From assembly GCA_023954375.1 (NCBI GenBank), contig JAMLIC010000017.1, positions 1-64,000 on the forward strand: 64,000 nucleotides of DNA, in the 5' to 3' direction. The notes beneath the pieces are model-generated. The model had not been told where the DNA came from. It ran no database searches and was given only the letters and a program-made list of their open reading frames with translations. A program made the translations under genes and the position numbers. Origin of the DNA: Planctomycetota bacterium. GTDB taxonomy: Bacteria > Planctomycetota > J058. Numbering within the stretch: position 1 is the stretch's first letter; each line of letters begins with the position of its first letter. This document shows positions 1 to 64,000 of the stretch, piece by piece.

Positions 1-430
1 GCCGGCTGGCGCAGCCGGCGCCGCGCCCGCGGCCGCCCGCCGGGGGCGCGCCGCCGCCCGCCGGGCGCGGCGCCCGCCGGGGCGGGGCGGCCGCGCCCGG
101 CGCCAGCGCCGCGCGCATGTGGGCGCGCGAGGCCTCGCGGCGCACCTGCGGGATCAGCACCGCCTCGACGGCCCGCCCGTCGGCCAGGGCGAGGAGGAGC
201 TTCTCGGTCCCGTCGGCGGCCTGGACCGCCTCCCGCACGGTCGGGAGGGCGGCCCCTGGTGCTCGTTCGTCCAGCGCGGACGCCAGCGCGCGCGCGAGGC
301 GGGGCGCCGCGCCGGGGCGGGGCGCCTCGCCGCGGTAGACCGCGCGCAGGGCGCGGCGGACCTCGGCCGGCGGGCCGTGGGGGGCGAGGGCCTCGACCCA
401 GGCGTCGATCGGGACGTCATAGAGGGACAC
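1..430 (-). CDS. rlmN: RlmN/Cfr-like radical SAM rRNA methyltransferase, N-terminal fragment
   Basis: Runs off the left edge; about 143 codons are visible from a GTG at 430. The translation has the RlmN N-terminal layout: a small helical domain (VEALAPHGPPAEVRRALRAVY), then the DGTEKLLLALADG and AVEAVLIP segment that precedes the radical-SAM cysteines. RlmN methylates A2503 of 23S rRNA and A37 of some tRNAs. The stretch between VLIP and the first cysteine is unusual: the family normally has a short CVSSQVGC-type link, but here there is an Ala/Gly/Pro/Arg-rich insert of about 35 residues before GCAS at the edge. The catalytic core lies outside the window, so activity cannot be judged. Divergent from the lipoprotein gene at 476. 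Confidence 0.6.
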   Translation of the reverse strand, partial: MSLYDVPIDAWVEALAPHGPPAEVRRALRAVYRGEAPRPGAAPRLARALASALDERAPGAALPTVREAVQAADGTEKLLLALADGRAVEAVLIPQVRREASRAHMRAALAPGAAAPPRRAPRPAGGGAPPAGGRGRGAGCASR

Positions 431-475
431 GCCCAGAGCGTAACGCGGGGGCCCCGTCGTGGTACGCTCCTGGCG

Positions 476-1795
476 ATGGCGCGGCCCGGGGGACCGACGG
501 GATGGCTCTGCGCGCTGGCCGCGCTCGCCGGCTGCGCCGGGGACCCGCCGCCGGCGCCGCTCGAGCCCGACGCGCCGCTCCCGCTGGCCGTCGCGCCGGC
601 CGAGCCGCCGGCGCCGCGGCCGCAGTCGGTGCGCGACGTGGCGCCGGGGGTCGAGGCGCTGCGCGAGGCCCTGGTGCGCGCGGGGGCCGAGCTGCCCGAC
701 CCGCTCGAGGGGGCGCCGCCGACCTTCGTCCTCCCCGGCGACCCCGAGGACCCCCGGCGGGCCTGCTTCATCCGCCTGCGGCGGGTCACGCTCGGCGGCG
801 AGTTCGACGCCTTCGATGACGAGGAGATCGTCGTCCGGGCCGAGGCGCGGGGCGTCCGCCACGAGCTCGGCGCGGCCACGCTGGACCTCCCCGCCGACCG
901 CGTCGAGACGTTCGAGCTCCTCGGGCCGGACTGGATCGAGGTGCCCATGGCGCCGCGCTTCGAGCTCGTGGTGTGGGTGATCGAGGAGGACGCGCGCCAG
1001 GAGGAGCTCGTGGCCCGGGCCGTGGCCCGCCTCGAGCCGACCGCCTATCCGGACGGCACGTCCCCCGTCGTCGTGCCGCTGGGCACGATCCGGGGCACCG
1101 CCTGGACCCTGTTCGGCGCCGGTCGGCCGTTCGCGATCGAGGGGGCCAGCGTCGAGCTGGCCGTCCTCTCGACCCCGCGGAGCGGCCGCGGAGACGGCGC
1201 CGCGCGGGCGCGGGCGGGGCTCGCGTCGACGCTCGGCCCGGTCACCGGACAGCACCCGCCGCGCACCGCCGCCGGGGCGCGCGCCGCCACGCGGCTGCTC
1301 GTCGAGCGCGCCGCCGCGGCGATGAAGCTCGCCCGGGCGGAGAACGACCCGGGCGCGCGGGCGCTCCTCGCCGAGCTGGCGGGGGAGGCGCGCCGCGTCG
1401 CGGTCCTGGCGACCGCCGCCGTGCTCGAGCCCCTGCCGGGCCTGCCCCGCGCCCTCCAGCGCCTCGACGAGGCCGCCGCCCGCTGCCCCCGCGACGACGC
1501 GGGGCGCCAGGCCCTCGTCGGCGGCTGCGGCCTGCTGGCCCGCGAGGCCGACATGCCGCTCGAGCCCGGGCGGGCGCGGCGCGCGCACGAGCAGGCCGCC
1601 CACCTCCTGCGGGAGGCCGCGGCGCTCTCCTCGGCCAGCGGCGGCCGCCCCGCGGGCGACCTCGCCCGGCTCATCCAGGCGCTCGGGGCGGTCGAGGGCC
1701 TCCTGCGCCGCACGGTCGTCGGCCTCGAGCACCGCGACGCGCTCGAGCGCGGGTGGGTGGTGCTGCAGACGCGGCTGCGCGAGGCGATGCAGTAG
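476..1795 (+). CDS. Predicted lipoprotein, unknown function
   Basis: 439 aa from ATG 476, chosen because it opens a short signal peptide ending in a lipobox (LAALAGC). Upstream in-frame codons would run through the divergent rlmN gene. After the cysteine comes a Pro/Ala-rich linker (about 25-50), then a beta-type region (about 80-240) with alternating hydrophobic and acidic residues, then a helical Ala/Arg/Leu/Glu-rich C-terminal half (about 260-439) that could be repeat-like. No catalytic motif recognised. The protein is probably anchored in an envelope membrane. It ends directly against the convergent PLP-enzyme gene, with no room for a separate terminator. Confidence 0.7.
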   Translation: MARPGGPTGWLCALAALAGCAGDPPPAPLEPDAPLPLAVAPAEPPAPRPQSVRDVAPGVEALREALVRAGAELPDPLEGAPPTFVLPGDPEDPRRACFIRLRRVTLGGEFDAFDDEEIVVRAEARGVRHELGAATLDLPADRVETFELLGPDWIEVPMAPRFELVVWVIEEDARQEELVARAVARLEPTAYPDGTSPVVVPLGTIRGTAWTLFGAGRPFAIEGASVELAVLSTPRSGRGDGAARARAGLASTLGPVTGQHPPRTAAGARAATRLLVERAAAAMKLARAENDPGARALLAELAGEARRVAVLATAAVLEPLPGLPRALQRLDEAAARCPRDDAGRQALVGGCGLLAREADMPLEPGRARRAHEQAAHLLREAAALSSASGGRPAGDLARLIQALGAVEGLLRRTVVGLEHRDALERGWVVLQTRLREAMQ

Positions 1796-2998
1796 CTACC
1801 CGCCCAGCATCCCCTTCGCCCGCAGCCAGTCGTCGTTGAACACCTTGCTCATGTAGCGGCCGGCGCCGTCGGGGAAGAGCGTGGCGATCCGCGCCGGGAA
1901 GCCGTCGAGCCGCCGGATCAGCTCGCGCACGCCCCACAGGGCGGCCCCGCTCGAGCCCCCGGCGAGGATCGCGTCGTGGCGGGCGAGGTCGCGCGCGCCG
2001 TGGAAGGCGTCGCGGTCCTGCACCGTGAAGACGTCGTCGATCAGGTCCCACTCGACGCAGGCGCAGAGCGACTCGTCGCCCAGGCCCTCGACGAGGTAGG
2101 GCGTCGGGGCGCCCAGGCGGCGCGCGCGGAAGTACTGCGCGAAGACCGAGCCCGCCGGGTCGACGGCGATCACCTTGATGCGCGGGTCGCGCTCCTTGAG
2201 GTAGCGGGCCACGCCCGAGATCGTGCCGCCCGTGCCCATGCCGGCGACGAAGTAGTCGACCTCGCCGTCCATCTGCTCCCACAGCTCCGGACCGGTCGTC
2301 AGGTAGTGGGCCTCGTTGTTCTCGCGGTTGTTGTGCTGGTCGGGGAAGTAGGCGCCCGGCGTCTCGCGGACGATCCGCTCGATCACGCGCGCGTAGGACT
2401 CGGGGTGGTCGGGCGGCAGGGCCCCGTCGACGACCTCGACCTCGACGCCGATCGCCCGCAGGGCGTCGACCTTCTCCTTGCTCGTGCGGTCGCGCACGGC
2501 GACCTTGCACCTGTAACCACGAAGGACCGCCATCATCCCCAGGCCCATGGCCGTGTTGCCCGACGATGCCTCGACCAGGGTCCCGCCCGGCGCGAGGCGC
2601 CCGTCGGCCGCGGCCCGCTCGACGAGGTGCTTCCCCAGGCGGTCCTTGACGCTGCCCATGGGGTTCATGAACTCGAGCTTGGCCCACACCTCGCCCGGGA
2701 AGCCCTCGACGACCCGGTTGAGGCGCACGAGCGGGGTCCGGCCGACGGCCTCGGTGACGTCGCGGCACACCCGCCGGTCGCCGCGCATCGCGCCCGCCGC
2801 GGGCGCCGGCGCGCCGGCCAGCGCCGCCTGGCCCGCCTCGAGGAAGCGCGCCCGCCAGCCCTCGACCTCGCCCGGGTCGAGGCCGTGCTCGCCCGCGACC
2901 TCCTCGACGGTCGCCTCGCCGCGGAGGATCGAGAGCACCGCCTCGGCCTGCCGGGCGGGCGTCCAGGGCTGCGGGCGCTTGAGGACCTGCGTGACCAT
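1796..2998 (-). CDS. HTH domain fused to a cysteine synthase / cystathionine beta-synthase-like PLP enzyme
   Basis: 400 aa. Residues about 8-65 (TPARQAEAVLSILRGEATVE and following) form a helix-turn-helix of the kind found at the N-terminus of IS3-type transposase OrfA. Residues about 85-395 are a fold-type II PLP enzyme: NPMGSVKDR carries the Schiff-base lysine K118, ASSGNTAMG is the substrate loop, and GMGTGGTISG is the phosphate-binding loop. HNNRENNEAHYLTTGPELW is closer to cystathionine beta-synthase than to bacterial CysK. Expected chemistry is beta-replacement on serine or O-acetylserine to make cysteine or cystathionine. No CBS (Bateman) domains follow. Divergent from ackA-pduL, 65 bp between starts. 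The HTH could be regulatory or a relic of domain capture; that part is inference. Confidence 0.85.
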   Translation of the reverse strand: MVTQVLKRPQPWTPARQAEAVLSILRGEATVEEVAGEHGLDPGEVEGWRARFLEAGQAALAGAPAPAAGAMRGDRRVCRDVTEAVGRTPLVRLNRVVEGFPGEVWAKLEFMNPMGSVKDRLGKHLVERAAADGRLAPGGTLVEASSGNTAMGLGMMAVLRGYRCKVAVRDRTSKEKVDALRAIGVEVEVVDGALPPDHPESYARVIERIVRETPGAYFPDQHNNRENNEAHYLTTGPELWEQMDGEVDYFVAGMGTGGTISGVARYLKERDPRIKVIAVDPAGSVFAQYFRARRLGAPTPYLVEGLGDESLCACVEWDLIDDVFTVQDRDAFHGARDLARHDAILAGGSSGAALWGVRELIRRLDGFPARIATLFPDGAGRYMSKVFNDDWLRAKGMLGG

Positions 2999-3063
2999 GA
3001 CCTCGCTCCGGACCTCTCATCGGCAGGAGCGGCGCTAGACTTGCGGGCCTGCGAGGGGGTCCC

Positions 3064-4872
<1,809 letters not shown>

Positions 4873-5211
4873 GTGGGCGACGCGCCGTTCGCGCCGCCCG
4901 AGTGCCAGGACTGCGCGGCCTGCTGCTTCGCGCCGCATGACCAGCACGTGCGCGTCACGGGCGACGACCACGCGCGCCTCCGGCCCGACGAGCAGGCGCG
5001 GCTGACGGTGTGGCGCGGCAACCGCTGCTTCCTGGCGATGGTCGACGGTCACTGCGCCGCGCTGGCGGTGATCGACGGCCGGTGGGGCTGCACGATCTAC
5101 GAGCGCCGTCCGCAGCTCTGCCGCGACCTCGCGCGCGGCGGGCCGGCGTGCCGGCACGAGGTCGAGGCCCGGCTCGCCGACGCGCGGCGGCGGCTGCCCC
5201 TGCTCGGCTGA
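4873..5211 (+). CDS. YkgJ-family cysteine-cluster protein
   Basis: 112 aa from a GTG that immediately follows the TGA of ackA-pduL, so the two are probably co-transcribed. The N-terminal CQDCAACC cluster and the downstream CTIYERRPQLCRD match the YkgJ/zinc- or iron-chelating family (CxxCxxCC near the N-terminus, IYxxRPxxCR near the C-terminus). Members probably bind a metal or Fe-S centre; the biochemical role is not established. Compact and cytosolic, with no signal peptide. Confidence 0.85.
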   Translation: MGDAPFAPPECQDCAACCFAPHDQHVRVTGDDHARLRPDEQARLTVWRGNRCFLAMVDGHCAALAVIDGRWGCTIYERRPQLCRDLARGGPACRHEVEARLADARRRLPLLG

Positions 5212-5281
5212 CCCCGGTGACAGGTCGCCCGCGCGGCCGGGTCGACTCGCGGCCGGGCGAATGCCTGAGGGACTCCATCGA

Positions 5282-5368
5282 CATGGTTCGAATCCAGGTG
5301 GCCACATCCGACCGCTCCCTCGTGGCCATGGTGTAACGGCAGCACGCCCCGGTCTCCCCGGGGAGGTC
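5282..5368 (+). tRNA. Candidate circularly permuted tRNA: 3' half upstream of 5' half
   Basis: 3' half, 5282-5306: T-stem CATGG, loop TTCGAAT, CCAGG, then acceptor strand TGGCCAC and A as base 73; no CCA is encoded. After 15 bases comes the 5' half, 5322-5368: acceptor GTGGCCA, T8, G9, D-arm GTGT-AACGGCA-GCAC (A14, G18G19, A21 present), G26, anticodon stem CCCCG/CGGGG around loop GTCTCCC (U33, anticodon CUC), then AGGTC as variable loop. The two acceptor strands pair 7 of 7. The D-arm pairs with a final T-G wobble. The T-stem has one A-G mismatch. No T-arm or acceptor 3' strand follows the 5' half, and no 5' half precedes the 3' half. The body looks like tRNA-Gln/Glu/Gly types. G32 and C37 are atypical, so a decayed or rearranged pseudo-tRNA is the alternative. 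Confidence 0.55.
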
Positions 5369-5471
5369 CCCTTCATCGACCGTCTCTCACCTCCTCGTCG
5401 CCCGGCGCCTCCCTCCACCACCCGGGCCCCACGTTTGCACCCGCTCCGCCCGGACCCCCGGAGGGACGCGG

Positions 5472-8195
5472 ATGGCGCGGAGCGCGAGGAACGGCGGCTC
5501 GTCGGCGGTGCAGGCGCCCCCGCGCCCCGCCGTCGGGGTGTGGCACACGCGTCCCATCCGGGACGTCTGCGCCGCCCTCGAGACCTCCCCCGACGGGCTG
5601 ACCGACGCGGAGGCGCGGCGGCGCCTCGAGCGCCACGGCCCCAACGAGGTCGAGGCGGAGCGCGAGACGCCCTGGTGGAAGGTGCTCCTGCACCAGGTGC
5701 AGGACCCCCTCATCTACATCCTCCTCGCCGCGGCGGCGGTGAAGCTCATCCTGCGCGCCTACACCGACATGGGCGTGATCCTCGCCGTCGTCGCCGTGAA
5801 CACCATCATCGGCTTCGTGCAGGAGCTCCGGGCGCGCGCCGCGATCCGCGGCCTGGCGCGCCTGAGCGCGCCCGTGGCCCACGCCGTCCGGGCGGGCCGG
5901 CCGAAGGAGGTCCCCGGCCGCGACCTGGTCCCCGGCGACGTGGTGCTCCTCGCCTCCGGCGACCGCGTCCCGGCCGACGTGCGGCTGGTCGAGGCGCGCG
6001 ACCTCGAGGTCGACGAGTCGGCCCTCACGGGCGAGTCGGCGCCGGTCTCCAAGCGCATCGCGCCGCTCGCCAGCGAGACGCTCGTCCCGGGCGACCAGGT
6101 GAACATGGGCTTCGCCGGCACGGTCGTCACGCGCGGGCGGGCGCGCGGCGTCGTGGTCCGCACGGGGGCCTCGACGGAGCTGGGGCGGATCGCCCACCAG
6201 ATGCGCGAGGTGGGCCTGACGATGACGCCGCTCCAGGCGGCGCTCGGGCGCCTGGCGAAGTGGATCGGCGTGGCCGTGCTCGGCCTCGGCGCGCTGGTCG
6301 TGGCGATCGGCCTCCTGCGGGGCCTGGAGGCGGGCGAGATCCTGATCGCGGCCGTCGCGATGGCCGTGGCGACCGTGCCTGAGGGGCTTCCGGTCGTCGT
6401 GACCGTCACGCTGGCGCTGGGCGTCCGGCGCATGGCGGCGCGGCGCGCGATCATCCGCTCGCTGCCGGCCGTCGAGACGCTCGGCAGCACGACCGTGATC
6501 GGCTCCGACAAGACGGGCACGCTCACGCGCAACGAGATGACCGTCCGCGCGCTGTGGCGGCCCGGCCGGCGCTACGCCGTCACCGGGGCGGGCTACGCGG
6601 CCGAGGGCGAGGTGCGCCTCGAGGACCGGCCCGTCCGCGGCGACGACGACCCCGGCCTCCGGCGGCTGCTCGCGGCCGGCGCCCTGGCCAGCGAGGCCGA
6701 CCCGCGCGCGCTCGAGACCGACCCGCCGGCCGGCGACCCGACCGAGCTGGCGCTGCTGGCGGTCGCGCCCAAGGCCGGGCCGGCGGCCCCGGCGCTGCGC
6801 GAGGCCCACCGCCTCGTGGACCTCCTGCCGTTCGAGCCCGAGCGGAAGTTCATGGCCTCGCTCGACGACGGGCCGGACGGCCGCTGGCTGCGCGTGAAGG
6901 GCGCGCCGGAGGTGGTCCTGGCCCGGTGCCGCGCGCAGCTCGGCCCCGGCGGCCAGGAGGAGCCCCTCGACGCGGCCGCGGCGCGCCAGGCCGCCGCCGC
7001 GCTGGCGGCGGAGGGCCTGCGCGTGCTCGCCATGGCCGAGCGTCGCCACGACGGCGACCGCGCCGACGAGGAGGCGGCCAGCGGGCTCGTGCTCCTCGGG
7101 CTCCACGGGATGGAGGACCCGGTCCGGCCCGAGGCCGTGGAGGCGGTCGCGGCCGCGCAGCGCGCCGGGGTGCGGGTGCTGATGATCACGGGCGACCACG
7201 TCGACACGGCCCGGGCGATCGGCGCCCGGCTCGGCCTGGGCGGGGAGGCGCTCGAGGGGCACGCGCTGCAGGCGCTCTCGGACGAGGAGCTGGACGCGCG
7301 CCTGCGCGACGTGAACGTGTTCGCCCGCGTCGCGCCCGAGCACAAGCTCCGGGTCGTGCAGCGGCTCAAGGAGCAGAGGCAGATCGTCGCGGTCACCGGC
7401 GACGGCGTGAACGACGCGCCGGCCCTGCGCGCCGCGCACCTGGGCGTGGCCATGGGCAAGAGCGGGACGGACGTCGCGCGCGAGGCGTCGGACATGGTCC
7501 TGGCCGACGACAACTTCGCCACGATCACCAGCGCCATCGAGCAGGGGCGGGTCGTCTTCGCCAACATCCGGAAGGTGACGTTCTTCCTCCTCTCGACCGG
7601 CGCGGCCATGCCCATGACGCTCGTCGTCGCCCTCCTCGCCGGCTGGCCTCTGCCGTTCGTGGCCGCCCAGATCCTGTGGATCAACTTCGTGACCAAGGCG
7701 CTCCAGGACGTGGCCCTGGCCTTCGAGCCCGGCGAGCCCGGCCTCCTCGACCGACGGCCGCGGCCGCCGACCGAGGGGGTCGTCACCCGCCCCATGCTCG
7801 CGCGGATGCTCGTCGTGGGCGTGATCCTCGCCGCCGGCACGCTGGCGGCGTTCTGGTGGACGCTCCGCGCCACCGACGACCTGGTGCTCGCGCGCACGGT
7901 CGCCCTCACGCAGATGGTCGTCTTCCAGTTCTGGCACGTCCTCAACTGCCGGTCGCTCGAGCGCTCGATCCTCCAGGTGCCGCCGCTGTCGAACCGGTTC
8001 CTCTTCGTGAGCGTCGTGGCCGCGCTGCTCGCGCACCTCGCCGCGCTGCACGTGGGCTGGTTCCAGGGGGTCTTCCAGACCGTCCCGCTCTCGGCCTGGC
8101 AGTGGGCCGTGATCGTCGCCGTGGGGACGCTCGTCATCCTCGGCGGCGAGCTCGACAAGTGGTGGTCGCGGCGCCGGGGCCGCGCCCTCACCTGA
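5472..8195 (+). CDS. P-type cation-transporting ATPase (P2-type, Ca2+-like)
   Basis: 907 aa. An N-terminal cation-ATPase domain (VWHTRPIRDVCAALE) precedes TM1-2 (LIYILLAAAAVKLIL; MGVILAVVAVNTIIGFVQE). Then come the actuator loop with LTGESAPV (TGES), TM3-4 with VPEGLPVVVTVTLALG (the PEGLP ion site of Ca2+ and related pumps), the phosphorylation motif SDKTGTLT (Asp346), the KGAPE nucleotide-binding motif, TGDGVNDAPAL, and four C-terminal TM helices. NPxD-type heavy-metal motifs are absent, so ion specificity is probably Ca2+, Mg2+ or another hard cation rather than Cu/Zn. Inner-membrane pump. Its stop overlaps the convergent GH65 gene by 8 bp. Confidence 0.93.
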   Translation: MARSARNGGSSAVQAPPRPAVGVWHTRPIRDVCAALETSPDGLTDAEARRRLERHGPNEVEAERETPWWKVLLHQVQDPLIYILLAAAAVKLILRAYTDMGVILAVVAVNTIIGFVQELRARAAIRGLARLSAPVAHAVRAGRPKEVPGRDLVPGDVVLLASGDRVPADVRLVEARDLEVDESALTGESAPVSKRIAPLASETLVPGDQVNMGFAGTVVTRGRARGVVVRTGASTELGRIAHQMREVGLTMTPLQAALGRLAKWIGVAVLGLGALVVAIGLLRGLEAGEILIAAVAMAVATVPEGLPVVVTVTLALGVRRMAARRAIIRSLPAVETLGSTTVIGSDKTGTLTRNEMTVRALWRPGRRYAVTGAGYAAEGEVRLEDRPVRGDDDPGLRRLLAAGALASEADPRALETDPPAGDPTELALLAVAPKAGPAAPALREAHRLVDLLPFEPERKFMASLDDGPDGRWLRVKGAPEVVLARCRAQLGPGGQEEPLDAAAARQAAAALAAEGLRVLAMAERRHDGDRADEEAASGLVLLGLHGMEDPVRPEAVEAVAAAQRAGVRVLMITGDHVDTARAIGARLGLGGEALEGHALQALSDEELDARLRDVNVFARVAPEHKLRVVQRLKEQRQIVAVTGDGVNDAPALRAAHLGVAMGKSGTDVAREASDMVLADDNFATITSAIEQGRVVFANIRKVTFFLLSTGAAMPMTLVVALLAGWPLPFVAAQILWINFVTKALQDVALAFEPGEPGLLDRRPRPPTEGVVTRPMLARMLVVGVILAAGTLAAFWWTLRATDDLVLARTVALTQMVVFQFWHVLNCRSLERSILQVPPLSNRFLFVSVVAALLAHLAALHVGWFQGVFQTVPLSAWQWAVIVAVGTLVILGGELDKWWSRRRGRALT

Positions 8196-10580
8196 GGCCG
8201 AAGCGGCGCGCCTCGCCGGCGCAGAGGTCGTGCAGGCCGCCCCGCACCCCGAGCCGGATCGGCCGCGCGTTCGACGGCCGGGCCTGCACCTCGAGCGCGT
8301 CGTGCGTGAAGCGCAGGTCGAGGGTCTGCCCGCGGTAGACGATCGTCATGCGCAGGCAGCGCAGCTCGTCGGGGAGGCGCGGGTCGAACCACACGACGTC
8401 GTCGCGGGTGACGATCCCGGTGTAGCAGCGCTGCACGAGGTCGACCGTGCCCGACATGGCGCCCAGGTGGATCCCCTCGGGCGTCGTGCCGCCCTGGACG
8501 TCGGCCACGTCGCTCTCGAGCGCCTCCTGGAACAGCCGCCACGAGCGCGGGCGGTCGACGCGGCTCAGGACCCACGCGTCGACGACGCGGCTGAGCGTCG
8601 AGCCGTGCGACGTGCGCCGCGCGTAGTAGTCGATCGTCCGCGGGATCACCTCGGGGTCGAAGGCGTAGCCGAGCCGCTCGAACAGCTCGCGCAGCCGCGT
8701 CGCCGAGAGGAGGTAGAAGAGCATGAGCACGTCGGCCTGCTTCGAGGCCTTGTAGCGGTTGGGCGTGTCGCCCTCGGCCTCGAGGATGCGGTCGAGGCGG
8801 TGGATGTCGCCGTACTTCGCCCGGTAGGCGCCCCAGTCGAGCTCCTCGAGCCGCTCGTAGCCGTCGAACTGGCTGATCACGCCGTCCTCGTGGAACACGA
8901 CCCGCATGCGCCGGCTGATGTCGTCCCAGCGCGCGAGCTCCTCGTCGCGCAGGCCGATCGCCTCGCGCAGCTCGGCGCGGCGCTCGTCGGGGAGGAGGTC
9001 GAGGGCCTGCCGCGCGCGGCAGAGCGTCCACACCGCCATGACGTTCGTGTAGGCGTTGTCGCGGAGCCCGGGCGCGGCCGCGCCGGGGAGGCGGGTGTGG
9101 AACTCGTCGGGGCCGACGACGCCGGCGATCGAGTAGCGCCCCGTCGCCGGGTCGAGGGCCGCCAGGCTCGACCAGAGCCGGGCGACCTCCAGGAGCATCT
9201 CCGCGCCGTGGTAGGCGAGGAAGTCGAGGTCGCCCGTGACCTGGTAGTACTCCCAGACGTTGTAGGCGACCGCGGCGTTGACGTGCCGCTGCAGGTGCGT
9301 CTCGTCGGGGACCCAGCGGCCCGAGCGGGGGTTGAGGTGGACGCGCTGCGTCTCCTCGCGGCCGTCGCTGCCGCTCTGCCAGGGGAACAGGGCGCCCTCG
9401 AGCCCCTCGGCGCGGGCGAGCGCGCGCGCCTCGTCGAGGCGGCGGTAGCGGTAGAGGAGCAGGGCGCGCGTCACCTCCGGCAGCCGCCAGTTGAGGAGGG
9501 GGAAGATGAACAGCTCGTCCCAGAACACGTGGCCGCGGTAGGCCTCGCCGTGCCAGCCGCGCGCGGGGACCCCGACGTCGAGGTCGGTCGTGTGGAGCGA
9601 GGCGGTCTGCAGGAGGTGGAACACGTGCAGGCGCAGGAGCAGCGCCGTGCGCTCGCCGGCGGCCGGGTCGGCCGCCTCGAGGGCGAGGTCGAAGCGCCGC
9701 CACAGGTGGCGCCACGCGAGCGCGTGGCCGGCGCGCAGGGCCTCGAAGCCGCCGGCGCGGGCCACGGCCTGCCGGGCGGCGAGCCCGGGCTCGGAGATCG
9801 CCCAGTCGCGCGACGTGCGCAGGGCCACGACCTTCTCGACCGTCACCGGCCGGCCGTCCTCGAGGCGCAGCGCGAGGTCGTGCGCGGCGCGGCCCGGCTC
9901 GACCGCGGCGCGGCGAGGGACGTCGATGCTCGCCCGGGTCCGCGCCGCCAGCGCCACCTCGAGGCGCGACTGCACGGTCCGCGCGCGGACGAAGAGGGTC
10001 CCGTCGTCCTCCGTCCGGGCGTCGAGCGGCTCGAGGTGACGACCGGCGAGGGCACGGTAGCGGGCGACGCCGGCGTTGACGACCTGCGCGTCGAGGCCGC
10101 TCCGCACCTCGACGGGCCCGCTCCAGCCCTCGGCGGTGAGCGTGAGCTCGAGGGCCGCGAGGTACGGCCGCCCCATGTGCACGAGGCGCCGCTCGCGCGC
10201 GCGGACGCGGCGCCCGCCCCCGTCCTTGAAGGTCACGTCGCGCACGAGGAGGCCCTCGCTCAGGTCGAGGACCTGCCGGTAGGCGAGCAGCTCCACGGCG
10301 CGCAGGTCGAACCACGGCCCGTCGGGTGCCAGCCGGAAGGTCAGGGGCAGCCAGTTCGGCAGGTTGACGAGGTCCTCGTTCTCGACGTCGCGCCCGGCGA
10401 CCTGCGAGACGAGCCGGTCGTAGCCGCCGGCCAGGTAGGTGCCGGGGTAGTGCACGTCGTCCGCGACGGCGTGGGCGGCCGCGCCGCGGGTGGCGAAGTA
10501 GCCGTTGCCGAGCGTGCACAGCGCCTCTCGCAGCCCCTCGGCCGCCGGGTCGAAGCCGTCGAACGCGAGCTCCCAGCCGT

Positions 10581-10584
<4 letters not shown>
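8188..10584 (-). CDS. Glycoside hydrolase family 65 disaccharide phosphorylase
   Basis: 798 aa from GTG 10584, placed to overlap the upstream HAD gene by 4 bp (GTGA). The N-terminal super-beta-sandwich (LCTLGNGYFATRGA, typical of GH65) is followed by the (alpha/alpha)6 barrel with HGEAYRGHVFWDELFIFP and VVGPDEFHTRLPG, where Glu494 is the predicted general acid. The C-terminal beta domain contains QGGTTPEGIHLGAMSGTVDLVQRCY. GH65 enzymes phosphorolyse maltose, trehalose, kojibiose or nigerose to beta-glucose-1-phosphate plus glucose, or are hydrolases. The linked beta-PGM domain argues for a phosphorylase. Specificity cannot be read from the sequence. Confidence 0.92.
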
Positions 10585-12095
<1,511 letters not shown>

Positions 12096-12142
12096 GCACC
12101 TACGATGCCCGACGGATGGCCCTGGGCGCGCCGCCGCGCGGC

Positions 12143-12625
12143 TCAGTTGCCCCCGGGTGACGCCCGGCGTCGGCCCCGCCACGCCCGGTGGGCGAGCCGC
12201 ACGAGTCCCTGCAGGGCGGCGACGACGAACAGACCCGCGAGCCCGAGCAGCGCGTAGTTCGTCCAGTGGAGGCCCGGCTGGACGAGGCTCCGCTCGGGCC
12301 GCTCGGGGTCGTAGTGGACGACGATCGAGTCGCCCTCCCGGACCCGGTCGTCCGGCGCGCCGCCGGTCGAGCGGTAGCTCGAGCCGGTGAACTGGACGTC
12401 GAAGACCCGGTAGCGGTAGCGGAACACGCGTTGCGACGACGCCCGCTCGCCGTGGCTCTCCTCGGTGTAGTTGGCGGTCACCACCCCCTCGGCGGTCGGC
12501 CACGCCGCGCTGGAGACCGCGATCCGCGCCTGGTGCCCGCCCCAGGCCATGACGCCCAGGGCGGCGGCGAGGACGCCCAGCGTGATCCACAGGTCGTTGC
12601 TGCGAAACTCGGGGGCCTCCGCCAT
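12143..12625 (-). CDS. DUF3592 membrane protein
   Basis: 160 aa. One TM helix near the N-terminus (LWITLGVLAAALGVMAWGG), an extracytoplasmic beta domain with WPTAEGVVTANY and VREGDSIVVHYDPERPERSLV, and a second TM (TNYALLGLAGLFVVAALQGLV) before a basic tail. The WPxxxGxV and V-Y-P-xxP-xxS pattern is that of DUF3592. The role is unknown; members are small inner-membrane proteins. Start ATG 12625 is preceded by GGAGGT. Confidence 0.85.
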   Translation of the reverse strand: MAEAPEFRSNDLWITLGVLAAALGVMAWGGHQARIAVSSAAWPTAEGVVTANYTEESHGERASSQRVFRYRYRVFDVQFTGSSYRSTGGAPDDRVREGDSIVVHYDPERPERSLVQPGLHWTNYALLGLAGLFVVAALQGLVRLAHRAWRGRRRASPGGN

Positions 12626-12937
12626 CTCACCTCCGGGTTCGACCGTAGCGGTCGCGGCGCGCGCGGGCCAGCGCGTCAGGAGCCGCCGCCGGGACGGTCG
12701 CCGACCGTCGAGTAGGATCTCCGATCGTGGTCGAACACGCGCGAAGACTCCAAGCTACACACGGCTTGAACCCTGGCGGCTGACCCTGATCCTGGTGGGC
12801 GCCGCGCTGCGCGAGGTCGACCTCCCACGCAAGGTGGCCAACCATCTCCGGCTGCTCGCCTGTGATGGCCCGTAACGGCCCTGCCCGTAACGGCCCTGCC
12901 CTCGGCTCGGCATGGTAATCTCGACGGAGGTGCGGCA
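12626..12937. other. Intergenic region with a short tandem repeat
   Basis: No supported gene. The stretch 12868-12897 holds two copies of a 15-bp unit (cccgtaacggccctg) in tandem, just upstream of the DUF433/DUF5615 pair. The last bases before the DUF433 start contain ACGGAGGTG as a ribosome-binding site. Divergent from the DUF3592 gene, so promoters for both directions should lie here, but I cannot identify them with confidence. Confidence 0.5.
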
Positions 12938-13159
12938 ATGGACTGGCGCGACCGGATCAGCGCGGATCCCGAGGTGTGCCACGGCCGCCCCTGCATCCGC
13001 GGCACCCGGATCATGGTCTCGGTGATCCTCGACGGCCTCGCGGACGGCGCAGCCGTCTCCGACCTCGTCCGCAGCTATCCCGCGCTGGCGCCCGAGGACG
13101 TCCAGGCCGCGCTCCTCTACGCGGCCGAGCTCGCGCGCGGCGGCGTGCTCAGCGCTTGA
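12938..13159 (+). CDS. DUF433 antitoxin-like protein
   Basis: 73 aa. WRDRISADPEVCHGRPCIRGTRIMVSVILDGLADG is the DUF433 signature (short HTH-like fold, xGxPxIRGTR motif), the antitoxin half of many VapBC-like pairs. AELARGG near the end is typical of the dimer interface. An ideal GGAGG precedes the start. Its TGA overlaps the TTG start of the DUF5615 gene by three bases (TTGA), the usual antitoxin-toxin coupling. It would neutralise the toxin and may repress its own operon. It is the last gene before the 3' end of large RNA copy A. Confidence 0.9.
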   Translation: MDWRDRISADPEVCHGRPCIRGTRIMVSVILDGLADGAAVSDLVRSYPALAPEDVQAALLYAAELARGGVLSA

Positions 13160-13518
13160 GGCTGAAGCTCGACGAGAACCTCCCGCTCGAGGCGGCCGAG
13201 GCACTCCGGGTGCGCGGCCACGACGTCGATACGGTCGCGGACGAGGGGCTCACGGGGGCCAAGGATCCGGCCATCAGCGCCGCCTGCGCCCAGGAGGGGC
13301 GCGCCCTGATCACCCTCGACCTCGACTTCGCCAACATCGTGGCCTATCCGCCGGGCCGCTACCCGGGGCTGCTGGTGTTGCGTCCCGCCCGGCAGAGCGC
13401 GCGGGTCGTCATGCGGGTCATCGAGCAGGTCCTCGCGCCGCGGCTCGACGCTCCCGGGCTCGACCTCGCGGGGCGCCTCTGGATCGTCGACGACAGCCGC
13501 ATCCGCGAGCACGCCTGA
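13156..13518 (+). CDS. DUF5615 PIN-like toxin/nuclease
   Basis: 120 aa from TTG 13156, the only start that keeps the N-terminal LRLKLDENLPLEAAEALRVRGHDV intact. The Asp in KLDENLP, the DEGL, and the ITLDLDFANI acidic cluster are the conserved acidic positions of the DUF5615/Mut7-C PIN-like fold, which in VapC-type toxins cut RNA. Downstream partner of the DUF433 antitoxin. The target RNA is unknown. The large structured RNA encoded directly downstream on the other strand could be coincidence. Confidence 0.85.
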   Translation: MRLKLDENLPLEAAEALRVRGHDVDTVADEGLTGAKDPAISAACAQEGRALITLDLDFANIVAYPPGRYPGLLVLRPARQSARVVMRVIEQVLAPRLDAPGLDLAGRLWIVDDSRIREHA

Positions 13519-13678
13519 GATCCGGACCTGCGCCCCGTACAGGCCCGTGAATCGACGTCAGCCCGGCAGCCTTGTCCACGCGCACGCGCGCGGGCGCTGC
13601 GTGGTCTGCGAGGGCGCAGCGTCGTGGGGCGAAGTGCGCGCGTGCGCGTGAACTGCGGTCTCCTGGGAAACAGATGGG

Positions 13679-13719
13679 AAAAGGCGAGGGGCGGTGGCCC
13701 TCTCGAGCCACCGCCCCTC
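13679..13719 (-). terminator. Rho-independent terminator of large RNA copy A
   Basis: On the minus strand a 13-bp perfect hairpin (GAGGGGCGGTGGC and its complement, 7-nt loop) is followed by GCCTTTTCCC. It sits immediately after the CCTGACACAC motif conserved in both RNA copies and ends the homology between them. On the plus strand the same hairpin lies after the DUF5615 gene but lacks a T-run in that direction. Confidence 0.85.
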
Positions 13720-15143
13720 GTGTGTCAGGCCCGTTCCGAGCCCGGCTGCCGTTTCCCTCCCCGGAGTCCCGGGTCGGGAGGTCGCTGGCCGCGCGGCGTC
13801 GCCGCCGCGTGGCCGCCCTCTCCTGGGGTCGTCGGGTCTCCTGCGAAGCGCTCTGTGCGAGTCAGCCAGCACCCTCGTCGGACCTTCGGGTGCCCCGCGC
13901 GTGAACGCGGTCGTCCTGGCTCGCCGTCCCCCGAGTGTTGAGCTCGGGTTCACGCCTCCGTGGAGTCGATCCCCTCCAGAGTTCCTCACGTCCTCCCGGC
14001 CGTCCGACCCTCTCGGGCCGGAGCCGACTCCCACGAGGTCCTTGACCCCTCCGACGACATCACCCGGGCCAGCCCCGTCCGCGCGATCGCTCGCGCGTGC
14101 GGCGGGACGTCCACCCCGCCGCGGTTCCGCTCTCAGGCGCTCTCAGCCTCCCAGCGGTTTCCTGGCACGCCCGGGCTCCGCGGCCTTCTCTCATGCCGCA
14201 GCCGCCCCTGGGTCTCGCCCTTCAGAGCCTTGCTCCTCACCGAGGTCGGCGCCCCTCTCGGGGCCACCATGCTCCCTTGCAGTCCTCCGCCGGGCGTCAA
14301 ATCGCGGCCACCTCGCGCGGTCCTGTCACCCCGGGTTTCACCGACGCCCGCGCCTCACGACGCGTTTGCCTGGCTCCCCGCCGGGGCTAGGGGCGGCGTT
14401 TCGGCGGTCGCGCTCGCGCGCGCCCGCGTCCCCGCCGTCCTCGACCGCGCGCGCTCTGCCGCGCGCAAGGACGTCACCGACCTCGTCTGCTTCGAAGCCT
14501 TCATCCCTCCGTGAAGCCGTACCGACGCGCGGACGCGCCGGCCGTTGCTCTCCTGGGCTTCCGCCCCTCCAGAGCCTTGCTCCGCTCGAGCCTCGGGGCC
14601 TCGTCACCCGGCGGACCCTGCGACGCCCCCCTTCGGGAGCGCCCCTGTGCGTCCACCGCGGGCTAGCACCGCGACGACGAGGAGTGCGACCTCCTCGCCG
14701 TCAGGTGAGGGCGGGCGACCTCACGGCCCCCCGCGCCTCGTCGGCGCCCGATCCGCGGCGCGACCGCGGACCGGCACGTGCCGCCTCTCGACGGCACCCC
14801 TGCCTCCCTCGACCTTGGAGACCCGCGCCTCGCGCGGCGTCCTCACGGACGCCGCCCGTCGCCTGGCCTCGTGGCCCTCGGAGGTGTGAAGGACTCGAGC
14901 AGCGTCCCGCCTGCGTGAGGCGGGCGTGCTCTCCTGGGGTTTCCTGCCTCCTCGTCGACCTCGCCACCACGCGCCGCGAGCCGGCCCTGGCTCATGGATT
15001 CACCGGAGGGGTGAGCGCCTCGTCTCCGAGGGCCCGACCCTCCTACGGGCCGGTCACGCGACGCTGGCCGCGTGGTTGCCCACGCCGCCGTGGCGTCGCC
15101 GCCGTTTCGGCCGTCCGGGCGGGACTCGTCCCGCGCCTGACGG
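13683..15143 (-). ncRNA. Large structured non-coding RNA, copy A (about 1.46 kb)
   Basis: Read on the minus strand from about 15143 (7 nt after the -10) to the terminator near 13683. It matches copy B at 52667-54106 along its whole length, with blocks of 15-25 identical bases separated by diverged segments whose helices still pair. Examples: 14906-14912 pairs with 14918-14924 (CCCGCCT/AGGCGGG), where copy B has ACCCATCTC/GAGATGGGT; and GGGCGGAAGCCC, where copy B has GGGCGAAAGCCC (both GNRA loops). No reading frame is conserved between copies and indels are not in threes, so this is RNA, not protein. Recurrent motifs include CCCAGGAGAG and GCAAGGCTCTG(G/A)AGGG. Function unknown; I recognise no published family. 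Confidence 0.88.
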
Positions 15144-15149
15144 GGGCCA

Positions 15150-15178
15150 CATATACGCCTCGCCGCCGACGACCTCAA
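15150..15178 (-). promoter_or_regulatory. Promoter of large RNA copy A
   Basis: On the minus strand: TTGAGG (15178-15173), 17-bp spacer, TATATG (15155-15150). The sequence tcggcggcgaggcgTATAT across the spacer and -10 is identical to that of copy B, where the upstream flanks are otherwise unrelated. Confidence 0.75.
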
Positions 15179-15691
15179 GCGCTCGCCCCCGGCGCCCGCG
15201 CCGGAGCGTGTGGAGTCCGCGGGCGCCGCCGTTTCGGTCGGCGTCGCTACGCGCCGCCGCGGCGCGCGCGCGAGCGTGGAGAGCGTGTGGAGCGCGGTTC
15301 AGCGGCGAGCATCGAGTTTCTTCGCGACGTCACGCCACGCCGGCGCGGGGCGGCCGTCGAGCCGGCCCGGGGCCCGAAGCCGGCGGCGTCGGTGGCCGGA
15401 GGACAACCATCGGCAGCGCCGGCGGTTCCGGCGTCGCGCCGCGACGCCCGCGGCGGCGGCCCGCGTCGGAGTCGCTAGGGCGCCAGGGAACTGCGTCTAC
15501 GGCGCCCGGCCGGAGCAGAGGGTCGATGCTGACGGCGCAACGACTTGAGCGGCGCGCGGGGCGGGGCCACCCGAGGCGCTCCGCGCGTCAAGCGTCGTGC
15601 AAGGCGGGACAGGCGTGACCCGGACCGCGCGGCCCGGCGCGGGTCGCCGCGGGCACCTCGGTTGCGCCTGCGATGGGGCTGGAGGCCAGCC
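15179..15691. other. Spacer upstream of large RNA copy A
   Basis: About 510 bp with no convincing gene. Open frames here have composition bias only, with no start/RBS support and no recognisable motif. The segment is not shared with the region upstream of copy B, apart from the promoter itself. A plus-strand promoter for the 15692 gene should lie at its right end but is not obvious. Confidence 0.5.
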
Positions 15692-15889
15692 ATGAACCTG
15701 CCCCTCGATCCGCGTGAGGTCGGCGCGCTGCTCGACGCGCTCGACAGCTACCTGCCCGAGCTGGAGTACGAGCTCGCCCGCGTGAAGCTCGAGCGCGACC
15801 GCCACGAGATGGTCGAGCGCGACGAGCTCCTGCGGGGGATCCGCGCGCGGCTGGAGCTGCTCGCGCGCGAGCGCCGCGCGCTCCGCTGA
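15692..15889 (+). CDS. Small acidic/coiled-coil protein, unknown
   Basis: 65 aa from ATG 15692 with GGAGG ten bases upstream. The sequence is highly helical and charged (LDALDSYLPELEYELARVKLERDRHEMVERDELLRGIRARLELLARERRALR), which predicts a single amphipathic coiled-coil. No family recognised. Four bases separate it from the next membrane-protein start, suggesting one transcript. Confidence 0.7.
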   Translation: MNLPLDPREVGALLDALDSYLPELEYELARVKLERDRHEMVERDELLRGIRARLELLARERRALR

Positions 15890-15893
15890 ACGC

Positions 15894-17060
15894 GTGAGCC
15901 CCGAGGTCGCGACGCGCGCCCCTCCCCCCGACGTCGCGTCGATCCGCGGCGCGGCCCTCCTGCCCGGGTGGGTGGACGCGGCGCCCCCCATCGCGGTGGT
16001 CCTGGCCCTCTGGGCGCTGACGTGGCTGCCGCTCCTCCTGCTCTCCGCGCTCGAGGGGCTGGCCTGGGGTGACGCCGTCGACGTCCCGTTCCTGCGCGAC
16101 GTCGTGGCGCAGGCGCGCGTCCTCGTCGGCCTCCCGGTGCTGCTGCTCGGGGCGCGCTTCGCGCGCGCGCGCCTGGGCGAGGCCCAGGCCATGTTCGAGG
16201 CGTCGGACCTGATCGAGGACGCCCGCCGGGAGGCCCTCCGCGACATCTACCGCCGGGCGGCCGCCGTCGTGCACTCCCGGGCGGTCGAGGCGACGGCGCT
16301 GGTGGTGGCCGTCGCGTCCATCGTCTTCGCCCCCTTCCCGGGCGTCGCCGGCGCGACGGGCTGGCAGTCGGTCGGGTCGGCGGGCCAGGGGGCCCCCACC
16401 CTCGCCGGCTGGTGGCTCACCGTCGTGGTCCTCCCGTTCACCCGCTACCTCCTCCTGCTGTGGCTCGCGCGGTTCCTCTTCTGGTCCGTGGCGCTGCTCC
16501 GCGTGGCGCAGGTCGGCCTCCGCCTCCACGCGACGCACCCGGACCGCGCCGGCGGCCTGGGCTTCGTCGGGCGCGCGCACCAGGCCTTCGCCCCGCTCGT
16601 CCTCGGCGTCTCGCTCGTCTTCATGGCCAGCCTGGCCAACGACGTCCTGCACCGCGAGGTCGGCGTCGAGGAGCTGAAGCGGCCGATCGCGCTGTTCGCC
16701 GGGATCGCCCTGGGCGTGTGGATCCTCCCCCTGCTCGTGTTCACGCCGGCGCTGGCCCGCCTGAAGCACCACGCGCTGCGCGACTACGACGTCTTCGGCG
16801 CGCGCATCTCCCGGGCGTTCGAGCGGACGTGGGTCCAGGACGCCGGCGACCCGCGCGCGCTGCTCGCCGGCGAGGACGTCCAGTCCCTCGCGTCGCTCCA
16901 GGAGGTGAGCGACACCGTGCGCCGCCTCAAGCCGGTGCCGCTCGACAACATGGACATGCTGGTCTTCGTCACCGTGGCGGTCGCCCCGGCGCTGCCGCTC
17001 GTCCTCATCACCGTCCCGGCCGCGGAGCTGGGGCGGCTCCTCCGGGCGGTCGTCGTGTGA
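15894..17060 (+). CDS. Polytopic inner-membrane protein, unknown
   Basis: 388 aa from GTG 15894. TM segments near residues 27-52 (IAVVLALWALTWLPLLLLSAL), 70-88, 135-155, 170-205 (LTVVVLPFTRYLLLLWLARFLF), 230-250, 265-290 and 350-375. The loop motif LHATHPDRAGGLGFVG resembles a conserved HPDxxGGL element of an uncharacterised bacterial membrane-protein family. No transporter or enzyme signature recognised. Probably co-expressed with the small coiled-coil protein just upstream. Confidence 0.75.
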   Translation: MSPEVATRAPPPDVASIRGAALLPGWVDAAPPIAVVLALWALTWLPLLLLSALEGLAWGDAVDVPFLRDVVAQARVLVGLPVLLLGARFARARLGEAQAMFEASDLIEDARREALRDIYRRAAAVVHSRAVEATALVVAVASIVFAPFPGVAGATGWQSVGSAGQGAPTLAGWWLTVVVLPFTRYLLLLWLARFLFWSVALLRVAQVGLRLHATHPDRAGGLGFVGRAHQAFAPLVLGVSLVFMASLANDVLHREVGVEELKRPIALFAGIALGVWILPLLVFTPALARLKHHALRDYDVFGARISRAFERTWVQDAGDPRALLAGEDVQSLASLQEVSDTVRRLKPVPLDNMDMLVFVTVAVAPALPLVLITVPAAELGRLLRAVVV

Positions 17061-17087
17061 CCGCCGCCGCGCGGGCGATCGTATAGG

Positions 17088-17888
17088 GTGAGGGGCGTGT
17101 GGACCGCCAGCGCGCCCCTCGCCCTCCGCTTCGCCGGGATCGCCTGGCCGCTCGGGCGCGAGCGCGTCACGCTGACGCTCGCGGCCGACGAGGACCCGCG
17201 CCCGCGCGTGACGTCGGCCCGGGGCTGGGCCCTCCGCGTCGACCCCGACCTCCCGCCGCCCGCCGAGGACGAGGGCCCCCTCGCGCCGGTCGCCCGCGCG
17301 CTGCGCGACCTCCGCCGCGCGGCGGCGCGCGCCTCGAGGTCGCCGGCGCCGCGCCGGGGCGCCTGGGCCAGGCGGCCGCCCTGCGCCGGGCCGCCCTCGC
17401 CGCCCTGGCCCACGCGACGGGCCGGGCCGCGCCGCCGCCCGAGGGCGCGATCGAGCGCGCGCGAGGCCGGCGCGCCGGCCGACGACCGCGGGCCGGTGGT
17501 CGTGGCCACGGGGCGCCTGGCGTGGCTCTCGGCGCGGCTGGTCCTGTTCGACGACCCGTTCGTGCCGCCCGCGCCGCCGCACGCCGACCACGCGACGGGC
17601 GAGGTCGACCCGCGGCTCGTGCTCGAGGCCGAGCCGTCGGCGCTCGTCGCGGCCCTCACCGGGCACGGCGTCCCGGACCGCCCCGTGTGGCGCGAGGAGC
17701 GGCTCGACCGGGCCCTGCGCGAGGCGGGGCTCCTCGGCCGCTTCCGCGTCGCGCCAGGGGTCGGCCTCGCCTTCGTCGAGCCGGGGCGCCGGCGCGAGCT
17801 CGAGGCCGCGCTGACCGCGCACGGCCTCGCCCCGGCGCCGTGCGAGCTCGGCGGGCCAGGGGTCGAGTCGGCCGCGCAGGGCGCGTAG
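17088..17888 (+). CDS. Unknown protein, apparently frameshifted twice
   Basis: Nominally 266 aa from GTG 17088, but residues about 80-125 of this frame are low-quality Arg/Pro/Ser sequence. Over 17330-17465 the frame beginning ...ARLEVAGAAPGRLGQAAALRRAALA reads like real protein. After about 17465 the first frame is good again (GPVVVATGRLAWLSARLVLFDDPFVPP). Two compensating single-base indels, in G/C runs, would restore one protein of about 265 residues. No family recognised and no signal peptide. Located between a membrane-protein gene and cutA. Confidence 0.5.
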   Translation: MRGVWTASAPLALRFAGIAWPLGRERVTLTLAADEDPRPRVTSARGWALRVDPDLPPPAEDEGPLAPVARALRDLRRAAARASRSPAPRRGAWARRPPCAGPPSPPWPTRRAGPRRRPRARSSAREAGAPADDRGPVVVATGRLAWLSARLVLFDDPFVPPAPPHADHATGEVDPRLVLEAEPSALVAALTGHGVPDRPVWREERLDRALREAGLLGRFRVAPGVGLAFVEPGRRRELEAALTAHGLAPAPCELGGPGVESAAQGA

Positions 17889-17910
17889 GATCGGGCCCCC
17901 GGAGGGTCCC

Positions 17911-18237
17911 ATGTCCGACGAGCCCGAGGCGGTCGTCGTCCTCTCGACCGCCCCCGACGACGAGGTCGCGGCCCGCGTGGCGCGGGCGCTGGTCGAGGCC
18001 GGCCTGGCCGCCTGCGTGAACATCGTCCCCGGCGTGCGCTCGATCTACCGCTGGGAGGGCAAGGTGTGCGACGACCAGGAGCGCCTGCTCGTGATCAAGA
18101 CGCGGGCGGCGCGGAAGGACGAGGTCGTGGCGGCGATCAAGCAGCACCACACCTACACGTGCCCCGAGGCGATCGTGCTGCCGATCACGGGCGGCGCGGC
18201 CGCCTACCTGGCCTGGGTGCAGGAGATGACCGCGTGA
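17911..18237 (+). CDS. cutA: CutA1 divalent-cation tolerance protein
   Basis: 108 aa. Full-length CutA: LSTAPDDEVAARVARALVEAGLAACVNIVPGVRSIYRWEGKV, followed by DDQERLLVIKTRA and HHTYTCPEAIVLPI. CutA1 is a very stable trimer with a ferredoxin-like fold; in E. coli it is linked to copper tolerance and in other organisms to membrane or PII-like signalling roles. ATG 17911 is preceded by GGAGGG. Its stop overlaps the GTG of the aminopeptidase gene (GTGA). Confidence 0.95.
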   Translation: MSDEPEAVVVLSTAPDDEVAARVARALVEAGLAACVNIVPGVRSIYRWEGKVCDDQERLLVIKTRAARKDEVVAAIKQHHTYTCPEAIVLPITGGAAAYLAWVQEMTA

Positions 18238-19586
18238 AGGCCCCCCGCCGCAAGCTCGCCGCCCTCGCCTCGACCCTCGTCGTCGCGACCCTCGTCGCCC
18301 GCGGCCAGGACGCGACCCCCGAGGCGCCGGAGGCGCCGGACGTCGCCCTGGCCCGCGCCGCCTTCGACCCGGCGCGCCTGAAGGCCCGGCGGGCGGCGCT
18401 CCTGGCGCTCCTGCCGCCGCGCGCGGTCGTGGTCGTCGCGGCCGGCCCGCGCGGGCCCGACACGTTCCCCTTCCGCCCGCGGCCCGACTTCCTCTACCTG
18501 AGCGGGCGCCGCGAGGCGGGCCTGACGCTCGTGATCGCCGAGGACCAGGACGTCCTCTTCGCCCCGCCCCGCGACCAGCACCACGAGCTATGGAACGGGC
18601 CGCGGATCGCGCCGGGCACGGCGATCGCGAAGGCCTCGGGCTTCGGCGAGGTGGCGCCCTGGGGCGACCGCAACGACCGCCTCGCGGCGCTGCTGAAGGG
18701 CGGCGACCGGCCGCTGTTCGTCTCGGGCGTCGAGCCGGCCGACCTCGGGCTGCCCGCGGGCACGCCGTCGCGCGGCGCCGGGCCGTTCATCGCGCAGCTC
18801 CGGCAGGTCAAGGACGAGGCCGAGCTGGCCCTCATGGAGCGGGCGATCGGGATCACGACGGCCGCCCTGCGCGAGGCGATCAAGTCGGTCTCGCCCGGGC
18901 GCCACGAGTACGAGGCGCAGGCGGTGATCGAGTACGTCTTCGCCCGCTACGGGGCGCAGCGCGCCGGGTTCGCCTCGATCCTCGGCTCGGGCCCGCACTC
19001 GTGCGTCCTCCACTACCAGGACAACCGCCGGCGGATGGCCGCGGGCGACCTGGTCGTCATGGACGTCGGCGCCGAGCTCTGGGGCTACACGGCCGACGTC
19101 TCGCGCACCGTGCCCGTCTCCGGCCGCTTCACCCCGCGCCAGCGCGAGATCTACGAGCTCGTCCTCAGGGCGCAGGAGGCCGGCTTCAAGGCCGTGCGGC
19201 CGGGGGCGACGCTCCGGCAGGTCGACGCCGCCGCCCGCGCCGTGATCGCGCGCGCCGGCCACGGGCGCGCCTTCCCGCACGGCACGTCGCACTGGCTCGG
19301 CATGGACGTCCACGACGTCGGCGCCTACGACCGCCCGCTCGAGCCCGGCATGGTCCTCACCGTCGAGCCCGGGGTCTACCTGCGCGACGAGGCGATCGGC
19401 GTGCGCATCGAGGACGACGTCGTCGTCACGGCCGACGGCTACCGCCTCCTCTCGGGCGGCGTCCCCCGCGACCCCGACGAGCTCGAGGCGCTGATGGCCG
19501 AGCCGGGGCTGGGTGACGTGGAGGTCTCCCCCGTGCCGGCGCCGGCCGCGCCGGCCCCGGCGAAGGGCGAGGGCCGCTTCTTCTGA
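18234..19586 (+). CDS. Secreted Xaa-Pro aminopeptidase (M24B)
   Basis: 450 aa from GTG 18234, overlapping the cutA stop. A signal peptide (KLAALASTLVVATLVARGQ) indicates export. The N-terminal domain is followed by the pita-bread catalytic domain with all dinuclear-metal ligands visible: VMDVGAELWGYTADVSRT (two Asp), HGTSHWLGMDVHD (His), TVEPGVY (Glu) and IEDDVVV (Glu). It removes N-terminal residues ahead of proline, here probably in the periplasm for peptide recycling. The Pro/Ala-rich tail after about residue 425 is outside the catalytic fold. It overlaps the next kinase gene by 4 bp. Confidence 0.93.
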   Translation: MKAPRRKLAALASTLVVATLVARGQDATPEAPEAPDVALARAAFDPARLKARRAALLALLPPRAVVVVAAGPRGPDTFPFRPRPDFLYLSGRREAGLTLVIAEDQDVLFAPPRDQHHELWNGPRIAPGTAIAKASGFGEVAPWGDRNDRLAALLKGGDRPLFVSGVEPADLGLPAGTPSRGAGPFIAQLRQVKDEAELALMERAIGITTAALREAIKSVSPGRHEYEAQAVIEYVFARYGAQRAGFASILGSGPHSCVLHYQDNRRRMAAGDLVVMDVGAELWGYTADVSRTVPVSGRFTPRQREIYELVLRAQEAGFKAVRPGATLRQVDAAARAVIARAGHGRAFPHGTSHWLGMDVHDVGAYDRPLEPGMVLTVEPGVYLRDEAIGVRIEDDVVVTADGYRLLSGGVPRDPDELEALMAEPGLGDVEVSPVPAPAAPAPAKGEGRFF

Positions 19587-22024
19587 CGGGGCGCATCGGC
19601 CCCTACCAGCTCCTGCGGCCGCTCGGCGAGGGCGGCATGGGGGTCGTTCACGTCGCGCTCGACCCGCGCCTGCAGCGGGAGGTGGCCCTCAAGGTCCTGC
19701 GCGCCGATGTCGTGGGCGACGAGCGGGCCCAGGAGCGCTTCCTGCGCGAGGCGCTCGCGCTGTCCCGGGTCGTCCATCGCCACGTCGTCCGGCTCCTCGA
19801 CGCCGGCCGCGCGGGGGGCCACCTCTACCTGGCCACGGAGCTGATCGCGGGGGAGGACCTGGCCCGCGTCGTCGCCCGCGAGGGCCCGCTCGAGCCCCGG
19901 CGCGCGACGAGGATCGCCGTCGAGGTGGCCGGCGGCCTGGCCGCGCTCCACGCCGAGGGCATCGTCCACCGCGACGTGAAGCCGCAGAACGTGCTCCTCG
20001 GGGCCGACGGGGCGGCCAGGCTCGTCGACCTCGGCGTGGCGCGGGTCGAGCAGGACCGCCGCCTGACCGTCACCGGCGAGATGGTCGGCACCCCGGCCTA
20101 CATGCCGCCCGAGCAGGCGGCCGGGGAGCGCGGACGGCAGGGCCCCGCCGCGGACGTCTACGGGCTGGGGGCGACCCTCTACCACCTGCTCACCGGCAGG
20201 CCGCCCTTCGTGGGCGGCGCGCTGACCGTGGTCAAGGCCGTGCTGGTCGACCCGCCGCCGCCGCCCCGCTCGCTGCGGCCGGAGCTGGACCCGCGCCTCG
20301 AGCAGGTCGTCCTCACCTGCCTGGCCAAGGACCCGGCCGAGCGCTACCCGACCCCCGCCGCCCTGGCGGCGGCGCTCGAGGCCCTGCAGGCCGCGCCCCC
20401 ACCGCCCCCTCGGCGCCGCGCGCCGATCGCCGCCCTCGCGGCGGCGGTCGGTGTGGCGATCGCCGGGGCGGCGGCCCTGATGCCCCGCCCCGCCGCGCCC
20501 GAGCCGTCACCGCTCGCGCCCGCGCCCGCGCCCGCGGGCGAACGCGCCCCCGAGCCCCTGCGCCTCGCGCCCGACGCCCTGGTCGACCCCGGGGCCTGGC
20601 CGGGCCTCGAGGTCGAGTGGCCGCTGGGCCTCGCCGCGCGGGAGGGCGCGCTGACCCTCGCGGCGAGCGGTCGAACGCGCCCCGAGGTGCGCCTGCCGCT
20701 GCGCCGCGTGGCAGGACCCCTGCGCGTCCGCGCGGCGCTGCGCGTGGACGTGCTCGAGCGCTCGACCGCCCTCTCGCTCGTGCTCGAGCAGCGCGCGCCG
20801 GGGGGCGCGGCGTTCGCCCTCTCGCTCGCGCGCGTGGGGGAGCTCTGGGGCGACCCCGGCGCGGCCTGGTGCGGGTTCGTGGCGCGCGGCGAGCTCCCGG
20901 GCGAGGCGCCGCGGGCCGGGACGTCGATGGTCGCCCTGCTCCTCCCGGGCGACGCGGTCGTGCTCGAGCTGAGCGCCGGGGCGGACCCCGAGCCGCGCGT
21001 GGAGCTGCGCGCGGCCGCGGGGCCGGGGCCCTCGCGGCTCGTGGCGAGCTGGCCGCTGGCGCGGCCGCTCCCTCCGGGCGACTGGTGGCTGCGCGTGGGC
21101 GCGAACCTGGCGCCAGGGGCGCACGGGGGCGAGGCCCCGGGCGACCCCACGTGCGCCCTCCGGGCGCGGCTCGAGGGCGTCGACCTCGAGGGGCTCGAGC
21201 CCGACGACCGCCTCCGCGACGACGACGCCGGGCGCCTGGCGCGGGCGAGCCGGGCGCTCGTCGCCGGGGACGAGGCCGCGCGCGACGAGGCGCGGGCGGC
21301 CGCGCCGCGGCGGCCGTCGGAGCCGGCGCTGGAGGTCGCCGCGCGCTACGTGCGGCTGCTCCTGACCGACGACGACGGGCAGCGGCGCGAGCTGGTCGAG
21401 GCGCTCTGGGACGACGCGGAGTTCCAGCGGCGCTGGCGGCTGGACCTGTTCGCCCTGCCCGACCCGCTGCGGCGGACGCTCGCGGCCGTGTTCCACGCCC
21501 GCGCCCTCGCGGGGCGCGACGAGGTCTGGGTCCGCCGCTTCGCCGCGCATCGCGTGTGGGGGGACAAGGGCAACGTCCGGGCCCCCGAGGGCCTCGTCGA
21601 CGCCGACGGCCAGCCCGAGCGGCGGGGGGGCGAGACGCTGCTGTTCGAGGGCGACCCCGTCGCCGCGCACGATCGGCTGACGGAGGCGACCCTCGGCTAC
21701 CTCCTCGCCGGTCAGGGGACGTGGGCCGGGGCCGAGGGGCTCGCGGCCGCGTTCACGGGCGAGCTCGAACGCGGGCGCGACCTCCTGCGCCGCGAGGCGC
21801 GGCACGGCAACAAGGACGCGTTCATGCACTTCCACTGGGGCCTGGCCGCGCTCCGCCTGGGGGACCTCGACGAGGCGCTCGAGGCCTGGCAGGGGATGAA
21901 CGAGCACGCCCGCGGGCCGGCCTTCGTCTCGGGCACGCGCTGGGGGCGCCACTACCGGCAGCTCGCGCCGCTGCTCGAGGCGCTCCGCGCCGAGCGCGCG
22001 GCCCGCGCGGCGCCCCCCGGTTGA
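19583..22024 (+). CDS. Membrane-anchored Ser/Thr protein kinase
   Basis: 813 aa if it begins at CTG 19583, which overlaps the upstream stop as CTGA. The next in-frame ATG (19637) lies inside the glycine loop and would destroy it, so a non-ATG start is required by GRIGPYQLLRPLGEGGMGVV. Kinase motifs: ALKVL (Lys), IVHRDVKPQN, VDLGVA (DLG for DFG) and PEQAAGE. One TM (IAALAAAVGVAIAGAAALM, about 290-310) leads to an extracytoplasmic region of about 500 residues, with a concanavalin-like beta region (about 345-530) and helical TPR-like repeats at the end. Probably a sensor kinase of the Hanks type. Ligand and substrates unknown. Confidence 0.85.
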   Translation: MTGRIGPYQLLRPLGEGGMGVVHVALDPRLQREVALKVLRADVVGDERAQERFLREALALSRVVHRHVVRLLDAGRAGGHLYLATELIAGEDLARVVAREGPLEPRRATRIAVEVAGGLAALHAEGIVHRDVKPQNVLLGADGAARLVDLGVARVEQDRRLTVTGEMVGTPAYMPPEQAAGERGRQGPAADVYGLGATLYHLLTGRPPFVGGALTVVKAVLVDPPPPPRSLRPELDPRLEQVVLTCLAKDPAERYPTPAALAAALEALQAAPPPPPRRRAPIAALAAAVGVAIAGAAALMPRPAAPEPSPLAPAPAPAGERAPEPLRLAPDALVDPGAWPGLEVEWPLGLAAREGALTLAASGRTRPEVRLPLRRVAGPLRVRAALRVDVLERSTALSLVLEQRAPGGAAFALSLARVGELWGDPGAAWCGFVARGELPGEAPRAGTSMVALLLPGDAVVLELSAGADPEPRVELRAAAGPGPSRLVASWPLARPLPPGDWWLRVGANLAPGAHGGEAPGDPTCALRARLEGVDLEGLEPDDRLRDDDAGRLARASRALVAGDEAARDEARAAAPRRPSEPALEVAARYVRLLLTDDDGQRRELVEALWDDAEFQRRWRLDLFALPDPLRRTLAAVFHARALAGRDEVWVRRFAAHRVWGDKGNVRAPEGLVDADGQPERRGGETLLFEGDPVAAHDRLTEATLGYLLAGQGTWAGAEGLAAAFTGELERGRDLLRREARHGNKDAFMHFHWGLAALRLGDLDEALEAWQGMNEHARGPAFVSGTRWGRHYRQLAPLLEALRAERAARAAPPG

Positions 22025-22131
22025 CGGCGCCGGGAGACGGACGACCCCGTCCGCACGTCGGTGGTCCGGACCGGCTCGTGCGACGCCCGGGGGCGCCGGT
22101 ATCATGCGCCCCCGACCCAGGAGCCACGACC

Positions 22132-23103
22132 ATGCACCTCGCCCGTCCGGCGCGCCTCGCCGCCGCCCTCCTCGCCCTCGCCCTCGCCCCCGCCGTCGCC
22201 CAGGACGCCAAGGTCCAGCCGACCGAGCGCCCGTTCCTGTGGGTGATCGAGGGCGACACGCCCTCGTTCGTCTACGGCACGATCCACGTCCCGGACCCGC
22301 GCGTCACCACGCTGCCGGCGGTCGTGAGCCAGGCGATCGACATGGCCGACGGCCTGTTCACCGAGGTGCCCATGGACCCCGGCATGCAGATGGCCATGAT
22401 GCGCCACATCATGCTGCCGCCCGGTCAGGGCCTGAGCACGCGCATCTCGCCCGAGCTGTACAAGCGCCTCGACGCCTACGTGAAGGGCAAGGGGCTCCCC
22501 GGCGCGGCGGCGTTCGAGCAGATCAAGGTGTGGGTGACGGGCATGCAGCTCCAGCTGCTCGAGTTCGCCCCGCAGCTCCAGGCGGGCGGCAAGTCGCTCG
22601 ACCAGGGCCTCTACGACCGCGCCCGCGAGGCCAAGAAGGAGGTCGGCGGCCTCGAGACGCTCCAGGAGCAGCTCGGCTGCTTCGACGTGCTCTCGGCCGA
22701 GGAGCAGGCCCGCATGCTCGAGCACGCCCTCGACCAGCTCGAGGCCCCGGCCGAGGGCGACCGCACGGCGCCGTTCGAGGAGCTCATCGTCCGCTACCTC
22801 GCGGGCGACCTCGACGCGCTCGTCGAGTCGCTGAACGAGCAGCAGATGGGGAGCGACGAGGAGATGTCCGAGCGCCTGAAGAAGGCGCTGATCACCGACC
22901 GCAACCACCGCATGGCCGAGCGGATCGTGGCCAGGCTGGGCGAGAACCCCGGCAAGTCCTACTTCTTCGCCGTCGGCACCGCGCACCACCACGGCGAGGA
23001 GGGCGTGATCGCCCTCCTCGAGGCGCAGGGGCTCACGCTGCGCCGTCTGACCGCGAAGGACGCGGGCACGCTGAAGCGCGCCCCGGCCGGCGCGGGGCGC
23101 TGA
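22132..23103 (+). CDS. TraB/GumN-family protein, exported
   Basis: 323 aa with a signal peptide (LAAALLALALAPAVAQ). The family hallmarks are both present: VYGTIHVPDPRV near the N-terminus and FFAVGTAHHHGEEGVIALL near the C-terminus (conserved GT-H motifs, predicted metal-binding protease-like Tiki/TraB fold). TraB-type proteins in bacteria are mostly uncharacterised; a metalloprotease role is proposed for the animal Tiki homologues. ATG 22132 has AGGAG ten bases upstream. Monocistronic: 107 bp after the kinase gene, and the facing gene is convergent. Confidence 0.88.
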   Translation: MHLARPARLAAALLALALAPAVAQDAKVQPTERPFLWVIEGDTPSFVYGTIHVPDPRVTTLPAVVSQAIDMADGLFTEVPMDPGMQMAMMRHIMLPPGQGLSTRISPELYKRLDAYVKGKGLPGAAAFEQIKVWVTGMQLQLLEFAPQLQAGGKSLDQGLYDRAREAKKEVGGLETLQEQLGCFDVLSAEEQARMLEHALDQLEAPAEGDRTAPFEELIVRYLAGDLDALVESLNEQQMGSDEEMSERLKKALITDRNHRMAERIVARLGENPGKSYFFAVGTAHHHGEEGVIALLEAQGLTLRRLTAKDAGTLKRAPAGAGR

Positions 23104-23230
23104 CGGCGGCGAAACGAAGGCAACGAAGGTGACGGAGAGCACGGAGGGACGGTGAGGACAGACCTCGCCTCCGTGTCCCATGTGAGCCCACGCGCTGGGC
23201 CCTCGATCCCATCATCGACCGCGCGCGTGG

Positions 23231-26200
23231 TCACTCCGCTTCGACGACCACGCGGAAGCCCCACTCGGGCCGCCGCTCGCGCACGCCGCCGCGCAGCCGG
23301 GCCGAGAGGCTCAGGTTCTCCGGGGCCATCGACCGGAAGGAGCCGCCCTTGAGCACCCGCGACGAGGGGTCCGGCCCCTCGGCCGGGTCGTCCCAGACCG
23401 TGTCGACCCACTCGGCGACGTTGCCCGCCATGTGCCACACGTCGTGCGGGCTCTGGCCGCCGAGCTCGGCCGTGACGGCCACCGGGCCGTCGTTCGTGCG
23501 CCGGTAGCGCGCGCGCGCCGGGTCGAAGCTCGGGCCCCAGGGGTAGGCGCGGCCGTCGGCGCCCCCGGCCGCCTCGAGCCACTCGACCTCCGTGGGGAGG
23601 CGCACGGTCAGGCCCAGCTCGGCCGAGCGCCAGGCGCAGTACTCCTCGGCGTCGCGGAACGAGACGCCGCCGACCGGGTCTTCGCTCCGCCCGCTCTTGA
23701 ACACGCGGAGGTCGGGGTCGCTGGGCATCTCCGTCCAGCCGGCGGGCCACAGGGCGCGCGCCCGCTCCAGCGCCGCCGCGTCGCCGGCGGCCTTCGCCTG
23801 CCGCGTGCGCCCGACGCAGAAGGCGAAGTACTCCGCGTTGGTCACCTCGTAGCGCGCGACGCGCAGGCGGCCGACCGCCACGAACTCGGTCTTCAGCACG
23901 CGCAGCCGCGCCTCGCGCGCGTCGACGGCGGCCACCATCTCGCTCGCCGGGCCCGGGTCGACGCCGCCCGCCCGGGCGGCCGCCTCGGCCTCGGCGGCGA
24001 GGCCGCGCGCCTCCTCGAGGGCGCCGCGCCCCAGCGCCGCCCGCGCCTGCGCGAGCAGCCGCTCGACCAGGCCCTGCGGGGTCCCGCCCCGGCGCTCCGC
24101 CAGCCGCCGCTCGAGGTCGGCGCAGGCGGCCTCGACCTCGGCGCGGCCGGGCCCGTCGGGATGCTCCTCGAGGTAGCGGCGGCGCGCCGCGAGCGCCCGC
24201 TCGAGCTCGGGCTCGTCGTCGCCCGGGGGCGGCAGGGCCGCGAGGGCCGCCTGCGCCGTCCGGGCGGCCTCGGCCGCGGCCGCGCGGCGCGGCAGCTCCC
24301 ACGTGTCGGGGAGGCCGTGCTCGGTCATCAGCCGCCGCACGTCGGCGAGGTGCCGCAGCGCCGCGTCGGCGTCGCCGGCGGCGAGGGCGGCGTCGGCGCC
24401 GCGGACGAGGTCGCCGGCCTCGGCGGCCGCGGCGCGGCGGCGCGACTCGGCCTGGCGCTGGCGCGCCCGGGCGAGGAGGTCGTTCACCTCCTCGCCGGGG
24501 GCGAGCGCCTGGGCCTTCAGGAGGAGCTCGATGACGAGCTGGTAGTCGGCCGGCCGCTTGTTCATCTCGCGCCGCGCGTCCTCGTGGAGCCCGCGCGCCT
24601 GCGCGTCGCGCGCCCTGGCCTCGAGCTCGGCCCGCCGCGACGGCAGCCGCGTGAGCGTCAGGGCCGTCGCCAGCTGCTCCCGCGCCGAGTCGAACATGGC
24701 CTGCTGGAGGAGCCCATCGGCCCGGGCGAGCGCCTCCTCGAGCCGGCGCAGCGGGACGACGAGCGCCGCCTCCAGCGCCCCCGCGTCCGCCGGCGGGGCC
24801 GCCGCGGCGAGGTCCGCCGCCTCGAGCTCCGCCAGGCGGGCGCGCGCGGCCTCGGCGCCCTCGGCGGCCGCGCGCACGCGGGCGAGGCCCGCCTCGGCCG
24901 CGGGAAGGTCCTCGGCCGCGGCGGCGCGCCGGAGCGCCTCCGTCGCCTCCGCCAGCGCGGCGACCGCCGCGTCCAGGCGCCCGGCCGCCTCGGTCACGGC
25001 GTCGAGGCGGGTCAGCTCGGCCCGCACCCGCCCCTGCTCGTCGGCCGCGGCGTGCGGGAGCACCTCCTCGAGCAGCCGCCGCGCCCCCTCGAAGTCCCGC
25101 GCCACCAGCGCCGCCTGCACGCGCCCGGCGCGCTCCTCGTCGAGGCGCGCCGCCCCGGCGCCGCCCAGCCCGCCGACGAGCCGCAGCCCCACGAGGCCGA
25201 CGATCGTGACGAGGAGCAGGGCGGCGACCACGCCCAGGGCGAGGAGCAGGCGCTTCACCACCGCGCCGTCGACCGGCGGGGCGGGCGCCGGGCCGTCCTC
25301 GCCCGAGAGCTCGAGCGACTCGCCCGAGGGCTCGACCGGCGGCGCCGGGGGCCGGCGCGCGGCCGAGGAGGCGGGCGCCGGCGAGGTCGCCGCGGAGGCG
25401 GTCGGGGAGGGGCGGAGGGCGGCCGAGCCGGTCGGCGTCGCGGGCGGGGGGCCGGCCGCGCTGCGCGAGACGCCGCGGTCGCTCTCGCCGCGCAGGGCGA
25501 CCGTGGGCACGGCCTGCTCGAGCACGGCGAGCATCGCCTCCGCGCCGGGGAAGCGGTCCGCCGGGTCCTTCTCCAGGGCGCGCATGACGAGCTGCTCGAG
25601 CGCGGCGGGGACCGCCAGGCCGGGCGCCCGCTCGGCGAACGGCATCGGGGGGTCGACGATGTGCTTGCCGATGTAGCCCACCGGGCTGTCGGCGTCGAAC
25701 GGGAGCCGGCCGGTGAGCATCTCGTAGGCGACCACGCCGAGCGAGTAGATGTCGCTGCGCAGGTCGACCTGCGCGCCGCCGGACGCCTGCTCGGGCGACA
25801 TGTACTCCGGCGTGCCGACGGCCATGCGCTCGGTGGTCACGAACGCGTTGCTCTGCGACTGCGGCGACTCGTTCTCCCACAGGACCTTGGCGATGCCGAA
25901 GTCCATGATCTTCACCTCGTCGCCGGCGGCGAGGAGGATGTTCTCGGACTTGAGGTCGCGGTGGACGATCCCGCGCTTGTGGCCCTCGCCGACGCCGCGC
26001 AGGACCTGCGCGACGATCCGCGCCGCGCGCTCGACCGGGAGCGGCCCCTCGCGCTGGAGCACCCGCGCCAGGCTCTCGCCCTCGACCAGCTCCATGGCCA
26101 TGTAGAAGCGGCCGTCCTCGGTGGCCCCGGCGTCGAAGATCCGCACCACGTTGCGGTGCTGGAACTGCGCCATGGCCATGACCTCGCGCTTGAAGCGCGC

Positions 26201-26785
26201 GATCGACACGGCGCTCTTCACCAGGTCGGCGCTCAGCACCTTGAAGGCGACCGCCCGACCCATGAGCGTGTGGTCCGCCCGGTAGACGACGCCCATGCCG
26301 CCCTGGCCGAGCTTGCTGATGATCCGGTAGCGGTTGTGGACGAGGCGGCCGACCAGGTCGTCGGGCGCCGAGGAGCCGAGCGGCCGCATGGGCATCGTCT
26401 CGCCCATGGCGTCGAACGGCGCCGGCGGGTCGGGCAAGGTGGACGAGAGGGCCGCGGCGGGCACGGCGGGCAGGGGCTGCGTGCCGGCGCGGCTGTCGGT
26501 CGAGGCGGCGCCGAGGCGCTCGGACCAGCCGCTCGGCGGGGCGACGGCGATCGTCCGCGCGACCTCGTCGTCGTCGCCCGCGGGGGGCGCGGCGTCGAGC
26601 GTCCGCGCGATGGCCTCGTCGTCCGGCGCCGGCGCGCCGCCCGGCGTCGAGAGCTCGAGCGTCCGCTCCGCCGGGGCGCCGTTGGCCACCTCCAGGCGCG
26701 CGCCGGGCGGCGGGGCCACCTCCATCGTCCGCTCGGCGGCCTCGTCGTCCTCGCCGGGGCGCGGCAGCGGGAGGACCGCCGGCAT
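23231..26785 (-). CDS. Ser/Thr protein kinase fused to a formylglycine-generating-enzyme-like domain
   Basis: 1184 aa if started at ATG 26785, though it probably continues from the preceding ORF through a frameshift. Order: a Pro/Ala-rich linker; an active kinase (YRIISKLGQGGMGVVYRADH, AFKVL, IVHRDLKSEN, MDFGIAK, TPEYMSPEQASGG) at about 145-400; a TM helix (LLLALGVVAALLLVTIVGLVGLRLV); about 400 residues of Ala/Glu/Arg-rich coiled-coil; and a C-terminal SUMF1/FGE-sulfatase domain (VARYEVTNAEYFAFC, LPTEVEWLEAAGG, YPWGPSFDPARARY, NVAEWV, RVLKGGSF). FGE-like domains in such fusions usually lack oxidase function and bind ligands. The topology puts the FGE part outside the cytoplasm. Confidence 0.9.
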   Translation of the reverse strand: MPAVLPLPRPGEDDEAAERTMEVAPPPGARLEVANGAPAERTLELSTPGGAPAPDDEAIARTLDAAPPAGDDDEVARTIAVAPPSGWSERLGAASTDSRAGTQPLPAVPAAALSSTLPDPPAPFDAMGETMPMRPLGSSAPDDLVGRLVHNRYRIISKLGQGGMGVVYRADHTLMGRAVAFKVLSADLVKSAVSIARFKREVMAMAQFQHRNVVRIFDAGATEDGRFYMAMELVEGESLARVLQREGPLPVERAARIVAQVLRGVGEGHKRGIVHRDLKSENILLAAGDEVKIMDFGIAKVLWENESPQSQSNAFVTTERMAVGTPEYMSPEQASGGAQVDLRSDIYSLGVVAYEMLTGRLPFDADSPVGYIGKHIVDPPMPFAERAPGLAVPAALEQLVMRALEKDPADRFPGAEAMLAVLEQAVPTVALRGESDRGVSRSAAGPPPATPTGSAALRPSPTASAATSPAPASSAARRPPAPPVEPSGESLELSGEDGPAPAPPVDGAVVKRLLLALGVVAALLLVTIVGLVGLRLVGGLGGAGAARLDEERAGRVQAALVARDFEGARRLLEEVLPHAAADEQGRVRAELTRLDAVTEAAGRLDAAVAALAEATEALRRAAAAEDLPAAEAGLARVRAAAEGAEAARARLAELEAADLAAAAPPADAGALEAALVVPLRRLEEALARADGLLQQAMFDSAREQLATALTLTRLPSRRAELEARARDAQARGLHEDARREMNKRPADYQLVIELLLKAQALAPGEEVNDLLARARQRQAESRRRAAAAEAGDLVRGADAALAAGDADAALRHLADVRRLMTEHGLPDTWELPRRAAAAEAARTAQAALAALPPPGDDEPELERALAARRRYLEEHPDGPGRAEVEAACADLERRLAERRGGTPQGLVERLLAQARAALGRGALEEARGLAAEAEAAARAGGVDPGPASEMVAAVDAREARLRVLKTEFVAVGRLRVARYEVTNAEYFAFCVGRTRQAKAAGDAAALERARALWPAGWTEMPSDPDLRVFKSGRSEDPVGGVSFRDAEEYCAWRSAELGLTVRLPTEVEWLEAAGGADGRAYPWGPSFDPARARYRRTNDGPVAVTAELGGQSPHDVWHMAGNVAEWVDTVWDDPAEGPDPSSRVLKGGSFRSMAPENLSLSARLRGGVRERRPEWGFRVVVEAE

Positions 26786-26787
26786 GG

Positions 26788-28284
26788 TCACCGTCTGGTC
26801 GAGCGCGGGCTCGGGCGGCGCGGGCGGGCGGGGGGGGACGGGCGGGGTGGGCACCGCGGGGCGCGCGCGCGGCGGGGCAGGCGGCGCCGGGGGGGGCGGC
26901 GCGGGCGGACGGGGCGGCAGCGGCACGCGCGGCCGCGCGGGGTCGAGGAGCGCCAGCGCCGCCGCCGCGTCCGGGCGCTCGGCGGGCTCGGGCGCGTCGC
27001 GCGCTCGACGAGGGCGGCGAGGCGCCCGTCGACCGCCGGGTCGACGTCGCGCGGGTCGAGGGCGCCGCCGGCGAGGCGCAGGGCGGGCGACGCGTCGGGG
27101 AACGGCGCGCGGCCGACGGTCGCGAAGTACGCGACGCAGCCGAGGGCGTAGATGTCGTCGGCGGGCGCGGGCGGCGCGCCGCCGGCGAGCCGCTGCGGCG
27201 ACGCGAACAGCCCGGCCGCGCCCTGGGCCGGCTGCCCCAGCCCGGCGAGCGCGAGGTCGGTGACCACGGGCGCGCCGAGGCGCGAGAGGAGCACGTTGTC
27301 CGGGCAGAGCGCCCCGTGCGCGGCCCCGGCGGCGTGGGCGCGCTCGAGGCCCTGGAGGACGACGCGGACGAGCGCCAGGGCGCGCTCGGCCGGCAGGGGC
27401 CCGCTGCGCTCGACCGCGGTCTGGAGCGACTCGCCGTCCACGAGGTCGGTCGTGAGGTAGACGAGGTCCCCCGCGCGCCCCACGGCCCGCGGGCGGACGA
27501 AGGCGGGGTGGTCGACCCTCTGCGCCAGCGCCCAGGCCCGCTTGAGCCCCGCGACGAACCCCGGCGCGCTCACCAGGCCGGGGGCCAGGACCTTGAGCGC
27601 GACCCGCTCGCCGCTCGCCGCGACGCGGGCGCGGTAGACGACCCCGTTGGGACCCTGACCGAGCCGCTGCTCGACCTCGAAGCCCTCGAGCGCCGGGAGC
27701 GCCTGACCCAGCCACTCGCCGCTCTGGCTGAAGCGGCGCTGGTCGCGGTCGAAGCTGGCGAGCGCCCGCGGCTGCACGGCCGGGGCCTCGGTCGGCGCGT
27801 CCTCGGCCGGCGGCGGCGGGGGCGGCGGCGGCGCGGGGGCGGCCCCGCGGTCGGCCTCGCGCGCGGCGCGCTCCTCGTCGTCCTGCAGGCGCACGACCTC
27901 GCGCGCGATCGCGTCGCGCTGCACCCGGTCGAGGCGCCCGCGCTCGACCAGGAGCTCGCCCAGCCGCGTCCGGTGGCCTCCGTCGCGCAGCTCGGCCAGG
28001 AGCGCCCGCGCCTCGTCGCGCTCGACGAGCCCCCGCTCGACGCACCGCCGGGCGAAGAGCTGCTCCCCGCGCAGGAACACGAGCCGCGCGAGGTCGTCCT
28101 CGAGGCCCCGCCGGGCGGCCTCGTCGATCAGCCCCCGCCGGGCGAAGACGGCCGACAGCGTCTCGTCGTAGCCGACCGCGCGCCCCTGCCGCAGGAGCTC
28201 CAGGCACTCGCGCGCCTGCTCGTCCGTGATCAGCCCGCGCTGGACGGCGAGGCGACCCAGCAGGAGGTCGTTGGGCGTCGGCAC
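26788..28284 (-). CDS. Pseudokinase ORF, probably the N-terminal part of the downstream kinase
   Basis: 498 aa. Residues 1 to about 150 form a helical domain like the one opening the kinase at 63051 (LLLGRLAVQRGLITDEQARECLELL). The next about 260 residues are a kinase fold with degraded catalysis: HGALCPDN in place of HRDLKPEN, and TDLALAG in place of DFG. Near 27010 the frame turns into Arg/Pro/Ser nonsense. The -1/+1 frame there reads PEPAERPDAAAALALLDPARP, the usual kinase C-terminal motif, and leads without a stop into the next kinase. Adding one C in the run at that point would give a single pseudokinase-kinase-FGE protein of about 1685 residues. Confidence 0.75.
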   Translation of the reverse strand: MPTPNDLLLGRLAVQRGLITDEQARECLELLRQGRAVGYDETLSAVFARRGLIDEAARRGLEDDLARLVFLRGEQLFARRCVERGLVERDEARALLAELRDGGHRTRLGELLVERGRLDRVQRDAIAREVVRLQDDEERAAREADRGAAPAPPPPPPPPAEDAPTEAPAVQPRALASFDRDQRRFSQSGEWLGQALPALEGFEVEQRLGQGPNGVVYRARVAASGERVALKVLAPGLVSAPGFVAGLKRAWALAQRVDHPAFVRPRAVGRAGDLVYLTTDLVDGESLQTAVERSGPLPAERALALVRVVLQGLERAHAAGAAHGALCPDNVLLSRLGAPVVTDLALAGLGQPAQGAAGLFASPQRLAGGAPPAPADDIYALGCVAYFATVGRAPFPDASPALRLAGGALDPRDVDPAVDGRLAALVERATRPSPPSARTRRRRWRSSTPRGRACRCRPVRPRRPPRRRLPRRARAPRCPPRPSPPARPRRPSPRSTRR

Positions 28285-28290
28285 GGCGAC

Positions 28291-29406
28291 TCACCCTCGC
28301 AGCTTGAGCGCCTGGTACCGGGCGCGAAACTTGCGCGCCTTGTCCTGGTCGCCCAGCCGCTCGTAGAGCTGCGCCGCGTAGCGGTAGGCGGGCGTGTACT
28401 CGGGGTCGATCTTGATCGCGCGCGACAGGGCGTCGCGCGCCTCGTCCATGCGGTCGCACTGCACGGCCGCGGCGGCGTGGAGGACGTGCGCCTCGGGGTC
28501 GTCCGGCTCGAGCTTGGCGAGGTGGCGGAAGGCCCGGCGCGCCTTGTGGTAGTCGCCGACGGAGGCGTAGGCCTTGCCGAGCGCCGTGACCGCCCTGGCG
28601 AAGTTCATGTCGGCCTTGATCGCCCGCTCGAGGAGGGGGATCGCCTCGCCGGGCTCGCCCTCGTCGATGAGCTCCTTCGCGCGCTGGAAGAGCGCCACCG
28701 GCTCCGTGGGGCCGCGCCCGGTCGACTGCGGCGACGAGAACAGCGGCTGCATGGCCGACTCGGCGCCCCCGCCGAAGCCGAACTCCTCGTCGAGGTGCCG
28801 CGTCGGGTCGCTGTGCTCGTCGGGCGCGACGACGTTGAGCGCGACCGGCCCGTGCCCCGACGCCGGGGCGCGCTGGAAGACCTCGGTGTCGTCGTCGTCG
28901 GCGGCGAACGAGTCCTCGGGGTCGAACGCGTGGCCGTGGAGCGAGACGACGATCCGGCACTCGCCCGTGCCGCCCGCGAGCTTGACGTCGCGGATCGCGC
29001 GGCACATGAGCATCTCCTCGACGAGCTGCCGGGCGAGGCCCAGGGCCACGCCGCGCAGGTCGATCTCGAAGCCGCGCGGGACCGACTCGATCGCGTGGTC
29101 GTACTCGTGCAGGAGCTCCCGCAGGACCTGCATGGCCTCGCGGCGCGTCTTGGACGACGGCCCGCCGCGGGTGGCCTCGCCGACGCCGGCGCGCGGGCGC
29201 CCGCGGTCGCGCTGGACGGGCCGCGGCGACGAGGGCTCGCGCCCGCGCTCGGCGGTCTGCGGCTTCGACCCGCCCTCGACCGGCGCGTCCTCGGGGACGC
29301 GCAGCTTGGCGTGGCAACGGAGGCAGCGGACCTTCTTGCTGCGGAACTGCTCGGGGACGCGCGCCTCGTGCCCGCACTCGCTGCACTGGATCCTGATCTT
29401 GCCCAC
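28291..29406 (-). CDS. Zinc-ribbon and TPR protein
   Basis: 371 aa. Residues 4-38 form a zinc ribbon with two CxxC pairs (CSECGHEARVP and VRCLRCHAKLRVP), of the MJ0042/zinc-ribbon type. The middle (about 95-180) is a mixed domain without an identified family. Residues about 230-368 hold tetratricopeptide repeats (AIPLLERAIKADMNFARAVTALGKAY, ALSRAIKIDPEYTPAYRYAAQLYERLG). Probably a cytosolic scaffold. It ends six bases from the pseudokinase start on the same strand, so it is likely in the same operon and may bind that kinase. Confidence 0.8.
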   Translation of the reverse strand: MGKIRIQCSECGHEARVPEQFRSKKVRCLRCHAKLRVPEDAPVEGGSKPQTAERGREPSSPRPVQRDRGRPRAGVGEATRGGPSSKTRREAMQVLRELLHEYDHAIESVPRGFEIDLRGVALGLARQLVEEMLMCRAIRDVKLAGGTGECRIVVSLHGHAFDPEDSFAADDDDTEVFQRAPASGHGPVALNVVAPDEHSDPTRHLDEEFGFGGGAESAMQPLFSSPQSTGRGPTEPVALFQRAKELIDEGEPGEAIPLLERAIKADMNFARAVTALGKAYASVGDYHKARRAFRHLAKLEPDDPEAHVLHAAAAVQCDRMDEARDALSRAIKIDPEYTPAYRYAAQLYERLGDQDKARKFRARYQALKLRG

Positions 29407-29466
29407 GTCCTGGCGAGACTAGCACTTGGGGCGTGGACGCGCCACGCGCGGAGCGGCGGGGCGCGG

Positions 29467-30075
29467 CTACGACGACGGCGCCTCGCCCCGCGCCGCGCGC
29501 AGGGCGACGAGCAGCCACTCGCGGTCGTGGACCTCGCCGCCGCGGCCGACCGCCTCATCGAAGCGGCGGGCCCCCTCGCGCGCCTCGAGCGCGTCGACGA
29601 TCCGCGGCAGGACCCCCTCCATGCGCGCCAGGAGCCGGCGCAGGGCCTCGACGTTGCGCAGGCTCAGCGGCACGTCGCGCAGGGGGGCCAGCGCGGCGAC
29701 GCTCTCCTCGAGCCGCGCGAGGTCCTCGACCAGGGCGCGGTCCAGCTCGGGGTCCTCGGGGGGCAGCCCCAGCGCGGCGCGGACGAGCCCGCGCTCCTCC
29801 GGCGTCAGGCCCGCGCCGGGCTGGGCCAGACGCCGCTCGAGGCGGGCCACGTAGTCGGCCGCGACCTCGCCCATGTAGTCGCGCAGGTCCTGCGCCGCGC
29901 GCCCGACCTCGGCCGCCATGCGGCGGTAGGAGGCCGGGTCGCGCCCGGCCGAGCGGAAGCGCGCCTCGAGGTCGGTGAACAGGGAGCTGTAGTTCAGCAC
30001 CGGGGCCCAGTCCTCCTTCAGGCTCGACCAGGCCTGTCCGCACATCGCGTCGTGACCCCGCGCTGCCGCCTGCAT
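29467..30075 (-). CDS. Helical protein, unknown
   Basis: 202 aa if started at ATG 30075; ATG 30045 (MCGQAWSSLKEDW) is an equally good alternative. Mostly alpha-helical: VGRAAQDLRDYMGEVAADYVARLERRL, then LVEDLARLEESVAAL and VEALRRLLARMEGVLPRIVDALEAREGARRFDEAV. No signal peptide, TM or known motif. Followed by the zinc-ribbon/TPR gene on the same strand, 60 bp away. Confidence 0.6.
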   Translation of the reverse strand: MQAAARGHDAMCGQAWSSLKEDWAPVLNYSSLFTDLEARFRSAGRDPASYRRMAAEVGRAAQDLRDYMGEVAADYVARLERRLAQPGAGLTPEERGLVRAALGLPPEDPELDRALVEDLARLEESVAALAPLRDVPLSLRNVEALRRLLARMEGVLPRIVDALEAREGARRFDEAVGRGGEVHDREWLLVALRAARGEAPSS

Positions 30076-30128
30076 GGCCACGGGTGGAGCGGAGCGACGG
30101 GCGAGGCGAGGCGCAGCCGTCGTTCGCA

Positions 30129-30596
30129 CTACGGTCCGTTACGCTTGCTCTCCTCGACCTTCTCCTGCAGCCGCGCGACGGCCGTCTTGCCGCCCGCCTC
30201 GGCGATGATCTGGTCGTCCCAGTCGTCGGCCACCCGGGCCACCTCGAGGACCACCGGGACGAGCTCGTCCTTGGTCAGCGTCGAGCCGCGCAGGGTGTGG
30301 TGGAAGGTGATCATGCCGTCGGGCGAGACGCCGAAGGCGCCGTAGCAGGCGTCGTGGTTGTGCTCGAGCAGCCGCACGAGGAGGTCGGGCGCGGTCAGGT
30401 CGGCCCCCTCGACGACGTTGGCGGAGACGTGCACCAGCGCGTCGTCGTCGCGCCAGGGGACGACCCGGATCCCGACGAGGGTCGAGCCGCGCTTCGCGAA
30501 GTAGGCGCCATCCGCCACCTTGGAGAAGGAGGCGCCGAAGCTGCTCAGGAACTCCTCGACCCGCGCCGAGGTCGACTCCACCGGTCCCGCGGTCAT
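30129..30596 (-). CDS. YbjN / type III chaperone-like protein
   Basis: 155 aa from ATG 30596; the longer in-frame version would overlap the tRNA promoter region. The sequence VEEFLSSFGASFSKVADGAYFAKRGSTLVGIRVVPWRDDDALVHVSANVV, followed by LLEHNHDACYGAFGVSPDGMITFHHTLRG, fits the YbjN/CesT-like superfamily (alpha-beta fold, 'sensory transduction regulator'). Members act as chaperones or modulators of signalling; a specific partner is not known. Divergent from tRNA-Glu. Confidence 0.75.
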   Translation of the reverse strand: MTAGPVESTSARVEEFLSSFGASFSKVADGAYFAKRGSTLVGIRVVPWRDDDALVHVSANVVEGADLTAPDLLVRLLEHNHDACYGAFGVSPDGMITFHHTLRGSTLTKDELVPVVLEVARVADDWDDQIIAEAGGKTAVARLQEKVEESKRNGP

Positions 30597-30648
30597 GGCT
30601 ACCCCCCGGGCCTGCGGCCCGCTGCTGCGCGCGAATTCTAAACGAGGC

Positions 30649-30677
30649 TTGACGAGCGACGCAGAGGCCCCTACATT
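30649..30677 (+). promoter_or_regulatory. Sigma-70-type promoter of tRNA-Glu
   Basis: TTGACG (30649-30654), 17-bp spacer, TACATT (30672-30677), 13 bases before the mature tRNA 5' end. This shows what a strong promoter looks like in this genome and supports the similar elements in front of the two large RNAs. Confidence 0.8.
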
Positions 30678-30690
30678 ACTCGACCTCAAG

Positions 30691-30765
30691 GGCCCCATCG
30701 TCTAGCCCGGTCTAGGACAGGAGCCTCTCAAGCTCCAGGCACGGGTTCAAATCCCGTTGGGGTCA
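30691..30765 (+). tRNA. tRNA-Glu (anticodon CUC)
   Basis: Canonical cloverleaf: acceptor GGCCCCA with TGGGGTC (one G-U), D-arm GTCTAG...CTAGGAC, anticodon stem GGAGC/GCTCC with loop CTCTCAA (anticodon CTC at 34-36), variable AGGCA, T-arm CGGGT-TCAAATC-CCG..., base 73 A. The 3' CCA is not encoded, consistent with the missing CCA in the candidate permuted tRNA at 5282. Followed at once by a strong terminator. Confidence 0.95.
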
Positions 30766-30768
30766 GTC

Positions 30769-30802
30769 ACGACAGCCCGGACGCGCGCGTCCGGGCTGTC
30801 GT
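30769..30802 (+). terminator. Terminator after tRNA-Glu
   Basis: Perfect 15-bp inverted repeat (ACGACAGCCCGGACG, 4-nt loop, complement) four bases downstream of the tRNA, followed by CCTGTACTGT. The T-run is weak, but the stem is very stable. Confidence 0.8.
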
Positions 30803-30838
30803 CCTGTACTGTACGCCCGACAGGGACGCAGGCGCGTC

Positions 30839-31759
30839 ATGGCCCAGCCCCGCGTGGCATCGCTCATCGCCAGCAGCACGGAGATCGTCTGCGCCCTGGG
30901 CCTCGGCGACCTCCTCGTGGCGAGGTCGCACGAGTGCGACCACCCCGCCTGGGTCAAGGACCTGCCGCAGGTCACGGCGGCGCGCGTCGACCCGGGCGCG
31001 TCGAGCGCCGAGATCGACCGGCAGGTCAAGCGGCAGCTCGAGACCTCGCTCTCGGTCTACTCGGTCGACGCCGCCGCCCTGCAGGCGCTCCGGCCCGACG
31101 TGATCCTCACGCAGATGCAGTGCGAGGTGTGCGCCGTCAGCCAGCGCGACGTCGACCTGGCGCTCGGCGACTGGCCGGGGCCGCGGCCGGAGGTGGTGGC
31201 GCTGTCACCCGCCAACCTCCAGGACGTGCTCGACGACCTCGAGCGCGTGGCCGCCGCGCTCGGCGCGCCCGGGCGCGGGCGGGCGCTGGCCGCGACCCTG
31301 CGCGCGCGGCTCGACGCCGTGGCCGCGCGCGTCGCCGGGCGGCCCCGGCCGCGGGTGGCGCTGCTCGAGTGGCTCGACCCGCTGATGACCGCGGGCAACT
31401 GGATGCCCGAGCTGTGCGCGCTCGCGGGCGGCGACGACCCGTTCGGCCGCCCGGGCGAGCACGCGCCCTACGCGACGTGGGAGCAGCTCGTCGCGGCCGA
31501 CCCCGAGGTGATCGTGGCCCTCCCCTGCGGGTTCGACCTCGACCGGACGCAGGCCGAGCTCACGGCGCTGACCTCGCGGCCCGGCTGGGCGGGGCTGCGG
31601 GCCGTGCGCGCCGGGCGGGTGGCGGTCTGCGACGGCAACGCCTTCTTCAACCGCCCGGGCCCGCGGCTGGTCGAGTCGGCCGAGGCCCTGGCGGAGCTCT
31701 TCCACCCGGACGTCGCGCGGTTCGGGCTCGAGGGCGTCGCCTGGCGCCGGGCCGTGTGA
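30839..31759 (+). CDS. BtuF-like periplasmic-binding-fold protein (cobalamin/iron-chelate type)
   Basis: 306 aa. Helical-backbone metal-receptor fold: RVASLIASSTEIVCALGLGDLLVARSHECD, LQALRPDVILTQ, EWLDPLMTAGNWMPELCALAGG, AADPEVIVALPCGFDL and VCDGNAFFNRPGPRLVESAEALAELFHP. It resembles the cobalamin-binding COG0614 proteins. There is no signal peptide or lipobox, so it is probably cytosolic, as are many stand-alone members without an adjacent BtuCD. Ligand unproven; a corrinoid is the usual annotation. Confidence 0.85.
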   Translation: MAQPRVASLIASSTEIVCALGLGDLLVARSHECDHPAWVKDLPQVTAARVDPGASSAEIDRQVKRQLETSLSVYSVDAAALQALRPDVILTQMQCEVCAVSQRDVDLALGDWPGPRPEVVALSPANLQDVLDDLERVAAALGAPGRGRALAATLRARLDAVAARVAGRPRPRVALLEWLDPLMTAGNWMPELCALAGGDDPFGRPGEHAPYATWEQLVAADPEVIVALPCGFDLDRTQAELTALTSRPGWAGLRAVRAGRVAVCDGNAFFNRPGPRLVESAEALAELFHPDVARFGLEGVAWRRAV

Positions 31760-31806
31760 TCGACGGCCGCGCCGGTCGGCTCCCGCTGTAAGATCCGGGC
31801 CACCCC

Positions 31807-32775
31807 ATGGGCGTCCGCTCCCGCAAGCGCCGCGCGCGCCGCGCGCGCCTGATCACGTTCGCGCTCCCGCTGCTCGAGGCGGTCGCGGCGTGGGTGCGTC
31901 GGCTCCCGCCCCGCTCGGCCCTGCGCCTCGGCCGGCTGCTCGGCCGCCTCCTCGCGGCCGTCGGCGCGACGCGGGCGATCGTCCGCCGCAACCTCGCCGT
32001 CGCCTGCGGCCGGCCGCCGCGCGGCCGGCGCCTGCGCGCGTTCGAGCGCCGCTACCACGAGCACCTCGGCCTCATGGTCGTCGAGTTCCTGCGCCTGCCG
32101 CTCATCACGCGGGCGACGCAGGGGCGCTACTTCGAGGCCGACGACGACCGCGCGCGCGTGCGGGCGCTGTTCGACGAGGGGCGCGGGCTGATCTGCGTCG
32201 CGGGCCACGCCGGCAACTGGGAGCTGGCCGGCCACGTCGCCGGGCTGCTCGGCCTGCCGCTGACGAGCGTGGCCAAGCTCAGCGGGCACCCGGGCCTCGA
32301 CGCCTGGGTCACCGGCATCCGCGAGAGCGCGGGGCAGCGGATCCTCGACGTCCGCGGGTCGATGTGGCCCATGAAGAAGGCCCTCGACCGGCGCCAGGCG
32401 ATCGGGATCAACGTCGACCAGGAGGCGCGAAAGGACGTCGTCTTCGCCCCGTTCTTCGGCGTGCCGGCGGCCACGAGCGTCGCGCCGGCGCTCCTGCACC
32501 TGCGCACCCGCGCCCCGATCGCCGTCGTGACGGTGTTCCGGAAGGCCCCGTTCCGCTACGCGACCGAGCTCCTGGACGTGATCCGCCACGCGCCCACGGG
32601 CGACCAGGAGGCCGACGTCCTGGCGATCACGACGCGCATCAACGCCGCCATGGAGGCGGCCCTGCGGCGCCACCCCGAGCAGTGGCTCTGGTCGCACCGG
32701 CGGTGGCGGCGCCGCCCGCGCGGCGAGGCGGTGCGCATGGGGCGGGTGACCGACGCCCCCCCCCTCGTGGTGTGA
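31807..32775 (+). CDS. LpxL/HtrB-type lipid A acyltransferase
   Basis: 322 aa. A membrane-proximal basic N-terminus (RKRRARRARLITFALPLLEAVAAWV) precedes the acyltransferase domain. GHAGNWELAGHVAG is the HxxxxE-type catalytic motif of the LABLAT family, followed by GINVDQEARKDVVFAPFFGVPA. It transfers a secondary acyl chain to a lipid A precursor on the inner-membrane face, implying a lipid A-type outer membrane. Its TGA is also the first three bases of the repeated 3'-end element R1. Confidence 0.88.
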   Translation: MGVRSRKRRARRARLITFALPLLEAVAAWVRRLPPRSALRLGRLLGRLLAAVGATRAIVRRNLAVACGRPPRGRRLRAFERRYHEHLGLMVVEFLRLPLITRATQGRYFEADDDRARVRALFDEGRGLICVAGHAGNWELAGHVAGLLGLPLTSVAKLSGHPGLDAWVTGIRESAGQRILDVRGSMWPMKKALDRRQAIGINVDQEARKDVVFAPFFGVPAATSVAPALLHLRTRAPIAVVTVFRKAPFRYATELLDVIRHAPTGDQEADVLAITTRINAAMEAALRRHPEQWLWSHRRWRRRPRGEAVRMGRVTDAPPLVV

Positions 32776-32996
32776 TCGCGGCTGCGGCGGAGGATGGCGG
32801 GCGCTGCCGTGCGCCGGGGTGGGGGGGCGCCCCGCCCCCCCCCCGCGCCGCTCAGGCTCGGTCGGCGGCCAGGAGGCCGCCTTCCCTCGCCTTCGCGCGG
32901 CATCGCCTCGCCCTCCTCCGCCTCGCCTGAGGCTCTCGCTGCGGAGGCGCGGCGAGGTGTGCTCGGTGGCGGTCCGGCGGTCTGCGAAGACGAGTT
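32773..32996 (+). repeat. 3'-end repeat element R1
   Basis: One of three copies (R2 at 49818-50037, R3 at 62466-62656; both lie on the minus strand). Each begins exactly with the TGA stop codon of the preceding gene (TGATCGCGGCTGCGGC), then has a conserved block, a variable GC-rich hairpin (here a G7 run against a C9 run), a perfect 7-bp hairpin GGCGGCC-AGGA-GGCCGCC (32864-32881), a CTC-rich segment and GTGTGCTCGG near the end. Structured 3' UTR or mobile repeat; function unknown. Confidence 0.75.
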
Positions 32997-33211
32997 CCAG
33001 GGCAGGGAGGGCTCAGTTGAACTAAGCCGCTGCGCGGCAGCTGGCGGGCTGGCCCACGAAGGCCTGTCGCGCAGCGCGGGGTGAGCGGAGACGCTCCTGC
33101 GACCCCGGGGGCGCTATCCCCGGGGCCGCAGGAGGTGGTCACTGACCGTAAGTGCGAGTCGGCCCCTGGGGTCCCGAGGAGATCCGCTCCCCGAGGCTCC
33201 AGGAGTGCCTC

Positions 33212-34008
33212 ATGCTTTCTGAGTCGACCCGCGCCCGCATGGTATCGGACCTCGAGCTCGCGAACTACTCGGCCAGGACAATCAAGGAGTACACGCGGTG
33301 CGCCGACACGTTCGTGGCGCATTACATGCGCGTTCCCGCTGAGTTGGGCGAGACGGAGGTCCGTTGCTTCCTGCTCCACCTGCACAAGATTCGCGGGTGG
33401 GTCCAGCCTGGGAAGATACCTGTGGCGGCGCTGAAGTTCCTCTACGCGCGGACGCTCCAGCGCCCCGAGGTCGTGGAGACGATTCCGTGCCACGGGTGCC
33501 CAAGTCGCTCCCGGTCGTCCTCAGCGGCACCGAAGTGGAGTGCTGCTCGCGGCCATCGAGTCGCTCCGCCATCGCGCGTCCTCCCTGACGGTTTACGGCG
33601 GCGGCCTCTCCGGATCAAAGGTGAGGCGCGCCGCCTCACGTGCGCGGACCTCGACAGCAAGCGATGGTTCCCATTGCGTCCGCGAGGGTAAGGGAAAGAA
33701 TAGACTGCTACATCATGCTCAGCGAGCGCCCGCGCTGCTCCTGCGCACGGAAGGCGGCCGCCGGGGCGCGAGCGCCTCTTCCCCGGCGACGGCGCGGACG
33801 GGTTCGTGAGCTATGGCGCCGTCCGCCACGCGCTCCGGCGCGCGGTGGAGGCGTGCGGGCTCACGGAAGCGGGTCACGCCCCACGTCCTGCGGCACTCCT
33901 TCGCCACGATCCTTGAGTCAGGCGCACCCAGGCACCGTGCAGGTCCTCGGCCATGCGTCGATCCGCACGACGGTGCGCCACGCACGTCAGCACGCGCCAC
34001 ATCGCTGA
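33212..34008 (+). pseudogene. Tyrosine recombinase/phage integrase remnant
   Basis: From ATG 33212 the intact N-terminal SAM-like domain reads RARMVSDLELANYSARTIKEYTRCADTFVAHYM. Frame changes follow near 33490. The catalytic domain survives in pieces: LPVVLSGTEVE, then TPHVLRHSFATIL (the HxxR motif) at about 33877-33915, then VQVLGHASIRTTVRHAR. The catalytic Tyr position is not preserved. The first gene of the IS91-type element. Confidence 0.75.
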
Positions 34009-34104
34009 GCAAGAGCCCGCTCGACCTGATCGGACGGCAGCCGGCGGAGTCCGGTAGCGCTCGGCGCGCGACGCGCGCTGCACCCTCGAGCTGAACGGCA
34101 ACGC

Positions 34105-35190
34105 CCTCGCTTCGAGGTGGCGGACGTTCCGCGCCTCGGCGAGGCGCACCGCTCGCCATGCACCCACGTTCGGCCAGCAGCGCGCGTTCGACGCCATCGC
34201 GGCGCGCCGCACGGCGGCCAAGCGGCGGGCACCCTCCTGATGTCTGCGACCACCGTGACACGAGGTGCCCGCCTACAACTCGTGCCTGGACCGGCACTGC
34301 ATGAAGTGCCAGAGCCTCCGGCAGGCGAAGTGGGTCCTCGAAACGCATGCGGCGCGTCCTGCCGGTCCCCTACTTCCACGTCAGTTCACCCTACCGAGCG
34401 AGCTCCAGCGCTCGCGCGGCGCAACCAGCGGGTCTTCTACAAGCTCCTCGACACGGCCTCGCGCACGCCTCGACCTCGCCGCCGATCCGGAAGGCGGCTC
34501 GGCGCCACGCCCCGGCATCACCGCCGTGCTCCACACCTGGCGGCGCGACCTCGGCCAGTTCCCACGCCCACTGCACGTGACCGGCGGCGGCTCGGACGGC
34601 TCGCGCCAGAGCGGGCGGGCGGCCGCAGCCGGTTCCTCTTCCCCGTGAAGGTGCTCTCCGCGCTCTTCCGGGCAGCTCCTCGCCAGGCTCATGCGCTCGT
34701 CGACGACGGCCAGCTCGACCTCGGCGACGACGTCGAGGTCGAGCGCCACGCCTTCGCCGAGCCAAGGACCGCCTCCATCGCAAGAAGTGGGTCGTCTACG
34801 CCAAGCGCCCTTCGCCGGCCCCAAGCAGGTCTTCCGCTACCTGGCCTCTACACCCACCGCGGTGATGTCCAACCACCGCCTGCTCGAAATGGACGCCGAG
34901 GACGTCACCTTCAGCACCAAGAACGGCGAGCGGCGACGATCTCCGGCGTCGAGTCATCCGCCGCTTCTCCAGCACATCCTGCCAGGCTCCGCTTCGTGAA
35001 GATCCGGCACTACGGGGTGCACGCCCCGAGCAACGTCAACACCGCTCGAACAGGCTCGCGCCGTCCTCGCAGCCGAGGGCGAGACGACTAACCCCGAACC
35101 TGCGCCTTCGACGGTGCGCGAGCTCCTCGAGCGCCTCACCGGCACTGACCCGCACCGCTGTCCCGCGTGCAAGGTGGGGCTTCCTGCGCC
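34105..35190 (+). pseudogene. IS91-family transposase remnant
   Basis: Pieces in all three plus frames line up with a Y2/IS91 transposase: FGQQRAFDAIAARRTAA, a zinc-finger DRHCMKCQSLRQAKW, LPVPYFHV, RNQRVFYKLLDTA, FLFPVKVLSALFR, then GPKQVFRYLAS, MSNHRLLEMDAEDVTFSTKNG, KIRHYGVHAPSNVN, and a C-terminal RCPACKVGL zinc motif near 35160. At least five frameshifts. Non-functional. Confidence 0.75.
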
Positions 35191-35624
35191 CGCTTCGCCA
35201 TCAACGCCGCCACCGGCGAGATCGCGTCGGCGCCCCTTCCGGGAGCCGGACACGTGACGACGCAGCGCCTCGCCACGACCCCGCCCACTCCCCCGCCGCG
35301 TCCTTCCTCGGGCCGCCGGTCTCGGCGGTCCACGTCCTCGGCACCTCCGCCCAAGGACTTGCGTCGGCCGCCCCGCTCCCCGTCGCGTGCCGACTCGTCG
35401 AAGATCCTCGCTCGCGACCCGTGCCAAGACAGCCTCGCCCCTCCCGCTGACCGCCAATCTGCACATAGCCGGGCGGCTCACGCGAACGACCGCCGCCGCG
35501 CAGCGGCATAGTTCAACCCGTCGATTGCTCGCCGCTCGCGGGGCAGGCGCCCGGCCGGGCGAGGCCGTGCTCGCCGCGAGCGACTCTCAATCGCCTCTTG
35601 GTTAGCTTAGCCGCCCGCAGGCCC

Positions 35625-36239
35625 TCATCCAGGAGCCAGGGGACGAGCAGTGGCCCCGCCGCTCGCCAGGGCGCGCGCGGCCACGCGCTCCGGGCGGAGC
35701 GCGGCGACGCCTCCACGGCCAAGCGCCCTGAGCGCCGGGGCGACGGGCGCCAGCAGCTCCTCTTCCGTGAGCCGCCGGTCCACCGACCAGGCGCTCGTCA
35801 AGTACATGAAGCAGTGGACGACGTCCATGCAGCCGCGAGCACGGAACAGCGCCAGCGTGGCGATCCGGACGGGTGTGATGGCGTCGGGGGTCGGGTCGCG
35901 TTCCCACGCTTCGACCGCGGCCGCGAGCCCCCGCACGAGCTCGGGCGGGAGGTCGCTGTGGCCTTCGTCAACTTGGTCCAGCAACGCCTCTGCGATCACC
36001 CGCAGGAGGAGCGGGAGGCCATGACGGGCGCCGAGCCCGGCCGCCCACGTCGGGGCGTCGGTCGGCGGCGGCGGGCCGCCCGTGGCGAGGAGCGCCGCGG
36101 GGTCGTGGCAGTAGGCCGCCAGCGCGAGGCGCTCGGAGCCGAGGTCGCCCCGTCGGACCCGCTCGGCGAGGCGTTGCGCCGCCGCCTGCAGGTTTCCCTG
36201 GGCGCTGGCCCGCTCCAGCTCACGGAGGCGCTCGTCCAC
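35625..36239 (-). CDS. Unknown protein of a 'DERLRELER' family
   Basis: 204 aa from GTG 36239. The N-terminus VDERLRELERASAQGNLQAAAQRLAERVRRGDLGSERLALAAYCHDPAALLA is a pattern seen in many uncharacterised proteins of high-GC Myxococcota and Planctomycetota: a helical hairpin followed by a variable C-terminal domain. The rest is helical (LPLLLRVIAEALLDQVDEGH, VIHCFMYL-like segment) without known motifs. Cytosolic. Lies between the dead IS element and a hydrolase on the same strand. Confidence 0.65.
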   Translation of the reverse strand: MDERLRELERASAQGNLQAAAQRLAERVRRGDLGSERLALAAYCHDPAALLATGGPPPPTDAPTWAAGLGARHGLPLLLRVIAEALLDQVDEGHSDLPPELVRGLAAAVEAWERDPTPDAITPVRIATLALFRARGCMDVVHCFMYLTSAWSVDRRLTEEELLAPVAPALRALGRGGVAALRPERVAARALASGGATARPLAPG

Positions 36240-36292
36240 GCCCCACGAGCGTAGCGGCGCGCCTCCCGCGCCGCACACGGCCTCGGCGGCCC

Positions 36293-37237
36293 TCAGGCCA
36301 CGGCGGCCGTCGGCAGCGACTCCTCGTCGGTCTCGACCTCGTCGACGGGGTGCTCGGCCAGGAACCGCTCGAGCTCGCGGTGGATCAGGTCGGGCTGCTC
36401 GACGAGGGCGGCGTGCGAGCCCTCGCGCAGGACGAGGAGGCGGGCGCGGGGCAGGCGGTCGGCGATCTCCTCGGAGAGCGACAGCGGCGTGAACAGGTCC
36501 CACTCGCCGGCGACCACGAGCGTCGGCGCGGCGATGCGCTCGAGGAAGGGGCCGGCCGAGTGGGCGGCCATCTTCTCGGCCATGCGGAAGAAGACGAGCG
36601 GCGACTGCTCGGCGAAGTGGGCGAGGTAGGCGTCGAGGTCGGCCTGCTTCATCGACGTCGGGTGGACGATCCGGCCCACGCGCGCGATCGCCGAGAGGAG
36701 GCGCCGGCCGCGCGGGCTGTCGATCAGCCGGCGCTTCACCCGCGCCAGCGCCTCGGGCATCGTCACGCCCACGCGGTGGCCGACGACGAAGCTCGCGAGC
36801 GAGGCCACCTCCATGTTGAAGAAGGTGTGCACCGGGCGCCCGTAGGTGCCGAGCATGGGGACGAGCATGGCGGCGCGCGTGGGGTGGTGGTGGGCGAAGG
36901 TGTAGATCACCTGGCAGCCCATGGAGTGGCCGAGGAGGACCGCCCGCTCGTGGCCGAAGGCGTCGAGGACGCGCCGCAGGTCGTCGGCGCAGGCCTCCAT
37001 CGTCAGGTCGTCGAGGTCGCGCGGGAACTCGCTCTGGCCGTGCCCGCGGTAGTCCCAGACGATGACCGGGCGGGTGTCGGCGAAGTGGTCCTCGAGGTAG
37101 TCCCAGAAGAAGGTCGAGACCCCGATGCCGTTGGCGCAGATCATGGGCGCGCCGGCGGCGTCGCGCCCGGCGGTCTGGCGCGCGTAGAGGCGCGTCCCGT
37201 CGCCGGCGATGACCACCTTCTCGACCCGCGTGCGCAT
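36293..37237 (-). CDS. Alpha/beta hydrolase
   Basis: 314 aa from ATG 37237, preceded by GAGGGGGG. Classical fold: ICANGIGVSTFFWDYLEDHF (oxyanion region), VWDYRGHGQSEFP, VLLGHSMGCQVIYTFAHHHP (nucleophile Ser in GHSMG), a long helical cap, VVAGEWDLFTPL (Asp), and GSHAALVEQPDLI (His). Esterase, haloperoxidase or lactonase-like; the substrate cannot be assigned. The last 15 residues are acidic and outside the fold. No signal peptide. Confidence 0.88.
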   Translation of the reverse strand: MRTRVEKVVIAGDGTRLYARQTAGRDAAGAPMICANGIGVSTFFWDYLEDHFADTRPVIVWDYRGHGQSEFPRDLDDLTMEACADDLRRVLDAFGHERAVLLGHSMGCQVIYTFAHHHPTRAAMLVPMLGTYGRPVHTFFNMEVASLASFVVGHRVGVTMPEALARVKRRLIDSPRGRRLLSAIARVGRIVHPTSMKQADLDAYLAHFAEQSPLVFFRMAEKMAAHSAGPFLERIAAPTLVVAGEWDLFTPLSLSEEIADRLPRARLLVLREGSHAALVEQPDLIHRELERFLAEHPVDEVETDEESLPTAAVA

Positions 37238-37317
37238 GGCGCCCCCCTCTCGACGGTCCCGCGGCATCCTACTCGCAGCGGCCCCTCACCCGGAACCGCG
37301 CCCGGAGTCGCGGCGGC

Positions 37318-39327
37318 TCAGCGGCCGAGGACCACCCGCAGGAAGGCCTCGACGCCCGTGAGCGGCGCGTCGAGCTCCGGCAGGTTCAGCAGGTCGATCC
37401 CCATGCGGGGCCCCCCCACGAGGGTGCGGCCGCGGCGCTCGCCCGCCGCCGTGAGGAGGCGCGTGCCGTGCGCGTCCCCGCCGCGCTTGACGATCAACCC
37501 GCCGGCGCCGGCCTTGACCGCGAAGAGCGCCTCGAGCCCGCGCTTCAGCCCCGGGTCCTCCTCGGCCGCGTAGGCGAGGAACGGCACGGTCAGGGCGGAG
37601 AGCGCCGGCCGCACGTCGACGCCGTGGTAGGCGGCGTGCGGCGACAGGAGGAGGAGCGCCTCGAGGCCGGGGACCGAGGGGGCGGCCAGGAGCGCGGCGC
37701 TCGCGCCCGACCCCGCGCCGCCGAGGACCACCCGACGCCGGGGGACGCCGGCCTGCTCGAGGTGCGCCAGCGCCGCGGCGACGTCCAGCGACTCCTCCCT
37801 CATGCGCTGCCCCGGCGCCGCGCCCGCGGCCTCCTCCTCCCCGCCGCGGCGGGTGGAGCGGCCCTGACCCCGGCGGTCGAACGCCAGGACGCTCGCGCCC
37901 GCGGCGTGGAGCGCCCGGGCGAGGGGGCGCCACGACGTCCTGTCCGCGCCGGTCTGGTGCAGGAGCACCACCACGAGCCTCGCGCCGTCGTCGCGCCAGA
38001 GGTCCCCGTGGAGCTCGAAGCCGTCCGCGCTGGTGAAGCGCACCTCCGCGGGCTCCTCGCCGCCGGCGTCGACCCGCGCGAGCTCGTCGGCGGGGGCGGG
38101 GTCGGGGCCGTCGTCGCGAGGGGCCACGTAGGGCGGCGGGCGCTCGGGCGCGCCGCGGGCCGCCGCCGGGGCCTCCACGGGCGCCGCCTCCAGCTCCTCG
38201 TCCGTGACCTGGAGCTCGGCGGCCGCCGCGCGGGCCTGCCGGGCGTGGTGCTCCTCGCCGCGGCGCTGCGTGTGCGCCAGCACGGTCGCCAGGTCGGCGA
38301 CCGCGCCCGCGCGTTCGCCGCGGACCGCGCGGAAGTAGGCGCGCGCGACCCGGGCCTCGTGGCCGGACCGACCGTCGGACATGGCGACGAAGGCGTCCAG
38401 CGCCCGCCCCACGACGTCGGGCTCCTTGCCCGAGCGCGCCAGGCGGCTCGCCGCGTGGAGGAGGCGCGAGTCCAGCGGCTGCCCGAGCTCCTCGTGCGCC
38501 CGGAGCCCCCAGCGCAGCGCCTCGACCGGGTTCGTCGAGTCGAGCTCCGCGATGAGCTCGTACACGGCCAGGGCGTGGCCCGCCGTCGCCGCCTTCTCCA
38601 GCCACTGGAGCCGGCGCGGCGAGCGCGCCTGGGAGAGCGCGGCGAGCGCGTGCATGGCGCGCGGGTCGCCCTGGGCCGCCGCGACGAGGCCCTCGATCGG
38701 GTCCGTGGTCGCGGGGACCAGGTCCCAGGCGCGCAGGTGCGCCAGGTAGACGAGCGCCAGGGGCTCCCCCTGGCGCGCGCGGGCCACGAGGACATCGAGG
38801 TCCGCCGGCTCGCGGAAGGCGGCCCAGAGGGAGAGCCACGCGTGGGTGGCCTCCTCCCGGGGGTCCTCGGGCGGCGCCCCGCCGTCGGGGGCGCGCGCGA
38901 GCTCCAGGGCGCGCAGGAGGGCGACCACGTCGCCCTCGCGCACCGAGCGGACGTACCAGGTCCAGCGGGCGGCGGGGAGCGCGATGCGCTCGGCGTGGTC
39001 GACGTTGCTCCGCGACGGGGAGCGGTAGCGGACGAGGAACGCCTCGAGCGCGCGCAGGCGCTCCGCCGGCGGGGGCTCGGCCGCGAGGGTCGGCGCCGCG
39101 GCCGGGGCGGGCGCGGCCGCCGCGGGGGCAGGCTCGGGCGCCGGCGACTCGACCGACGGGGGCCCGCCCGGGTCGGGCGCTTCTGCGGGCGAGGCGGTGG
39201 ATGCAGGCCCGGGGGCGGGCGCGGGACGCAGGCCGAGGGTCAGCCCGGCGGCCACCGCCCCGCCCGCGGCTCCGGCCAGGAGTCCGTACAGGATGAGCTG
39301 CACGTTCGTGAGCTTGACCTCGGCCAT
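37318..39327 (-). CDS. Membrane-anchored Sel1/TPR-like and alpha/beta hydrolase fusion
   Basis: 669 aa. TM helix at about 10-32 (LILYGLLAGAAGGAVAAGLTLGL), then a Pro/Ala linker, then a helical repeat region (about 95-370) with Sel1-like units (GEPLALVYLAHLRAWDLVP, GDPRAMHALAALSQA, GHALAVYELIAEL). From about 430 comes a serine-hydrolase domain: LHGDLWRDDGARLVVVLLHQTGADRTSW, FDRRGQGRS, LGGAGSGASAALL (Ser nucleophile), YAAEEDPGLKRGLE and GDAHGTRLL (His). Resembles dienelactone hydrolase/peptidase S9-like enzymes. The repeats could dock a partner. Domain extents are approximate. Confidence 0.8.
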   Translation of the reverse strand: MAEVKLTNVQLILYGLLAGAAGGAVAAGLTLGLRPAPAPGPASTASPAEAPDPGGPPSVESPAPEPAPAAAAPAPAAAPTLAAEPPPAERLRALEAFLVRYRSPSRSNVDHAERIALPAARWTWYVRSVREGDVVALLRALELARAPDGGAPPEDPREEATHAWLSLWAAFREPADLDVLVARARQGEPLALVYLAHLRAWDLVPATTDPIEGLVAAAQGDPRAMHALAALSQARSPRRLQWLEKAATAGHALAVYELIAELDSTNPVEALRWGLRAHEELGQPLDSRLLHAASRLARSGKEPDVVGRALDAFVAMSDGRSGHEARVARAYFRAVRGERAGAVADLATVLAHTQRRGEEHHARQARAAAAELQVTDEELEAAPVEAPAAARGAPERPPPYVAPRDDGPDPAPADELARVDAGGEEPAEVRFTSADGFELHGDLWRDDGARLVVVLLHQTGADRTSWRPLARALHAAGASVLAFDRRGQGRSTRRGGEEEAAGAAPGQRMREESLDVAAALAHLEQAGVPRRRVVLGGAGSGASAALLAAPSVPGLEALLLLSPHAAYHGVDVRPALSALTVPFLAYAAEEDPGLKRGLEALFAVKAGAGGLIVKRGGDAHGTRLLTAAGERRGRTLVGGPRMGIDLLNLPELDAPLTGVEAFLRVVLGR

Positions 39328-39499
39328 GACGCCTCACCGTAGCGGACCCCCCGCCGTCGTGCAGCGCCCCTGGACGTTCGTCTCGCCGGGGATCGGGGCG
39401 CGAGACGAATCCTGGCGCAAGCGCTTGTGCCTCGGTTCAGAATGCGACGTAATCGAACGGCCCTTCCCTTGCGGCCGGTGAGACGACCGGAGGAACTGG

Positions 39500-41197
39500 G
39501 TGCGGAGAGGCAGGCAGGGCACGCTCGCGGTGGTCATGGCGCTCGGCGCCACGTGGGCCGTCCTCTCCGCCCACGGCCAGGAGGCCGGCCTCCCCCTGCC
39601 GCCGCCCCGTGACGCCGCCGCCCCCTCCGCTCCGGCCACCCCGACCGCGCCCGTCCTCGACCTCCCGGCCGGCTTCCGCCTCGAGGCGAACGCGTGGCGC
39701 GTCGCCGGCCGCGACGCGGCGGGCGAGTTCACGGGCACGATCACCTTCCAGCGGCGCGGGCCGCGCTACTTCGTCTACGAGCGCCGCGTCCGCGCCGGGA
39801 CGGGTCACGACGACGTCGAGCGCGGCGAGGCCGCGATCTCCGACGGGCGCCTCTACCTGCAGGCCACCGCCCCCGACCCTGTCGCGGGCCTGCGGCGCGC
39901 GCTCGCCGGCGCCCCTGGCGCGGGCGAGGCGGCCGAGGGCCGGCGCGCGGTCTTCCGGCTCATGGCGGACGGGCGGCGCTTCGAGGGCCGCTTCGCAGTC
40001 CCGGGCACCCCCCGCGCCGGCGTGGAGCGCCTCGAGCCGATCGCCCGCCCCGGCGCCGACAACCACGTCACGCTCCTCGTGGACGGGCCGGAGATGTTCC
40101 CCGCGCTCCGCGCGGCCATCGAGGGGGCGCAGCGGACGATCTGCCTGCAGACCTACATCTTCACCGACGACAGCACCGGCCGCTGGGTCACCCGCCTGCT
40201 CGTCGAGCGGGCCCGCGCGGGCGTGAAGGTGCGCGTGCTCGTGGACGCGTTCGGCAACCGCATGGGCGGGCTGCCGAAGGAGCTGCGCGCGGGCGGGGTG
40301 GAGCTGATCCTCCAGCACACGATGGGGCAGGGCCTCAAGAACTCGGTCGTCGACCTCGGCCGCGGGCTGGTCGACGGCGTGCGCCGCCTCTTCGGCGGCC
40401 AGCCGAAGCCGCGCGAGCGGCGCGGCGTCCTCAACCACGACCACCGCAAGATCATCGTCGTCGACTCGCGCCTGGGCTTCTGCGGCGGGATGAACATCGG
40501 CCGCGAGTACGAGTTCGAGTGGCACGACGTCCACGCGACCGTCGAGGGCTCGGCGGTGGCGACGCTCGAGGCGCTGTTCTTCGACCGCTGGCGGGCGGCC
40601 GGGGGGACCGGCGAGGCCGGCCAGCCGCTCGACGCCCCCGCCGCGGCCCCCGGGACCATGTCGGTCGACGTGGTCGAGGCGCTGCCCGGGATCACGACGG
40701 CGATCAAGGACCGCTACCTGGCCGAGATCCGCGGCGCGCGCGACCGGGTGCTCGTGGAGTGCGCCTACTTCCTGGACGACTCGGTCATCGCCGCCATGAA
40801 CGACGCCGCGCGCCGCCGCGTGCGCACGGTGCTCATCGTCCCCGGCGACGAGGGGCACGACGTGCCGATCGTGCGCGACGCCTTCCGCTGGGTGGAGAAC
40901 GACGTCGTCCGCGCCGGCGTCGAGCTCTACAAGTACCAGGGCCGCATGGTCCACTCGAAGGTCGCGTCGTTCGACGGCCGCGTGGCCACCGTCGGCTCGT
41001 CGAACCTCGACAACCTGGCCCTGGTCAAGCTCGCCGAGGCCAACCTGTTCGTGAACGACGTCGGCTTCACGCGCACGCTCGACTCGCGCGTGTTCGCGCC
41101 CGACATGGCCCGCAGCATCCGCCAGGGGGTCCGCAAGCTCTCCTGGTGGGAGAAGGTCAAGTCCGGGACCCTGCACTTCTTCCGCGGCGTGCTGTGA
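39500..41197 (+). CDS. Phospholipase D / cardiolipin synthase-like protein, exported
   Basis: 565 aa from GTG 39500 after GGAGGA. A signal peptide (TLAVVMALGATWAVLSAHGQ) is followed by an N-terminal beta domain (about 45-185) not found in ClsA. Then two HKD motifs: NHDHRKIIVVDSRLGFCGGMNIG (first) and MVHSKVASFDGRVATVGSSNLDN (second). These give a phosphatidyltransferase or phosphodiesterase active site. Cardiolipin synthase is plausible, but the signal peptide and extra domain leave a secreted PLD possible. It ends four bases from the convergent HD-GYP gene. Confidence 0.9.
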   Translation: MRRGRQGTLAVVMALGATWAVLSAHGQEAGLPLPPPRDAAAPSAPATPTAPVLDLPAGFRLEANAWRVAGRDAAGEFTGTITFQRRGPRYFVYERRVRAGTGHDDVERGEAAISDGRLYLQATAPDPVAGLRRALAGAPGAGEAAEGRRAVFRLMADGRRFEGRFAVPGTPRAGVERLEPIARPGADNHVTLLVDGPEMFPALRAAIEGAQRTICLQTYIFTDDSTGRWVTRLLVERARAGVKVRVLVDAFGNRMGGLPKELRAGGVELILQHTMGQGLKNSVVDLGRGLVDGVRRLFGGQPKPRERRGVLNHDHRKIIVVDSRLGFCGGMNIGREYEFEWHDVHATVEGSAVATLEALFFDRWRAAGGTGEAGQPLDAPAAAPGTMSVDVVEALPGITTAIKDRYLAEIRGARDRVLVECAYFLDDSVIAAMNDAARRRVRTVLIVPGDEGHDVPIVRDAFRWVENDVVRAGVELYKYQGRMVHSKVASFDGRVATVGSSNLDNLALVKLAEANLFVNDVGFTRTLDSRVFAPDMARSIRQGVRKLSWWEKVKSGTLHFFRGVL

Positions 41198-41201
41198 CGG
41201 C

Positions 41202-42811
<1,610 letters not shown>

Positions 42812-42815
<4 letters not shown>

Positions 42816-43459
42816 CGAGGAGGAGTGTAGAGAGCGCGGCCCCGCGGGGCAAACGCGCCCTCCACGAAGTTGAGCAGGAGCCGCTCCCCCAGGGGGGTCA
42901 TGAAGCTCTCCGGATGGAACTGCACGCCCTCGATCGGCGCCGCGGCGTGGCGTACGCCCATGAGCGTGCCGTCGTCGGCCCAGGCCGTGGCCACGAGCGC
43001 CGCCGGCAGGCGGCGCGGCGAGAGGCACAGCGAGTGGTAGCGCGCCGCCTCGAGCGGCGACGGCAGGCCGCGGAACACGCCGGCGTCGTCGTGGGCGACC
43101 AGCGACGCCCGCCCGTGGAGGGGCCGCCGCGCCCGCACGCAGCGGGCGCCGAACGCCACCCCGATCGCCTGGTGGCCGAGGCACACCCCCAGGAGCGGCA
43201 GGCCGCGCGCGGCGGCGGCCCGGACGAGCGCGACGCAGATCCCGGCCGCCTCGGGGCGGTTCGGGCCGGGCGAGAGGAGCACGCGCGAGGGGCCCAGGGC
43301 GAGGGCGTCCTCGACCGTGATCGCGTCGTTGCGCACGACGCGCACGTCGTGGCCCCGCGCGCGCAGGGGCTGGACGAGGTTGAAGGTGAACGAGTCGTAG
43401 TTGTCGACGACCAGGAGCGGGCCCGCCGCGCGGCGGCGCCGCCGCTCATGCGCCATCAT
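42812..43459 (-). CDS. Anthranilate/aminodeoxychorismate synthase glutamine amidotransferase subunit
   Basis: 215 aa. Class I GATase: VVDNYDSFTFNLVQPL, LLSPGPNRPEAAGI, GVCLGHQAIGVAFGA (nucleophile Cys) and IEGVQFHPESFMT (His, Glu). TrpG and PabA cannot be separated by sequence, and the enzyme may serve both tryptophan and folate synthesis. The chorismate-binding partner is not in the window. The start (ATG 43459 or 43456) overlaps the end of glnD by 11-14 bp. Confidence 0.9.
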
Positions 43460-46082
43460 CGCCCGCCCCCGCCGCCGCGGCCCGCAGGGCGGCGGCCACG
43501 GCGTCGCGCGCCGGCGCGTCGAGCGGGCGCCCGTCGGGGCCCGTGACGTGGAACACGTCGACGGCGCGGTCGCCCTTCGTGGCCACCTTCGCCAGCCGGA
43601 TGTCGCAGCCCGCGGCCGAGAGCGCCCGCGCCAGGTCGTGGAGGAGGCCCACGCGGTCGGGGGCGCTCACGTCGATGACGGTGAGGTCGGGCGCGATCCC
43701 GTCGTCGATCCGCACGCGCACGGGCGGCCGCGGGCGCGCGCCGCGCGCCGCCTCGCGGCGGCGCCGCCGGGCGAGGAGGTCGGGCGCGGCGACGCGGCCG
43801 GCGAGCACGTCGACGATCGTCGCCCCGAGGCGCGGCCAGCGCTCGGCGGCCGGGCCGTCGCCCCCGGGCTGCACGGCGAAGCGGTCGAAGACGACGCCGT
43901 CGGTGCGGGCGAACGTCGTCACGGAGAGGATCTCGTAGCCCGAGCCCGTGAGCGCCCCGCACAGGTCCGCGAACAGCCCGGCCCGGTCGCGCGCGGCCAC
44001 CCACACCCGCTCGCAGCCCTCGTCGAGCGAGCAGCGCACCTGCGGCGCGCCCTCGGCCTCGAGCGCCAGGGCGAGGTCGAGGTGCAGGAGGACCTCGTCG
44101 GGCTCGACGTCGGCCAGGTAGGCGCGCCCGCAGCGCGCGAGGTGGTCCGCGAGCGCCGCCGGGTCGGCGCGGCCCTCGAGCAGCGCCAGCCACTCCGGCG
44201 GCGTGGCCGGCCGCGGCGGCGCCGCGCCGCCGCCCTCGAGGGCGTCGCGCGCGTGCCCGTAGAGGCGCGTGAGCAGGTGGTCCTTCCAGCGGGTCATCGC
44301 CCGCGGCGACACCCCGCGCACGTCGGCGACCGTGAGCAGGTAGAGGTGCTCGAGGCGCTCCGGGTCGCGCCCGACGACCGCGAGGAGGTCGTCGACCGTG
44401 GCCGGCGCGTCGACGTCGCGCTTCTCGGCCATCCGCGACATGGTGAGGTGCTCCTGCACGAGGAACCGCACGTGCCGCTCCTCGGCCGTGGAGAGGCCCA
44501 GGCGCCAGGCGACCGTGGGCACGAGGGCGGCGCCGCGCTCGGTGTGGCCCGGCGCGCCGCCGACCTTCCCCGCGTCGTGCAGGAGGACCCCGAGCCGCAG
44601 GAGGTCGCGGCGCGGGGTGCGGTGCAGGAGCTCCTCGCGCAGCTCGTCCTCGCGCTCGGGGGCGCCCTCGAGCGGCCCCTCGAGCGCGCGCATGACGGCG
44701 AGCGTGTGCTCGTCGACCGTGTAGGCGTGGTAGGGGTCGGCCTGGGACAGGCACTCGAGCGCGCCGACCTCGGGCATGACGGCGGCGAGGTAGCCCGCCT
44801 CGTGCATCGCGCGCACGACCTGCGCCACGCCCTTCACGCCGCCGAGCACCTCGCGGAAGCCGCGCGTGACCTCGACGTCGGCGCGCAGCGCCGCCGGCCC
44901 GAGGGTGTCGACGGCGCGGCGCACGTCCTCGAGGGTCCGCGGCCCGAGGCGGCGCCGGCCGCGCAGCGCCTGGCGGAAGAGCTCGGCGAGCGTGGCCGGA
45001 CCGTCGGCGCGCGGCGGGTCGAGGACCACCTCGTCGCCGAGCGAGGCCACGCCCGGGGCGAGCGGCCGGGCGCGGCGCGGGGGCCCGGGGGGGGAGAGGC
45101 GCAGCCGCGCGCGGCCGACGACGCGGTCGACGAGGCGGGCCGCCCGGTAGACGCCGTCCATGAACACCTCGACCGGGAGCCGGCCGCCGCGCGCCTCGTG
45201 GCCGAGGCGGCGGGCGACGGCCTCCTGCAGATCGAGCTCGAGGCGGTCGCCGCGCCCGGCCGAGAGGTCGTGGACGGCCGCGCGGCAGGCCAGGAGGAGC
45301 CGCCCGGCGTGGCCGAGCGCCTCCACCTCGTCGGGCGCGAGGTCGAGCCAGGCCGCCAGCGCGTCGTCGGCGCGGGCGAGGGCGGGCAGCACGCGCTCGT
45401 CGTCGTCGCCGACGGGGGCGGGCGCGACGAGGGCCGCGAGCAGGCGCGCGAGCTGGAGGTCGCGCGCGGCGCCGCGTCCGGCCTTGAGGTCGGGCGTCAG
45501 CAGCATGACCGTCTCGCCGTGGGCCCGGTGGCGCTCGTCGGCCTCGGCGAGCTTGGCCTGCACGAAGCGATCGCGGTCGCGCGCGAGGAAGCGCGTCACG
45601 GCGGCGCGCAGGTCGAGGAGCCCCTCGGGGCGGCCGGCCACGAGGCGGCCCTCGAGGGTGGCCGTGGCCGCGGCGAGGTCGCGCGAGAGCGCCTGTTCGG
45701 CGCCGTCGAGCGTCCGCACGGCGTGGCCCACCTGCGCCCCCGCGTCCCAGAGGAGGCGCACGAAGGCCTCGACGCCCGCGTCGGGGGCCCCCTCGGGGCG
45801 GAGCACGAGCAGGTCGACGTCGGAGCGCGGCGCGAGCGCGCGCCGGCCGTAGCCCCCGAGCGCCAGGCAGGTGACCGCGCCGGCGGCGCCCGAGGCCTCG
45901 AGCAGCGCGGTCACGAGGACGTCGGTCAGGTCCGTGCGCGCGCGGCAGCCGCCGGGGTCGGGGTCGTCGGGGCCGCCGCCGGGCGGGAGCGCCGCGAGCG
46001 CCTCGCGCCAGCCGGCCCGCAGCCGCGCCGCGTCGCCTGCCCCGGCCAGGGCGAGCAAGTCCTCCACGTCGTCGTTCTCCAC
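43446..46082 (-). CDS. glnD: PII uridylyltransferase/uridylyl-removing enzyme
   Basis: 878 aa from GTG 46082; family length is 850-930. Nucleotidyltransferase domain with LALGGYGRRALAPRSDVDLLVLR, a GlnE/GlnD helical linker, an HD domain (LGVLLHDAGKVGGAPGHTERGAAL) for uridylyl removal, and two C-terminal ACT domains (about 700-770 and 800-870; VIDVSAPDRVGLLHDLARALSAAGCDI) that sense glutamine. It modifies the PII Tyr according to glutamine. The substrate PII gene is nearby at 47.2 kb, so the regulatory pair is clustered. Divergent from the Hpt gene. Confidence 0.93.
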   Translation of the reverse strand: MENDDVEDLLALAGAGDAARLRAGWREALAALPPGGGPDDPDPGGCRARTDLTDVLVTALLEASGAAGAVTCLALGGYGRRALAPRSDVDLLVLRPEGAPDAGVEAFVRLLWDAGAQVGHAVRTLDGAEQALSRDLAAATATLEGRLVAGRPEGLLDLRAAVTRFLARDRDRFVQAKLAEADERHRAHGETVMLLTPDLKAGRGAARDLQLARLLAALVAPAPVGDDDERVLPALARADDALAAWLDLAPDEVEALGHAGRLLLACRAAVHDLSAGRGDRLELDLQEAVARRLGHEARGGRLPVEVFMDGVYRAARLVDRVVGRARLRLSPPGPPRRARPLAPGVASLGDEVVLDPPRADGPATLAELFRQALRGRRRLGPRTLEDVRRAVDTLGPAALRADVEVTRGFREVLGGVKGVAQVVRAMHEAGYLAAVMPEVGALECLSQADPYHAYTVDEHTLAVMRALEGPLEGAPEREDELREELLHRTPRRDLLRLGVLLHDAGKVGGAPGHTERGAALVPTVAWRLGLSTAEERHVRFLVQEHLTMSRMAEKRDVDAPATVDDLLAVVGRDPERLEHLYLLTVADVRGVSPRAMTRWKDHLLTRLYGHARDALEGGGAAPPRPATPPEWLALLEGRADPAALADHLARCGRAYLADVEPDEVLLHLDLALALEAEGAPQVRCSLDEGCERVWVAARDRAGLFADLCGALTGSGYEILSVTTFARTDGVVFDRFAVQPGGDGPAAERWPRLGATIVDVLAGRVAAPDLLARRRRREAARGARPRPPVRVRIDDGIAPDLTVIDVSAPDRVGLLHDLARALSAAGCDIRLAKVATKGDRAVDVFHVTGPDGRPLDAPARDAVAAALRAAAAGAGDDGA

Positions 46083-46155
46083 GTACGAATCTGCGACGCG
46101 CCGCCGCGCAGGATCATGAGCTACGCGCGGCGCCGCGTTTGCGTGGGCTCGAGCG

Positions 46156-46518
46156 ATGACCGACCCGATCGATGCCGCCGTGATCGACGAGCTGCGGGCG
46201 ATCTTAGACGACGACGCCGTCGCCGAGCTCTTCCTCTTGTACCTCGACGACGCCCCGCGGACGCTCGCGGCGCTGTCCGAGGCCGCCGGGCGGGGCGACG
46301 CGCCAGGGGTGCGGGCGGCGGCCCACCGGCTCAAGGGCGCCGCGGCGGGGGTGGGGGCGCACGAGGTCGAGGGGCGGGCGCGCGAGGTCGAGCTCGAGGC
46401 GCTCGCCGGGCGGGTGGACGCGGAGCGGGTGGCGGCGTTGCGGGCGGCGGCGGCGCGGGCGGAGGAGGCGCTGCGAGGCGCCTGGACTGATGCGGGAGAG
46501 GGGCCGCGCGAGGGTTAG
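46156..46518 (+). CDS. Hpt phosphotransfer protein
   Basis: 120 aa. A single Hpt four-helix domain: ELFLLYLDDAPRTLAALSEAAGRGD and AAAHRLKGAAAGVGAHEVE, with the phospho-accepting His57 followed by the RLKG motif. It would relay phosphate between a hybrid histidine kinase and a response regulator; no kinase is in the window. The C-terminal stop overlaps the convergent IIA gene by 4 bp. Confidence 0.9.
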   Translation: MTDPIDAAVIDELRAILDDDAVAELFLLYLDDAPRTLAALSEAAGRGDAPGVRAAAHRLKGAAAGVGAHEVEGRAREVELEALAGRVDAERVAALRAAAARAEEALRGAWTDAGEGPREG

Positions 46519-46991
46519 ATGGGCTCCAGGGCCCCCTCGCGCTCGGCGAGGATCGTCATCACGGCCTCGGGCTGGGTCGCGGCCATGAGCTGGCGGCGCA
46601 GGCCCGGGTCGTTGAGCACGCGGGCGACGCCGGCCAGGGTGCGGATGTGCGCCTGGAACATGTTGGGGGGCACGACGAGCAGGATCACGAGGTGCACCGG
46701 CTGGCCGTCGACGGCGGCGAAGTCGACGCCCGCGCGGTGGATCCCCAGGGCGCCGACCACCTGGTCGACCTGGTCGCTGACCCCGTGCGGGACGGCGACG
46801 CCCGAGCCGAGGCCGGTCGTGTGCGACGCCTCCCGCTGATGCACGGCCCTGGCGACGCTCTCCCGCGCCTCCGGCGCCACGTGACCGGCCGCGACGAGCG
46901 CGTCGATCAACTCGTCGATCACGGCGTCCTTGCTGGACCCGGCGAGCGACGGGCGGATCACCTCTTCGGAGATCAGGTCGACGAGGCGCAT
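46515..46991 (-). CDS. PTS EIIA of the nitrogen-regulatory/fructose type
   Basis: 158 aa from ATG 46991 with AGGAG upstream. IIA-fru/PtsN fold: LISEEVIRPSLAGSSKDAVIDELIDALV, REASHTTGLGSGVAVPHGVSD (phosphorylated His69) and LVILLVVPPNMFQAHIRTLAGVARVL. Such proteins regulate nitrogen, potassium and stress pathways rather than sugar uptake. The location beside glnD, PII and glnA supports the IIA-Ntr reading. No EI or HPr gene is in the window. Confidence 0.9.
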   Translation of the reverse strand: MRLVDLISEEVIRPSLAGSSKDAVIDELIDALVAAGHVAPEARESVARAVHQREASHTTGLGSGVAVPHGVSDQVDQVVGALGIHRAGVDFAAVDGQPVHLVILLVVPPNMFQAHIRTLAGVARVLNDPGLRRQLMAATQPEAVMTILAEREGALEPI

Positions 46992-47196
46992 GCTGCTCGG
47001 CTCCTGAGGATCGCCGCGCCCGCATCGGCCCGACCGCCGATGGGTGGTCTGAGCGTATCCCGCTGCCCCTCGGCCCTCAACGGCCAACCAGCATTGTGGA
47101 CCGGCGGATGTCGGACGTCCATGCTCTGATCGGTGGACCGATGAGTGACGCGCCCGAAGGCGGCCGCCCAGGCGGGCCTCGCGCCTGACGCGTCGC

Positions 47197-47625
47197 GTGA
47201 TACATTCCGTCCCTCGCCGGGAGCGGCTCGCGTCCCGGCGTGACCACCACGCCACCCTTCCGGAGGCCCTCACGAAGCTCGTCGTCGGCATCATCCGTCC
47301 GGAGCGCCTCGAGGCCGTCCAGCGCGAGCTCGCTGCGGCGCAGGTGTTCCGGCTGACCGTGTCCGACGTGCTCGGGACGGCGACGGACGCCGCCGCGCCC
47401 GCCACGGCCGCCCAGGCGTACGCCGGCGCCGCGGCCGGGCCGAGCTCCGTGCGCAAGGTGAAGCTCGAGGTGGCGGTGAACGAGGACTTCGTCGAGCCCA
47501 CGATGCGGGCCATCGTCCGCGCCGGGGCCACCGACCATGGCCGAGGGGACGGCAAGGTGTTCGTCCTTCCGCTCGAGGAGGCCATCCGGATCCGCACGGG
47601 AGAGCGCGGGCCGGACGCGATCTGA
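47197..47625 (+). CDS. PII-family nitrogen regulatory protein
   Basis: The core LVVGIIRPERLEAVQRELAAAQVFRLTVSDVLG, then VRKVKLEVAVNEDFV, DGKVFVLPLEEAIRIRTGERG, is a PII fold of about 115 residues. Nominal start GTG 47197 adds about 25 non-homologous residues. The ideal ribosome site GGAGG (47262-47266) instead points to an ACG at about 47272 just before KLVVG, so a non-standard start or a single-base error is possible. The T-loop is Ala-rich (QAYAGAAAG) but keeps one Tyr at the position GlnD modifies. Located 27 bp before glnA, the usual GlnB/K context. Confidence 0.85.
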   Translation: MIHSVPRRERLASRRDHHATLPEALTKLVVGIIRPERLEAVQRELAAAQVFRLTVSDVLGTATDAAAPATAAQAYAGAAAGPSSVRKVKLEVAVNEDFVEPTMRAIVRAGATDHGRGDGKVFVLPLEEAIRIRTGERGPDAI

Positions 47626-47652
47626 TCTCAACGACCTGGAGGGGACCGACCC

Positions 47653-49068
<1,416 letters not shown>

Positions 49069-49087
49069 TCGGGTGGTCCCCGGCGGA

Positions 49088-49120
49088 GGTGGCAGGGCGC
49101 GGGTTCCTCGCCCTGCCACC
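49088..49120 (+). terminator. Hairpin terminator after glnA
   Basis: A 12-bp perfect stem (GGTGGCAGGGCG and complement, 9-nt loop) 20 bases after the glnA stop. No T-run follows (CCGTCATC), so it may stabilise the 3' end rather than act as an efficient intrinsic terminator. Confidence 0.65.
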
Positions 49121-49154
49121 CCGTCATCCCCATGGTCACACCGGGGGTGGACCC

Positions 49155-49775
49155 GTGGCCGGCCTGATCCGTCTCGCGATCGCCGCCCTGCCGCTCCTGG
49201 CGTCCGGCTGCATCAGCAAGAGCCTCCACGACTGGGCGACGGCGCCGGCGCTCGTCACCTCACGCCTGGAGGGCGTCGAGGCGTGGAGCGCCTCTCCTCA
49301 GGTCCTCGCCCTCTCGATCCTGGACGTCGCGGAGGACGGTGGGGCGCGGCGTCGCCACTTCTGGTGGGTGCCGACGGGCGAAAGGATGAGCGAGATCGCG
49401 CGGGTCGTGTCGGCGACCACGACGTCGTTCAAGCGAGCGCCGCGGGGTCTCGTCGTGCTGGACCAGCGGCTCCCGTTCGAGGCCACCCGCACGCCGATCC
49501 CGATCCTCGGCCGGGAGGCCGCCTCACCCCCGCCGGACGGGGCGGACACCCTGGTCCTCCGCGGCGAGCACCTCGAGCTCTGGCGGCGCGGCGAGCCTGT
49601 GAGCTCGGTCGACGACCTCCTCTGGCCGCCGCAGGAGCGGCCGCCTGGCTTCCTCCGGCGCCTGGCGCTCGGGGTGGGCTTCCCCCTGGCCTTCGCCCTG
49701 GACGTGGCGACCTTCCCTCTGCAAGCGACCGTGGGGTTCGTCGTCCTCGTGGTGCACGGGTTCCACGTGCACTGA
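49155..49775 (+). CDS. Predicted lipoprotein, YceK/YidQ-like layout
   Basis: 206 aa from GTG 49155. Signal peptide with lipobox LLASGC. The middle is a beta-rich domain (ALSILDVAEDGGARRRHFWWVPTG, LVVLDQRLPFEATRTPIPIL); the C-terminus has a hydrophobic segment (VGFPLAFALDVATFPLQATVGFVVLVVHGFHVH) resembling the membrane-proximal end of YceK/YidQ lipoproteins. Function unknown. The gene ends about 45 bp before element R2, which belongs to the convergent kinase gene. Confidence 0.7.
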   Translation: MAGLIRLAIAALPLLASGCISKSLHDWATAPALVTSRLEGVEAWSASPQVLALSILDVAEDGGARRRHFWWVPTGERMSEIARVVSATTTSFKRAPRGLVVLDQRLPFEATRTPIPILGREAASPPPDGADTLVLRGEHLELWRRGEPVSSVDDLLWPPQERPPGFLRRLALGVGFPLAFALDVATFPLQATVGFVVLVVHGFHVH

Positions 49776-49817
49776 CGAAGGTCGCCGATCGACGAACGAC
49801 GATGGAGCGGCCAACGT

Positions 49818-50037
49818 ACTCGTTCGCAGACGGCCGAGCCGCCTCCGAGCACACATCGCCGCGCGCTTCGCAGCGAGAGCCCCAGGCGAGGCGGAGGAGG
49901 GCCCAGCGTGTCCGCGCGAAGGCGAGCGACGGCGGCCTCCTGGCCGCCGAGCTCGCCTGAGCGGCCGGGGGGGGCGCGCGAAGCGCGCCCCTCCTGCGAA
50001 CGGCAGCGCCCGCCATCCTCCGCCGCAGCCGCGATCA
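49818..50037 (-). repeat. 3'-end repeat element R2
   Basis: Read on the minus strand it starts at the TGA of the NERD-kinase gene (50037) with TGATCGCGGCTGCGGC. It continues like R1: a variable hairpin (GGGGCGCGC-TTC-GCGCGCCCC), the conserved GGCGGCC-AGGA-GGCCGCC hairpin (49931-49948 on plus), CTCCTCCGCCTCGCCTG, and GTGTGCTCGG at the end. The variable hairpin keeps its pairing with different bases. Confidence 0.75.
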
Positions 50038-51471
50038 CTCAGCCGAGGACGTCGCCTCCTGCCACGTCTCGCCGATGATCGCCAGGTCCTCCATGACCTC
50101 GTCGACCGACTGGTAGCGCGCCTTGGGGTCGCGGCGGGTCATGCGCTCGATGATCCCCACCGCGTCGTGCGGCGACTCCATGAAGTCCTCGCTCCCGGGC
50201 GTGCTCAGCTCCTTCAGGAGCAGGTCGCGGTCGAGCGGGGTCTCGGTCGTGGCCTTCAGCGCGGCCTCGATGTCGTCGTAGGGCGTCTGGCTGGTGATGA
50301 GCTGGTAGAAGACGATCCCGAGCGAGTAGATGTCCGATGCCGGGGTGGCCTTCGCCGGGTCCTGCCACACCTCGGGGGCGCAGTAGCGCGGGTCGAGGCG
50401 GTCCTCGAGGTCGCGCGGCGTCAGGCCGGGCGCGGCCTTCACCAGGGCCAGGTCGAAGTTCACCAGCTTGCAGATGCCGCCCGGCGCCACGACGACGTTC
50501 CAGGGGCGCAGGTCGCGGTGGATCACGCCGCGGCCGTGGGCGTGGCGCAGGCCGCGCGCCATCTTGGCCACGAGGTCGGCCTTCTCCTTCCAGGTGATCT
50601 GCCGGTCCTCCTCCTTCTGCAGGAGGAGCTCGAGCGGCCGGCCGCTCTCGATGTACTCGCTCGGCTGGACGAACTTCGTGTCGTCCCAGGCGAACATGTC
50701 CGACGTGTCGATCAGGTTCGGGTGGGCGCCGAGGTGCCGCATGGCCTCGGAGTCGTGGAAGATCGCCTCGATCTGCCGGCGCTTCTCCTCCTCCTTCTGG
50801 TAGGCGTCGAAGTGGAAGACCTTGAGGATGGTCTTCGGCCGGGTGCGGATGAAGCGGTGCTTCGCGAGGAAGACGGTGCGGGTCTCCGTCTGGTTGAGCT
50901 TCTCCAGGATCTCGTAGAGGCCGACCTGCTTCACCTTCTGGCTGGGCCGGTGGTTGAAGAGCACCTCGCAGATCATGTCGTGGAGGTGCGTGATCGGGTT
51001 GACCTGCACGGGGAGGTTGCGCGGGTTCGACAGGTAGTCGGCCGCCTCCGACAGGTGGATCACGCGCCCCGACTGGTCGTCCTTGAGCCGGACCTTGGCC
51101 TTGTCGTCGGTGAGGAGGATCACGGTGTCGACGAAGGCGTCCTCGAGCCGGCGCGAGTGGTCGCGCAGCTTGCTCGCGAGGATCTTCGACTTCTTGTTCG
51201 CCAGCGGGATCGGGCTCGGCATGACCCCGCCGTTCTCGAACACCCACTGGTTCTGGTCGCCGCGGATCGTGCCGCGGTAGCCCTTCACCTCGACGTGCCA
51301 CACGGCGAAGGGCGCGACGACGCAGATGTCGTACTCGTACGGCAGCCCGCGGCCGGTCGTCAGCTCGAAGTTGTGGAAGACGAAGTAGTCGTCGGGCAGC
51401 CGCTTGCCCAGCTCGACGACCGCCTTCGCCTCGTGCTGGTCGGGCTCACCGATCCTGTGGACGCGGGCCAT
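50035..51471 (-). CDS. NERD-domain Ser/Thr kinase (PglW-like architecture)
   Basis: 478 aa from ATG 51471. N-terminal NERD (nuclease-related) domain at about 10-125: HEAKAVVELGKRLPDDYFVFHNFEL, EYDICVVAPFAVWHVEVKGYRGTI (Glu-Val-Lys core). Then a kinase domain at about 200-470 with GVIHRDLRPWNVVV, LVNFDLALV (NFD in place of DFG) and DPRYCAPEVW. The NERD-kinase order is that of PglW from BREX/Pgl phage defence, but no other BREX genes (pglX, pglZ, brxC) are present, so a stand-alone signalling role is as likely. Ends inside repeat R2. Confidence 0.88.
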   Translation of the reverse strand: MARVHRIGEPDQHEAKAVVELGKRLPDDYFVFHNFELTTGRGLPYEYDICVVAPFAVWHVEVKGYRGTIRGDQNQWVFENGGVMPSPIPLANKKSKILASKLRDHSRRLEDAFVDTVILLTDDKAKVRLKDDQSGRVIHLSEAADYLSNPRNLPVQVNPITHLHDMICEVLFNHRPSQKVKQVGLYEILEKLNQTETRTVFLAKHRFIRTRPKTILKVFHFDAYQKEEEKRRQIEAIFHDSEAMRHLGAHPNLIDTSDMFAWDDTKFVQPSEYIESGRPLELLLQKEEDRQITWKEKADLVAKMARGLRHAHGRGVIHRDLRPWNVVVAPGGICKLVNFDLALVKAAPGLTPRDLEDRLDPRYCAPEVWQDPAKATPASDIYSLGIVFYQLITSQTPYDDIEAALKATTETPLDRDLLLKELSTPGSEDFMESPHDAVGIIERMTRRDPKARYQSVDEVMEDLAIIGETWQEATSSAE

Positions 51472-51496
51472 GGGCTCCCTCCCTGTGGGCGGGATT

Positions 51497-52231
51497 CTAG
51501 CCGCGGCGCCGCACCAGACCGCGCGCAAACAGCGGGGCCGCCGCCGGCGTGGGGGCCGGAGGGCGCGCCGCGGGCGGTCGGTCCGCCGCGGGGCGAGGCG
51601 GCGGCGGCGCCGGGGGTGCGGCGGGGAGCGACGAGGACGACGGGGCGGCCCAGGCGGCCGCGACGCGGTCGACCGTGGCGCGGATCGTCTGCCGGGCCGC
51701 GCGGCGGGCCTCCTTGCTCGCGCGGCCGAAGGGCCGCCCGGCGCCGGCGCGGTCGAGCAGGGCGTCGTACTCCGTGTGGGCGTGACGGATCCAGGCCCGC
51801 ACGGCCAGGCGGATCGGCTCGGGGTCGAGGGCCTTGGCGGCGGCGCAGCGGCCGACGCGCCGCGACCCGACCTCGCAGGCGCGGGCGACGATCGCCAGGC
51901 GGTCGCGCTCGGGGATCGAGGGGAAGAGGCGGCGCACCGCCTGGTCGAAGTCGGCCTGGTAGCGCGCCTCCAGGCGCTCGCGGCGCTCGCGCGACCGCTC
52001 GCGCGACGCCGCGCGCGCGTCGGCCGTCGCGGCGACCTCGGCGCGCGCCGCCGCGATGGCGTCGTCGCAGGCGAAGACGCCCACCTGCACCAGCTTGCCC
52101 TTGCGCTCGTCGAACACGCGCAGGGCGCCGCGCGCGAGCAGCGCGCGCGTGAGGGCGGGCTCGCCGCGGGCCACGAAGACGTGGCCGGGATGGTGTCGGA
52201 GGTCCTCGCGCCGGAGTCGTGGCTCGCTCAC
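51497..52231 (-). CDS. DUF2293 protein
   Basis: 244 aa from GTG 52231; longer in-frame extensions run through unrelated low-complexity sequence. Residues about 95-175 (DFDQAVRRLFPSIPERDRLAIVARACEVGSRRVGRC, then AVRAWIRHAHTEYDALL) match DUF2293, a predicted nucleic-acid-binding helical domain. The N-terminal part (VFVARGEPALTRALLARGALRVFDERKGKLVQVGVFACDDAI) is separate. The C-terminal 50 residues are Pro/Ala-rich. Partner unknown. Twenty-five bases upstream of the NERD-kinase start on the same strand, so likely an operon. Confidence 0.8.
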   Translation of the reverse strand: MSEPRLRREDLRHHPGHVFVARGEPALTRALLARGALRVFDERKGKLVQVGVFACDDAIAAARAEVAATADARAASRERSRERRERLEARYQADFDQAVRRLFPSIPERDRLAIVARACEVGSRRVGRCAAAKALDPEPIRLAVRAWIRHAHTEYDALLDRAGAGRPFGRASKEARRAARQTIRATVDRVAAAWAAPSSSSLPAAPPAPPPPRPAADRPPAARPPAPTPAAAPLFARGLVRRRG

Positions 52232-52631
52232 CCCTCGATCCTGCCCCGCCCCTCCGACATCCCGGCGCGCGGCGTAACCCATGACCGTGGCGAAGCCGAC
52301 ACGCGGCGCGGGCGGCGCCGGCGCGGCGGAGTTCGTTGCCGCCCTAAGGCGTGCGACGCGCCGTCTCGCCGCGGCGCCGCGCCCCGGGTCACCCCAACCT
52401 CCCGGCCGGGCGGTGGTTGTCGCGCCCTCGACGTCCGAGGGCGCGCGCGCCGACGACGTCGGTCGCGCGCCGCGCGGCGGTCGCGGTCGAGGTGGACGAT
52501 GTGGAGGCCGCGGATGGCTCGCTTCTCCACGCGGCGCCGCTGCTCCTCGCGGCGCGCGGGCGGCGTCGTTCACCTCGGTGTGGAGTACCTGTGAGGGCCC
52601 TTTCGCCGCGCATCCGACCCGGAGAACCCGC
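52232..52631 (+). other. Region before large RNA copy B, possibly a broken ORF
   Basis: An ORF begins at ATG 52281 (MTVAKPTRGAGGAGAAEFVAALRRATRRLAAAP) and looks coding for about 35 codons, after which another plus frame (VAVEVDDVEAADGSLLHAAPLLLAARG) looks better up to about 52555. This may be a small frameshifted gene or chance. No RBS or family support. The rest is spacer, not shared with the flank of copy A. Confidence 0.3.
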
Positions 52632-52660
52632 TTGCAGCGGTCGGCGGCGAGGCGTATATC
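52632..52660 (+). promoter_or_regulatory. Promoter of large RNA copy B
   Basis: TTGCAG (52632-52637), 17-bp spacer, TATATC (52655-52660). Spacer and -10 share the string tcggcggcgaggcgTATAT with copy A. Start of transcription is expected near 52667, where RNA homology between the copies begins (CGTCAGGCGCGGGACGAG). Confidence 0.75.
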
Positions 52661-52666
52661 TCTCCT

Positions 52667-54106
52667 TCGTCAGGCGCGGGACGAGTCCCGCACGGACGGC
52701 CGAAACGGCGGCGACGCGACGATGCCCGCGCGAGCGGGGTCAGCCATTCGCGACGCGCCCGAAGGGAGGCCGGGCCCTCGGAGACGAGGCGCTCATCCTC
52801 CCGGCGAAGCCGCCCCTTCACGGGGGCGGAGCAGCCAGGGCGCGGGCGGGGGGCGAGGGAGCGAGGCCGACGAGGAGGCAGGAAACCCCAGGAGAGCAAC
52901 CCATCTCCCCGAGATGGGTCGCTGGTCGAGTCCTTCACACCTCCGGGGGCCAGCGCCGCGAGGCGCCAAGGCCGGGGGAGGCAGGGCTGCCGCCGAGAGG
53001 CGGCACGGTCCGGCCCGCAGTCGCGCTGCGGGTCGGGGCGCCGACGAGGTCGACGTGGCCGCGAGGCCGCAGCGACCTCACCTGACGGCGAGGGGTCGCA
53101 CCACTCGCCGTCGCGGTGCTAGCCCGCGGCGGACATGCAGCGTCGGTCCTCGCGAGGGGGCCGGGGCAGGGTCCGCCGGGTCACGAAGGGTCCGAGGCTC
53201 GATCGGAGCAAGGCTCTGGAGGGGCGAAAGCCCAGGAGAGCAGCGGCGGCGGCGCAGCGGGAGACCGACGCGTCGTGCGCACGGCCTCGTGGGGGGAGAG
53301 AGCTTCGAAGCAGACGAAGCCGCCGGAACGGGTGAGTCCGGTGCGCGAGGCTCAAGGCGACGAGGAAGGCGCGGGTTCGCCCGCGTCCGAAACGGCGCCG
53401 GAGCTCCGGTGGGGATCCAGGCCACCGCGCGAGGGCGCGGGCGTCGGTGAAACCCGGAGGACGCGGCCTCGGGCATCGCACCCAGTCAGGGCGGTGGAGA
53501 ACTGCAAGGGAGCCGGCGACCCCGAGAGGGGCACGCGACCCCGGCGAGGAGCAAGGCTCTGAAGGGAGAACCCCAGGGGCGGCTGCGGCACGGAACAAGG
53601 CCGCGACGCCCGGGCTTGCCAGGAAACCGCTGAGAGGCTGAGAAAGCCTGGGAGCGGAACCGGCGGCGGGAGTGACGACCCGCCGCGCCGACGACGCCCG
53701 CGAGGGCGGCGCCGGCAAGGGGCTCGCCCGGGTCATGCCGTCGAAGGGGCGAAGAACCTCGTGGGAGCCGGCGCCGGCCGAGAGGCCGGCCCGCCGGTGG
53801 ACGTGACGACTCTGGAGGGGATCGACTCCACGGGAGAATGAACCCGATCTTCAACCGATCGGGGGACGGTGATCCGGGACGACCGCGTGAGAGCGCGGGC
53901 GCCTGAAGGTCGACGAGGGCGCTCGCCGGATCACACAGAACGCTCCGCAGGAGGCACGACGACCCCAGGAGAGGGCGGTCGCGCGGCGGCGACGCGCGCG
54001 CGACCAAGCGTCCACACGACGCAGGGCTCCGGGGAGGCGACGGAGACGGGCCGATCACGGGCCTGACACACGGGCGGGGGAGAGGCGAGAGCTTCTCCCC
54101 CGCCCT
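52667..54106 (+). ncRNA. Large structured non-coding RNA, copy B (about 1.44 kb)
   Basis: Same RNA as copy A but on the opposite strand about 37 kb away. Conserved blocks in order include ACGAGTCCCGC, GACGGCCGAAACGGCGGCGA, GAGGAGGCAGGAAACCCC, CGAGTCCTTCACACCTCC, GCGGTGCTAGCCCGCGG, GAGCAAGGCTCTGGAGGGGC, GGCTTCGAAGCAGACGA-type, GCGTCGGTGAAACCCGG, GCCAGGAAACCGCTG, TCTGGAGGGGATCGACTCCA, GACGACCCCAGGAGAGGGC and GGGCCTGACACAC. Hairpins between blocks differ in sequence but pair in both copies, for instance CCCGATC/GATCGGG here versus CCCGAG/CTCGGG in A. Neighbours differ from those of copy A, so the gene is an independent unit, perhaps mobile. Function unknown. Confidence 0.88.
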
Positions 54107-54116
54107 CATCGTTTCC
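54072..54116 (+). terminator. Terminator of large RNA copy B
   Basis: 12-bp perfect stem (GGGCGGGGGAGA with TCTCCCCCGCCC, 10-nt loop), directly after the conserved GGGCCTGACACAC, followed by TCATCGTTTCC. A different stem sequence from copy A at the same place, i.e. structure is kept while sequence is not. It lies between the RNA and the convergent kinase gene. Confidence 0.8.
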
Positions 54117-54128
54117 GGATCGCGACCG

Positions 54129-57100
54129 TCATCCCTCCAGCATGCGCTCCACGAGCAGCCGCGCCGTCGCCCGCGCCCTCACCGCGCCCGGCGCCCGCCC
54201 GGCCCGCTCGCGCAGGTCGTCGTCGAGCCCCGTCAGCAGGGCGTCCGCCAGGTCGATCGACCGGTCGTGGTGCTCCTGCGCGGCCCGCGTCGTGCCGAGC
54301 GTCACGTGCGCGTGGGCCAGCGCGCGGTGGGCCTCGAGCCGCAGCTCCTGCGCGCCTGACCGGTCGGCGTGGCGGAGCGCCGCCTCCAGCGCGTCGATCG
54401 CCCGCGCCGGCTCGCGGCCGAGGAGCAGCGCCCCCTCGAGCAGCCTGTGCCTGCACAGCGCGTCCTGCCCGCGCCCCTCGTCGCCCGGGCCGCGGGCCCG
54501 GGCGAGGAGCTGGTGCGCCTGCTCCGGGCGGCCCGTGGCCGCGGCCATCTCGGCCTGGTCGAGGAGCGCGTCGCCGAGCGCCCGCGGGTTGCCGATCATG
54601 CGGAACACGCCGACCGCTCGCTGGAGCTCGCGGTCGGCCTCCTCGGGCGCGGCGCCCTGGTGGTGCAGCGCCCGGCCGAGCGCCCGGTGGCAGTGGCCGG
54701 TGAGCCAGGTGAGCCCCAGGTCGCGCGCGATCGAGAGCGACCGCCGCGTCCGCAGGAGCGCGCCCTCGTGGTCGCCGAGCGCCAGGCGCAGGAGGGCCAG
54801 GTTCAGCAGCGCCACGGCGGCGCCCTGACGGTCGCCGGTCCCCTCGTGGATCGCCAGCGACCGCTCCAGCTCGTCGAGGGCCTGGGCGAGCCGACCGGTG
54901 TGGCGCCGGTAGACGCCGAGGTTGTTGAGGGACAGCGCCGTGCGCTGCGCGTCGCCCAGCCGCTCCATCGCCTCCAGGGTGGCCTCGTAGAAGCGGATCG
55001 CGGCCGGCGCCTCGGCGCGCGTGTCGAAGCAGGTGCCGAGCTCCGAGAACGAGAGCACGATCCCGAGGCCGTCGCCCGCCTCGCGCCGGAGCGCCGGCCG
55101 GTCGAGGAGGCGCCGCAGGTCGAGGTCGAGCTCCGCCTGCACCTGCTCGTCGTAGCCCTGGCGCTGGAGCACGCCCACGAAGCCGCGCGCGCCGCGGCGG
55201 GCGAGCGTCAGGCACTCGTCGAGCAGGTCGGCCGCGCGGTCGACGCGGCCGCGGTAGTGCTCGGCGGTGGCCAGGATGTGCAGGGCCCACTGCGCGTCGG
55301 GCTGCCGCCCGACGCGGCGGAAGATCTCCGCCGCCTCGCCGGCGAGCGCGATCACCTGCAGGTAGTCCCCGCGCCAGAGCGTCATCCGGCTCATGACCTC
55401 GAGCACGCGCGCGCGCTCGGCCGGCGGGCCGCCCTCGGCGGCCGCCAGCGCCTCCTGCAGCCAGCGCCGCGCCTGCGCCGCGTCGCCCTGCCGCAGCGCC
55501 AGGTCGCCCAGGCGCCGGCGCACCCACGCCGCGGCGCCGTCGTCGGCGACCTGCACGCCCGGCTCGGCGCCGAGGGCGAGCAGCTCCTCGAGGGCGCGCG
55601 CGGCGTCCTTGTAGCGCCCGACCGTCGCCAGGGCCTCGCTCAGGCGCGTGAGGAGCGTGACCTCCTGGCGGCGCCGCTCGTCGGGCGCGGCGACGACCTC
55701 CTCCCAGCGCAGCCGCTCGAGCGCGCGCCCGAGGTGCTCGATCGCCTGCTGCGGCCGCCCGCGCGCGAGCGCCTCGAGCCCGGCGGACGTCGCGTAGGCC
55801 AGCGCGCGCGCGCCGTCGCCCCCCTCGGCCGCGTGGCGGGCGAGGCGCTCGAGCACGGGGCCGCGCTCGCTCTCGGGGTGCTGCGCCTCGAGCGCGGCCA
55901 GGGCGCGCCGGTGCGCCTCGACCAGCGCGGCGCGCGGCGTCTGCTCGAGCACGGCGCGCTGCACGAGCCCGTGGCTGAGCCGGTAGCGCGGCGGCCCGGC
56001 GTCCTCGTCGTCCTGGCGGATCACCATCTGCCGGCGGATCAGGAGGTCGAGCGCGTCGAGGCAGGCGGCGGGCGTCCGGCCGGCGGCGCCGGCGACGACC
56101 TTGAGCCGCGCCGGCGCGTCGAGGGCGGCCAGGCCGACGAGCACGGCGCGCGCGTCGTCGGGGACGCGCGCGAGGCGCTGACCGAGCAGCTCGCTGAGCG
56201 AGCGCGGCGCGACGACCTTCGCCAGCTCCTCCGGCGCGAGCGCCCCCTGGCGCAGCCCCAGGACCCCGTCCTCGGCCAGGCTCTTCACCAGCTCCTCGAC
56301 GAAGAACGGGTTGCCGCCGGTCGCCTCGTGCACGGCGCGCCCGAGCGCGGCCGGCGCGCCCGGGAGGGCGAGCATCGACGCGACGAGCGCGCCGGTGGCG
56401 GCGGGGTCGAGCCGCTCGAGCCCCACGCGCAGGAGCGCGCCCTGGCCGCGCAGGAGCTCGAGCGCGGCGTCGAGCCCGGGCGGGGCGGCGCCGGGGCGGT
56501 CGGTGAGCACGACGAGCGGCACGCGGCTGCGGCGCCGGCGCACGGCGATCGACCGCAGGAGCGCGCCGGTCAGGGCGAGCGTCGTCTCGTCGGCGCCGCG
56601 CAGGTCCTCGAGCACGAGGAGGAACGGGCGCTGGCGCCCGATCCGCAGCAGCAGCTCCGCCACGCGGTCGAGGACGAGGCGCGGGTCGTCGCCGGGGCCG
56701 GGCGAGAGGAGCGCCGCCGGGGCGTCGAGCCGCGCGGCGGTCCCGGGGAACAGCGCCTCGAGCTCGGGCAGGTAGCCGGCGGCCAGGGTCCGGGCCCCCG
56801 GGAGCATGAGGGCCATGCGGACGAGCCGCTCGAACGGCCGCCCCCCCTCGCCCAGGCACGTGGCGTCGAGCACGGGCACGGCCGCGAGCTGCGCGCGCAC
56901 GCGCAGCTCGTAGACGAGCCGCGTCTTGCCCTGGCCCTCCTCCCCCTCGAGCCACACCACCGCCGGCGGCCGCCCGGGCGCGAGCGCCGGCGGCGCCGCG
57001 CCGAGCGCCGGGGCCTCGGTCGACTCGGGCTCGAACGGCGCGTCCGAGGGGACCGGCTCGGGCAGGAGCTCGACGAGGCGCTCGAGCAGCGCCGCGCGCC

Positions 57101-57983
57101 CGACGAAGGCGGGCGCGAGCACCTGCGACGACGCGCGCTCGGTCGCCGCGTAGGGCTTGGCGAGGCGCCGCGACAGGTCGGCGAGCGCCTCGTGGGCGCT
57201 GGCGGGGCGGCGCGCGGGCTCCTTCTCGATCAGCCGCAGGATGAACCGCGCCCACGCCTCCGGCACGTCCGGGCGCACCTGCGTCGGCGGCTCGGGAGCG
57301 CGGTCGAGGTGCTTGCGGATGATCGACAGGGCCGACCCGCCGTCGTAGGGCAGGCGCCCCGTGACCACGTAGTAGAGGGAGATCCCGAGCGAGTAGAGGT
57401 CGGCGCGGCGGTCGGCCGGCAGCGACTTGGCCACCTCGGGCGCGACGTAGTGGACCGTGCCCTTGATCTTCTCCCCGCGCCGCGTCGTCGCCTCACCCGC
57501 GAGCCCGAAGTCCATCAGCTTGACGCGGAACGACGGCCGCCCACCCGGGCGCGCCGGCGCGACGACGGCCACGTTGACGTTCTCGGGCTTGACGTCGTAG
57601 TGCACGAGGCCGCGGTCGTGGATGTAGGCCAGCGCCTCGAGGACCTGCCGGGCCACCTCGTAGAGGCCGTCCCAGTCCATGTCGCGCGTCGCCTGGAACA
57701 GGTCGCGCCCCTCGAGCAGCTCGCACGTGTAGAAGCAGACGTCCTGGCCGTCCTCGCGCAGGGTCTGCAGGTCGTGGACGCGGAGGAGGTTCGGATGGTC
57801 CAGGCGGGCGAGCACCTGGAACTCGTGCATGAAGTAGTCGCGGCCCGGGTCGCCCGCCTTGAGCAGCTTGAGCGCGAGGGCGCGGCGCTCGAGCGCGTCG
57901 TGGACGAGGAACACCTCGGCCATGCCGCCCTCGCCGAGCTTGCGCTGGATGGCATAGCGATCCGCGAGGACCCGGTCGGCCAC
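54129..57983 (-). CDS. Ser/Thr kinase-AAA ATPase-TPR regulator
   Basis: 1284 aa. Kinase at about 8-270: YAIQRKLGEGGMAEVFLVHD, ALKLLKAG, LVHYDVKPENVNV (Tyr replaces Arg of HRD, Asp and Asn kept), MDFGLAG. From about 290 to 700 comes an STAND-type ATPase: FVGRAALLERLVELL, WLEGEEGQGKTRLVYEL (Walker A), FLLVLEDLRGADE (Walker B), TGGNPFFVEELVKSL. From about 740 to the end are TPR repeats (ALDELERSLAIHEGTGDRQGAAVALLNLALLRLALGD). The architecture is like the multi-domain kinase-ATPase-TPR regulators of Myxococcota and Planctomycetota. No TM, so cytosolic. Input signal unknown. Confidence 0.92.
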   Translation of the reverse strand: MADRVLADRYAIQRKLGEGGMAEVFLVHDALERRALALKLLKAGDPGRDYFMHEFQVLARLDHPNLLRVHDLQTLREDGQDVCFYTCELLEGRDLFQATRDMDWDGLYEVARQVLEALAYIHDRGLVHYDVKPENVNVAVVAPARPGGRPSFRVKLMDFGLAGEATTRRGEKIKGTVHYVAPEVAKSLPADRRADLYSLGISLYYVVTGRLPYDGGSALSIIRKHLDRAPEPPTQVRPDVPEAWARFILRLIEKEPARRPASAHEALADLSRRLAKPYAATERASSQVLAPAFVGRAALLERLVELLPEPVPSDAPFEPESTEAPALGAAPPALAPGRPPAVVWLEGEEGQGKTRLVYELRVRAQLAAVPVLDATCLGEGGRPFERLVRMALMLPGARTLAAGYLPELEALFPGTAARLDAPAALLSPGPGDDPRLVLDRVAELLLRIGRQRPFLLVLEDLRGADETTLALTGALLRSIAVRRRRSRVPLVVLTDRPGAAPPGLDAALELLRGQGALLRVGLERLDPAATGALVASMLALPGAPAALGRAVHEATGGNPFFVEELVKSLAEDGVLGLRQGALAPEELAKVVAPRSLSELLGQRLARVPDDARAVLVGLAALDAPARLKVVAGAAGRTPAACLDALDLLIRRQMVIRQDDEDAGPPRYRLSHGLVQRAVLEQTPRAALVEAHRRALAALEAQHPESERGPVLERLARHAAEGGDGARALAYATSAGLEALARGRPQQAIEHLGRALERLRWEEVVAAPDERRRQEVTLLTRLSEALATVGRYKDAARALEELLALGAEPGVQVADDGAAAWVRRRLGDLALRQGDAAQARRWLQEALAAAEGGPPAERARVLEVMSRMTLWRGDYLQVIALAGEAAEIFRRVGRQPDAQWALHILATAEHYRGRVDRAADLLDECLTLARRGARGFVGVLQRQGYDEQVQAELDLDLRRLLDRPALRREAGDGLGIVLSFSELGTCFDTRAEAPAAIRFYEATLEAMERLGDAQRTALSLNNLGVYRRHTGRLAQALDELERSLAIHEGTGDRQGAAVALLNLALLRLALGDHEGALLRTRRSLSIARDLGLTWLTGHCHRALGRALHHQGAAPEEADRELQRAVGVFRMIGNPRALGDALLDQAEMAAATGRPEQAHQLLARARGPGDEGRGQDALCRHRLLEGALLLGREPARAIDALEAALRHADRSGAQELRLEAHRALAHAHVTLGTTRAAQEHHDRSIDLADALLTGLDDDLRERAGRAPGAVRARATARLLVERMLEG

Positions 57984-58079
57984 AGCCGGAGCCTAGCGCG
58001 TCGGGCGGCGACGGGGGAGTCCGGTCGGGTCCCGAGCGCGGGCCCTGCCCGATGGTGTATAGTCGGCCCGGGAGCGCCG

Positions 58080-58711
58080 GTGGTCACGTACGTCGTCGGA
58101 GAGGGCGAGGGTCAGCAGCACCAGGTCGATCATCCGCCGCTGTTCGCCTGCCGCGAGCACAAGAGCCTGCTCCGCTTCTCCCCGCGCTTCGTCGACGAGC
58201 TCCTGTCGGCCACCCAGGACGTCATGCCGGGCAACCCCGACGAGATCGCCACGGCCTTCCTGCGCGAGGCCGGCCCGGCCTTCCGTCTGCCCGAGTTCCT
58301 CATCCCGCCGAAGCTCTTCCTGTTCAACCCGCGCGGCCTGCGCGGCGCCGAGGCGCTGCCCTACGCGGTCGTGCTCGTCGACCGGAAGTTCTTCGGGATC
58401 CCGGCCCGCTACCTGACGCCCGACCGCTTCGAGGGCTGCGACGACTGCGCCGCGGAGCTGGCCCACCGCCGCCCGCCGCCCGCCGCGCGCCCCGGCCCGC
58501 CGCGGCCGCCCGGCCCGCCGCGCGTCACGGGCGAGAGCGGGGTCCGACGGCTCGACGAGAGCGGGATGGTCCGCCGGCCGCCGCCCGGCGTCGACCCGCG
58601 CCGGGCGCCCACGCCCCCGCCCGGCGGCGGACGCCCGCCTGGCGGCCCGCCGCGCCCGCCGCGCGCCCCGGCGCCCCCGGGCGGCCGGCGCCGCGGCCGC
58701 CGCAGCCGTAG
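58080..58711 (+). CDS. Unknown protein with Pro/Gly-rich tail; frame uncertain at the end
   Basis: From GTG 58080: VVTYVVGEGEGQQHQVDHPPLFACREHKSLLRFSPRFVDELLS, then IPPKLFLFNPRGLRGAEALPYAVVLVDRKFFGIPARYLTPDRFEGCDDCAAELAHR. This makes a compact domain of about 125 residues with three or more Cys. Beyond that are about 80 residues of Pro/Gly/Arg low complexity. In the starting frame no stop occurs for over 1 kb, through aroK. In the alternate frame a TAG at 58709-58711 falls 3 bases before the aroK start. A one-base slip in the G/C-rich tail is therefore likely. Function unknown. Confidence 0.55.
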
Positions 58712-58714
58712 CGC

Positions 58715-59263
58715 GTGCTCGCACTCGCTGGCCCGCGCGGCGCCGGCAAGACGACCGTCGGCCGCCTCGTCGCGGCGGCGCTCGGCCGGCGCTTCGTCGA
58801 CCTCGACGACGAGGTCGAGCGCCTGGCGGGCGCGAGCGTGCGCGAGGTGTTCGCCCGCGAGGGCGAGCAGGCGTTCCGCGCCCTCGAGGTCCGCGCGCTC
58901 TCCGGGGCGCTCGAGGCCACCCCGGAGGCCGTGGTCGCCCTCGGCGGCGGGACGCTCACGTCGCCCGCGGCGCGCGACCTCCTGCGCGCGCGCGCGCGGG
59001 TGGTCTACCTCGCCGCGCCGGCCGAGGTGCTCGCGGCCCGCGTGGCGGCCGACCCGCGCACGGCCGACGGCCGGCCGCCGCTGCGCCCCGGCGGGCCGCT
59101 CGAGGAGGCGCGGGCGCTCCTGCGCGAGCGGGAGGCGACGGACCGCGCGGCCGCCGACGCGGTCGTCGACGCGACCCGCGCGCCCGACGACGTCGCGGCG
59201 GCGGTGGTCCGGGTCGCGCGCGGAGCGCCGCCTCGCCAGGGCGGCGCTCCGCGTCTACCCTGA
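58715..59263 (+). CDS. aroK: Shikimate kinase
   Basis: 182 aa from GTG 58715. LALAGPRGAGKTTVGRLVAAALGRRFVDLDDEVE gives the P-loop and the shikimate-binding Asp. FRALEVRALSGALE and VVALGGGTLTSPAARDLL give the GGG shikimate site, followed by DPRTADGRPPLRP in the lid. It phosphorylates shikimate at O3 in the common aromatic pathway. The C-terminal 10 residues are basic and Pro-rich. Tight spacing to both neighbours suggests an operon from 58080 to about 60149. Confidence 0.92.
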   Translation: MLALAGPRGAGKTTVGRLVAAALGRRFVDLDDEVERLAGASVREVFAREGEQAFRALEVRALSGALEATPEAVVALGGGTLTSPAARDLLRARARVVYLAAPAEVLAARVAADPRTADGRPPLRPGGPLEEARALLREREATDRAAADAVVDATRAPDDVAAAVVRVARGAPPRQGGAPRLP

Positions 59264-59267
59264 GGCC

Positions 59268-59945
59268 GTGAGCGAGGACATCGTCCATCCGAGCCCGGTG
59301 CGCGCCGGGCGCCTCGTGCTCGGCTGCTGGGTGTGGCTGGCGATGGCGCTGGTCATCGCCGTCATCGCCTGGGCGATCGACGACGTGGTCGTGGGGCTCG
59401 CGGCCGGCGGGGTGGCCCTCTACGGGGTGTTCCTCGGCGCCTACCGCCGGGAGGTGGTGGTCTCGCCGGCGGCGCGCGTCGTGCGCACGACGGGGGGCCT
59501 CTACCCGCTCGTGCGCCGGCGCGAGCACCCCTTCGAGGACTTCGAGGCCGTCGTCATCCGCGGCGAGCGCCACGTCTCGCGCGAGTACTCGCGGACGACC
59601 CACGAGACGCACCGCACGCGCGTCCACCGCTTCCACGCCGTCGCGCTGGCCGGCCGCGTCGAGGTCCCGCTCGACGCCACGCGCGACGAGGCGGTCGCGC
59701 TCGCCTGGGCCGAGGAGGTCGCCGCCGCCATGGGCCTCCCGGTCCGGCGCGTCGCGCCGGCGCCTCCGGCGCCGGCCGACGCGCAGCTCCAGGCGCGCAT
59801 CGGACGGCTCGTCACCTGGGGGGCCGTCCTCATCGGTCTGGCGATGGCCGCGGGCACCGCCTTCAGCATCTACCGGGCGGCGACGCTCCAGCCGCCGCTG
59901 GACGACGCGCCGCCGCCGCGCCTCGAGGCGGAGGACGACCGCTGA
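59268..59945 (+). CDS. Membrane protein, unknown
   Basis: 225 aa from GTG 59268. Two TM helices near the N-terminus (LVLGCWVWLAMALVIAVIAWAI; VVVGLAAGGVALYGVFLGAYR), a cytoplasmic domain of about 100 residues (VVRTTGGLYPLVRRREHPFEDFEAVVIRGERHV, VPLDATRDEAVALAWAEEVAAAMGLPVRRV), and a last TM (WGAVLIGLAMAAGTAFSIYRAA). The middle resembles small PH-like membrane proteins. Its stop is CTGA, in the same overlap pattern as 19583. Function unknown. Confidence 0.7.
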   Translation: MSEDIVHPSPVRAGRLVLGCWVWLAMALVIAVIAWAIDDVVVGLAAGGVALYGVFLGAYRREVVVSPAARVVRTTGGLYPLVRRREHPFEDFEAVVIRGERHVSREYSRTTHETHRTRVHRFHAVALAGRVEVPLDATRDEAVALAWAEEVAAAMGLPVRRVAPAPPAPADAQLQARIGRLVTWGAVLIGLAMAAGTAFSIYRAATLQPPLDDAPPPRLEAEDDR

Positions 59946-60149
59946 GCGGCGGCGACGAGCGCCTCGACGAGGTCGAGCGCGGCGTCGCCTTCCTGCCCGC
60001 GGCCTCGCGCGCCGCGCTGGGCCGCCCTGGTCGACGGGCCGCCGGGGCGCGTGCTGCTCCACGCGGCCCGAAGCGTCACGCCTCGCGCCCTGCGGGCCAG
60101 GGCGGTCGTCTTCGCGCTGGCCGGGCTCACCGCGGGAGCAAGTCGATGA
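59942..60149 (+). pseudogene. Small ORF with a frameshift, possibly a real 70-residue gene
   Basis: Beginning at CTG 59942 (overlapping the upstream TGA as CTGA): LSGGDERLDEVERGVAFLPAASRAALG. Near 60025 the reading changes to ALVDGPPGRVLLHAARSVTPRALRARAVVFALAGLTAGASR, ending in a TGA at 60147. The two halves look coding only if one base is inserted in the CGCCC/GGTCG run. Convergent overlap with the next gene. No family recognised. Confidence 0.3.
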
Positions 60150-61341
60150 CGAACCCGGGCTCGCTCGACGTCACGCGCAAGCCGCCGCCGTCTCCCGCGG
60201 TCAACTCCAGCGGGCGAGTCTGGTCGAACGGGTCCGACGGGACGCCCTGCCCGTCGTCGTCGGCCAGCCGGGCGACGTCCTCGGGCCATGCGCCGTGCCG
60301 CGCCCGGAACACCTTCGCGCGCGCCGCCAGGCGCACGAGCGCCAGCCGCGTGCGGTGTTCATCGGCCAGGTCGGCCAGCACGGCGACGTTCGGCACGGCG
60401 CGCCCGACGACGACCGAGCGCTCGATCAGGTCGAGGACCTCGCGGTCGAACCTGTCCGTGAGGCGCCGCCGCTCGGCCGCCGGCCGGAGGGCGAAGCCGG
60501 CGAGCTTCGGCTCCAGGGCGTCGAGCACCCGCCACTCGTTCAGGGCGACGGAGAGCTCGATCAGGGAGCCGCGGCCGGGCCGCTCCGTCAGCCCCGCGAC
60601 CTCGTGGGCGAGGCCCGTCAGCTCCCGACGGATGACAGCGTCGAGCGGCGGCAGCCCGGTCAGCCGATCGAGACAGCCAAGCATCGTCGAGAGCTCCTCG
60701 GGCGAGCGCGCGCGCACGAGGGCGCGCTCGAGCGCGTGCACGCCGGTGTCGGCCACCGCGGTCCCGATGACGAAGCCGATGGCGCTGGGGAACCGGGACA
60801 GGTCGTACCCCGCTCCGACCGCGAGGAGCGCCAGCGAGCTGGCCTCGAGCGCCTCCTCGGCGTCCTCGGCGAGGAGCGCGAGGACTCCGGCCGCGGCGAG
60901 GAACAGGGGCGAAGGGGGAGACCGCTCGGTGAAGCCCTGCTCGAGGGCCTCGTCCCAGGCACAGCGCTCACGGGCGAGCGCCTCCCGGACGAGCGGGGCG
61001 ATGCCGGCGAGCTTGGCCGCCCGCGCGCGGTCCGCCGGGGTGATGGTCGGAAAGGGGCGCCGGCGCAACGAGCGATTCAGCGCCCTCAGCGCATCGGCGT
61101 CGGCGGCCGAGGCGCTCAGCGCCTGCTCGACCCGGGTGTAGAGCTCGGCCGCGTTGCCGGCCACCGGGTCCGCGCCGAAGAGGGGTGGACGTGGCTCGCG
61201 GAGCGCGGCGCGCTCCCGCTCGATTCGCGCGCGAAACGCCTGGACGCGCGCCGCGAGGACGGCCGTGTCCTCCTCGGCGCGCGCGGTCGCGACGACGGTG
61301 AGGAGCAGGGGGAGGGCGGACGCCATCGCGCGCGGCTTCAT
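60127..61341 (-). CDS. Exported protein with pseudopilin-like C-terminus, unknown
   Basis: 404 aa from ATG 61341. Signal peptide (MASALPLLLTVVATARA). The body is helical (ALFLAAAGVLALLAEDAEEALEASSLALLAVGAG; VIRRELTGLAHEVAGLTE). The last about 70 residues (RLAARAKVFRARHGAWPEDVARLADDDGQGVPSDPFDQTRPLELTAGDGGGLRVTSSEPGFVIDLLP) resemble the globular end of type II pseudopilins, seen alone in many planctomycete exported proteins. Function unknown. Ninety-seven bases separate it from the Cys-rich repeat gene, same strand. Confidence 0.7.
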   Translation of the reverse strand: MKPRAMASALPLLLTVVATARAEEDTAVLAARVQAFRARIERERAALREPRPPLFGADPVAGNAAELYTRVEQALSASAADADALRALNRSLRRRPFPTITPADRARAAKLAGIAPLVREALARERCAWDEALEQGFTERSPPSPLFLAAAGVLALLAEDAEEALEASSLALLAVGAGYDLSRFPSAIGFVIGTAVADTGVHALERALVRARSPEELSTMLGCLDRLTGLPPLDAVIRRELTGLAHEVAGLTERPGRGSLIELSVALNEWRVLDALEPKLAGFALRPAAERRRLTDRFDREVLDLIERSVVVGRAVPNVAVLADLADEHRTRLALVRLAARAKVFRARHGAWPEDVARLADDDGQGVPSDPFDQTRPLELTAGDGGGLRVTSSEPGFVIDLLPR

Positions 61342-61438
61342 GTGCACCTCTGCTCGGCGGGATCCAGACCGGACGAGATGAAACGAGGCGACCCGCCCGG
61401 AACGGGCGGGTCGCCAGGGAGACCGGTCGCGAGTCGCG

Positions 61439-62179
61439 CTACCGCTTCGCGGGCGCCTGGGTGTCGACCGGCGCGACCTCGCCGGCGCAGCAGCCGCCCT
61501 GGTCGTCGCAGTCGGTCGGCTCGCAGTCCATGGCCGGGGTCTCGAGGCCGGTCGCCGGCTTCGCGGGCGCCGCGGCGGCCGTCTTGCCGGCCTTCGACGG
61601 GCTGCAGTCGCTCGGCACGCAGTCGTCGCTCGGGGCGCAGTCGCTCGGGGCGCAGTCGCTCGGGGCGCAGTCGCTCGGGGCGCAGTCCTTGCCCGGGACG
61701 CAGTCGTCGCTCGGCGGGCAGTCGGTCGGGGCGCAGTCGGTCGGGGCGCAGTCGGTGGGCGCGCAGGTGGCCGGCTTGGCGACGGCGGGCGCCTTGCCGC
61801 TGCAGGCGTCGGTGGGGGCGCAGGCGGCGCCGGGGCGCACGGCGGCCGGCGAGGCGGCGCCGTCGACGGGCGCGCCGAGGGTCCCCTTCGCGGTGGTGCC
61901 GAGCGCGCCAGGGGCGACCGCGGCGTCGGACGACGAGGCGCTGCCGCCGGTGGTGGGCAGGGCGATCGGGATCGTGGCCGGGGCGTCGGACGGGCAGCAG
62001 CCACCCTTCTCGCTCTTGACCGCGGGGGCGGGGAGCACGGGGGCGGCCACGGCCGCGTCCGCGCTACAGTCCTTCGAGGTCAGGAGGCACTGGCCCGTCG
62101 CCAGGTAGTAGCCCTCCATCCCCAGCCAGCCGGCGGCCGCCACGGCCACGAGGGGGGTCAACACCATGCCCAGCTTCAT
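61439..62179 (-). CDS. Anchored Cys-rich repeat protein (CAPxD repeats)
   Basis: 246 aa from ATG 62179; the longer start at 62224 adds 15 polar residues before the TM. One TM (LGMVLTPLVAVAAAGWLGMEGYYL) anchors a long exported tail. A Cys pair (GGCCPSD) is followed by Ser/Ala linker, then a tandem array of CAPTD/CAPSD units separated by CVPGKD, CPPSDD and CVPSD variants, and a last segment with CEPTDCDDQGGCC. About 20 cysteines, mostly in a C-x4-C spacing. It could be a cross-linked envelope protein or a metal binder. No family recognised. Confidence 0.75.
   Translation of the reverse strand: MKLGMVLTPLVAVAAAGWLGMEGYYLATGQCLLTSKDCSADAAVAAPVLPAPAVKSEKGGCCPSDAPATIPIALPTTGGSASSSDAAVAPGALGTTAKGTLGAPVDGAASPAAVRPGAACAPTDACSGKAPAVAKPATCAPTDCAPTDCAPTDCPPSDDCVPGKDCAPSDCAPSDCAPSDCAPSDDCVPSDCSPSKAGKTAAAAPAKPATGLETPAMDCEPTDCDDQGGCCAGEVAPVDTQAPAKR
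61615..61770 (-). repeat. 15-bp tandem repeats coding CAPSD/CAPTD
   Basis: Units such as gcgcagtcgctcggg (plus strand) recur about ten times with few changes, some two or three in identical succession. They encode the five-residue CAPSD/CAPTD motif of the gene above. Recent expansion by slippage is suggested by identical adjacent units. Confidence 0.85.
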
Positions 62180-62339
62180 CAACGTCCTCCCGATCGGGTC
62201 TGAAGCGCCGGTCGCCGCGCTCACCTGACGCGAGCACCCGCGCTGGGTTCAGGCAGCATAACACCGGCCCCCGCCAGCTTCATTCCCGTCTGCGATGAGG
62301 GATGCGCTCGCGAGGGGGGCGCGATCGGAGCAAGTCAAG

Positions 62340-62475
62340 TTCTCAAGCTCTCTGCTCCCGCTCCCGCCCCCGCCCCCGCTCCCGCCCCCCCCCGCTCCCG
62401 CCCCCCCCCGCTCCCGCCCCCCCCCGCTCCCGCCCCCCCCCGCTCCCGCCCCCCCCCGCTTCCGCCCCCGAGCAC
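62340..62475. repeat. Low-complexity C-rich tandem repeats
   Basis: Between the Cys-rich protein gene and R3: runs of gctcccgccccc, repeated about six to eight times with C-runs of variable length. G-quadruplex-forming on the minus strand. No gene. The remaining bases to 62183 are ordinary spacer with the probable promoter of the Cys-rich gene. Confidence 0.8.
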
Positions 62476-62656
62476 ACCACCCCGGGTGTTCGCAGCCGGA
62501 GCGTCAGGCGAGGCCGAGGAGGGCGAGGCGATGCGGCGCGAAGGCGAGTGAAGGCGGCCTCCTGGCCGCCGAGCGAGCCTGAGCGGTCGGGGGGGGGGCC
62601 AAGCGCGACACCCCACGCACCGCAGCGCCCGCCATCCTCGGCCGCAGCCGCGATCA
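62466..62656 (-). repeat. 3'-end repeat element R3
   Basis: Minus strand, starting at the TGA of the membrane-protein gene (62656) with TGATCGCGGCTGCGGC. Carries the conserved GGCGGCC-AGGA-GGCCGCC hairpin (62553-62570 on plus), a variable G/C-run hairpin, CTCCTCGGCCTCGCCTGA, and GTGTGCTCGGGGGCGG, then runs into the C-rich tandem tract. Shorter at its 3' end than R1 and R2. Confidence 0.75.
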
Positions 62657-62983
62657 CACAGGCCCGCGGTGGGCGCGGTTCGCGTCGTCGCTCAGCTCCT
62701 TCACCAGGACCACGGCCGCGACCACCCCCACGAGGAGCAGGAGCGCCCCGGCCCCGCACAGGACGACGGCCCGCTCGAGCGTCCCCAGGAGCGGCGCGGC
62801 GTCCTCGGCCCGCGTGAGCGGGGCGGTCGCCGCGCGCGCGTAAGCGCCCACGCCCAGGAAGGCCAGCACGGCGCCGCCCAGGCCGCCCACGGCCGCGACG
62901 ACGCCCAGGCAGGCGAACCCCGCCAGGCCCACGCGGTCGCGGGCGGTCACCTGAGGCCGGGGCTCGGGGGTGGGGTCGGTCAC
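62654..62983 (-). CDS. Small membrane protein, unknown
   Basis: 109 aa. A short polar N-terminus (MTDPTPEPRPQVTARDRVG), then TM1 (LAGFACLGVVAAVGGLGGAVLAFLGVGAY), a linker, TM2 (VLCGAGALLLLVGVVAAVVLVKEL), and a polar tail. No motif. The stop codon is part of R3. Divergent from the truncated kinase gene. Confidence 0.65.
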   Translation of the reverse strand: MTDPTPEPRPQVTARDRVGLAGFACLGVVAAVGGLGGAVLAFLGVGAYARAATAPLTRAEDAAPLLGTLERAVVLCGAGALLLLVGVVAAVVLVKELSDDANRAHRGPV

Positions 62984-63050
62984 GGGGGCAGGGCCGGGGC
63001 GCCGATGCTACCCTGGGGCGCTCGTCTTACGAGCGGAGCGGGGCCGGACC

Positions 63051-64000
63051 ATGCTCGTCGACCTCGACGAGGTGTTCTGTCGGTACGCCCTCGAGCACGG
63101 CTTCGTGACGAAGGACGAGCTCGAGGGGTGCCGCGCCATCCAGCAGGAGGAGGCGCGGGCGGGCCGCCGCTACTACCTCGGCCAGGTGCTCATCCGGCAG
63201 CGCGTCCTCACCTGCGAGGAGTTCCTCGAGATCGAGAACGCGCTCGACCAGAAGCTCTACGAGTGCGCGACCTGCAAGACGCGCTACGCGCGCAAGGACG
63301 TCGCGCAGGGCCCCGTCCGCTGCAAGGGCTGCGGGCAGGAGGTCGGGGTCGACGGCCGCGGGCGGCTCTCCATGGCCGAGATCCTCGCCAGCCGCGACCC
63401 GCGCGACCTGACGATCTCGCTCGTGTCGGGCGCCGGCGCCCCGGCCCGCGCCCCCGCCCCCACCCACGGCGCCGACCCGCTGGCGACGCGCACGTCCGAC
63501 CGCCGGCGCAGCCACCCCCGCACGTCCGACCGGCGCGCCGAGCAGCGGCCCGGCCCCTCGCAGCGCCGGCAGCGGCTCAACCGCAAGGCGCTCGAGGTCG
63601 ACCCGAGCGACCTCGAGGGGCTCGAGCGCTACGAGATCCTCGAGGAGCTCGGGCGCGGCGGCATGGGCGTCGTCTTCAAGGCTCGCCAGATCGACATCGA
63701 CCGCCACTGCGCGCTCAAGGTGATCAAGGCCGGCCCGCACGTCCCCGAGGTGCAGATCAACCGCTTCGTGCAGGAGGGCAAGAGCGCGGCCCGCCTCGGC
63801 CACCCGAACATCGTCACCGTCTACGACTGCGGCCGCTTCCGCGACACCTTCTTCGTCGCCATGGAGCTCATCCCCGGGCGCGCGCTCTCGTCGCTCCTCC
63901 AGGAGAAGGAGCGCCTGCCGATCGACCAGGCCCTGTCGATCCTGCTCGACATCCTCGCGGCCGTGCAGTACGCCCACGAGCACGGCGTGATCCACCGCGA
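63051..64000 (+). CDS. Ser/Thr protein kinase, truncated at the right edge
   Basis: Open to the window end (about 316 codons). Residues 1-60 form the same helical opening domain as the pseudokinase at 28284 (YALEHGFVTKDELEGCRAIQQEEARAGRRYYLGQVLIRQ). Residues about 72-105 are a zinc-ribbon (YECATCKTRY, VRCKGCGQEV). Then a linker with DRRRSHPRTSDRRAEQRP, and a kinase domain from about 190: YEILEELGRGGMGVVFKARQIDIDRHCALKVIKAG, ending at HEHGVIHR, just before the catalytic Asp. Likely an active Hanks kinase. A FGE or sensor domain may lie beyond the edge. Confidence 0.88.
   Translation, partial: MLVDLDEVFCRYALEHGFVTKDELEGCRAIQQEEARAGRRYYLGQVLIRQRVLTCEEFLEIENALDQKLYECATCKTRYARKDVAQGPVRCKGCGQEVGVDGRGRLSMAEILASRDPRDLTISLVSGAGAPARAPAPTHGADPLATRTSDRRRSHPRTSDRRAEQRPGPSQRRQRLNRKALEVDPSDLEGLERYEILEELGRGGMGVVFKARQIDIDRHCALKVIKAGPHVPEVQINRFVQEGKSAARLGHPNIVTVYDCGRFRDTFFVAMELIPGRALSSLLQEKERLPIDQALSILLDILAAVQYAHEHGVIHR

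Follow-up and report, generated by a model that had tools for sequence, protein, structure and literature searches.

A giant structured RNA with a recurrent GNA/ANG internal loop in Planctomycetota and Myxococcota

Very few giant structured RNAs are known from bacteria. Those closest to the RNA described here are GOLLD (RF01998), ROOL (RF03087) and OLE (RF01071). GOLLD and ROOL are large, ornate RNAs of very complex secondary structure, and their cage structures are attributed to inter-chain kissing loops and A-minor contacts (PMC12286853). OLE, a large structured RNA kept across many species, is about 600 nt long and belongs to Gram-positive extremophiles (PMC9723947). A further parallel is offered by the leaders of ribosomal RNA operons, which carry boxA; NusB-containing complexes thereby resist Rho in long untranslated RNA (PMC4807359).

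The present RNA was found twice in the window, that is, the whole stretch of 64 kb of DNA that was analysed. It shares with GOLLD and ROOL its size and ornateness, but differs from them in having no detectable homology to either, in carrying a recurrent GNA/ANG loop on its arms, in showing no sign of kissing loops and in its absence from the phage, plasmid and IMG/VR searches made. At about 1,445 nt it is longer than the ROOL (659 nt) and OLE RNAs that have been studied, and, although kept across many species as OLE is, it occurs in Planctomycetota and Myxococcota. As in ribosomal leaders, roughly half of the homologues have a boxA-like GCTCTTTNACAA close to the 5' end of what is a long untranslated RNA; the RNA itself, however, is not ribosomal, and the clade of the window is without boxA. 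The RNA matched no family of Rfam 15: with cmscan, none of the GOLLD, ROOL and OLE models reached its gathering score in the window or in 19 homologue loci, these models gave no match to copy B up to E=10, and Rfam matches to copy B at E up to 10 were at chance level only. A divergent RNase P was discarded because the host's own RNase P lies elsewhere in the genome. In the papers searched, which took in neither bioRxiv nor most of the subscription journals, no description of the RNA or of its loop was seen. Judged by Rfam 15 and these papers, it is an undescribed giant RNA family.

The RNA gene and its fold

Copy B of the RNA occupies positions 52,668–54,115 of the forward strand, and its paralogue, copy A, which is 78.0% identical to it over aligned columns, lies at 13,683–15,144 on the reverse strand. 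Promoter-like hexamers of the same layout, read by eye from the sequence, precede both copies: TTGCAG and TATATC, separated by 17 nt, at 52,632–52,660 (forward strand) for copy B, and TTGAGG and TATATG, again 17 nt apart, at 15,150–15,178 (reverse strand) for copy A. In the consensus fold the ends of copy B are joined by P1, in which GUCAGGC (52,669–52,675, forward strand) pairs with GCCUGAC (54,061–54,067, forward strand). This P1 rests on the consensus fold; an automatic P1 search chose other stems for the two window copies and found convincing P1 stems in some homologues only. The hairpin of an intrinsic terminator, predicted both by the consensus fold and by a terminator scan, follows at 54,073–54,104 (forward strand), and copy A likewise has a predicted terminator with TTTT at 13,684–13,720 (reverse strand), recognised by sequence and terminator scan, whose stem is unlike that of copy B in sequence. 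With six loci left out beforehand because the same place had been fetched twice, 31 of 46 homologues had a strong terminator hairpin and T run (score at least 14) where one was expected, compared with 7 of 1460 background windows. The RNA has its own predicted promoter and terminator, is intergenic and holds no conserved reading frame, as expected of a free-standing non-coding RNA. Orthologues of both copies are present in a second species of the genus, with identities of 95.8% for A and 93.0% for B. As these values exceed the identity between A and B, both copies predate the split of the species, and both were kept.

The alignment of the window group comprised five sequences, namely B, A, both orthologues from the second species and the RNA from a different genus in the family. 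The structure of the window RNA rests on these five because an alignment of eight members from the wider order had diverged too far to give a good global fold (−170 kcal/mol, few pairs). The resulting consensus fold contains 449 pairs in 67 helices, with 107 pairs changed on both sides and 149 non-standard cells. In a held-out comparison, the minimum-energy fold of B alone was 88.0% paired in A, compared with 41–46% when the partners were slid by 1–3 columns, and 42 of 48 double changes kept the pair, as opposed to 7 of 19 (slid by +1) and at best 14 of 33 (slid by −3). A fold derived from four sequences and tested on the fifth, that of the other genus, behaved in the same way: 78.2% of it was paired (38–45% when slid), and 54 of 77 double changes kept the pair (16 of 54 when slid by +1, at best 23 of 52). 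Folding energies corresponded to z = −7.7 and −8.0 (20 dinucleotide shuffles each). A preliminary description of this DNA, made without database searches, had supposed a large structured RNA hosting recurrent internal motifs; the covarying fold, with its compensatory changes, bears this out. The structure and distribution of the RNA family are well supported.

Distribution and genomic neighbourhood

The best conserved core of the RNA (53,500–53,661 in copy B, forward strand) contains invariant purine runs and was used to build covariance model R1, which has 159 positions and is based on 11 sequences. Within the order, R1 matched 8 of the 10 genomes. Across Planctomycetota it matched 41 of 392 at E<=0.01, the weakest of which (E 0.001–0.008) may be chance. 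With the threshold set at E<=0.001, Myxococcota gave 47 matching genomes out of 377, and a control phylum gave one out of 398 (E 6.4e-4). Presence of the RNA is patchy, at about 10% of the genomes in each of the two phyla, with one to three copies per carrier genome. A pattern scan of genome contigs returned 23 stretches, 21 of which were confirmed by R1 (14 from Planctomycetota/Planctomycetaceae and 7 from Myxococcales/Deltaproteobacteria); the other two (L069 and L086) were not matched by the model and were set aside as chance occurrences. Searches of phages and plasmids yielded no credible match to the RNA, and exact-pattern scans of IMG/VR gave 0, 0 and 1 match, the single one (L104) covering only 27 nt of the model. 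On these grounds an origin from a phage or plasmid was dismissed.

Neighbouring genes vary by lineage and include a sigma-54 activator with GpsA/PlsY, MatE, BipA, kinases, DUF2293 and DUF5615. Neither a shared protein partner nor a shared neighbour gene was detected by all-against-all comparison of the flanking frames, in which mutually matching antisense frames across the RNA itself were ignored, or by Pfam analysis of 20 proteins; the flanking frames show only lineage-wise synteny and represent varied, mostly housekeeping genes. Within the window, a protein with NERD nuclease-related and protein kinase domains is encoded upstream of copy B (50,035–51,528, reverse strand) and adjoins a DUF2293 protein. 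A DUF5615 PIN-like protein, possibly a toxin-antitoxin component, is encoded just downstream of copy A (12,976–13,518, forward strand), and a frame with HAD hydrolase and trehalose-phosphatase domains lies at 10,581–12,590 (reverse strand).

A recurrent purine internal loop

The preliminary description had listed two families of repeated motifs, one at three places in copy B and one at two, with counterparts in copy A. The motifs are present at these places, its coordinates being off by 1–2 bases, and recur at matching places in the inverted copy A. Exact copies of CCCAGGAGAG stand at 52,887, 53,231 and 53,964 (forward strand) in copy B and start at 14,938, 14,557 and 13,827 (reverse strand) in copy A, and these six are all that the 64-kb window contains. 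Likewise, the four exact copies of GCAAGGCTCTGRAGGG in the window, at 53,208 and 53,551 (forward strand) and starting at 14,580 and 14,233 (reverse strand), all fall inside the two RNAs, the expected count with up to two mismatches being 0.11. A third CUCUGGAGGGG strand, beyond the two such strands originally listed, was located at 53,810. Both families do recur, but they are two strands of a single internal loop rather than separate motifs: each CCCAGGAGAG pairs with a CUCUG(A/G)AGGG strand, so that three copies of a purine internal loop, 5'-GNA-3'/5'-ANG-3', are formed. The partner of the first CCCAGGAGAG, some 660 nt away, is the second GCUCUGAAGGG strand (53,556); the second CCCAGGAGAG and the first GCUCUGGAGGGG (53,213) together form a local hairpin; and the third pairs with the CUCUGGAGGGG at 53,810. 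The idea that CCCAGGAGAG follows a GNRA-like or short loop accordingly holds for 53,231 only, where the loop is GAAA, and not for 52,887 and 53,964, where the pairing is long-range.

Eight loops were numbered in copy B, all on the forward strand and placed by the consensus fold, with the fit of the loop to the five aligned sequences counted for M1, M3, M4, M7 and M8. In M1, CCC-AGG-AGAGC (52,887–52,897, the first CCCAGGAGAG) faces GCUCU-GAA-GGG (53,556–53,566, the second GCAAGGCUCUGAAGGG), and the 3x3 loop fits in all five sequences. M2 is the hairpin GCUCU-GGA-G-GGGC-GAAA-GCCC-AGG-AGAGC (53,213–53,241), made of the first GCAAGGCUCUGGAGGG and the second CCCAGGAGAG and modelled as a 4x3 loop with one extra G. 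M3, seen also in the repeat count, joins CUCU-GGA-GGGG (53,810–53,820) to CCCC-AGG-AGAG (53,963–53,973, the third CCCAGGAGAG) and fits in 4/5 sequences. The loop was further recognised in M4, between CCCC-AGG-GGCGGC (53,571–53,583) and GCCGUC-GAA-GGGG (53,737–53,749), and in M7, between CUCC-ACG-GGAG (53,826–53,836) and CUCC-GCA-GGAG (53,943–53,953), both with a fit in 5/5 sequences, as well as in M8, between GCUUC-GAA-GCAG (53,302–53,313) and CUGC-AAG-GGAGC (53,502–53,513), with a fit in 4/5. Besides M2, two loops of copy B deviate from GNA/ANG. The hairpin M5 (53,627–53,657) has the variant loop GAG/GGG, replaced by AAG/GAA or AGG/GAA in some homologues, and M6, between CCUC-GUG-GGAGCC (53,757–53,769) and GGCUCC-GGG-GAGG (54,025–54,037), is a degenerate copy in which the alignment places AUG facing GGA in the RNA of the other genus. 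Kink-turns are asymmetric, a 3-nt bulge being followed by tandem sheared G-A pairs that adjoin the C stem; since the consensus loop is a symmetric 3x3 GNA/ANG, this reading of the motif was rejected.

At a GC content of 74.5% and such a length, one 10-mer seen three times in a single RNA copy lies within chance: among 1000 dinucleotide shuffles each, 126 for B and 98 for A reached it. The improbable features are the overall number of repeated 10-mers, which came to 31 in B and 28 in A against shuffle means of 11.0 and 10.4 and was reached by 0 of 1000 shuffles of either, taken together with conservation in homologues. The latter was assessed in seven groups, the window group (win) and f60, f18, myxo1, myxo2, mix and g7, which were aligned separately with MAFFT (2–6 sequences each) and folded with RNAalifold to give predicted structures. 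Each group alignment contained 7–11 loops of 3x3 (7 in the window group). Loops that kept GNA/ANG in 75% or more of a group's sequences numbered 7 in myxo1, 6 in f18 and in myxo2, 5 in f60, mix and win, and 2 in g7, whereas none was seen among the 36 3x3 loops of 30 column-shuffled alignments (five groups). The motifs are thus kept in homologous RNAs, including those of another phylum.

The position of the loop is also regular. Across the seven groups, 39 loops fitted in 60% of sequences; in 34 of them the helix on the CCC/GGG side is exactly 3 or 4 bp long, and 24 of the 39 lead from that helix into a multiloop, typically with GAA-containing linkers. In f18, mix and myxo1 the loop occurs on three or four consecutive arms of one junction. 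This fixed loop-junction geometry is the main reason for supposing a three-dimensional module, and the fixed distance suggests a repeated three-dimensional contact, as had been proposed from the repetition of the motifs. Of the 14 four-nt loops of the window group, 7 are GNRA tetraloops, compared with 15 of 179 in shuffles, and given this frequency, loop-receptor or A-minor contacts are a natural guess. A short loop that occurs 2–7 times per RNA at a fixed distance from a junction and can be recognised in sequence provides a simple handle, by which the three-dimensional order of giant RNAs becomes directly testable on an isolated module. Weak additional matches to the core model were also observed 150–450 nt from the main match in the same RNA (L058, L050, L057, L048, L049, L033, L051, L035 and L093), a sign that whole arms resemble one another.

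Interpretation and upstream sites in the homologues

Judged from sequence comparison, the predicted features of the RNA are promoter-like hexamers, paired ends, an intrinsic terminator, about 450 comparatively supported pairs and the recurrent GNA/ANG loop. The explanation that we favour, and regard as probable, is an independently transcribed giant structured non-coding RNA that would serve as a stable scaffold, its arms being fixed in a compact particle by GNA/ANG modules. Each loop, lying 3–4 bp from a junction with GAA-rich linkers, would form one three-dimensional module that either introduces a bend or acts as the receptor of GNRA tetraloops or of A-rich linkers. Such modules may hold the arms together, and the scaffold may act alone or with proteins. 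On this view the RNA belongs to neither a phage nor an operon and would be retained on its own account.

An RNA-only homo-oligomeric cage of the kind formed by ROOL and GOLLD, with the repeated motifs as inter-chain contacts, seems unlikely. It would agree with the size and ornateness of the RNA and its many GNRA loops, which together with the A-rich linkers could give A-minor contacts like those of ROOL and GOLLD (PMC12286853). However, homology to GOLLD, ROOL or OLE was not found, the strands of the motif pair within the chain, and no conserved palindromic or covarying complementarity between 6-nt loop segments emerged from the seven group alignments in what was a crude search, A-minor contacts being invisible in sequence. 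Internal repeats, moreover, have no bearing on cages, because cage contacts join copies of one chain, and the likeness to ROOL and GOLLD cages drawn in the preliminary description was therefore not upheld. A large ribozyme or self-processing RNA, in which repeated modules build the catalytic fold, is a somewhat more doubtful proposition than a cage: no family was matched at a meaningful score (the Hammerhead_II hit, at E 1.8, is in antisense and falls well short of its gathering score), even though the invariant purine runs of the core, and a size and internal order on a par with those of large ribozymes, would suit catalysis. An intron is unlikely, since the RNA has a predicted terminator of its own and its sites are intergenic.

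It is very improbable that the stretch encodes a protein. Long open frames do overlap the RNA, as they do everywhere in this GC-rich window, but 27 of the 34 insertions and deletions between A and B are not multiples of three, and the changes follow base pairs; the coding interpretation was rejected on this evidence. Next to no weight is given to the idea that the stretch is GC-rich DNA, repetitive or in decay, whose folding is accidental and whose motifs recur through composition. The high GC content and the ease with which shuffling yields a threefold 10-mer speak for it, but it is refuted by the held-out covariation, the control with shuffled alignments and conservation across two phyla.

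With the boxA consensus and up to three mismatches allowed, 24 of 46 homologues showed a boxA-like GCTCTTTNACAA in the sense direction, 150–900 nt ahead of the core; the corresponding counts were 5 of 46 in antisense and, for background windows, 22 of 424. Hits to the strict form CTCTTT[ACG][AC][AC] were obtained in 11 of 46 homologues and 1 of 424 background windows. Among the eight non-redundant loci of the window's own clade (L025–L028 and L030–L033) none had such a site, nor did winA or winB, and the relative L029 had one match. A boxA-like site placed close to the 5' end, as in many homologues, would probably let polymerase and Nus factors finish the long untranslated transcript without Rho termination. 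A wider proposal can be put forward only tentatively and is less likely than not to be correct in full: a ribosome-like modular RNA particle in two phyla, with arms set on a central junction through the GNA/ANG module and boxA antitermination in part of the family, which would act as an RNA machine, either scaffold or catalyst. Such a particle would be one of the largest structured non-coding RNAs outside ribosomal RNA. The boxA-like sites near the 5' end of the RNA were observed in groups f60, mix and myxo1 (e.g. L070, L080, L081 and L083).

Sites resembling DnaA boxes (TTNTCCACA, including exact TTATCCACA) were a separate observation. They were not seen at the copies in the window and are rare in Myxococcota, but are enriched upstream of the RNA in several groups of Planctomycetota (L045, L047, L049, L050, L056, L064, L067, L073, L074, L080, L087 and L089). 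Their mean was 0.67 per row over 55 rows, some of which represent the same place twice, compared with 0.13 per background window, and GTGGAGAA was present in 14 of 27 upstream windows, against 1.4 expected.
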